Assembly: GCA_013336285.1 (NCBI GenBank)
Contig: JAAXTX010000009.1
Location: 1-32,040, forward strand
Direction of reading: 5' to 3'
Length of the DNA: 32,040 bases
Source of the DNA: Candidatus Moraniibacteriota bacterium
Lineage (GTDB): Bacteria > Patescibacteriota > Minisyncoccia > Moranbacterales > UBA1568
Shown: piece by piece, positions 1 through 32,040 of the stretch
How the letters are laid out: each line of letters begins with the position of its first letter
How positions within the stretch are numbered: the stretch's first letter is position 1
The notes under the pieces: model-generated
The model's input: only the letters and a program-made list of their open reading frames with translations
Told to the model about the DNA's origin: nothing
Database searches by the model: none
Position numbers and translations under genes: made by a program

Positions 1-1821
1 CGGATCGGAAACGTCGAAGAGCGAGAGTTTCACCTTGCTCTCCTCCCGCCCGATACCGAGAACGATATGCGGACCCAACGGATGCAGGTACGAGGAATAC
101 CCCGGGATCTTCAGTTCTCCGGTCTTTTTCGGATGTTCCGGATCGGAAAGATCCAGGACATAGAAGGGATCCGTTTCCTTGAAGGTCACCAGATACCCGC
201 GATCGCCGATGAATCGCGCGGAATAGATCCGTTCCCCCGCACCGAGACCGAGCAACTGACCAGTCACCCCGAGATTCCTATCGAGCACATACACATCGTT
301 CTCGCTCTGATCATTCGGAGTGGAGACCATAGGAAGGTAAGACCCGCGATTTCCGCCGACCGTCGTCGCGATGCGAAGACTACCGTCCGACTCGTCGAGC
401 GAATAGTCGTTGAGCGGCACTCCGGGAACGGACCCGGTCGCACCGATGGAAAAGTCACGGAGTGAGATTTTCACGATGCCGGTCCTTCCGAAGTCGCGGA
501 GATGTTTTTTCCCATAATCAGCCATCCGGTTCGTCATCTCGTTTTGCAGACGAAGCTGTTCATCCTGGCCTTTTCCCAATAACTCGTTCTGGAACAGACG
601 ACCGAATTCCATGGATTTCGCTTCCGGACCGATATCATACCCGGAAAGTCTTTCAAGACGCGCGCGGAAATCGACAGAGAACAGATCCCCGTTCTCGCGG
701 AAGAAATCAAGGATCGGCAGTATTGGATCGATCGATTCATCATAGGTGATGAACAGCGAATCGGTGCTCATATAGGCGACCGTCTGCCCCGATGAACCCG
801 TGAATGCGACCGTATCTCCGATCGTACCGGTCTGTGGATCGACGAACAAGGCCAAAAATACGGAATCGACCGAAGACACGGGGGTTCCCGGTCGATAGAT
901 ATCCGTGCACGCGATTTCCGAAGAGGTCGTTCCGGATGTCATCGTCCGGATCGGGCACGGGTTGGCGGTATTCACCCAGGTCCGCTCCACCAGATACAGT
1001 TTGTCTCCCGACTTCCGGGCTTCAAGAAGTATGCCGTTATCCGCGATAGTGAACGCCCATTTTTCCTTCGGATTTTTCCGGTCGGAAATATCATATCCGG
1101 TCACCGACCGGCCCGATGACTCGAACAACACCAATGTATTCCCGAAAAGAAGCGTCTCGCCCGTCTTTCCGATGGTACCGAGCAATGCCGCCTCACCCGC
1201 CGCCGAGACGGAAAATATATCCGTCGACGCGACCGGTTGATACGGTGGCATGAAGCCTATCTTATCCGTGACGCCGGCACCGGCGGAACCGGAAACCGCA
1301 GTCACTCCGTCCGCGGCGGGAGCGAGCATCGGCACGGGTTCGGGCCCGCCACGATACAGGTACCGCGGCTCACGCGAATAGTAGATATGGCTGCCGTCCG
1401 TCTTTACGATATCCGGTTCGTCGACACCTTCCGTGCGCACGTTCGTCTCGGATACCCGGAGTGCCGATTGATCCGATGCGCCGGATGGCGAGGTCGTCAT
1501 CGACAGCGGATTGGCAAATGACATCGCCGAACCTTCCTTCGACGACGTCGATCCGACATCCATCGCGCCGAAACCCTGTGCGGCACCGCTTCGAAACGAG
1601 CCATACCCGAGCGACTGCCCCTGGGACAGGTACTGCCGGAATTCCTCTTCGGACGCGAATTTTCCGACTCCCGGTTCTTTCCCCTTTTGAAGGATGTTAC
1701 CGACGGGTTCCGCCGCATCCCGAACGGAACGGAACAGAGGTATCGAAACGATCGCTCCGAATGAGAGAAGGGTGAGCAGTATCACGAGACCGGACACTAC
1801 CAATATCCTGTTTCGTTCCAT
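1..1821 (-). CDS. Secreted C-terminal beta-propeller protein (partial, 3' end beyond window)
   Basis: An uninterrupted frame of 607 codons runs from ATG at 1821 off the left edge, so the C-terminus is missing. The N-terminus is MERNR followed by a hydrophobic segment (about residues 6-30), which looks like a signal anchor. A low-complexity Ser/Gly linker follows. Residues about 126-143 read ETNVRTEGVDEPDIVKTDG, the hallmark of the Beta_propel family (COG4880-like, secreted, distantly WD40-related). Blade-like repeats follow, with phrases such as GYDISDRKNPK, YVLDLSDPEHPKKTGELK and SLFDVSDP. The likely site is the outer face of the membrane; the substrate is unknown. No clear Shine-Dalgarno precedes the ATG. 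The upstream helicase ends at a terminator, so this gene is probably transcribed separately. The family call is firm; the function is not known. Confidence 0.9.
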   Translation of the reverse strand, partial: MERNRILVVSGLVILLTLLSFGAIVSIPLFRSVRDAAEPVGNILQKGKEPGVGKFASEEEFRQYLSQGQSLGYGSFRSGAAQGFGAMDVGSTSSKEGSAMSFANPLSMTTSPSGASDQSALRVSETNVRTEGVDEPDIVKTDGSHIYYSREPRYLYRGGPEPVPMLAPAADGVTAVSGSAGAGVTDKIGFMPPYQPVASTDIFSVSAAGEAALLGTIGKTGETLLFGNTLVLFESSGRSVTGYDISDRKNPKEKWAFTIADNGILLEARKSGDKLYLVERTWVNTANPCPIRTMTSGTTSSEIACTDIYRPGTPVSSVDSVFLALFVDPQTGTIGDTVAFTGSSGQTVAYMSTDSLFITYDESIDPILPILDFFRENGDLFSVDFRARLERLSGYDIGPEAKSMEFGRLFQNELLGKGQDEQLRLQNEMTNRMADYGKKHLRDFGRTGIVKISLRDFSIGATGSVPGVPLNDYSLDESDGSLRIATTVGGNRGSYLPMVSTPNDQSENDVYVLDRNLGVTGQLLGLGAGERIYSARFIGDRGYLVTFKETDPFYVLDLSDPEHPKKTGELKIPGYSSYLHPLGPHIVLGIGREESKVKLSLFDVSDP

Positions 1822-1865
1822 AAAGAAAAATTAATGACACGTACATTGTATCATAACGAAAATAA

Positions 1866-1885
1866 AACGACGCCCATGCGTCGTT
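1866..1885 (-). terminator. Intrinsic terminator of the helicase gene
   Basis: A perfect 8-bp stem (AACGACGC with GCGTCGTT) encloses a 4-base loop. On the minus strand it is followed by a T-rich stretch (TTTTATTTT) at 1857-1867. It lies 25 bp downstream of the helicase stop and upstream of the beta-propeller start. Confidence 0.8.
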
Positions 1886-1909
1886 CCATTCACGCTCCTT
1901 ACGGTTCGA

Positions 1910-3208
1910 TTATCGCCGTCCGCGACCGAAGTTCCTGACGTTCGGACGCGCATTCGCGGCGGTGCCCGCATCGATGAAGGTCAGGGCCTGGCCCATCTTC
2001 GTCCCGCGGCCGGTACGGCCGATGCGGTGGATGTAGTCCTCGTAGTTTTCCGGAAGATCGAAGTTGATGACATGGGTGATATCGGCAACGTCGAGTCCGC
2101 GTGCCGCGACGTCGGTCGCGACAAGCGCCTGGACATCCCCGTCACGAAAACGACGAAGTGCCCGCTCACGCTGACCCTGTGACTTGTCCCCATGAATCGA
2201 GTCTGCCCTGAACCCGCGTTTATCGAGGGCGAGCGCCAGATTGCTCGTTCCACGTTTCGTCTTGCGGAAGATAAGCACTTTCTTGAAATCCTCCTTGAGC
2301 AGGAGATCGTGCAGGATTTCGACCTTCTGATCGTTGTCCTTTACCGTAATGACGTTCTGTTCGACATTCTCCGACGTCGCGCGACTCTTCACCTCCACGG
2401 TGATCGGATCTTTGAGGAATTTCTGTGCCAGCTCGCCGATCTCTCGCGGCATCGTCGCGGAGAAAAACAATGTCTGGCGCTTTTCCTGCAACATGGCCAT
2501 GAGCTCCTTTATATCCTTCACGAAACCCATATCGAGCATGCGGTCGGCCTCGTCAAGCACGAGATTGTTGAACAGCGAAAGGTCGAGAACCCGACGCGAC
2601 ACGAGATCCTTGATCCGTCCCGGCGTACCGATGACGAATTCCGGCTTTCTCGAGATGGCCGCGATCTGTTTGGGAAATCCCGTTCCGCCGATTACGACAG
2701 CGGATCGGAGACCGAGCCCGCGGGTGAAATCACGAAACTCAGATTCCACCTGGAGCGCAAGCTCACGTGTCGGAACAAGAATAAGGGCCCGTTGGCTCCT
2801 ACTTCTGAGCGTTTTGTCGATAAGCGGGAGCAGGAAAGCCACGGTCTTACCCGTACCGGTGTTCGCGATACCGACGACATCACGGCCATCGAGCGCATGA
2901 GGGATTGCCCCGTCCTGGATCGGTGTCGGATTCACGAAACCGCGCGAAAACACGTTCCGCTTGATGCTGTCATGCATCTTGAAATCGGCGAAACGATGTG
3001 TCGGATTGAATTCCTCGGTATCCGTGGTCCGAATGGCTTTCTTTACGAACCGTGTCGGATCAAGGAGACGCTGGTCGACCGAAAGCTGTTTTTTCCGACT
3101 ACCCCCGTACTGTGACGGGCGGGAGGGTCCGGACGGACGTCCGCCACCGGCGCGGCGACCTTTGCCGATCTTCGAGATCATGCGCTTCTCTACACTCTTT
3201 CTCTGCAT
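1910..3208 (-). CDS. DEAD-box ATP-dependent RNA helicase (RhlE-like)
   Basis: This is an RNA helicase that unwinds short duplexes using ATP, probably in ribosome assembly or RNA turnover. All core motifs are present in order: the Q motif (FKMHDSIKRNVFSRGFVNPTPIQ), motif I ANTGTGKT, Ia PTRELALQ, Ib TPGR, II DEAD, III SAT, then the second RecA domain with ATDVAARGLDV and VI HRIGRTGRG. The N-terminal ~60 residues are basic and Gly/Arg/Ser-rich, as in RhlE-type proteins; the C-terminus ends shortly after domain 2 with an RNFGRGRR tail. The start is uncertain: ATG 3208 has a weak GAAG upstream, while ATG 3181 (MISKIGKG) has AGAG six bases upstream. It has its own promoter and leader and ends at a terminator, so it is monocistronic. 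Confidence 0.96.
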   Translation of the reverse strand: MQRKSVEKRMISKIGKGRRAGGGRPSGPSRPSQYGGSRKKQLSVDQRLLDPTRFVKKAIRTTDTEEFNPTHRFADFKMHDSIKRNVFSRGFVNPTPIQDGAIPHALDGRDVVGIANTGTGKTVAFLLPLIDKTLRSRSQRALILVPTRELALQVESEFRDFTRGLGLRSAVVIGGTGFPKQIAAISRKPEFVIGTPGRIKDLVSRRVLDLSLFNNLVLDEADRMLDMGFVKDIKELMAMLQEKRQTLFFSATMPREIGELAQKFLKDPITVEVKSRATSENVEQNVITVKDNDQKVEILHDLLLKEDFKKVLIFRKTKRGTSNLALALDKRGFRADSIHGDKSQGQRERALRRFRDGDVQALVATDVAARGLDVADITHVINFDLPENYEDYIHRIGRTGRGTKMGQALTFIDAGTAANARPNVRNFGRGRR

Positions 3209-3327
3209 ACTAAAATTTCTTCAGGGATAATTTCCCTATGACTTATATCGGCGACTTATGTTCGCCGTTTCCTACCTGGAAAGTCACATGAGATAAATCC
3301 CTGAAACCCTCGAAGTGGAAGTAAACA

Positions 3328-3356
3328 ATGATAACACGTATTTTGCTTCACGTCAA
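3328..3356 (-). promoter_or_regulatory. Sigma-70 type promoter of the helicase gene
   Basis: On the minus strand, TTGACG (3351-3356) is followed by a 17-bp spacer and TATCAT (3328-3333). This predicts a leader of about 110 bases before the helicase ATG at 3208. The leader holds two short hairpins: CGGCGA/TCGCCG at 3249-3267 and AGGGA/TCCCT at 3223-3237. Confidence 0.7.
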
Positions 3357-3411
3357 TATTTTAGAGATAATACGGATATTATCCCTCCGATAAGGGAAAT
3401 GTAATAAAAAT

Positions 3412-3437
3412 CGGCCCGCGTTGACTCACGCGGACCG
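3412..3437 (-). terminator. Intrinsic terminator after the 144-residue membrane protein
   Basis: A 10-bp arm pair (CGGCCCGCGT with ACGCGGACCG, one mismatch) encloses a 6-base loop. It is followed on the minus strand by ATTTTTATTAC. It sits about 40 bp after the stop at 3477. Confidence 0.8.
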
Positions 3438-3476
3438 AAAACAAAAGTCGACGATATCCGACCCGACCATCCGTGG

Positions 3477-3911
3477 TCACGATTCGGCACGCTCCTTGAC
3501 ATCAAGGAACATGTAAGTTATCGACATGAGGAAACCCAGCCCTCCGCACGTCACGGTATATGCCGTCCATTCTATCAACCCCGCTCGACCGAACAACACA
3601 CCGATCAGGTCCGGTATTCCGCTTGCCGACGGCTGTAGCGACAACCACGGGTGAAACACCATCCAGAACATCGGGAACGCAATGAAACTGATTGCCCCGA
3701 AATACATCCCGACCAAAACGCCCCACGGCTGACTCGGTTTTCTCCGAATCAACAGCCAGAGAATCACTCCCCAAAGAGCGGAGACGACGAACGGCAGACC
3801 ATACCGGACCAACGGCAACGCCATCAGTTCCACTCCCAGAAACAGATTTCCGAAAATCGCGACGATAACGCCGGCAAAAATCGTCTTTTCGACAGTATCC
3901 AATGTCCTCAT
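3477..3911 (-). CDS. Hypothetical four-helix membrane protein
   Basis: A 144-residue protein with four predicted membrane segments: around TIFAGVIVAIFGNLFLGVEL, RYGLPFVVSALWGVILWLLI, WGVLVGMYFGAISFIAFPMF, and YTVTCGGLGFLMSITYMFL near the C-terminus. Short charged ends (DVKERAES) are probably cytoplasmic. I do not recognise the family. The start at 3911 (MRTLDT) is chosen because GGGAGGAG lies five bases upstream; an upstream in-frame ATG at 3932 lacks such a site. A TTGACA lies at 4001-4006 on the minus strand, but the -10 is weak. The gene is bounded by terminators on both sides, so it is probably a single-gene unit. Confidence 0.8.
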   Translation of the reverse strand: MRTLDTVEKTIFAGVIVAIFGNLFLGVELMALPLVRYGLPFVVSALWGVILWLLIRRKPSQPWGVLVGMYFGAISFIAFPMFWMVFHPWLSLQPSASGIPDLIGVLFGRAGLIEWTAYTVTCGGLGFLMSITYMFLDVKERAES

Positions 3912-4015
3912 TGTCGCTCCTCCCGGCATCACGCCGATGTTTTATTAATGATCCGCTTCATGAACTCGGTTATTGACGCTGTATCATGTTACGGACTTCA
4001 TGTCAATGAGAACAC

Positions 4016-4040
4016 AAAGACAGCCCTGCGGGCTGTCTTT
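4016..4040 (-). terminator. Intrinsic terminator of the DUF378 gene
   Basis: A perfect 11-bp stem (AAAGACAGCCC / GGGCTGTCTTT) with loop TGC lies 14 bp past the DUF378 stop. On the minus strand the arm ends in TTT followed by GTGTTCTC. Confidence 0.8.
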
Positions 4041-4053
4041 GGAAAAGACCCGG

Positions 4054-4263
4054 CTATTTCTCTTTCCCGAGACTCGTCGAGATCGACGCCACATATATGG
4101 CGGAAATGCCCACGAGTATATAGACGATCCTGGAAAGAATGGCGACGGAACCGAATATCGCCGAAACGAGGTCGAACCTGAACAGACCGAACAACCCCCA
4201 GTTCAGTCCGCCTACGATAAGCAGCACGAGCGCCACCCAGTCTAATACGTTGAGTTTACCCAT
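4054..4263 (-). CDS. DUF378 family small membrane protein (YuzA-like)
   Basis: A 69-residue protein with two membrane helices. The sequence NVLDWVALVLLIVGGLNWGL carries the conserved LxxVGGLNWGL signature of DUF378, followed by FRFDLVSAIFG and a second helix (SRIVYILVGISAIY). The molecular role is unknown. The start at 4263 (MGKLNV) is preceded by AAAGGGGGT, seven bases upstream; the in-frame ATG at 4281 actually overlaps that ribosome-binding site. It is followed by a strong terminator. Confidence 0.92.
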   Translation of the reverse strand: MGKLNVLDWVALVLLIVGGLNWGLFGLFRFDLVSAIFGSVAILSRIVYILVGISAIYVASISTSLGKEK

Positions 4264-4347
4264 ATGAACACCCCCTTTCATGTATAAGATCCGCTATCCC
4301 TTTCACAGAAACAAGATACCACGTATCGGGAAAGAATGTAAGTACGT

Positions 4348-6459
4348 TCAGTCCGCCTTCAACCAGAGTACGTCGGCAAGTCCGTCCGTAAAGAACGGGT
4401 CTCCGGAAAAATTCTTACCGAGCACCGGGTCGACGAATCGGACCTTGTCGGAGACGACGATTTCACCGGCTGCGGAAAGATCCCCCAAAAGGACATCACG
4501 TTCGGTGTCGATATCCGGCGCAATCCGATGCGTTACCAGCCATTTGATTCCGATATCGAGACTCGCGGTCCCGACGTATACCGATTCACCGTCCACCGTC
4601 ATGATCGGCGCCTTCCAAAAACGGGCATGGTGCCGCGATCGTACGGACCCGACAGCGGTCTGCTTCTGGAATCCGAAATCGTGCACGTGCGTATTCCAAA
4701 AGGACGGGGTCATCGGCGCGGTCGGATAACTCTGCTTCATGATCGCCGCTCCGGCGAGCCTGGTCATGTTCTCGATGGTCACCGGGTCGGAAAACTCCCA
4801 TCCCGCCCGGTCCATGGCCGCAATGAACGCGTCGTCATCCGTCGCGACGACGATGAAACTCAGCGGCTCCTGATTCGTTCCGGAAAAAGTCTCGGAGTAC
4901 CTCGGCAATCCGAGCCGGCCGAATGCACCGACGACATCGTCCGTAATTTCGGTCTGCACCGTCCGATCGACCGTGGCTCGTTGCGGATAATACGTCCTGC
5001 CCTGATAGACGTACCAAAGGACGGGAACGGCGACGATTGCGATGATCGAGACCTGACGGATCCCTGGGGACGAAAAAAGGTCGCGTGTTTCAGTTTTCGG
5101 TCTTCGGTTCGTTGATTCCGCCATACTGATACCGATGACGAGCCAAAGCGCGCCGAGCAGATGTCCGCCCCAGACATCGCTCAGGAAATGCACGCCGAGA
5201 TACAACCGGGAAAGTCCGACCGCCGAAATCGTCGCGAGCGCCAGGAAAAGGACAAGTGTCCGATACCGCCATCGTCGTTTCGCGGTGCGCAACAGGAAAT
5301 ACGCGATGAATCCGTAGAGCGCTGTCGCGAGCGCGGCATGTCCGCTCGGGAACGAGAACGACGACTCGATATAATAAGCTATCGACGGTCGAGGCCGGTG
5401 AACGAGATTTTTTCCGAGCGAAGCGAACAGCTGACTCCCTCCGACCGTCACTAGAAACGGCAGGATATATGACTTCCTGTTCCATAAGACGAGCAAGACC
5501 GAGAAGACGGCCATAACGATAATCACCATGTCCCGTCTCCCGAGCAGCGTAATCCACAGAAAGGCCCTTATGAATCCAGTATCCCTGAAGGCATACATGA
5601 GATTCGCGACACGCACGTCCACGGTCACGATGGGTTCCGCGGTCACGACACCCTCGATTACGCCGGAGAGGAGGGAGATTAGATACGTCGCGGCCAAAAG
5701 GGATACCGTGAGCGGCAAACCGGAAAAATTGGTTCGGTCGAACCGTCTTTTCATGAACGCGGTCAGAGCGGGGTGTCTTTTCAGGAATCCCCTGATTTCC
5801 GGAGTGTCCATGAAACCGCTCCATACCGATCGGATGACCGATTTGGAAATCCGAAAGAACGGACGGAGCCATTTGGCGAGTTGCCAGAGCAGCACGAGCA
5901 GGATCACGAGCAGGATCAGAAAAACGGACGCCCTCGTGAACCAGGTTTCTATCACTGCGGCCGCCCCGCCGAAGAAATATCCGAGCGCGATATGCGACCA
6001 GGACCAGAGTATCGCCACTGCCACGTCCCAGAGAAGAAATCGTCGCCAACTCATGTGAGACAATCCGGCGACAAACGGGATGATCGGCCTGAGCGGTCCG
6101 ATAAACCTCCCGAGAAACACGCTCTTCTCTCCGTGTGCCTGGAAGAATTTTTTTCCTTTTTCAAGGTACGTCGGGCGAAGGAAGCGATTGCCCTCGCGGA
6201 ACAGATCCTTCCCCTTCACGCCGAACCTATAGCCGATGGCATCGCCAAGTATCGCCCCGATCGTCACGAACCAGACCAGAATCCTGAAATGAAGATATCC
6301 TTGCGACGCGAAAAACCCGAACAGTATTATAATGAACGTTCCGGGAAACATGAGGCCGACGAAGGGCAGCGATTCCGCGAGCGCTATCGCGAACGCGAGA
6401 AAATAGCCGAGTGAACCCATGCGACTGAGGGATGGAAGCAGCGAGATCAGGGATTCCAT
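4348..6459 (-). CDS. DedA-PAP2-LssY_C fusion membrane protein
   Basis: A 703-residue polytopic protein with three recognisable modules. Residues about 1-190 are a DedA/SNARE-associated domain (ALAESLPFVGLMFPGT, GDAIGYRFG, FLGRFIGPLRPIIPFVAG). The middle is a type-2 phosphatidic acid phosphatase with the three PAP2 motifs KNLVHRPRP, FPSGHAAL and SRLYLGVHFLSDVWGG. The last ~210 residues match the LssY_C type, with FWNTHVHDFGFQK and ARFWKAP. The first two modules suggest lipid transport or dephosphorylation, for example of undecaprenyl or phosphatidyl phosphates. The start at 6459 (MESLIS) gives the usual DedA N-terminus; a TTG at 6528 would add 23 residues. No good Shine-Dalgarno precedes either start. 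The gene follows the ATPase remnant on the same strand. Confidence 0.92.
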   Translation of the reverse strand: MESLISLLPSLSRMGSLGYFLAFAIALAESLPFVGLMFPGTFIIILFGFFASQGYLHFRILVWFVTIGAILGDAIGYRFGVKGKDLFREGNRFLRPTYLEKGKKFFQAHGEKSVFLGRFIGPLRPIIPFVAGLSHMSWRRFLLWDVAVAILWSWSHIALGYFFGGAAAVIETWFTRASVFLILLVILLVLLWQLAKWLRPFFRISKSVIRSVWSGFMDTPEIRGFLKRHPALTAFMKRRFDRTNFSGLPLTVSLLAATYLISLLSGVIEGVVTAEPIVTVDVRVANLMYAFRDTGFIRAFLWITLLGRRDMVIIVMAVFSVLLVLWNRKSYILPFLVTVGGSQLFASLGKNLVHRPRPSIAYYIESSFSFPSGHAALATALYGFIAYFLLRTAKRRWRYRTLVLFLALATISAVGLSRLYLGVHFLSDVWGGHLLGALWLVIGISMAESTNRRPKTETRDLFSSPGIRQVSIIAIVAVPVLWYVYQGRTYYPQRATVDRTVQTEITDDVVGAFGRLGLPRYSETFSGTNQEPLSFIVVATDDDAFIAAMDRAGWEFSDPVTIENMTRLAGAAIMKQSYPTAPMTPSFWNTHVHDFGFQKQTAVGSVRSRHHARFWKAPIMTVDGESVYVGTASLDIGIKWLVTHRIAPDIDTERDVLLGDLSAAGEIVVSDKVRFVDPVLGKNFSGDPFFTDGLADVLWLKAD

Positions 6460-6542
6460 AAGGAAACCGTGAAAAGATGAAAGGAAAGCCACACCCGATA
6501 TGTTCCCGTATTTCGGGAAAACAAGCAAGGATGCTTCCGCGG

Positions 6543-6839
6543 TCAGTCGGTTTTACGGCGTCCTATATTCCTAAGAACCTCGGGGAACCGTTCACCGAGA
6601 AGCCTCATCGAGTTCATGAGGGGAAGAAAGTCTGTAAGGAAATTATACGCCGCCGCGCCCTCCGGACCGAGTATCCGGGCAAAAACGAGCACGAGTCCGA
6701 TCACGTTCACGGTACCCCATATCACGAAATCCTGTTTCGCGATCGTCCCGACGGACCGTCCGATTTCGATCGCCTCGGGTATCTTGGAAAAGTCGTCCTT
6801 CATGAGCGCCACGTCGGCGGCTTCGATGGCCGCGTCCGT
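6543..6839 (-). pseudogene. C-terminal remnant of a P1B-type (heavy-metal) ATPase
   Basis: The frame reads TDAAIEAADVALMKDDFSKI, the end of the P-type ATPase soluble domain. Two hydrophobic helices and NFLTDFLPLMNSMRLL follow, which correspond to the final membrane pair and closing motif of P1B ATPases. The catalytic DKTGT, the GDGxND hinge and all metal-binding helices are absent. Directly upstream the frame becomes the shifted continuation of a different gene (PGPGW protein, 7080-6643). About 90 codons are intact without a stop, so the loss looks recent. A GTG at 6812 could in principle initiate a short peptide, but a functional product is unlikely. Confidence 0.75.
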
Positions 6840-7080
6840 CCGCCGCTTCCCGCTCGCCGATTCCGACCCATCGTTTCAATCGCTTCCAGAGAAGGATCCG
6901 CAGACCGAGGAGTTCCAAACCGATGACGATGATCCAGGACGCTGGAAACAACGGGATCAGATGCAGTAACAGACCGAATAGGACGAGAAAAGCGCCAAGT
7001 GGCTTCTTGAGCCATCCGTCCAGTTTCATCGTCTCCGTCATCCTGCTGATAGGATCGGGAGTTTCTTCCACGCGTTTCAT
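6643..7080 (-). CDS. PGPGW-type membrane protein with an out-of-frame C-terminal tail
   Basis: Residues about 25-72 (KKPLGAFLVLFGLLLHLIPL, then FPASWIIVIGLELLG and LRILLWKRLKRW) form two helices resembling the small PGPGW membrane family. After WVGIGERE the translation turns into an Arg/Gly-rich run (GRGHRSRRRGAHEGRLFQDTR). This is the ATPase remnant read in the wrong frame, so the native C-terminus has been replaced. The N-terminal domain may still be made. The ATG at 7080 lies six bases after a TATACT -10 element, so the transcript is probably leaderless. An inverted repeat inside the promoter suggests regulation. Whether this is functional or decaying is unclear. Confidence 0.55.
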   Translation of the reverse strand: MKRVEETPDPISRMTETMKLDGWLKKPLGAFLVLFGLLLHLIPLFPASWIIVIGLELLGLRILLWKRLKRWVGIGEREAADGRGHRSRRRGAHEGRLFQDTRGDRNRTVRRDDRETGFRDMGYRERDRTRARFCPDTRSGGRGGV

Positions 7081-7087
7081 TTCTGCA

Positions 7088-7117
7088 GTATAACGTGAAA
7101 CGGCCCTGTTTCACAAA
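7088..7117 (-). promoter_or_regulatory. Promoter with an operator-like palindrome, upstream of the PGPGW gene
   Basis: On the minus strand, TTGTGA (7112-7117), an 18-bp spacer and TATACT (7088-7093) are followed six bases later by the ATG at 7080. The spacer is almost filled by the perfect inverted repeat GTGAAAC-N6-GTTTCAC (7095-7114), which is placed so that a dimeric repressor there would block RNA polymerase. Confidence 0.6.
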
Positions 7118-7172
7118 ACCAGGAACGGGTATATCCGACCGATTTCCCGTTTCATTCATACCCCATATCGGC

Positions 7173-7178
7173 TATAAT
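7173..7178 (+). promoter_or_regulatory. -10 element for a leaderless transcript
   Basis: A perfect TATAAT ends six bases before the ATG at 7185, so transcription should begin at or next to the start codon. No Shine-Dalgarno is present. The -35 region (around 7150-7155) is weak. Confidence 0.6.
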
Positions 7179-7184
7179 AATGAC

Positions 7185-8405
7185 ATGAATCACTTCGAGG
7201 AACCAGAAACGGACATCGTCGCACCTACCGACACGGTCATCCGGAAGGTACGGGATCTGCGTGCGTTCGGGAAGATCCTCGAATGGCACCGGGACGATCC
7301 CGAACGCCTCAAGGAGGTACTTGAGAATCCCGACCTGCTTCTCGACCATCTCGATCATGCGAACCGTCACCATGAGGAACGGTATAGCGAGACCTATCAT
7401 GCCTTCCGGGAAAAACTTCTCTTCCTGGCGAAGACACTCGATACCGAAGGACGTGAAGCGGGCGTCGGCACATCGAATACGTTCCGGGTCTTCGATCCGT
7501 CGACGGTTTCGGAACGGGTGTCCCCTTCCGTCGCCGGCTACATCGGTGAGCGGAAACTCAAGCAAATCACGCTCACCGGTCCGAACGGCGAACCGTATCT
7601 CGGCATCCCCGTGAATCCGGACCAGCCGGACCCCGTCGGCGCATACAGAAACGGCATGGCGATGCTCGCGTACGGATACGCCGCGAAAGGGGTTTTTCCG
7701 CAGCCGTTCTTCTTCGTGGAAGAGATCGGCGCGCATAACCTGCGGACCGGAAAACCGATTCCCGGATTGGAACACGAGGTAATCGGCATACAGGCTTTCA
7801 TGGAAGCGATACATGGTCCGTCCGTCGCACACATCATCGACCGCGACGGTCTTCATTGGCAGCATCGGTATTCCGCCCGCAAGGAGGATCATCTCCAGGA
7901 TTTTCTCCGATCGAACGCGGATTATGTCGCGTGGAGCGTGAGCGAGGCGGTTCGGGAATGGCCCGGACTCCTTCTAATCGACTGGAACGGGCTTCACCGG
8001 ACACTCGTCGAAAAGACGCGGCGCATGAACGGAATGGACGGCGGGTTGAAACTGTTCCATCACGATCTGCATTTCGGCAATACCATGATCCCGTTCAACG
8101 AGATCGGTTCCATACCCGATCCGCGCGGCATCGTCTTCATCGATCCGGACCTGAGCACCCTCTCCGCGGATCCTGCTCACGGACTTCGCAGGAACGATTA
8201 CCGCTACGAAAAGAAATCGACCGCGACGCGCGAGGAATTCTTCATGCCCGACAGCGTTCCCGACGGGTTGACCGAAGAAGAATGGGGCGGATCCATTCCC
8301 ATGGACGCCATGAGGCACCACGAGATCGTTTTCCGGGAAATCGAACGCAATTTCCGGAATGTCGGGAAATCGAATCGCTCCGGAAACATATCCGCGGCGG
8401 CATAA
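7185..8405 (+). CDS. Kinase-like-fold (APH/PKL-type) protein
   Basis: A 406-residue soluble protein. Its C-terminal half has the catalytic-loop pattern of protein-kinase-like phosphotransferases, LFHHDLHFGNTM (H-x-D-L-H-x-x-N), and then VFIDPDLS, the position of the metal-binding Asp. The N-terminal ~130 residues are helical and charged (LRAFGKILEWHRDDPERLKE, then HANRHHEERYSE) and are not recognised. The substrate is unknown; it could be a small molecule or a protein. The start at 7185 (MNHFEE) is chosen because TATAAT lies six bases upstream, implying a leaderless mRNA; a longer frame opening at 7095 would overlap the promoter. The small gene at 8422 follows after 16 bp and may be cotranscribed. 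Confidence 0.75.
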   Translation: MNHFEEPETDIVAPTDTVIRKVRDLRAFGKILEWHRDDPERLKEVLENPDLLLDHLDHANRHHEERYSETYHAFREKLLFLAKTLDTEGREAGVGTSNTFRVFDPSTVSERVSPSVAGYIGERKLKQITLTGPNGEPYLGIPVNPDQPDPVGAYRNGMAMLAYGYAAKGVFPQPFFFVEEIGAHNLRTGKPIPGLEHEVIGIQAFMEAIHGPSVAHIIDRDGLHWQHRYSARKEDHLQDFLRSNADYVAWSVSEAVREWPGLLLIDWNGLHRTLVEKTRRMNGMDGGLKLFHHDLHFGNTMIPFNEIGSIPDPRGIVFIDPDLSTLSADPAHGLRRNDYRYEKKSTATREEFFMPDSVPDGLTEEEWGGSIPMDAMRHHEIVFREIERNFRNVGKSNRSGNISAAA

Positions 8406-8421
8406 CCCGTAATGACACCCT

Positions 8422-8682
8422 ATGATCGATCACGATCAGGAAGAGATCACCGCTCCATCGACCCAGGAAGATCGCCTACGGACGGTCGCCGAAACGGCTC
8501 TCAACGAGTCCGGCATAGGCGGTCCCTGGCCGATCGTGGCGGATTGGCCGGACGGTCCACTGAAAGTTTTTGTGGCGCCGGCCGAATCCGACGGCGAACA
8601 CATGCCGAAGACCGTTTTACTCCTCATCGACTTCGATCATGCGGGTCACGGATACGTGGCTTTCCTCGGCGGCAACGACTGA
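8422..8682 (+). CDS. Small hypothetical acidic protein
   Basis: An 86-residue soluble protein beginning MIDHDQEEITAPS and ending YVAFLGGND. The middle (GPWPIVADWPDGPLKVFVAP, then KTVLLLIDFDHAGHGYVAF) looks like an alternating-strand fold. I do not recognise it. It starts 16 bp after the kinase-like gene on the same strand and so is probably its operon partner. It ends seven bases before the convergent EamA stop, with no terminator between. Composition matches the neighbouring genes, which supports a real CDS. Confidence 0.6.
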   Translation: MIDHDQEEITAPSTQEDRLRTVAETALNESGIGGPWPIVADWPDGPLKVFVAPAESDGEHMPKTVLLLIDFDHAGHGYVAFLGGND

Positions 8683-8689
8683 ACGGCTA

Positions 8690-9550
8690 TCAGATCGCCG
8701 CGACGAGAGCCGCTCCCGCGATCGCAAGAAACATACCGACAACCTGTCGGAAAGAAAGTCTTTCCTTGAAGACGAAACGCTCGTAGGCGGCCGCGATGAC
8801 CGGATTGGTCATATTGAGAACGGCGACGACCGCGACGGCGGACGTCATAAGGCCGAAATCATACGCGACCGCGCCGACGACACCGGCCAATCCGACCCAC
8901 AGAAACGTCCTTCCGTATCCGTCCGGAAAATCGAAGGATATTTTCTGAGACCGGAGCCGGATCGCGGAAATCACGAGAGCGGACGTCTCCACGATGAACG
9001 AGGTCGGGATCGGCCCTATAAGCCGGACCGGGTACCGGAACAGGAACATGACGACTCCCCACCCGAGACATGCGGCCACCGCGAACGGTATGCCGCTCTC
9101 ACTCCGGAGCAGCGCGGAATTTTTCCAATCACGGAAATCGACGGAAAGCAGGATCACTCCGGAAAGCGCCAGAACGAGACCGACCACGCGGAACACGCCG
9201 AACGGTTCACCGAGCACGTAGACCGCGAGTATCGCCGTGATGACGGCGGAAGAATTCGCGATCGGGGCGACGACCCCGACCCGTCCGTTTGATATCGCCC
9301 GATAGAAAAAATGAATCGGGAAGTATCCAGCGACACCGACCGCGACAGCCCACGCCAAACCCTGCCAGGAAAGGTCCTTCGGAAAGAAGAAGACGAGCAA
9401 CGGGATCTGCAAAATGACCAGAAAAACCTGTCGCCAGAACAACGACCGGTCGCTTCCGAGCCGGCGGGACGGATCGCGCGCCAGCACGCCCGACAGCCCG
9501 AGTCCGATCATCGCGATCAGACCGAAAATAATGGCGGACGATATACCCAT
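8690..9550 (-). CDS. EamA/DMT-family transporter
   Basis: A 286-residue protein with ten predicted membrane helices in two five-helix halves, the architecture of the drug/metabolite transporter superfamily. Typical EamA phrases close each half: GVVAPIANSSAVITAILAVY ... GEPFGVFRVVGLVLALSGVILL in the first, and AVVAVLNMTNPVIAAAYERF ... KERLSFRQVVGMFLAIAGAALV in the second. It probably exports or imports a small metabolite across the inner membrane; the substrate cannot be read from sequence. The ATG at 9550 has no nearby Shine-Dalgarno (an AAGGGGAAGG lies about 20 bases upstream). It is separated from purN by a bidirectional terminator. Confidence 0.93.
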   Translation of the reverse strand: MGISSAIIFGLIAMIGLGLSGVLARDPSRRLGSDRSLFWRQVFLVILQIPLLVFFFPKDLSWQGLAWAVAVGVAGYFPIHFFYRAISNGRVGVVAPIANSSAVITAILAVYVLGEPFGVFRVVGLVLALSGVILLSVDFRDWKNSALLRSESGIPFAVAACLGWGVVMFLFRYPVRLIGPIPTSFIVETSALVISAIRLRSQKISFDFPDGYGRTFLWVGLAGVVGAVAYDFGLMTSAVAVVAVLNMTNPVIAAAYERFVFKERLSFRQVVGMFLAIAGAALVAAI

Positions 9551-9613
9551 ACGTACGATGACCGATTACCTTCCCCTTATTTTACGGCATGATACGGATA
9601 CTGTCGAAATAAA

Positions 9614-9645
9614 ATCCCGACCGGCCAATGGATGCCGATCGGGAT
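9614..9645 (-). terminator. Terminator of purN (bidirectional in form)
   Basis: A 12-bp stem with one mismatch (ATCCCGACCGGC with GCCGATCGGGAT) and an 8-base loop lies 12 bp past the purN stop. T-rich stretches flank it on both strands (TTTTATTTC on minus, GATTTTTTCG on plus). Confidence 0.85.
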
Positions 9646-9656
9646 GATTTTTTCGT

Positions 9657-10328
9657 TCACGTTCCGATTCGGAAAATCGGCACTCTCGGATGGTCATAGA
9701 TGACCGTCTTCAGGTCTTCGGACAAGCGGATCCTGCCGTGTACGACCTCATTGAGAACCGCGGCCTGCCAGGAACGTTCCTTCTCATTCACGCGCGCGGC
9801 CAACGTTTCCGGGGTATCATCTTCACGTACCGGAATCGGGAATCGAAAAAGGACGGGGCCACGGTCGAATTCGGGATCCACGAAATGCATCGTGACGGCA
9901 CTCTCGATATTCCGATCTTCCCTATAGGCCCGTATGACCGCATCATGCACGTGATGCCCATACATCCCCTTGCCACCGAATAACGGAAGCGGTCCGGGAT
10001 GGATATTGACGGTCGTACGCGGGTCGAGCCCGACCGCGATCTTCAACCAACCGGACAGCATGACGAAGTCAGCCTCGTATTCCGCGACCAGACGACGATA
10101 TCCCTGCGCATCGAACGGCCCGTTCCAATACGTGAACGGGATTGAAAGTTCGTCCGCGAATCTTCGGACGCCGCCGTTCTCATGATTGGAAACCACTCCG
10201 ACGATCCGGGCATCGAGTACCGGAATCTTCGTCCCGGCGAATTCGACAAGTTCACGAAATCCCGAACCGCCACCGGTCGCGCTTCCGGACGCGAATACGA
10301 GAATCCTCGGTTTTTCCCCTGTTGCCAT
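9657..10328 (-). CDS. purN: Phosphoribosylglycinamide formyltransferase (PurN)
   Basis: This enzyme transfers a formyl group from 10-formyl-tetrahydrofolate to GAR in purine biosynthesis, in the cytoplasm. The 223-residue protein has the family's N-terminal nucleotide-binding start (RILVFASGSATGGGSGFREL), MLSGWLKI, and the catalytic signature NIHPGPLPLFGGKGMYGHHV, with the catalytic N, H and D (MHFVDPEFDRGPV) in place. Length is typical. The ATG at 10328 follows CGGGGGATCT, a good ribosome-binding site. A promoter is visible at 10385-10413. No other purine gene is in the window, so purN is not in a pur operon here. A few related formyltransferases share the fold, but the motif set fits PurN best. 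Confidence 0.93.
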   Translation of the reverse strand: MATGEKPRILVFASGSATGGGSGFRELVEFAGTKIPVLDARIVGVVSNHENGGVRRFADELSIPFTYWNGPFDAQGYRRLVAEYEADFVMLSGWLKIAVGLDPRTTVNIHPGPLPLFGGKGMYGHHVHDAVIRAYREDRNIESAVTMHFVDPEFDRGPVLFRFPIPVREDDTPETLAARVNEKERSWQAAVLNEVVHGRIRLSEDLKTVIYDHPRVPIFRIGT

Positions 10329-10384
10329 AGATCCCCCGTTTTTCTGGGTTTATTAAGATTGCCTCTCCTTATTTCATCGCGCTC

Positions 10385-10413
10385 ACCATAGCAGAAGGTC
10401 ATCCGAACTGCAA
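10385..10413 (-). promoter_or_regulatory. Probable purN promoter
   Basis: On the minus strand, TTGCAG (10408-10413), a 17-bp spacer and TATGGT (10385-10390) predict a leader of about 50 bases ending in the GGGGG ribosome-binding site. Confidence 0.55.
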
Positions 10414-10503
10414 ACGTTCAAACGAGACACCTATGGGAAGAATTCCATCGGAACCATCCCGAACCGCCGGAAACATGACGAACGGGATCGGTCCTCCGGA
10501 CTG

Positions 10504-12225
10504 TCATGCTATGACGCTCTCGAGACGTTCCTCCTCAGCCCGCTTTCTTGTCTGTTCGGTTTCGGGAAACCGGTCGTCGATCACCTTGCGCGCGAGCGAC
10601 ATGAATCGTTCCTTCCCCTCGTTCGCCTCGGGTGAGTCGGTCGATACCTCGTGTTCGGAGAAACCAAACGTCGGATCTTCCGACCCTTTCGTTATGTCAT
10701 TCCCTTTCCGCCACCGGTTGAGCGCCCGCGAAGGATCGCCGCCGGAATAATAGACGACTTTCGACGGTCGCTGCTCCGGATTCAGTTGGAAGTACCGTTC
10801 CCAATATTCCTTCGAGGGAATCGTCTCTTTCGCCGTCTCATACCGGTTCTCGGCATGCTCGTTGAAATACGTGCGGAGAATCTTCCCGTATTCTTCCTGT
10901 TCGTCCTTCTTTCCCCAAACGTCGGCCAGTTTCGTGAGAAGATCGTTGTCAAGCAACGCTTTCCTCGCTTCGGGATCATTGATGCCGAATTCTTCGAAGG
11001 CACCGGCCGCAAGCTCCGCACGTTCCTTTTCCGGAAGCGTCGCCATCTTGTGTGAGAGATCCTGAACGAATGTCTGGATGAATCCTTTTTTCTCGCCGAA
11101 CCGCGCATCATAGATCTCCTGGACACGTTGTGTCGGCTCGATCGGTTCGCCATCCTCCCCGATCTCGTACCGGGAACCGGTCTCCGGATCGACCATCGCG
11201 TCTTCCGGGATGAACACGAGCCCCGCGTCGAGCGGCATACCCTCGTGATCCTTCGTATAGATGAACTTGTCATTGCGATCGCCTCCGTTGCCTTCCGTCA
11301 ACTTACCTTTCCCGCCGAACCGCAACTGCGATGCCGCATACGCCGCCGGAAACGCCACGAATATCTCGTTCCTGCGTTCGGATCCGTACATCTCATCCAT
11401 GACCTGCTCCGCGGCGAGGTGTACCGCCGAGGAATCCGCAAATCCGTTTTCCGTCACGAGGTTCGCCTCGAACTTGCTCGTTAACATGGCAAGTGCCTCT
11501 TCCCGCGACCCGAGTTTGTCCAGTCGGAGAAATTTCTCCATCGCTTCTTCTTTCCCGTGTTCCTTGAGCGCGATACCGAGATTCGAACGCAGTTTCCCGT
11601 CCTCGAGCATGGACTCGAAACCTCTCTGGAAATTTCCTTCTCCGGCAGTGTGCCAAATACTCCCCGCGTGGTCACGGATACCCTGCCGCGTCACGTGCGT
11701 AAGCATCTCGCCCGGGAAGCGCCGCATCAGAAGCGCATAGTCCTCGACGGACAGAGACGAGAGACGTTCCTCGGTGAAGTTCTCCGCGATGTCCTCCGGC
11801 GTATGTCCGGCATCGGCCCATTTTTTCTTCTCACCGTCGTAGAAACCGTCCAGGAGTTCGCGAGCCTCGCCGAAGTCCGGCTTCGCGGCTTCCGAACCGT
11901 TCACACGGTCCCGCGCCCGACCAAGCGGACCAAGCTTTTCCTCGAGTTTCGCTTTCGCCGAACGGTACGCGAAATAATCCTTCACCTTCGTCACGAGATT
12001 CCCGTTCTCGTACGCGCCTATCTCGCCGCGAAGGCCTTCCATCTCCTCGACGAGTCCGTTCCGTTCCTCCATATGACCGTCGTGTTCCGCCTGCCACCCG
12101 TCCCGCTTGCGACGGCTCTCGCGGATCGATGCGGCGAGCATGTCCCGCTCCTCCGAGGAATTCTTACGCGAGAATTCCTTCAGGAACTGTGGCGCTTCCT
12201 TGGTCTCCGTTTCTTCCGCAGGCAT
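10504..12225 (-). CDS. Large hypothetical protein with N-terminal coiled coil
   Basis: A 573-residue, highly charged soluble protein without signal peptide or membrane helix. Residues about 10-110 are rich in Glu/Lys/Arg with heptad-like spacing (coiled coil: EERDMLAASIRESRRKRDGW, EERNGLVEEMEGLRGEIGAY). The rest is predicted mixed and helical; conspicuous phrases are IWHTAGEGNFQRGFESMLED, NEIFVAFPAAYAASQL and SKVVYYSGGDPSRALNRWRK. I recognise no domain. The start is uncertain: ATG 12225 (MPAEETETK) has AGAGCGAG upstream, while ATG 12243 (MKERAL) lacks a site. A TATACT on the minus strand at 12328-12333 could be the -10. No obvious terminator follows the stop. Confidence 0.75.
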   Translation of the reverse strand: MPAEETETKEAPQFLKEFSRKNSSEERDMLAASIRESRRKRDGWQAEHDGHMEERNGLVEEMEGLRGEIGAYENGNLVTKVKDYFAYRSAKAKLEEKLGPLGRARDRVNGSEAAKPDFGEARELLDGFYDGEKKKWADAGHTPEDIAENFTEERLSSLSVEDYALLMRRFPGEMLTHVTRQGIRDHAGSIWHTAGEGNFQRGFESMLEDGKLRSNLGIALKEHGKEEAMEKFLRLDKLGSREEALAMLTSKFEANLVTENGFADSSAVHLAAEQVMDEMYGSERRNEIFVAFPAAYAASQLRFGGKGKLTEGNGGDRNDKFIYTKDHEGMPLDAGLVFIPEDAMVDPETGSRYEIGEDGEPIEPTQRVQEIYDARFGEKKGFIQTFVQDLSHKMATLPEKERAELAAGAFEEFGINDPEARKALLDNDLLTKLADVWGKKDEQEEYGKILRTYFNEHAENRYETAKETIPSKEYWERYFQLNPEQRPSKVVYYSGGDPSRALNRWRKGNDITKGSEDPTFGFSEHEVSTDSPEANEGKERFMSLARKVIDDRFPETEQTRKRAEEERLESVIA

Positions 12226-12562
12226 GAGTGCTCGCTCTTTCATAAATATGCGGGATGTTTGTGTTATCGGACAGAAACTCTTTCGACGCCACACGGCACC
12301 ACGAAAGCGGACCGGCTGATATCTTTCAGTATACGCCACAAATCCTTCGGTTACATCATTCCGCTTATTCGAATCCGAATATCAGGTTTCACCTCATAAA
12401 AAAACTCTGAATAAGCCTCGAACGGAGCCTGTTTTCGATTTCATACCATCGTGGTCCGTTTCATACAAAAACACCGCGCCCTAAATATTGACTGAATTTA
12501 TGAATTATGCTATTACGAAACCACAAAAAGAAGTCTCAAAAAACCAAAAAATACCTTTAACA
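12226..12562. other. Divergent intergenic region with promoters both ways
   Basis: This stretch separates the coiled-coil protein (minus) and the 167-residue protein (plus). It contains a minus-strand TATACT (12328-12333) and the plus-strand promoter at 12488-12516. Nothing else is recognisable. The composition becomes A+T-rich from about 12400. Confidence 0.5.
12488..12516 (+). promoter_or_regulatory. Promoter of the 167-residue protein
   Basis: TTGACT (12488-12493), a 17-bp spacer and TATTAC (12511-12516). The predicted RNA start (~12523) is about 40 bases before ATG 12563. If real, this argues against the upstream in-frame starts at 12488 (TTG) and 12500 (ATG). Confidence 0.55.
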
Positions 12563-13066
12563 ATGCAGATACTTTTCTACGACGACGCGTACGCCCTCCC
12601 CAGTCACAACCGGCATTTCGGCCCGCAACCGTTAATGATGTTCAGCCAGAAACCGGAATGCGCGGAGTGGCTGATCATGAATAAAGGAGAAATCTACCGG
12701 TGGGACCAGGTGGAATTCTGGCCGGTCCTTCAGGCATTGGCGGGTATGGATGTGCCATGCATGGCGCACGTATATCTGGTCAGTCAGATGACGTTCACCG
12801 AGAAGACCTACATCGTGGTATACAATCCGATAGTCGTGATAACGGACAAACCGGAAAACATCAGGACGAACAAGAACGATCTTCCGGTTCTTTCAGACTT
12901 TTCAGGATCCCTCATCGAGGTTCTCTGGACAAGTTGGCACCTCAACGAGGCCAAGAACTATTTCTCGGATCTCGATGCCGTCTATGAACCGGCACGGTTA
13001 CAGGAACTGACCGCTCATTGGCGAAATGTCTTCGAGAGCAAGATATCGTCCGTCGTGAAAGCCTGA
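12563..13066 (+). CDS. Hypothetical soluble protein
   Basis: A 167-residue protein starting MQILFYDDAYALPSHNRHFG. Hydrophobic strands (ECAEWLIMNKG, PCMAHVYLVSQMTFTEKTYI, VVYNPIVVITDKPENI) alternate with turns. A helical C-terminal third ends in HWRNVFESKISSVVKA. There is no signal peptide or membrane span, and I recognise no family. The start at 12563 is chosen from the promoter position; in-frame extension to 12500 or 12488 is possible but would add a Lys-rich, A-tract-encoded tail. It is a single-gene unit ending at a shared terminator. Confidence 0.65.
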   Translation: MQILFYDDAYALPSHNRHFGPQPLMMFSQKPECAEWLIMNKGEIYRWDQVEFWPVLQALAGMDVPCMAHVYLVSQMTFTEKTYIVVYNPIVVITDKPENIRTNKNDLPVLSDFSGSLIEVLWTSWHLNEAKNYFSDLDAVYEPARLQELTAHWRNVFESKISSVVKA

Positions 13067-13090
13067 CCTTTCCAACGGACAATCGAAAAA

Positions 13091-13120
13091 AAAAGCGCCC
13101 CGCATCAACGAGGCGCTTTT
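13091..13120. terminator. Shared bidirectional terminator of convergent genes
   Basis: The stem AAAAGCGCC / GGCGCTTTT (9 bp) encloses a 12-base loop. A T run follows on the plus strand (GCTTTTATTG), and an A9 tract precedes it (a T9 tail for the minus strand). It lies between the convergent stops at 13066 and 13136. Confidence 0.88.
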
Positions 13121-13135
13121 ATTGTACGAACGGAT

Positions 13136-13762
13136 TCAAAACGACGCTATCACGTCCGGCAGGGCTCCGAGTGTCGGGACGAACGCGTCGGCGTCGTATC
13201 GATCGGTTTTCGAATAGAGAACGATTTTCATCCCTGCCGCCCGAGCTGCCCGCACATCGCTCTCGGTATCACCCACGTAGACCGATTCCTCCGGTCTGAC
13301 CCCGAGACGGTTTACCGCCAGCAACAACGGATCAGGCGAAGGCTTGTGATTTTCCGTATCTTCAAACGTGACCGTCACCTTGAAATACGACTCCAACTCC
13401 GCAAGGCGCGGAGCCTCGAACACGCTCGACCGGACACGACTCGTCACGATTCCGAGTAGATATAGGCTTCCGAGAGTCTCGATCGTCTGCGCGGTGTCCA
13501 CCGGGACCTGCAACAGATCGAGCGGATACGGTACCACGCGATTCTTACCGATATCGTATATCGCGCGGATTTCGCTCTCCGAAGTCAGTCCGGAAAGTTC
13601 CTTGACCATGTCCCACATACTGAGATGGACCATTCCCGCATATTCCTCCCTGGTAAGCGGACGGCATCCGGCATAACGCGACAGATCCTGAAAGAATTTC
13701 AGATTCCCTTCGAAAGAATCCAGCAATACGCCATCAACGTCGAAAATGACCGATCGTATCAT
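13136..13762 (-). CDS. HAD-superfamily hydrolase (subfamily IA, phosphoglycolate-phosphatase-like)
   Basis: A 208-residue phosphatase of the haloacid dehalogenase fold. Motif I is VIFDVDGVLLDS, with the nucleophile and acid Asp pair. Motif II is the Thr/Ser of GIVTSR. Motif III is the Lys of NHKPSPDPLL. Motif IV is VGDTESDVRAARAAG. A helical C1 cap lies between motifs I and II. The likely reaction is dephosphorylation of a small phosphorylated metabolite, possibly 2-phosphoglycolate or a sugar phosphate; the exact substrate is open. The start at 13762 (MIRSVIFDVDG) puts motif I at the usual distance from the N-terminus; ATG 13795/13798 would add 11-12 residues. Confidence 0.9.
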   Translation of the reverse strand: MIRSVIFDVDGVLLDSFEGNLKFFQDLSRYAGCRPLTREEYAGMVHLSMWDMVKELSGLTSESEIRAIYDIGKNRVVPYPLDLLQVPVDTAQTIETLGSLYLLGIVTSRVRSSVFEAPRLAELESYFKVTVTFEDTENHKPSPDPLLLAVNRLGVRPEESVYVGDTESDVRAARAAGMKIVLYSKTDRYDADAFVPTLGALPDVIASF

Positions 13763-13873
13763 ACGTTTGGGAATACCGGATAAAGTTTCTCGCATCATTC
13801 CGCGACAACTTCACCGTGTGGGATGAATCTGCTCGCGTTCCGATCCATGTATCGTCGAACCGGAAAAATAGCA

Positions 13874-14680
13874 TCAGGCATCCGGGAATAGGACCGCGAA
13901 GTTGTCCGCGTACGTTTTCGCGACCAAGGTCGCCCGTTCACGGTCTTTCCCGTCCTTGAGCTGTTCGGATTGCGAGAGGATCCGCCACAAGGTGGCCCGG
14001 ATCGCCAGCTGTTGCAGATGAGGGACGTCGTCGAACACGGCTCGCTCCATGAACGGTTCCCTGTCCCAGACCGAGTCCGTCAGTATGACGGCCTTCGCGA
14101 ACGCCGCCGGCCGGAAATACATCGTGATATCGATGATCGCGGGCGGCAAAGTGTCGTGCAAAAGGAAATTTCCGGACAGGTCGCCATGGATCACCTGGTC
14201 AGGCAGGTCGATCGGGGCGAGTTTCGCCCGGAGCGGCTCGACGAACGCGGAAAGCTCCCCGTCCACGTCCCACGGTATCTCTCCCCACGTCATCTTGTCC
14301 GCGACAGACCAGACATTTTTCCGCTTCGCGATAAAGTCCGGCCGCGGGAAGGATTCGGTGAGCGCATGGAAGCTGTCGGCCGCCTTCACCTTCTCCGCAT
14401 ATCTTCCTTCCCGAACCGACCCCTCGAGAAACGACCAGGCACAATATCCGTCCTCGGACCAGTTCCCGCGAACCGAACGTATCGCGTTCGGTATCCGTAC
14501 GTTATCAAGTTCGACGGGCTGACCGAACGTTTCCCCCGACCAATTCGTCTCGCTCTCGTCGGCGACCGGCTTCAGGACGATATCCCCCGACCGATAGGTC
14601 TCTTCCTGTCCGCCGTGCAGGAGATACGGGACCTCGTCGGACCCGAAGGCCTTTGTGATGGAGAGCGATGGGATCTTCAT
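13874..14680 (-). CDS. Aminoglycoside-phosphotransferase-like protein (TIGR02569-like)
   Basis: A 268-residue APH-fold protein. The N-terminus MKIPSLSITKAFGSDEVPYL, then HGGQEETYRSGDIVLKPV, has the Gly-rich loop and Lys expected for ATP binding. VIHGDLSGNFLLHD is the Brenner-type catalytic loop (H-G-D-L-x-x-N), and AIIDITMYFRPA is the following metal-binding Asp region. The overall plan resembles the uncharacterised TIGR02569 group. It may phosphorylate a small molecule; there is no basis to call it a resistance gene. The start at 14680 is chosen because the family begins at this point and the frame upstream is Arg-rich shadow sequence. TATCAT ends nine bases before the ATG, so a very short leader is likely. 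Confidence 0.82.
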   Translation of the reverse strand: MKIPSLSITKAFGSDEVPYLLHGGQEETYRSGDIVLKPVADESETNWSGETFGQPVELDNVRIPNAIRSVRGNWSEDGYCAWSFLEGSVREGRYAEKVKAADSFHALTESFPRPDFIAKRKNVWSVADKMTWGEIPWDVDGELSAFVEPLRAKLAPIDLPDQVIHGDLSGNFLLHDTLPPAIIDITMYFRPAAFAKAVILTDSVWDREPFMERAVFDDVPHLQQLAIRATLWRILSQSEQLKDGKDRERATLVAKTYADNFAVLFPDA

Positions 14681-14759
14681 ATTCGTTCGATGATACGCGA
14701 AACGAGGCGGATGAGACACGCCTCCAATTCTACCACTCTTCCGGTTTTTCCCCCCGGTC

Positions 14760-15797
14760 TCACAGATACTTCCCGTACTTGTCCTTGGGGTAGTAACACC
14801 AGGGATTGGGATATTCGTCAGGATCCAGACAGCATTCCATGTCCAGATGCTTCCCTTTGTGCTGTTTGCTCTTCGACGGATGATCGTTCTTCTTCGCGCA
14901 GACGAGCCGCCCGTTCTCTTTCTTGTACGATACGGGGTGCGGTGCGGTGATTTTCGGCGGCGCGGGCTTCGGCGGAGCCGGTTTCGACGTTTCAACCTTC
15001 GGCGGTTCCGGCCGGACGATGCCGGTCAGCAGCACGCTTCCCGCGATCGGATAAAATTCCCGGAAATGCTCGTTGATCGAGATTCTCGGGTCACTGTTCG
15101 TAACTGCCCCGTCCGCAAGTATCGGCACGATGTCATAAACATACCGGTCCCGGATCATGGTGAAGAACAGTGTCGGCTGATAACATTGGTTTTCCGGCGG
15201 GATATAGATCTCGCTTGCCGGATAGTCTCCCGTATCGATCACGTGTCCCTCGATATTCTTGCACGACGGATCGGCCACAAGGGTACCATTCTTGAGCGGC
15301 GGGAATTCGTCCGTGCCGGAAAGCTCCTTCGCCTTCGCGACGTCATAGATCACCACGTCGAACCCGATATAGGTACCGCCGGTCGATGGGCTCCGGAACC
15401 GGTAGCGGTATTCCCACGTCGAGCCCTTGGGCGCGGATACGTTCACGGGAACGGACCAGTCCGAAGGATACCGGAGTTCGAACCCGTAATACGGATTGGC
15501 ATAAAGCTTCCACGTCGACGTATCATAGGGAGCCTCGATCGCCTGCACTTCGCTCGCCACCTGTTCCTCGGAGAGCGGCGGCTGCTCGACTACCGTTCCG
15601 GCGACCTCCGGCACGGGAACGTCGGGCAACACGTTGAACGAACCCAGATGCCCCGTAAGGAACAGGAACGTGCCCGCCACGAGAATCGCCACGAGGGTTA
15701 TGGCCGCGTCGCGCTCGATATTCCTGCGGCAGACCATGCCGTCACAGAATATCCAGAAATTCGATTTCAACCTTTCTCCGACAGTCTTCCGGTTCAT
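14760..15797 (-). CDS. Membrane-anchored extracytoplasmic protein with PsbP-like domain and Pro-rich hinge
   Basis: A 345-residue protein. Residues about 1-30 are cytoplasmic and basic. A single membrane anchor follows (AAITLVAILVAGTFLFLTGH). Outside lies a PsbP-like domain opened by YANPYYGFELRYPSDWSVP, then a Pro-rich hinge (KPAPPKPAPPK), and a C-terminal Lys/Cys/Tyr-rich tail (CAKKNDHPSKSKQHKGKH, MECCLDPDEYPNPWCYYP) with several Cys. The tail may bind metal or form disulfides. No enzymatic role is visible. The start at 15797 (MNRKTV) is preferred over the TTG at 15812. CTGACA-N18-TATACG upstream on the minus strand could be its promoter. Confidence 0.8.
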   Translation of the reverse strand: MNRKTVGERLKSNFWIFCDGMVCRRNIERDAAITLVAILVAGTFLFLTGHLGSFNVLPDVPVPEVAGTVVEQPPLSEEQVASEVQAIEAPYDTSTWKLYANPYYGFELRYPSDWSVPVNVSAPKGSTWEYRYRFRSPSTGGTYIGFDVVIYDVAKAKELSGTDEFPPLKNGTLVADPSCKNIEGHVIDTGDYPASEIYIPPENQCYQPTLFFTMIRDRYVYDIVPILADGAVTNSDPRISINEHFREFYPIAGSVLLTGIVRPEPPKVETSKPAPPKPAPPKITAPHPVSYKKENGRLVCAKKNDHPSKSKQHKGKHLDMECCLDPDEYPNPWCYYPKDKYGKYL

Positions 15798-16116
15798 ACG
15801 CCCGTGTGACAATCGTATATGAAATCTCCGATAGGAATGTCAGTCTAATCCTGTTCGCTTCGTTTGACAAGTCACATCGACCGGACAGACGTACCGCATC
15901 CCGGAACTCCATTTTCGCCGAAAAATTAAGGCTTATAAAAGCCTTGAAATATGATCGTTTTCAATTTTGAGTGAAGTAAGTGAAGTAAATGACAACATGA
16001 TATATTATCCGATGCCGTTGTCTTCGCGTGCCCGGGTCTCGTTTCGGAAATGTCCGCCGGCACGGGAAGCGCGACTGCGGTGAAAAAACGAATCCCGCAT
16101 CCCCTTTCGATTCGCA
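15798..16116. other. Intergenic region
   Basis: No convincing gene. It holds the terminator of the glycosyltransferase operon at 15928-15945 and a direct repeat GTGAAGTAA (twice in tandem) near 15971-15988. The part nearest 16116 is G+C-rich and resembles former coding sequence, but no conserved frame is seen. Confidence 0.5.
15928..15945 (-). terminator. Terminator of the GT-HprK-GT operon
   Basis: A perfect 7-bp stem AAGGCTT / AAGCCTT with a 4-base loop is followed on the minus strand by AATTTTTC. It lies about 170 bp after the last stop, which gives a long 3' tail. Confidence 0.7.
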
Positions 16117-17226
16117 CTACGCCGAAAAATATTTCGTCTCGATGAAACGTATGACGTCGCTCTTCCCGTCCCCGCGCAGAAGGACATCGGCATCGCGTCG
16201 GATTGCTTCCCGGAATCCGTCCAGCCGATCCACGAACTCGCCGAGCGACCGCCGGTCGAATGCGTCGTGTCGCGATCCGAATCCGTTCCGATCGATCACT
16301 TCCGCATTCATCTGCTGTTCATAGACTTCCGGAAGCGGCATCGCGAACACGGGAATCCCGAGATGCATCGCCTCTGAAAGCAGCGTATGACCCGCGGTGG
16401 AAACGATACCCGAGCACCTTGTCAGCGCGGTATCGAACGCCGTGCTCCCATGTCGATGGATCGATACGTTGCCGATCGAACCGTCCATCTTCGTGTCGGG
16501 AGCGAAAACGTCGAATCGGATATCGGGACGGGAACGGCAGATTTCCACTATTTCAGAAACGTCCTGACGAAGACCGTCCTGCGCGGTGAGATACACGAGA
16601 ATCGAGTCCGGATGATCCGGAACGTTCACGGTACGGACGACCGACTCCCTCAGGATCGGGGCGAATATCCGCACCTCGTATCCCGGGATCCGATCCGGTA
16701 CGTCGAAAAACGAACAGGCGATGCGTTCGTTCGCCTCGGGAAAGAACAGTTTGAGGCGGGCCGTCTCGTCCAAATACGTCCGACCGTGAAGTTCTTCCGG
16801 AAACCGTCCGATCAGGTACTTGCTCTGCTGGTCGATCGTGACGAGCGGCGATCCGTGCCCGTACGCGTATCGGGCGCAGACCGGTTCGTAATCGCTTATG
16901 ACGATATCCGGGGTCCCGATGACCCGTTCCGCTTCCGCCATGGCCCGACCGTTTATCGTCGCGTAATCTTTCCGATTCGACCCGAGTGTCCTCGTCGCGT
17001 CGAAGTCGATCCCGTCGCGATTTCCGACATAATACGGCACCGCCACTTCCAGAACCGTTATCCGTTCGTCAGCAGCGAACCGATCGGAATAGAATCCGTA
17101 ACTCGATTCATACGCGAAAATGACGATCCGTGCGGACTCGGCGAAATGCTCGATAAGCGGAAGTTGTCTCAGGGTATGACCGTTTCCGATACCGCACACC
17201 CCGTAAAGAATGGTCCGTTCCCTCAT
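16117..17226 (-). CDS. GT-B fold glycosyltransferase (MurG/UGT-like)
   Basis: A 369-residue enzyme with the two-Rossmann layout of nucleotide-sugar glycosyltransferases. The N-terminal acceptor domain begins ILYGVCGIGNGHTLRQLPLI, with the Gly-rich GxGxGH-type loop and His. The C-terminal donor domain carries GIVSTAGHTLLSEAMHLGIP and VFAMPLPEVYEQQMNA, the sugar-nucleotide site of this superfamily. The donor and acceptor are unknown. The start codon overlaps the stop of the HprK-like gene (ATGA at 17223-17226), so translation is coupled. It is the last gene of a three-gene operon. Confidence 0.9.
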   Translation of the reverse strand: MRERTILYGVCGIGNGHTLRQLPLIEHFAESARIVIFAYESSYGFYSDRFAADERITVLEVAVPYYVGNRDGIDFDATRTLGSNRKDYATINGRAMAEAERVIGTPDIVISDYEPVCARYAYGHGSPLVTIDQQSKYLIGRFPEELHGRTYLDETARLKLFFPEANERIACSFFDVPDRIPGYEVRIFAPILRESVVRTVNVPDHPDSILVYLTAQDGLRQDVSEIVEICRSRPDIRFDVFAPDTKMDGSIGNVSIHRHGSTAFDTALTRCSGIVSTAGHTLLSEAMHLGIPVFAMPLPEVYEQQMNAEVIDRNGFGSRHDAFDRRSLGEFVDRLDGFREAIRRDADVLLRGDGKSDVIRFIETKYFSA

Positions 17227-18119
17227 ACGCCGGAAAGTTTCTCGGCGACGAATACGGACGATCCGGTGATCGACCCGACCGGAACCGTCGCAAGCGTATC
17301 CCGCAGTTTTTTCGACAAGTACCGGCCGAGTTCGTCATCCGCGGTCCCCATGAAGACGTCTTCGAGCCGATCCAGCACGACATCGGCATTCACGGCATCA
17401 AGAAAGAACGGGAACAGCGCGTGAAGCGCCGACGAATTATCCAAGATCACACATTCACTCCGTGAGTCATCCACACGGACGATGGCGATGTGTCGGATCG
17501 CGACGGCATCGGAGACGGAAAGACGGTCAGGCGACGGCAGCCCGGCATATCTCCCCCATTTCGCGACGAGATCGGTCGCTCCGATCACGGCCATCTTCTC
17601 TTTTTCCGGTTCGCGCACCGTAATGGTCGGCGTTCCGGCCACGGCATTCAGACAACCGTCCTCCCCGAACGAAATGACGGTCTTGTTTCCCGAAAAAAGC
17701 CTCGTGCCGGGTCGCTCCATCATCCGAAGCGTTACCGAAGTCTTGCCCGCGCCCGAATGTCCGACGATGAGCACATAACCTTGGTCCGTTCCGACACAGG
17801 CCCCGTGCACGCAGAACAAACGACGTTCCAGCAGTCTCGTCCTGACCATGCCGTACAGGAGATGAGGGAGATAATCGGGAAAGCGCGATTCCCACGCATC
17901 GAAGATCCGTACTCCGGTTTCGGTACGCGCCATCCGTCGCTCCGTCGATTCGACATGTTCGATCGTCACATCGGCACGGCCCGACACGGAATCCGCGCGA
18001 ACGATCCCGGGAACGTATGACCGAAACATCGTCTCATCCCCGTCCGAAAGATCGAGAGGGTGATCGCTCCCCACGCCGACGGACAACGTGTTCGCGACCG
18101 AAAATCGAAGTGTGTGCAT
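17223..18119 (-). CDS. HprK-like P-loop kinase
   Basis: A 298-residue protein. The C-terminal two-thirds resemble the catalytic domain of HPr kinase/phosphorylase: LFCVHGACV (residues ~101-109) carries the conserved His, then YVLIVGHSGAGKTSVTLRMM (Walker A, Lys about 126), then TRLFSGNKTVISF in place of the usual DD-containing strand. The HPr-specific signature is not seen, so the target is probably not HPr. Small-molecule or peptide kinases of this type occur in natural-product clusters (from memory). The N-terminal ~90 residues (MHTLRFSVANTLSVGVGSDH) are unassigned. ATG 18119 lies four bases after the upstream glycosyltransferase stop, and the stop overlaps the next start. The longer frame upstream is shadow sequence. 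Confidence 0.82.
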   Translation of the reverse strand: MHTLRFSVANTLSVGVGSDHPLDLSDGDETMFRSYVPGIVRADSVSGRADVTIEHVESTERRMARTETGVRIFDAWESRFPDYLPHLLYGMVRTRLLERRLFCVHGACVGTDQGYVLIVGHSGAGKTSVTLRMMERPGTRLFSGNKTVISFGEDGCLNAVAGTPTITVREPEKEKMAVIGATDLVAKWGRYAGLPSPDRLSVSDAVAIRHIAIVRVDDSRSECVILDNSSALHALFPFFLDAVNADVVLDRLEDVFMGTADDELGRYLSKKLRDTLATVPVGSITGSSVFVAEKLSGV

Positions 18120-18123
18120 AGTT

Positions 18124-19218
18124 TCAGTCCTTCGCGATGACGAATCCACATACCGCGTCGACGACCGCCTGGGCGCCCCCGGTTCCGAATTTGTCGAGCA
18201 GGCCCGCGGCGGCACCGATATTCTTCCCGACGACGGCTTCATATGAACAGCGGACGGCATCGGACAATGCTCCGGCAGGGGACACCCCGTTCACGGCCTC
18301 GGAAATATTTCGCAACACCTCGGGCTGCTCGGCGAAATAGTCGATCGGACAGTCGAGTTCGGACCAATCGACGACGGCGTCGACCATGCCGTTCCGACGC
18401 AGGAGTTCCAGCTGCTGTCCCTGACTGTCGTTCGCGGGAGGAAGCCACACGACGGGAATACCATATTCCGCCGCATCGTAGATGTTCCCCAGGCCCGGCG
18501 TCATGAAGGCATACCGCGTCTCGGCGAGGATATCGAGCATCCCGTTTCGCGGATAGCTCTTCGCGCGTCCGTCCGAAAGTCGCCGTGCGATCGCGCCGCT
18601 CGTGGCGATGACGATCCCGTCCCCCGGCGGCACGCATCCGAGTATCGCCCCGACGCACGACTCCGCATATCGCACCGCCTCGTCCACCGACCAGAACGGG
18701 TTCTGCAGACCGCCGAGATTGATGAGCACATGCTTCCCGGACGACCGTCTGCGTCCGGCGACGATCGGAGGAACGACACGGACCGACTCCGGAAACGCGT
18801 CCGGCTCCGACGCAAGCCGTTCCCTGACCCCGAAGAAATCCTGCGGGAGGTACAGATCGCATCCGCATACCGCTGCCGGCACTTCCTTCCAATACCACGT
18901 CAGCGGATCATATATGATTACCGTCGACCCGCATGCCTTCGCCCGCTCAGCCATACCGAAATCCGTCGCAGTCAGGAAGACGTCGTATCCGGACAGGACC
19001 GCGTCGACATCCCTTTCCGACCGTTCCGACAGATCGAAAATATCGTCGTACGGCAGCGGCCGCTGCAGATCCAGAGTGTGACCGGAGCCGATATAGGCGA
19101 TATGACCGAATCGTTCACGAAACATCGGAAAAAACGTCGCGATGGCGGCGGCCGGACCGAAGCCGAACGGCTCGGCATTCAGCAGGAGGCGTTTGGAAAC
19201 AAGGGATGATTCATGCAT
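18124..19218 (-). CDS. GT-B-like glycosyltransferase, possibly a nucleoside or sugar glycosyltransferase
   Basis: A 364-residue protein. The N-terminus LLLNAEPFGFGPAAAIATFF is a Gly-rich acceptor-domain loop, followed by YIGSGHTLDLQR. The second half has KHVLINLGGLQNPFW and TPGLGNIYDAAEYGIPVVWL, which match the donor half of GT-B enzymes. The NAEPFGFGP start recalls, from memory, cytosylglucuronate-synthase-like enzymes of nucleoside antibiotic pathways; this needs a search and is only a lead. It is first in the operon and is followed by the HprK-like gene after four bases. ATG 19218 has only a weak GAG upstream. The function is uncertain beyond sugar transfer. Confidence 0.78.
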   Translation of the reverse strand: MHESSLVSKRLLLNAEPFGFGPAAAIATFFPMFRERFGHIAYIGSGHTLDLQRPLPYDDIFDLSERSERDVDAVLSGYDVFLTATDFGMAERAKACGSTVIIYDPLTWYWKEVPAAVCGCDLYLPQDFFGVRERLASEPDAFPESVRVVPPIVAGRRRSSGKHVLINLGGLQNPFWSVDEAVRYAESCVGAILGCVPPGDGIVIATSGAIARRLSDGRAKSYPRNGMLDILAETRYAFMTPGLGNIYDAAEYGIPVVWLPPANDSQGQQLELLRRNGMVDAVVDWSELDCPIDYFAEQPEVLRNISEAVNGVSPAGALSDAVRCSYEAVVGKNIGAAAGLLDKFGTGGAQAVVDAVCGFVIAKD

Positions 19219-19366
19219 CGGTCTCAGTCATATCTATACGGCAAACAGACCATTCACACCCCTATTTTCCGACATTCCCTCACAACTGTAAAGCGGCTAT
19301 CCGCGGATGATTCGCATGCTCACCGAAAAAACAAGCCTCGTTCAAGCCTTCTTTTCCATCGGTTTC

Positions 19367-19531
19367 CTACCGCGTAAACGATGCGACCGCCAGGCCGATA
19401 TAGTACGGCCAGAGCACGATCGCGAGCAGTCCCTGGAAGAAGGCCAGGTGCAGGAACCCGATCGTGAACAGCCACCCGGCGAACCACGAGAACGCGGTGA
19501 ACCCGTGCTGCTCGACTTTTATCTTATCCAT
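19367..19531 (-). CDS. 54-residue small membrane protein
   Basis: ATG 19531 to TAG 19367 encodes MDKIKVEQHGFTAFSWFAGW, then LFTIGFLHLAFFQGLLAIVL and WPYYIGLAVASFTR. Two hydrophobic segments follow a short polar head. It is 22 bp downstream of the PsbP-like gene on the same strand, so it could be the last gene of that operon. The clean frame, the sensible membrane pattern and the FAGW...LWPYYIG phrasing support a real gene. The function is unknown. A TTTTTT tract follows at about 19326-19332 on the minus strand, after the partial direct repeat AGGCTTG, and may be a weak terminator. Confidence 0.72.
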   Translation of the reverse strand: MDKIKVEQHGFTAFSWFAGWLFTIGFLHLAFFQGLLAIVLWPYYIGLAVASFTR

Positions 19532-19553
19532 ACGAGTATGAATAACGGATTAC

Positions 19554-20330
19554 TTATTTGAAAGGTTTTCCGCAACCGATACCGGTCCGGTGAACATTCT
19601 CCGCTATCATATCGAGTATCCGGCTCACCCGCGCGTCCTCCTCATAATACACATACGAGAGTTCGTCGATCTTCTTGTCGGTCCGGATAAGATACGACTT
19701 TTGTGAGACCTGTTTCCCCTCTGCCGTTCCGTTTCCGATCGACGGGAAAAAGACCGCGTCATACCCTCCGATCTTCAGGTCGCGGTGTTCATATTTCTTG
19801 AACCAGAAAACCGAGCTGTCGTTGAAACCCGCGAAGGCGTCCTCGATGCCCGAATCGCTCCGGTTGGGAATGCAGCTCACATAAATCTCGCCGCCGTTTT
19901 CCGTCGACGCGTACCGGACGGGATGTTCCCCGTAATAGGGCGACCGGAGCACGATGCCGGCACTCGGATCTCCCGGCCGAACGACCGTCCAGTCGCTCGG
20001 ATACCGTATCGAGATACCCAACCCGTCATCATTGATTTTTTTCCATTTCGAGAAGTCCTCCACCTGCCATTTTGACTCCGCCGCCACGGCCGAGGACGCC
20101 CGTTCGTCCGGCTGCTCCATCGCGACGCTTGGGGCGGGCTCGGCAGGCACGGTTTGATCCGTCCGTTCCGGGACGGCTGCCGGTTCCGTCTCCGCCGCCG
20201 GGACGCGTTCCGGTGCGAATACGATGCCGGGCCACTCCCCTCCGAACGCGACGTATCCGAAAACCGCCATGCTGACACCGAGCAGAAAGATGATCGCGCC
20301 GACGACCGCCTTCTTATGGATATCGTTCAT
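19554..20330 (-). CDS. Membrane-anchored PsbP-like extracytoplasmic protein
   Basis: A 258-residue protein: a short cytoplasmic head MNDIHKK, one membrane anchor (AVVGAIIFLLGVSMAVFGYV), a Pro/Glu/Ala-rich linker, then a globular domain with ISIRYPSDWTVVRPG and IVLRSPYYGEHP. The RYPSDW phrase is shared with the protein at 14760-15797, so the two belong to the same PsbP-like fold group. It probably faces the outside; no enzymatic residues are visible. The start at 20330 lies four bases after the Gmad2 gene's stop, so the two are cotranscribed. The longer upstream frame overlaps that gene and is rejected. Confidence 0.8.
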   Translation of the reverse strand: MNDIHKKAVVGAIIFLLGVSMAVFGYVAFGGEWPGIVFAPERVPAAETEPAAVPERTDQTVPAEPAPSVAMEQPDERASSAVAAESKWQVEDFSKWKKINDDGLGISIRYPSDWTVVRPGDPSAGIVLRSPYYGEHPVRYASTENGGEIYVSCIPNRSDSGIEDAFAGFNDSSVFWFKKYEHRDLKIGGYDAVFFPSIGNGTAEGKQVSQKSYLIRTDKKIDELSYVYYEEDARVSRILDMIAENVHRTGIGCGKPFK

Positions 20331-20334
20331 AGGT

Positions 20335-20811
20335 TTATGTTCCGAATGAGACCGGCACCAGGAAACTTTCGGCATGTTCCGGAAGCCCCGAAGGATTGTC
20401 CTTGGAAAAGACGATGGCACCGGTCCCCGCCCCCTTCGGGTCGAAGGTCACCTCCGCCTGAAACGGCACCGGTCCTTCCATCATCCAGTCCCCCGTGGCC
20501 TGCGCCGTACCGCTGCCGAGCATGTCACCGTTCCCGTCGACAATGCTCACGGGAAAACTTCCCTCGGAGAACCAGTTTCCGGCCGCTTCGCCGGTCAGTT
20601 TCACGGGACTCGTTATCACGGCACCCGATATCGGAAGCGTGACTTTGATATCCGATCCCTCGACGACCGCATCGTCGGCGCTCGCCGCCGTTTGTTCCGG
20701 GACATCCTTCGGTACGGGAGATTCCTCTTGCGCTCCCCTCCCGATCGCAAGGAATATGAACGCCACCAGACAGAGACCGAGTACGGGGATGATGATCCGT
20801 TTTCCGTTCAT
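20335..20811 (-). CDS. Gmad2-domain extracytoplasmic protein
   Basis: A 158-residue protein. The N-terminus MNGKRIIIPVLGLCLVAFIF is a hydrophobic signal or anchor with no clear lipobox. After an acidic linker comes a Gmad2 immunoglobulin-like domain: VTLPISGAVITSPVKLTGEA, NWFSEGSFPVSIVDGNGDML and MMEGPVPFQAEVTF are typical of it. Gmad2 is known from sporulation/germination proteins but is also common as a stand-alone surface domain. It is probably displayed at the cell surface. It sits between the methyltransferase-like gene (31 bp) and the PsbP-like gene (4 bp) in one operon. Confidence 0.88.
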   Translation of the reverse strand: MNGKRIIIPVLGLCLVAFIFLAIGRGAQEESPVPKDVPEQTAASADDAVVEGSDIKVTLPISGAVITSPVKLTGEAAGNWFSEGSFPVSIVDGNGDMLGSGTAQATGDWMMEGPVPFQAEVTFDPKGAGTGAIVFSKDNPSGLPEHAESFLVPVSFGT

Positions 20812-20842
20812 AGTATGTTCCCGATATGCGACGATCCGTATC

Positions 20843-21424
20843 TCATTTCACCAGGACGAGCGCCTTGCCGTATCTGACAGGGACTTCGACGAAGTTCATG
20901 TCGAGCGGCTTCATCCGGTTTTCGTATTCCGAAAGCGGAACGGAGAAGTACCCGTCCGGCTGAAGTCTCCCTTCCGTCCCATAGTCCGACGAATCGAACA
21001 CGTGGATCGCGAGACCCCCTTCCTTCAGCGCGTTGTACGAATTCATCATCACGTCCCACTGTTTTTCCGTCTCGATGAACTTCAGGAGGACATGGGCATA
21101 GGTGATATCAAACGGCCCGCCCGTGAGCGACTTCGTACAGTCATGCGCGATGATCCGGTCCTCCCCTTCCAGGTGTTCGGTCGTGATGTCGAACGTCGTC
21201 ACCTCCACCGGCTTCCCGAGGAGTTCCGAGAATATCCGTTCGTGATGCGAGACGAACCGCCTATCCCCGCTCCCCATCACCGCCACCCGCACGACTTCTC
21301 CTTCCGACTTCAACGGGGTGCGTTCGAATATCGCCTTCAGCTCGGCTTCCTTTTCATCCGCCCGCCGAAGGATTTCCTCATCCGAATATCCGGCATATTT
21401 CTCATGGTATCGGGAAAGGGTCAT
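20843..21424 (-). CDS. SAM-dependent methyltransferase-like protein
   Basis: A 193-residue soluble protein of the class I methyltransferase layout. VVRVAVMGSGDRRFVSHHERIF fits motif I, EVTTFDITTEHLEG fits the acidic end of strand 2, GPFDITYAHVLLKFI fits motif IV, and NALKEGGLAIHVFD fits the post-motif strand. Motif I lacks the usual GxGxG, so binding may be altered. The substrate is unknown. It is the first gene of a run with the Gmad2 and PsbP-like genes, an odd partner for two surface proteins. No Shine-Dalgarno precedes ATG 21424. Confidence 0.75.
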   Translation of the reverse strand: MTLSRYHEKYAGYSDEEILRRADEKEAELKAIFERTPLKSEGEVVRVAVMGSGDRRFVSHHERIFSELLGKPVEVTTFDITTEHLEGEDRIIAHDCTKSLTGGPFDITYAHVLLKFIETEKQWDVMMNSYNALKEGGLAIHVFDSSDYGTEGRLQPDGYFSVPLSEYENRMKPLDMNFVEVPVRYGKALVLVK

Positions 21425-21611
21425 AAGGTCGTAAAATGTTTCTTTCCGTTATTCCGCCCAAGCATCGGACCACCGGCATCAAGACGCATGAACAACCTGA
21501 GTGTACCACATCAGGAGCATAGTGTGTCGAAAAGATTGACATATCGGCAATAAACTGTTTCCATGCCATATTGTTGTTTAAATCTTATATAAACGATAAA
21601 AGGAGGCGACC

Positions 21612-23174
21612 GTGCAAGATAAAAGGCAAAACGACAACTTCGACATCGAAAGGATGTCCAGAGAAACCGGTATTTCAATAGATACCATCAACCGTACGCT
21701 CGGTATGAAACCGGAAGTGACACGACCGAGACAGACCCAGATCGACCCGGACACCGAGGCAAGGGAGGCGTATCGTTCCGCTCCGGAAGGTTCGGAAACG
21801 AGAAAGAACGCCTTTGAGAAATGGCTTGGGCTCGTGACCACCGCACATGAGGCGAAAGTCGTGCATGATGCCGCGTCCGACGATTCGAAGATGCAAAAAA
21901 CGGCGTTTGAAAAGTGGCTCACGCTCGTGACAACCGCGACGGAAGCGGAGGAGGCGTACGATGCGGCGCCCGCCGGTTCGGAAGCGAAAAATACCGCACT
22001 TGAAAAGTGGAACGCGCTTTCGTTCAAGCAGGTCAAAGAAGCGACCGATGTCGAAGCGGCGGAAGCCGCGTACAATGAAGCGCCCGACGGTTCGGAAGCG
22101 GAAAAAGCCGCGGTGGAAAAATGGCTCGGACTCGTGACCACGTTCGATGAGGCGGAAGACTTGTACAACTATACGCCGAGCGGTTCGGAAGCGGAAAAAG
22201 CCGCGGTGGAAAAATGGCTCGGACTCGTGACCACCACCGATGAGGCGGAAGCGGTATATGATGCAACGCCTGACGGTTCAGCGGCACAATATTCAGCGCT
22301 GAATATATGGCTGGATCTCGCTACCACTATCGATGAAGTGAGAGAGGTCTACGATAACGCCCCCGAGGGTTCGAAAGTTCATACAGCCGCACTGAAAAAA
22401 TGGAACGGACTTTCGTTCAAACAGATCGAAGAAGCGACCGATGTCGAAGCGGCGGAAGCCGCATATGATGACGCGCCGGACGATTCGGATGCGCAAAATG
22501 CCGCGCTGACCAAGTGGCTCGAGCTGTCGACAGACGTCGATGACGCGGAAGCCGTATACGAAGCGGCACCGAGCGATTCAGAAATTGAAAAAGCGGCACT
22601 GGACAAATGGATCGGATTCACAACCACCCCCGAGGAAGCGGAAGCCGCATACGATGCCACACGCGACGGTTCTGAAGCGCAAAGGGCCGCGTTGAAGAAG
22701 TGGAACAGACTGTCCCTCAAACGGCTTGAGGCGGCAGTCACTGTCGAAGACGTGGAAACCGTGTACAATGATGCACCGACCGATTCGGAGGCGCAAAGGG
22801 CCGCGATCGAGAAATGGCTCGGACTGGCAAGCACGGCGAAAGAAATGAAGGCCGCACACGATGCCACACCGAGAAATTCGGAATCACGAAAGGCCGTACT
22901 GAAAAAATGGGACAGGCTCTCGCTCAGGCAGGTCGACGCGGCGATCACCATCGAGGAAGTGATCGCGGCGTATGATGACGCGCCGGACGATTCGGAGGCA
23001 CGGAGAGTCGCGCTTGAAAAGTGGAACGGACTTTCACTGATGCAGATCAGGGCAGCCACGACCGCGGGCAAAGCCGAAGCCGCGTTCCGTAGCACGCCGA
23101 ATAATCCGGAAACGAGAAAAACGGCGATGCGAAAAATCGCGAGCTTCTACGGATGGCAGGAACAGCCGCGGTAG
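21612..23174 (+). CDS. Protein of 14 tandem alpha-helical repeats (31/38 residues) with N-terminal HTH-like segment
   Basis: A 520-residue protein. The GTG at 21612 follows AAGGAGG, six bases upstream. Residues about 12-36 (DIERMSRETGISIDTINRTL) resemble a LacI-type helix-turn-helix. From residue ~55 to the end there are 14 units of the form xAYxxAPxxSExxxxALxKW(L/N)xL. Nine units are 31 residues long and five are 38. Units with Leu or Ile after the Trp are 31; those with Asn or Asp carry an extra S(F/L)xQ/RxxxA segment. The pattern suggests two helices per unit and an alpha solenoid, perhaps a protein-protein scaffold. There is no signal peptide or membrane helix. It stands alone and is closed by a strong terminator. 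I do not recognise the family. Confidence 0.92.
   Translation: MQDKRQNDNFDIERMSRETGISIDTINRTLGMKPEVTRPRQTQIDPDTEAREAYRSAPEGSETRKNAFEKWLGLVTTAHEAKVVHDAASDDSKMQKTAFEKWLTLVTTATEAEEAYDAAPAGSEAKNTALEKWNALSFKQVKEATDVEAAEAAYNEAPDGSEAEKAAVEKWLGLVTTFDEAEDLYNYTPSGSEAEKAAVEKWLGLVTTTDEAEAVYDATPDGSAAQYSALNIWLDLATTIDEVREVYDNAPEGSKVHTAALKKWNGLSFKQIEEATDVEAAEAAYDDAPDDSDAQNAALTKWLELSTDVDDAEAVYEAAPSDSEIEKAALDKWIGFTTTPEEAEAAYDATRDGSEAQRAALKKWNRLSLKRLEAAVTVEDVETVYNDAPTDSEAQRAAIEKWLGLASTAKEMKAAHDATPRNSESRKAVLKKWDRLSLRQVDAAITIEEVIAAYDDAPDDSEARRVALEKWNGLSLMQIRAATTAGKAEAAFRSTPNNPETRKTAMRKIASFYGWQEQPR
22088..22141 (+). repeat. Exact 54-bp repeat, copy 1 (copy 2 at 22181-22234)
   Basis: The 54 bases encoding GSEAEKAAVEKWLGLVTT are identical in repeat units 4 and 5, 93 bp (31 codons) apart. 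This indicates a recent unit duplication or gene conversion within the repeat gene. Confidence 0.9.
22181..22234 (+). repeat. Exact 54-bp repeat, copy 2
   Basis: Identical to 22088-22141, offset by exactly one 31-codon unit. Confidence 0.9.
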
Positions 23175-23193
23175 CGCCATCCTCAAATACGAA

Positions 23194-23219
23194 GCCCGGA
23201 CAGCACAATGTGTCCGGGC
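23194..23219 (+). terminator. Terminator of the repeat-protein gene
   Basis: The stem GCCCGGACA / TGTCCGGGC with an 8-base loop is followed by CTTTTTATTTT. Its T tail is the left half of a 26-bp palindrome (23219-23244) shared with the opposing terminator. Confidence 0.9.
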
Positions 23220-23242
23220 CTTTTTATTTTGCAAAATAAAAA

Positions 23243-23267
23243 GGGTCAGCGTGCGTTTCGCTGACCC
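23243..23267 (-). terminator. Terminator of the caspase-like gene
   Basis: The stem GGGTCAGCG / CGCTGACCC with a 7-base loop is followed on the minus strand by TTTTTATTTT. It lies 10 bp past the stop at 23277. Confidence 0.9.
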
Positions 23268-23276
23268 ATGGGCCTT

Positions 23277-24174
23277 TCACAAGGGCGTCTGCTCGCTCAT
23301 TTGTTGCCGATAGTTCCGTTCGTTCTTGAGGAACGCCTCGTACGTATCCGGATTGATGGCCGCTCCATGACGGATGATCATCGGATGCTGCATTCCCTCC
23401 TTGAAGTATTCGTCATTGCGAAGGGCCGACAGGAACGCTTCCTCGATACTGATGCATCCGTCCCTATTCCGATCACCGGAACTCTCCCTGAAAGCGGAAA
23501 AGAACGCCTGTGGAAACGAATCCGACTTGCTTGTTTCGTCGGATTTCGATGCCGCTATCGCGATATAATTCTTATTCGCGGCGATCTTCTCGGCAAACCC
23601 GCCCCCCGTAGCACTGATCGAACACGAATACCGCATGCTTGGTGCGGAGTTCGCTGAAATACGACGCGAATTCGTTCGCATTGATATCGTTCCCGGACGT
23701 GCAGCTGAGCGTCGATACCGTGACCTCGCGTTTGCCGTTCAGGTCGGATATCGTCGTTTGGTCGCCATGATCGGTGGTATACACGAAGAACCTGTCTTCC
23801 GGCCGTATGCGGTCCCGGAGATGCCGTATCAGTGTCCTGATATTGATATTGGACGCCTCCCCGTCCACCGGATACCACGGCTTCCTGTCTCCGTCGCCGT
23901 CCAGGATATATATTTCCGACCGGCGATACCCGTTTTCAAGCAATACCTGATAGATGATGGAAGTATTACCCTGATATCGATCGTCGGAATTCCCGCTGAT
24001 CACGATGGCGAATTTCGACGGCTCCTTTACCGGAGCTTCGTTTTTGAACCGCTTCGTAAGACTGGCCGAAGGCGTCGTCTCCTCCGCAGGTTCATCAGGG
24101 AAACAGCCCGTCAGAAACACCATAAGAACGAGCAACGGTACCGAAAAGATTCGATACGCGAAACGAATTTTCAT
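23277..24174 (-). pseudogene. Caspase/legumain-like (C13-type) lipoprotein with EF-hand, frameshifted
   Basis: Frame 1 (24174 to 23572): a lipoprotein signal FSVPLLVLMVFLTGCF (lipobox Cys 24), then FAIVISGNSDD, the catalytic His in TTDHGD (His 136) and the catalytic Cys in VFVFDQCYGG (Cys 188), as in clan CD proteases. Directly after, at a C6 tract (23602-23607; G6 on the coding strand), the frame is lost. With one G removed it reads GGGFAEKIAANKNYIAIAAS and continues in the other frame to 23277, including a complete EF-hand loop DRNRDGCISIEE. The repaired protein would be 298 residues. It has a good promoter and the ribosome-binding site AAAGGGGG. It is either a true pseudogene, a phase-variable tract or a sequencing error; both catalytic residues lie before the break. 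Confidence 0.82.
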
Positions 24175-24223
24175 CTGATCCCCCTTTGATTGATGATTAT
24201 CTTAGTTGTTAAATTAACGGGAT

Positions 24224-24251
24224 AATATACACTATTTTTTAAATATGTCAA
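24224..24251 (-). promoter_or_regulatory. Promoter of the caspase-like gene
   Basis: On the minus strand, consensus TTGACA (24246-24251), a 16-bp spacer and TATATT (24224-24229). The leader is about 45 bases, ending in AAAGGGGGATCAG before the ATG. Confidence 0.75.
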
Positions 24252-24324
24252 TACATTGGTTTTTAACAGGCCGATCATCTTCGATTCGTATGTCGATTCA
24301 TCGGCATTTTTCGTAAAAACAAAA

Positions 24325-24345
24325 GAAGGCCTTTGAATAGCCTCC
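24325..24345 (-). terminator. Terminator of the transglutaminase-like gene
   Basis: The stem GAAGGC / GCCTCC (6 bp including one G-T wobble) with a 9-base loop is followed on the minus strand by TTTTGTTTTTACG. It lies 32 bp past the stop at 24377. Confidence 0.65.
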
Positions 24346-24376
24346 CCTTATCCTTCAGAAATCATATTCAACCGGA

Positions 24377-25045
24377 TCACCCGCACAAATGAGGCAGGGG
24401 CGTATCCGTCACGCGTTGTTCCTTGTACTCGTCGTCGTTTTTGAAAATCCCGAGCCGTTCATATCCTTCCCAGGTATCCATGACGATTCCGGAATCGCTT
24501 TGCCAATACCAATGCAGGAACCGTATACCGCGTTCCTTGAATTCCTTGAGGGTATCCTTCATCTCTCCTTGTACCCCGAAACGTTTCGAAAAGTAGTCCG
24601 AAAGGATGGCGGTATCCAGACAGTTCGGCTCGCCGTCCCGTTTCATGAAGGACGACAGCTCCTGCTCGCCACCGAGCGTGAATCGTTTCACCACGTCGAG
24701 CGACCCCTTCCACCTCGGTCTATGGGTGAGGATCCACAGCGACACGGCCTGCATCTTCAGGGCCTCTTCGGAGAAGTTCATGTCCTCTATCATCCTACCG
24801 GCGACATCCGGCTCGATTCCCCGAGTATTGAATCGCAGATTGTTCGTATCGACAAGCGGCGCCAGGGCTTCGAGGTTCTTATCTCGCAGCGACTCGTATA
24901 TCGACTCCATCTCGGAAAACCACCGGTCGAGTTTTTCCACATCCCCTTCGTAGACGCGATACGAACGCATCCCGAACCGCTTATCGAATACCGGCGGTCG
25001 GTTCTCGGATACTTCTTTCGGAACGAACGATTCGTATGTTCCCAT
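24377..25045 (-). CDS. Putative transglutaminase-like protein
   Basis: A 222-residue soluble protein without signal peptide. The second half shows a plausible Cys-His-Asp triad in transglutaminase-like order and spacing: GEPNCLDTAILSDYFSKRFG (Cys 142, with the following D and A as in the family GxCxDxA motif), then RFLHWYWQ (His 178) and GIVMDTW (Asp 190). The Trp residues around the His and Asp also fit. The N-terminal half is helical and unassigned. The activity could be protease, peptidase or transferase. It starts at ATG 25045 with a weak GGG/GAG upstream and is followed by a terminator. This is my motif-based proposal; overall similarity to known members is low. Confidence 0.6.
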   Translation of the reverse strand: MGTYESFVPKEVSENRPPVFDKRFGMRSYRVYEGDVEKLDRWFSEMESIYESLRDKNLEALAPLVDTNNLRFNTRGIEPDVAGRMIEDMNFSEEALKMQAVSLWILTHRPRWKGSLDVVKRFTLGGEQELSSFMKRDGEPNCLDTAILSDYFSKRFGVQGEMKDTLKEFKERGIRFLHWYWQSDSGIVMDTWEGYERLGIFKNDDEYKEQRVTDTPLPHLCG

Positions 25046-25160
25046 ATATGTTTCTCAGCCCGATTCAAGGACCCCTTTTTCGTTACCAGTATACCAGTTT
25101 CGACACGGGGCACCCAAGGGATGAATCGACCAGGCTCCGGCCCGCACCGACAAAAAAAGA

Positions 25161-25185
25161 GGGCGGCTTCCATAAGAAGCCGCCC
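25161..25185 (-). terminator. Terminator of the beta-helix gene
   Basis: A perfect 10-bp stem GGGCGGCTTC / GAAGCCGCCC with a 5-base loop. On the minus strand it is followed by CTCTTTTTTTG. It lies about 40 bp past the stop at 25223. Confidence 0.9.
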
Positions 25186-25222
25186 GAATATTTAACCGCC
25201 GAACCTTCCCGACCGCGTGTCG

Positions 25223-26146
25223 TCATTTTCCGACACAAATCTCGCTCTGACCGCCTTCCCGCCGACGTACGCTTCCGGTCGGCCTGCCGGTGACCCGTAT
25301 CTCGCTTTGACCGCCGGACTCGCCGTTGAAATCGTGACAGTCGCCCGTTATCCTGATCTCGCTTTGTCCGCTGGAATCGGCTTCGACATCGTTCAGGTTC
25401 CCCTGGACATCGATGGTCGATTGTCCGGAGGTCGTCAGCGTCGCATTTCCGGAAGCGTTCCGGACACGGCATTCCGATTGACCGGAGCATTTCACTTTCA
25501 TGCCGTTCACGCCGTCGGCTCGGAGATTTTTCTGGCCGCTCACCTCAGCGGAGAGTCTGCCCCCCAGATCAACCGCTTCGAATTGCTCCACGTCGAAGAC
25601 TTCCAGATCCGTCCCCTTGGGAGCCTTGACGATTATCTTGGGAATACCTCCCTCGATAACCTCGGCCTTGGCTCCTCCCGATATCACCTTCCCGTTGATT
25701 ATGACAAGGTTGTTTCCCCCGCAGATCACTTTCCCGCCGGAAATGACGACGTTACCGCCGCTGCCGGTGATCGAAATGGATCGTCCGCCCCTCGATACGA
25801 CGGTCACGCCGCCTTTCAAACCCTTTCCCTTGATCCGGATTTGGTTCGAGCCGTTCTGAGTGACCCCGATATCCTCAAGCAGTTTTTCATTGCCGTCGAT
25901 CTCCATCAGCACGATGCCCGCCTCGCCGACGGAAACTTCGACTTCCGCCCAAAGGTCCTCGAACGACAGCGTCAATCCCTGACCGACCTGGCACTCCGTG
26001 TATTCATTCTTCATCCGCAACTCCGCTTTTGATTGTTCCTTTGAATTTCCCCGCTCATGTGACTGCGAAAATATCGCAGACAAACGACTGACCGGGCCGA
26101 AAATGATATCCGGTGACAGACCGAAAAAACCGCGCAGATTCGCCAT
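25223..26146 (-). CDS. GIN/DUF2807-like beta-helix protein
   Basis: A 307-residue protein dominated by short strands and Gly/Ser turns, typical of the DUF2807 (GIN, autotransporter-adhesin-head-like) fold. The second half has rungs marked by GQS every 19-20 residues: CSGQSECRV, TSGQSTIDV, SSGQSEIRI, GGQSEIRV, GGQSEICV. Before that lie Gly-rich strands (GGNVVISGGKVICGGNNLVI). There is no clear signal peptide, unusual for a family that is normally exported. The start at 26146 is secure: AAGGAGGTG lies about nine bases upstream. It has a consensus promoter (26197-26224) and a strong terminator, so it is likely well expressed. Confidence 0.85.
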   Translation of the reverse strand: MANLRGFFGLSPDIIFGPVSRLSAIFSQSHERGNSKEQSKAELRMKNEYTECQVGQGLTLSFEDLWAEVEVSVGEAGIVLMEIDGNEKLLEDIGVTQNGSNQIRIKGKGLKGGVTVVSRGGRSISITGSGGNVVISGGKVICGGNNLVIINGKVISGGAKAEVIEGGIPKIIVKAPKGTDLEVFDVEQFEAVDLGGRLSAEVSGQKNLRADGVNGMKVKCSGQSECRVRNASGNATLTTSGQSTIDVQGNLNDVEADSSGQSEIRITGDCHDFNGESGGQSEIRVTGRPTGSVRRREGGQSEICVGK

Positions 26147-26196
26147 GCGTATCCACCTCCTTTTTTACGTTTATTGGTTAAGGTACAAGAATGACC

Positions 26197-26224
26197 ACTA
26201 TACGATATTCTCCGGCATTGTCAA
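26197..26224 (-). promoter_or_regulatory. Promoter of the beta-helix gene
   Basis: On the minus strand, TTGACA (26219-26224), a 16-bp spacer and TATAGT (26197-26202), with a leader of about 45 bases before the ATG at 26146. Confidence 0.8.
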
Positions 26225-26349
26225 CGCGGGAACCCGATGCCGATACCCGGTCGTTCAGGATTTCAGCCGATACGGGTTCCGCCGAAAACCCCTCCCCCTC
26301 CGGACACTCGGAACATATCCGATTACTCGACTCTACGTCATCGGAAGTA

Positions 26350-26377
26350 TTGACAAAAATAAGAAAAGTACTATAAT
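26350..26377 (+). promoter_or_regulatory. Consensus promoter of the small lipoprotein gene
   Basis: TTGACA (26350-26355), a 16-bp A-rich spacer and TATAAT (26372-26377). Both hexamers match consensus perfectly. The leader is about 42 bases. Confidence 0.85.
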
Positions 26378-26425
26378 GTCACTTCATAAATATGAACGGT
26401 TTTTTAAACAACAAACGGAGCGAAC

Positions 26426-26728
26426 GTGAAAATATCACCGATTTCATTTGTTTTGCTGGCCGGATTGAGTCTCAGTCTGGTCGGTTGCAACGCCGATAAG
26501 TACGCCGAATCAGCGGCGAATGTCGGCAAACCTGCCACCAAGACGGCAGCGATCATCGATTACGGGAACGGGGTCTACTATTTCCCCCATACCGAAGCCG
26601 ATTTCGGAAACGCCCTCTCGAAGTTCCGAAAAGATCATCCTGAGCTCAGGCAGACCACGGCAGTCGGAAACGGGACCGGCGGCGCCGGTTCTGACATCGG
26701 TTATTTCGTAACCTTCGAAAAAAGATGA
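26426..26728 (+). CDS. Small lipoprotein of unknown function
   Basis: A 100-residue protein. The signal sequence MKISPISFVLLAGLSLSLVGC ends in the lipobox LVGC, so mature Cys 21 is probably lipidated. The mature part is 80 residues (IIDYGNGVYYFPHTEADFGN, ALSKFRKDHPELRQ, then a Gly-rich loop and DIGYFVTFEKR), one small alpha/beta domain. I do not recognise it. GTG 26426 follows GGAG five bases upstream. It is a single gene between a consensus promoter and a terminator, so it is probably abundant at the cell surface. Confidence 0.88.
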   Translation: MKISPISFVLLAGLSLSLVGCNADKYAESAANVGKPATKTAAIIDYGNGVYYFPHTEADFGNALSKFRKDHPELRQTTAVGNGTGGAGSDIGYFVTFEKR

Positions 26729-26753
26729 ATCGCGAGAAAATAGCGAAACCACA

Positions 26754-26786
26754 CCGATTGGCCACCTAGCGCCAATCGGTTTTCTT
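26754..26786 (+). terminator. Terminator of the small lipoprotein gene
   Basis: The perfect 9-bp stem CCGATTGGC / GCCAATCGG with an 8-base loop is followed by TTTTCTT. Confidence 0.88.
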
Positions 26787-26815
26787 ATCCGTAAACGGAT
26801 GTCTCATGCCGCCAG

Positions 26816-27424
26816 TCAGATCTTCCGGAGCGCGATCGTGAACCAGTACTGCTCGCGGAGATTCTGCCGGTCGAGATATTCCGTCTTGTACCTGGGCCCC
26901 GCCAGTTCCTGAATGGCCTCCGGCCGGTAGTAGAAATAGGTCCTCGTGCCGAAATCGTCCGTCCGGGTCACCCCCTCGTCGGCATAGTCCCCCTCCTTGA
27001 GCGAGATATAGAAAATACCGCCCGGAACCAGGGCGTCGTGCGCTTTCGCAAGCACGGCTGCCACGCTTTGTTTGTCCGAATGCAGAAGGGACGCGAACGA
27101 TACGATCACATCGATCCCCTGCGGGAAATCGTACGCCTCGACATCGGCCACCTCGAACCGCCCTCTCGGTACCCGCTCCCGCGCGATACTCACGAACGTT
27201 TCCGATATGTCGATGCCCAGGTACCGGTCGGTCCGCTTCAGGATCTCCTCCGCGTCCCGCCCGCTCCCGCACCCGATCTCGAGGATGAACGGATTCTCCT
27301 TTCCCAGCATGCCGAACAGCCGTCCGACATCCTCGACCCGCGCGCCGATGTCGTCGAACTTCCACGTCATCTCCCGCGCGCTCTTGTTGTACGTATCCAC
27401 CATCTGCCGTTTCTTGTCGGTCAT
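26816..27424 (-). CDS. Class I SAM-dependent methyltransferase
   Basis: A 202-residue cytoplasmic enzyme. FILEIGCGSGRDAEEIL is motif I (ExGCGxG), YLGIDISETFVSIAR ends in the acidic ribose-binding strand, RFEVADVEAYDFP is motif II/III, and IDVIVSFASLLHSD and ALVPGGIFYISLKEGD are motifs IV and V. The pattern is that of the ubiquinone/tellurite-type methyltransferase group. The substrate is unknown. The start at 27424 (MTDKKRQMVDTYN) fits family N-termini and has AAGG nine bases upstream; ATG 27448 would add eight residues. A 7-bp inverted repeat (GCCAGAC/GTCTGGC, 27440-27465) lies just upstream. Confidence 0.92.
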   Translation of the reverse strand: MTDKKRQMVDTYNKSAREMTWKFDDIGARVEDVGRLFGMLGKENPFILEIGCGSGRDAEEILKRTDRYLGIDISETFVSIARERVPRGRFEVADVEAYDFPQGIDVIVSFASLLHSDKQSVAAVLAKAHDALVPGGIFYISLKEGDYADEGVTRTDDFGTRTYFYYRPEAIQELAGPRYKTEYLDRQNLREQYWFTIALRKI

Positions 27425-27528
27425 AATTTTATACCTTATGCCAGACATATTTCCGTCGGTCTGGCGAAGACATTGTCCGATTTTCTGGAAAGGATACCCG
27501 TCCCTTTTTCTGCCTTCCTGTCATAAGT

Positions 27529-27560
27529 ACGTTCCGGACCGCATGACGACCGCGGAACGT
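27529..27560 (-). terminator. Hairpin after the polyferredoxin gene, possible terminator
   Basis: The 8-bp stem ACGTTCCG / CGGAACGT lies 12 bp past the stop at 27572. There is no proper T run on the minus strand, so termination would be weak or factor-assisted. Confidence 0.4.
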
Positions 27561-27571
27561 GATCATGACGA

Positions 27572-28717
27572 TCAATCCTTGACATGAGCATCAACGACCG
27601 CGCGAAAATCCTCCGTCTCCAAGACGGACCCGTTCGCGTTCGTCAGGCCATAGGTCGGTCCGATGTCCTTCAGCTTCATGTTTCGGTCCATATCCTTCGG
27701 GAGACCAAGCTCCTTTCGGAACGCGTCGAAGGGCACGCCGGTCTTCTCGATGACATAGTGAAGCGTATTGCTTCCCCGGATATCGGCGGTGTTCACCTCG
27801 CCGCGCGCGTTGACGATATTGGATTCCGGCTTCGTCTGCCACAAAGGCGTGAACGGCAAGGCGACAAGAGGCAAAACGACGACAAGCGCGACGAGCAGCG
27901 CATACCGTCCTTTCGACACGCGTTTTCCGAATACGGTATAACCGAGACTCCCCTTCGGACAGTTCCCCACACATTTCCCGCAACTCACGCAGTCCGCCGA
28001 ATCGATGACGTCCGCGGTCGCGATATTGAGATTGGCCGGACAGTTCCTGTCGCATCGCGCACACCCGACGCACGTCGACGCGTCACGCCGTATCCGGAAA
28101 AACCCGACCTTTTTGACCAGCCCGAAAAACGCCCCGAGCGGACAGAAGTATCGGCACCACAGACTTTTCGAAAACAGTGACCCGACTACCAGTACCGCCA
28201 GAATCCCATACCCTACCGGCTTTTCCGCGAACTCGTTTCCGAAGTGCATCAACGCGTTGTACGGATCGTACGCCCGGAATACCAGGTCACCGAGATAGAA
28301 GGAATAGTAGACGATGACCGCGAGCACGAGGTACTTCACGTACCGAAGATAGCGGTCATACTTCTCCGGGATCTCCACGTCGTTCTTGATTCCGATCCTG
28401 CGCCCGAGCGCCCGCATCCACTCCTGTATCGCGCCGAGCGGACAAAACCACCCGCAGAACACCCGGCCCAAAACGAGTGTCGCGACGAGAAACACCGCGA
28501 GCAGTACGAACGAACTCGTGAAGACGCGCTTGAGAAACTCCCCCGTAAAGATCAGCGTAAAAAAACTCTCCACCGCACCGAACGGACAATACGCATCGAT
28601 CGGGGCCGCCTGTTCCACCCCGCGAAGCATATGCGAGGCCGCGAGAAAAAAGACGACCGCAACGACCGCGATCTGCGCCACGGTCCGCAGGGAGATTTTC
28701 CGAAACATGTCTTTCAT
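27572..28717 (-). CDS. NapH/NosR-like membrane polyferredoxin
   Basis: A 381-residue membrane protein for electron transfer. It has about five or six membrane helices with cytoplasmic Cys motifs typical of the NapH group: CPFGAVE (Cys 44), CGWFCPLGA (Cys 88, 92) and CRYFCPLGA (Cys 188, 192). Two [4Fe-4S] ferredoxin motifs follow, CVGCARCDRNCP and CVSCGKCVGNCP (residues ~216-253). After a last helix, a C-terminal ~85-residue domain outside (NTADIRGSNTLHYVIEKTGV, LGLPKDMDRNMKLKDIGPTY) is of the kind seen in some polyferredoxins. No nap, nos or rnf partner is nearby. The start at 28717 is uncertain; ATG 28708 is in frame. TAAGAT ends seven bases before 28717, so a leaderless start is possible. 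Confidence 0.93.
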   Translation of the reverse strand: MKDMFRKISLRTVAQIAVVAVVFFLAASHMLRGVEQAAPIDAYCPFGAVESFFTLIFTGEFLKRVFTSSFVLLAVFLVATLVLGRVFCGWFCPLGAIQEWMRALGRRIGIKNDVEIPEKYDRYLRYVKYLVLAVIVYYSFYLGDLVFRAYDPYNALMHFGNEFAEKPVGYGILAVLVVGSLFSKSLWCRYFCPLGAFFGLVKKVGFFRIRRDASTCVGCARCDRNCPANLNIATADVIDSADCVSCGKCVGNCPKGSLGYTVFGKRVSKGRYALLVALVVVLPLVALPFTPLWQTKPESNIVNARGEVNTADIRGSNTLHYVIEKTGVPFDAFRKELGLPKDMDRNMKLKDIGPTYGLTNANGSVLETEDFRAVVDAHVKD

Positions 28718-29096
28718 ACGTTCGATCTTACGGTTATACGAAACAAGAACACCGCCTGTACGAAAGACAGTATACCTCTTTTAAGACGTTTCCTCCGCAC
28801 GATTCGTTTTCATCGGAAAATGAAGGCTTTTTAGAGCCTTCTTTTCGGTCAGTTTTCGATTTGAGGGAAAACGAGGAAAACGGACGTCTTTCGCGTCGAC
28901 CACCTTCACCCTTTCCGTCTTTGCGATCCAGTACCCAGATGAAGAGATCCAACCCCGCCGTTTACAGACGATAAGACCGACGTCGAAAACCGTTCTCCTG
29001 GACTGCCGCGGTCGCGGACTCCCTCGCAGAGACGGACTGCATGAACGGAATCGGATCGCTTCGCCAGGGCGCTGACCGTGAGGCCGATGCCGCGCG
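28718..29096. other. Intergenic region
   Basis: No supported gene. It holds the upstream region of the polyferredoxin gene and, at 28823-28840, a hairpin that could end transcription of the minus-strand gene finishing at 29097. The rest is G+C-rich. One frame reads GIGLTVSALAKRSDS near 29085-29040 (minus), reminiscent of the end of the 54-residue protein at 19367, but it has no start or membrane segment. Confidence 0.5.
28823..28840 (-). terminator. Possible terminator hairpin
   Basis: The stem AAGGCT / AGCCTT with a 6-base loop is followed by CATTTTC on the minus strand (and CTTTTC on the plus). It resembles the hairpin at 15928-15945. It is 257 bp past the nearest minus-strand stop. Confidence 0.5.
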
Positions 29097-29666
29097 CTAC
29101 TCTTCCGCATACTTCACCTCGACGACCTTGTTCCCGATATGCCTCTCACGTTTCAATTCCCCGTCCTCGTCAATGAATTTCCTCGTATCGAACGTGTTGT
29201 ACCCTGCCTTTGGATCTTTCGAGACCGGAAGGACAAAACTATTTTTCGGATCATCCCGATCTATGAACTGCACGAAAACGCGACCGGCATTCCGCACTTC
29301 CTCGTTACCGCGTAGCTCAGAACTATTCTCATCGACAACCCTCATGGTCCGTCCGTGAAGCTGCGCGTATCCCAAAAGAACCTCATCGAACTGAAGTCCG
29401 TTCTCGATGCCACGGAAGATATCCGGATACAGCTCAGCCGCCTTGGCTCCGATCATTTCGAACGGAGGAATGAAGACAAGCGTGTCCTGAGGCTCATTCA
29501 GTTCCCCTGTCTTGGTCTTGAACCGCTGCGTCCGGCCATCGGGCAGGTACCGGTATACGGATCCGCGGGCCGTAACGATCTCGGTCGGGCGTTTTTCCTT
29601 CCGCTCCGCACTCGGCACTTTCTCAGCTTCCACAGGTGCTCCCGGCGCAAATTGAGTCTCCTTCAT
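29097..29666 (-). CDS. Hypothetical soluble protein
   Basis: A 189-residue charged protein. The N-terminal ~30 residues are low complexity (Glu/Lys/Pro-rich). A compact region of strands follows (TARGSVYRYLPDGRTQRFKT, DTLVFIPPFEMIG), then a short helix (YPDIFRGIENGLQFDEVLLG) and a strand-rich C-terminus (RVFVQFIDRDDPKNSFVLPV, GNKVVEVKYAEE). No signal peptide or membrane span is seen. I do not recognise the family. It starts 37 bp after the nucleotidyltransferase stop on the same strand and may be its operon partner. Confidence 0.75.
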   Translation of the reverse strand: MKETQFAPGAPVEAEKVPSAERKEKRPTEIVTARGSVYRYLPDGRTQRFKTKTGELNEPQDTLVFIPPFEMIGAKAAELYPDIFRGIENGLQFDEVLLGYAQLHGRTMRVVDENSSELRGNEEVRNAGRVFVQFIDRDDPKNSFVLPVSKDPKAGYNTFDTRKFIDEDGELKRERHIGNKVVEVKYAEE

Positions 29667-29703
29667 ATATCGAAACTCTTAGAATATTCTCCTTCCCAGT
29701 ATA

Positions 29704-30462
29704 CTATCCCAGATCGCACCCTTCCCAACTGTCGATCGTTTCCTGGTATCCCCGATCGATGGCGTACCGGCGCACCGCCTTGAAGACCTCTTTCTGCAAA
29801 CCGATATCCCCCGTCTCGAAGAGCCGACCGAGTATCGAGACGAATTCCCCGGCACTCCAGGGAAGGTGTTCCAACGGGTGATGTTCCAGGGCCCACAGGA
29901 TATACTTGCTGTACGGTTTTATCCGACCCTCGGCGGAGAACACGAACGCGAGCAGGCACTGCGCCGACTCGGTGGCATCGATACGCGAGGCGAACGCGTC
30001 CCCGTCCCTCCCGTTCTTCAGCGAACGATAGTAATGATTGATATAGGCGTCGAGATCGGCCTTCGCAGTCTCTTCGATGCGGTCTTTCGGGATCGTCCCC
30101 TTCTCGTCAATGATGCGCTGGATCTCCCCGTCCGTCCGATCGAACACCGTTTTGACGTGCGCGAAATTGTACCGGTCCCATTCCATCGGAGACCGGAACG
30201 ACGCGTATTCGCGAAGCGATTCGAGCGTATGTACGAAGATGTCAAACTTGTACGGCGTTATGGTCGAAGGGTAGGTCCGCTTCGCGGTCTCGACATACCC
30301 GTCCATCACGACGATAGAGATATCGTAATCCGAATGTTCGGTCACGAAGCCCTTCCCCCTTCCTCCAGTCAGCGCGAAACCGAGGACTTGGGAATCATTC
30401 CTCGCCGCTTCCAGTATCCGCTCGTATGTCTCGTCATTCGTCATATCTTCAGTATCGCACAT
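29704..30462 (-). CDS. Nucleotidyltransferase-domain protein
   Basis: A 252-residue protein of the polymerase-beta-like nucleotidyltransferase fold. The active-site loop is FALTGGRGKGFVTEHSDYDI (GG/GS with D-x-D after the helix), and PYKFDIFVHT provides the third acidic strand. The C-terminal half is helical (DLDAYINHYYRSLKNGRDGD, RRYAIDRGYQETIDSW), like aminoglycoside-adenylyltransferase-type or MNT-HEPN-type helical domains. Its target could be a small molecule, tRNA or protein. Start: ATG 30462 has GGAAG seven bases upstream; ATG 30444 (MTNDETYER) is also plausible, and the frame is open to 30504. Confidence 0.85.
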   Translation of the reverse strand: MCDTEDMTNDETYERILEAARNDSQVLGFALTGGRGKGFVTEHSDYDISIVVMDGYVETAKRTYPSTITPYKFDIFVHTLESLREYASFRSPMEWDRYNFAHVKTVFDRTDGEIQRIIDEKGTIPKDRIEETAKADLDAYINHYYRSLKNGRDGDAFASRIDATESAQCLLAFVFSAEGRIKPYSKYILWALEHHPLEHLPWSAGEFVSILGRLFETGDIGLQKEVFKAVRRYAIDRGYQETIDSWEGCDLG

Positions 30463-30775
30463 TCCTTCTCTTCCATCCGCATTCGAATCCTTCATTCGGA
30501 GCACAGCATGCCATTAAATGGTATGACAAGAAGGAGCTAAAAATGTACTTGACCCCTTTTCCATTCCAGCTGATTGAAGAGTAATGACAAGTTGCCCAAT
30601 ATAAGAAAGCTGGCGAAACCGTACGCGAATTTAAGAGCATTGCCCTTATTGGATAAAATAGAAAGATATAAATATACATATCTAAGCCTAAAATTTATGC
30701 TTTCATCCAATACTTTGCTTAATTTCCATTTTTGGATATAATTGGAATGTAATCTTCAAACAAAAATATAACATT
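30463..30775. other. Left boundary of A+T-rich insert with ORF debris
   Basis: Composition drops sharply from G+C-rich to A+T-rich around 30510-30540. AAGAAGGAG followed by ATG 30543 opens a 13-codon frame (MYLTPFPFQLIEE) ending in two stops. The same frame then continues QVAQYKKAGETVREFKSIAL to a TAA at about 30657, which looks like broken coding sequence. The last ~100 bases hold the promoter of the AAA ATPase. Confidence 0.55.
30715..30742 (+). promoter_or_regulatory. Promoter of the AAA ATPase gene
   Basis: TTGCTT (30715-30720), a 16-bp spacer and a perfect TATAAT (30737-30742). The leader is about 27-30 bases with no Shine-Dalgarno. Confidence 0.6.
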
Positions 30776-31888
30776 ATGATTTCTACAGAAATTATCATAA
30801 ATTTAATAAACTCATTCAAAAAAAATGATCGTCAGGAAATTGATAATGTCATTAAGAGTCTTATAGAAACTGCAGAAAAAAGAAAACAATACAAGTTAGC
30901 AAAAAAGCTGCGTGAAACATATGCATTAACTTCAGAAAATCATTTCCTCCCTTCCTCTCACACACCATCGAAATTTTCCAATTCGCATGAGCAAGATTCA
31001 AAACTTTTTGAAATAAGAAGATCTAAAATTAGAATTGGAGATATAATACTTTCAGATACAAACAAAGAAACACTCCAAGAAATAATAAACAATTATAAAA
31101 AAAGAGATCTTTTAAGAAAACATGGATTAAGTAATGATAGCAGATTGATTCTGCACGGCCCTCCCGGAACAGGAAAAACGCTATTCGCCTATGTTATTGC
31201 GGGAGAACTAGGTGTGCCGATTTACCATGTATACCTAGATTCACTCATTTCTTCATATCTCGGAGAAACAGGAAGAAATCTAAAGGAAATATTTAGAGAA
31301 GCATCAACAAATGATTGCATTTTACTATTAGATGAATTTGATGCGATAGCAAAGCATCGTGATGATTCACAAGAATTAGGAGAACTAAAAAGAGTAGTGA
31401 CAGTTTTGCTTCAAAATATTGATGACCTTAGCCCTGATACTATATTAATCGCAGCAACAAACCACGATCATCTCCTTGATTCGGCGGTATGGAGAAGATT
31501 TGATTATGCTCTCAAAATGGATGTGCTTTCCACCCCACTTCGAAAATCATTAATTCAAATGAATCTAAATAAGAATAATATTGATGTAAGCATCTTAGCT
31601 GAACTTTCGGAAGGCTTATCTGGCGCAATTATAAAACAGATTATTAATAAGAGTCTCAGAAAATCATTGCTTGATAAAAATGCTAGTGCTTTAGAAAAAA
31701 TTTTGATTGAGAACTTTTTAATTGAAACTGCGGGAAAAAATGATAAGCTAAAGGGTGGCCAAAGAAAAAACTTTATAAAAGCAATCAAATATCTAAGAAA
31801 AAGTGACCAATCGAAATACACCTTTGAAAAACTTGAAAAAATTACTGGGATTTCCTCTTCAACAATTCACAATATAATTAACAAATAG
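30776..31888 (+). CDS. AAA+ family ATPase on an A+T-rich island
   Basis: A 370-residue soluble ATPase of the FtsH/Cdc48-like AAA group. The helical N-terminal ~85 residues (INSFKKNDRQEIDNVIKSLI) are followed by Walker A LILHGPPGTGKTLFAYVIAG, the pore-region segment SLISSYLGETGRNLKEIF, Walker B CILLLDEFDAIAKHR, sensor-1 ILIAATNH and the arginine finger region VWRRFD. A C-terminal helical lid ends in an HTH-like TFEKLEKITGISSSTIHNII. The A+T-rich codons differ strongly from every other gene in the window, so horizontal acquisition is likely. From memory, ATPases of this type and size often precede a subtilisin-like protease gene in bacterial islands; none follows here. It has its own promoter and no ribosome-binding site. 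Confidence 0.9.
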   Translation: MISTEIIINLINSFKKNDRQEIDNVIKSLIETAEKRKQYKLAKKLRETYALTSENHFLPSSHTPSKFSNSHEQDSKLFEIRRSKIRIGDIILSDTNKETLQEIINNYKKRDLLRKHGLSNDSRLILHGPPGTGKTLFAYVIAGELGVPIYHVYLDSLISSYLGETGRNLKEIFREASTNDCILLLDEFDAIAKHRDDSQELGELKRVVTVLLQNIDDLSPDTILIAATNHDHLLDSAVWRRFDYALKMDVLSTPLRKSLIQMNLNKNNIDVSILAELSEGLSGAIIKQIINKSLRKSLLDKNASALEKILIENFLIETAGKNDKLKGGQRKNFIKAIKYLRKSDQSKYTFEKLEKITGISSSTIHNIINK

Positions 31889-31922
31889 TAGTTAATAAAA
31901 AAAATTATTTATGCAAATCAAC

Positions 31923-31948
31923 TACCCCGCAGCAGAGCTGACGGGGTA
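31923..31948. terminator. Strong hairpin between convergent genes at the island's right edge
   Basis: TACCCCGCAGC / GCTGaCGGGGTA forms an 11-bp stem with a single bulged A and a 3-base loop. It lies 12 bp beyond the stop of the minus-strand gene and 35 bp beyond the AAA stop. The minus side has only a short T-containing tail; it could be a terminator or part of a mobile-element end. Confidence 0.5.
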
Positions 31949-31959
31949 TCGTGCCGCAG

Positions 31960-32040
31960 CTATTGCATGTAGTCGAACAACGTCAGTGCGTCCTGGTGGA
32001 GTTGTACGTATTCCTTTTCAGTCCCCTGATTTTTTACGTA
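31960..32040 (-). CDS. C-terminal end of an unidentified protein (partial)
   Basis: The minus-strand frame is open from the window edge to TAG at 31960-31962 and encodes YVKNQGTEKEYVQLHQDALT then LFDYMQ. Its position beside an A+T-rich acquired gene and a strong hairpin would fit a transposase or other mobile gene, but 26 residues are too few to name it. Confidence 0.4.
   Translation of the reverse strand, partial: YVKNQGTEKEYVQLHQDALTLFDYMQ

Follow-up and report, generated by a model that had tools for sequence, protein, structure and literature searches.

Tandem arrays built from alpha-helical modules of more than one length have precedents. Repeat region 2 of CagY, which belongs to the Cag type IV secretion system of Helicobacter pylori, contains arrays of A motifs (38–39 residues) that are punctuated by single B motifs of 31 residues, and the region changes size by in-frame deletion and duplication (PMC2581425). 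PLS-class PPR proteins are alpha-solenoids whose repeat variants likewise differ in length and are arranged in blocks of several units that recur along the protein (PMC7190159). The superfamily comprising TPR, HAT and Sel1 proteins shares the general layout of two antiparallel helices per unit.

Here, we analyzed a repeat protein encoded in a stretch of 32,040 nucleotides from a Candidatus Moraniibacteriota bacterium, which is termed the window in the following. The closest described analogue of its array is CagY repeat region 2; both are bacterial, both consist of tandem alpha-helical modules of two lengths (38–39 and 31 residues) and in both one module punctuates runs of the other (PMC2581425). 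The original prediction had known of no named family with the two-length rule; two-length helical arrays as such have a precedent in CagY, even for the combination of 31 and 38 residues (PMC2581425). The proteins also differ: the runs are formed by the 38-residue motif in CagY but by the 31-residue unit in the window protein; CagY is rich in cysteine with conserved, regularly placed motif cysteines, whereas the window protein contains none among its 520 residues; and CagY is flanked by putative transmembrane domains, while no hydrophobic N-terminal segment, signal peptide or transmembrane segment was seen in the window protein. With no cysteine and no profile match (no CagY model is among the Pfam hits with E values up to 10), membership of the window protein in the CagY family is not shown.

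The gene for the repeat protein looks real. A strong Shine-Dalgarno sequence (AGGAGG) lies a few bases 5′ of its GTG start codon, a terminator-like hairpin follows the stop codon, its GC content by codon position (0.60/0.46/0.62) has the low second position of coding frames, and nonsynonymous differences between units (mean pN 0.28) are fewer than synonymous ones (mean pS 0.57), which indicates that the reading frame is constrained and that the units are under purifying selection. The long open reading frames on the opposite strand (0.43/0.57/0.62 and 0.47/0.63/0.63) are without such a coding pattern. A sigma-70 consensus promoter was looked for at the gene and none was found. Between positions 22001 and 23000 of the window, GC skew (0.113) and AT skew (0.321) are both strongly positive, because the gene is opposite in direction to its neighbours and many of its codons specify Glu, Ala and Lys. 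The features of the locus are:

21612–23174, + strand: open reading frame of the repeat protein, from a GTG start codon to a TAG stop codon, 520 aa
21612–21755, + strand: N-terminal part, 48 aa, unrelated to the units; helical motif FDIERMSRETGISIDTINRTLGM followed by a linker predicted with low confidence
21756–21848, + strand: unit 1, short (31), W-L
21849–21941, + strand: unit 2, short (31), W-L
21942–22055, + strand: unit 3, long (38), W-N; predicted helix B residues 124–142
22056–22148, + strand: unit 4, short (31), W-L
22149–22241, + strand: unit 5, short (31), W-L; 84% nucleotide identity to unit 4
22242–22334, + strand: unit 6, short (31), W-L
22335–22448, + strand: unit 7, long (38), W-N; predicted helix B residues 255–274; junction 86% identical in nucleotides to that of unit 3
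22449–22541, + strand: unit 8, short (31), W-L
22542–22634, + strand: unit 9, short (31), W-I
22635–22748, + strand: unit 10, long (38), W-N; predicted helix B residues 355–374
22749–22841, + strand: unit 11, short (31), W-L
22842–22955, + strand: unit 12, long (38), W-D; predicted helix B residues 424–443
22956–23069, + strand: unit 13, long (38), W-N; predicted helix B residues 462–481
23070–23171, + strand: C-terminal cap hairpin, Ile in place of Trp (RKIASFYG)
23194–23219, + strand: intrinsic-terminator-like hairpin of 9 pairs (7 GC), then a T-rich tail, about 20 nt past the stop

The array consists of 13 Trp-containing helical hairpins and the C-terminal cap. All units follow the same grammar, i.e., a Thr or Ser N-cap, helix A (EAEAAYDAAP), a turn, a Ser N-cap and helix B (EAxxAALxKWxxL), and the columns that vary between them (8, 11, 16, 37 and 38) fall mostly in turns and at helix ends. 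Consecutive Trp residues are 31, 31, 38, 31, 31, 31, 38, 31, 31, 38, 31, 38 and 38 residues apart, the last distance ending at the Ile of the cap, which stands where a Trp would be; short units thus occur in runs of 2, 3, 2, 1 and 0, each closed by a single long unit. The original prediction had described 14 units from position 21777 onwards and had stated that the residue following the Trp (Trp+1) predicts which of the two lengths a unit has. This rule holds in all 13 units with a Trp: Leu or Ile is found in 8 of 8 short units (1, 2, 4, 5, 6, 8, 9 and 11) and Asn or Asp in 5 of 5 long ones (3, 7, 10, 12 and 13). The chance that five randomly placed long units among 13 would match Asn/Asp exactly is 1/1287, a post hoc figure for units that are not independent of each other. 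The presumed 14th unit is in fact a degenerate cap (GKAEAAFRSTPNNPETRKTAMRKIASFYGWQEQPR) and, having no Trp in register, cannot test the rule; the array itself is present where it had been placed but begins slightly earlier, as the first helix A already starts at 21756.

When the DNA of the array was compared with itself, a 300-nt repeat family emerged, and the self-identity of the protein peaks at offsets of 131, 100, 231 and 69 residues with values at least as high as at the one-unit offset of 31. At offset 131, the most similar 93-nt segment reaches 87% identity and spans the long junctions of units 3 and 7. The array has therefore grown by the copying of blocks, each comprising two to four units. 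Among the five long junctions (Trp+1 to Trp+12), nucleotide identity is 53–86%, compared to a mean of 29% for in-frame stretches chosen at random (95th percentile 44%), and the junctions are best understood as descendants of one ancestor. As Trp+1 lies inside this copied cassette of about 12 residues, its correlation with unit length within the array is largely linkage by descent, and the residue is not an independent predictor. The proposal of two module types has to be narrowed in a similar way, since there are two types of junction but not two classes of unit bodies: nucleotide identity amounts to 0.657 between long units, 0.657 between short units and 0.644 between long and short ones (permutation p 0.27), which leaves a division of whole long and whole short units into two separate lineages unsupported. 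Similarity of units according to their position in the block received weak support (p 0.035).

Runs of short units that each end in a single long unit, taken together with the motif lengths and the in-frame deletion and duplication in CagY repeat region 2 (PMC2581425), would also suit a self-assembling or mechanical rod like that region, in which two motifs build a stable filament or sheath and the exact order of units matters little. We regard this as unlikely, though conceivable, for a protein that has neither cysteine nor a Pfam match and carries no signal peptide or transmembrane segment; moreover, no secretion genes were recognised among the scanned neighbours of the gene.

Structure prediction from the single sequence with AlphaFold2 yielded a mean pLDDT of 86.2 and a pTM of 0.59 for the whole protein, and a pLDDT of 90.9 and a pTM of 0.75 for a separate fragment comprising units 7–12. 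In the predicted models, tandem antiparallel helix pairs are stacked as a solenoid, as in the TPR/HAT/Sel1 superfamily, and local structure agrees between the two. On the basis of these models, the repeat protein is very probably the regular two-helix alpha-solenoid that had been anticipated, although the pTM of 0.59 makes its overall curvature uncertain and over-confidence of AlphaFold2 on repeat sequences has been reported for beta-solenoids (PMC11795689). Two helices are predicted for the N-terminal part (residues 3–19 and 23–29, pLDDT 44–74). Helix A has 10 residues in units 2–13. Helix B spans 12–14 residues in all short units of the whole-protein model, stopping 2–3 residues past the Trp, and 19–20 residues in all long units; the 7-residue insertion of the long units would hence lengthen helix B by about two turns. 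A distinct corner formed by the long units, for which the original prediction had suggested to look, is not seen: they adopt the same hairpin with a longer helix B.

The preference for Leu/Ile or Asn/Asp at Trp+1 would then probably be a matter of packing. In short units, where helix B ends just past the Trp, Trp+1 may be buried against the next hairpin, whereas in long units the helix would run on with hydrophobic anchors at Trp+5 and Trp+8, and Trp+1 would be exposed to solvent. A crude calculation of hydrophobic moments placed the extension off the same face, with directions differing by roughly 70–115 degrees; the packing explanation is thus unproven, and a simple continuation of one face is neither supported nor excluded by this result.

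Searches of Pfam, NCBIfam, PHROG and PDB sequences returned no match above the cut-off for the repeat protein, in line with the earlier remark that no named family with this rule was known. Neither TPR nor HAT nor Sel1 families, whose units have 34 residues instead of 31 and 38, appeared among the Pfam and NCBIfam matches up to E 10. DUF4880 (Pfam, E 0.00046, 17 residues, below the cut-off) was rejected as compositional. The only phmmer matches in the PDB up to E 1 were the designed proteins dTor_12x31L (E 0.15) and dTor_9x31L (E 0.4), which by their names share the 31-residue unit. Foldseek against viral and PDB structures found generic solenoids with low TM-scores. Comparison of the whole model gave weak matches, including HAT proteins, with a best Z of 7.8, and the best natural matches of the fragment of units 7–12 were TPR proteins of the BamD type (Z 8.7–8.8; for 3qky Z 8.7, rmsd 5.1, 183 aligned residues), all of them in the range expected for a common helical arrangement. 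The best VIA-align match of the fragment was DHR53 (Z 9.2, rmsd 3.4, 128 aligned residues), which, like the dTor proteins, is artificial, has a single unit length and bears no evolutionary relation to the window protein. To judge from these comparisons, in which no family of the searched databases covers the protein, it represents an uncatalogued repeat family of an already known kind of system.

A two-length array of alpha-hairpins is reminiscent of PLS-class PPR proteins (PMC7190159) and, with a few columns that vary between units, raises the question of a modular nucleic-acid binder that would read its target through a residue code along the array, as PPR, TALE or PUF proteins do. PPR proteins, however, are RNA binders of plant organelles with another consensus, and the window protein is strongly acidic (102 Asp and Glu versus 62 Lys and Arg, pI 4.6, net charge about −40, with −3 or below in 9 of the 13 units), which argues against binding of single-stranded RNA. 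The position of the variable columns at turns and helix ends also speaks against such a code, there is no PPR profile match in Pfam or NCBIfam, and matches to PPR, PUF or TALE were absent from the Pfam, NCBIfam, PDB and PHROG sequence searches. We therefore consider nucleic-acid recognition highly improbable.

A profile built from the window units alone was used to search 383 sampled genomes of the class and matched proteins in three other genomes as well as one paralog in the same genome. Smith-Waterman scores against shuffled sequences amounted to z 19.0 for G086, 16.6 for G360, 12.2 for the paralog and 8.8 for G343. The paralog (136 aa, contig 32, locus L012, positions 1384–1839, − strand) contains one long and one short unit; it is flanked by the terminal part of a topoisomerase I-like gene on one side and by a pyruvate kinase-like gene on the other. 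Together with the protein from G360 (100 aa), it constitutes a minimal version in which a related motif at the N-terminus precedes one or two hairpins and an RK(I/L) cap (RKLAKFFGY in the paralog, RKIYNLF in G360). The motif FDIERMSRETGISIDTINRTLGM is common to the window protein and the paralog and weaker in G360; elsewhere, a search for it gave weak matches only. A small family with this N-terminal motif, 38/31 hairpins and the RK(I/L) cap thus has more than one member. The protein from G086 (194 aa) has long units only and a hydrophobic N-terminus followed by Cys, and is perhaps a lipoprotein. G343, with a 34-residue unit, and G251, with z 7.7 to the window protein and about 1–4 to the other relatives, are possible further relatives. 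Candidates L014 and L022 were rejected, as was the match in G370 (z 3.0), which lies in a Lys/Glu-rich protein.

In the relatives, Trp+1 and unit length combine as W-D 38 and W-I 30 (paralog), W-N 38 (G360), W-D 37 (G251) and W-R 38, W-Q 38 and W-C 40 (G086). Across this small sample of eight units, polar residues (Asp, Asn, Arg, Gln) go with 37–38, Ile with 30, Cys with 40 and Ala with 34, and the rule generalises in part beyond the array in the looser form that polar means long and Ile/Leu means short. The array was absent from five congeners and 48 other relatives at the sensitivity used, scans for close relatives among genome contigs, viral contigs, phages and plasmids gave no match, and two neighbouring genes that were tested were likewise absent from the eight relatives examined and are genome-specific. 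The genes of this locus therefore appear to form a lineage-specific patch. Such a setting, together with the common descent of the long junctions, would fit a length rule that lacks functional meaning and arose neutrally as blocks were duplicated in a gene confined to the lineage. This we judge to be distinctly improbable, given that the association of polar residues with long and of Ile with short units recurs in diverged relatives as well as in the paralog, that the units are under purifying selection and that seven residues correspond almost exactly to two helical turns.

Other genes in the window deserve brief mention. A gene at 20335–20811 (− strand) encodes a small protein whose N-terminus is hydrophobic and which contains a Gmad2 immunoglobulin-like domain (E 5e-12). 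At 23277–24174 (− strand), a caspase/legumain-like gene (Peptidase_C13, E 5e-5) with a lipoprotein-like N-terminus is present in two overlapping frames, the break being located at a run of six G directly after a catalytic-looking DQCYGG, and its second half contains an EF-hand-like sequence (DRNRDGCISIEEAF); the split could stem from phase variation, from gene decay or from an error in the assembly. At the end of the contig (30776–31888, + strand) resides a gene for an AAA-family ATPase (E 9e-32) with a GC content by codon position of 0.41/0.31/0.23. As this stretch has 34% GC compared to about 55% for the window, the gene was probably acquired recently.

Taken as a whole, we favor, with moderate confidence, an account in which a solenoid of 13 units plus caps arose by block growth, probably owes the choice of residue at Trp+1 to packing and serves as a protein scaffold. 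In-frame duplication of blocks (31+38, 31+31+38 and 31+31+31+38) built the array and carried a single ancestral long junction, including the polar residue at Trp+1, to five sites, where the helices B extended by about two turns would form ridges on one edge of the solenoid. The acidic and apparently unsecreted protein would most likely bind at least one protein partner along its repeats, a role that we deem reasonably probable by analogy; the function rests on analogy because the gene has no partner, no evident operon in its surroundings and no orthologue in the five congeners. A more far-reaching reading, which we consider rather unlikely, would see here an undescribed solenoid family with a two-state junction cassette, either short with a hydrophobic Trp+1 or long with a polar Trp+1 followed by LS(F/L)KQ(I/V)xxA, that sets the length of helix B in each unit, such that the order of units determines shape or ridges for partner recognition.

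The repeat protein overturns nothing that is known. It extends the range of alpha-hairpin repeats by an uncatalogued family from bacteria with small genomes, many of whose genes lack annotation, and offers a clean natural case in which the unit length of a solenoid switches by two helical turns via a short exchangeable junction. Its value lies in the design of repeat proteins and in the view that it affords of solenoid growth by block duplication.
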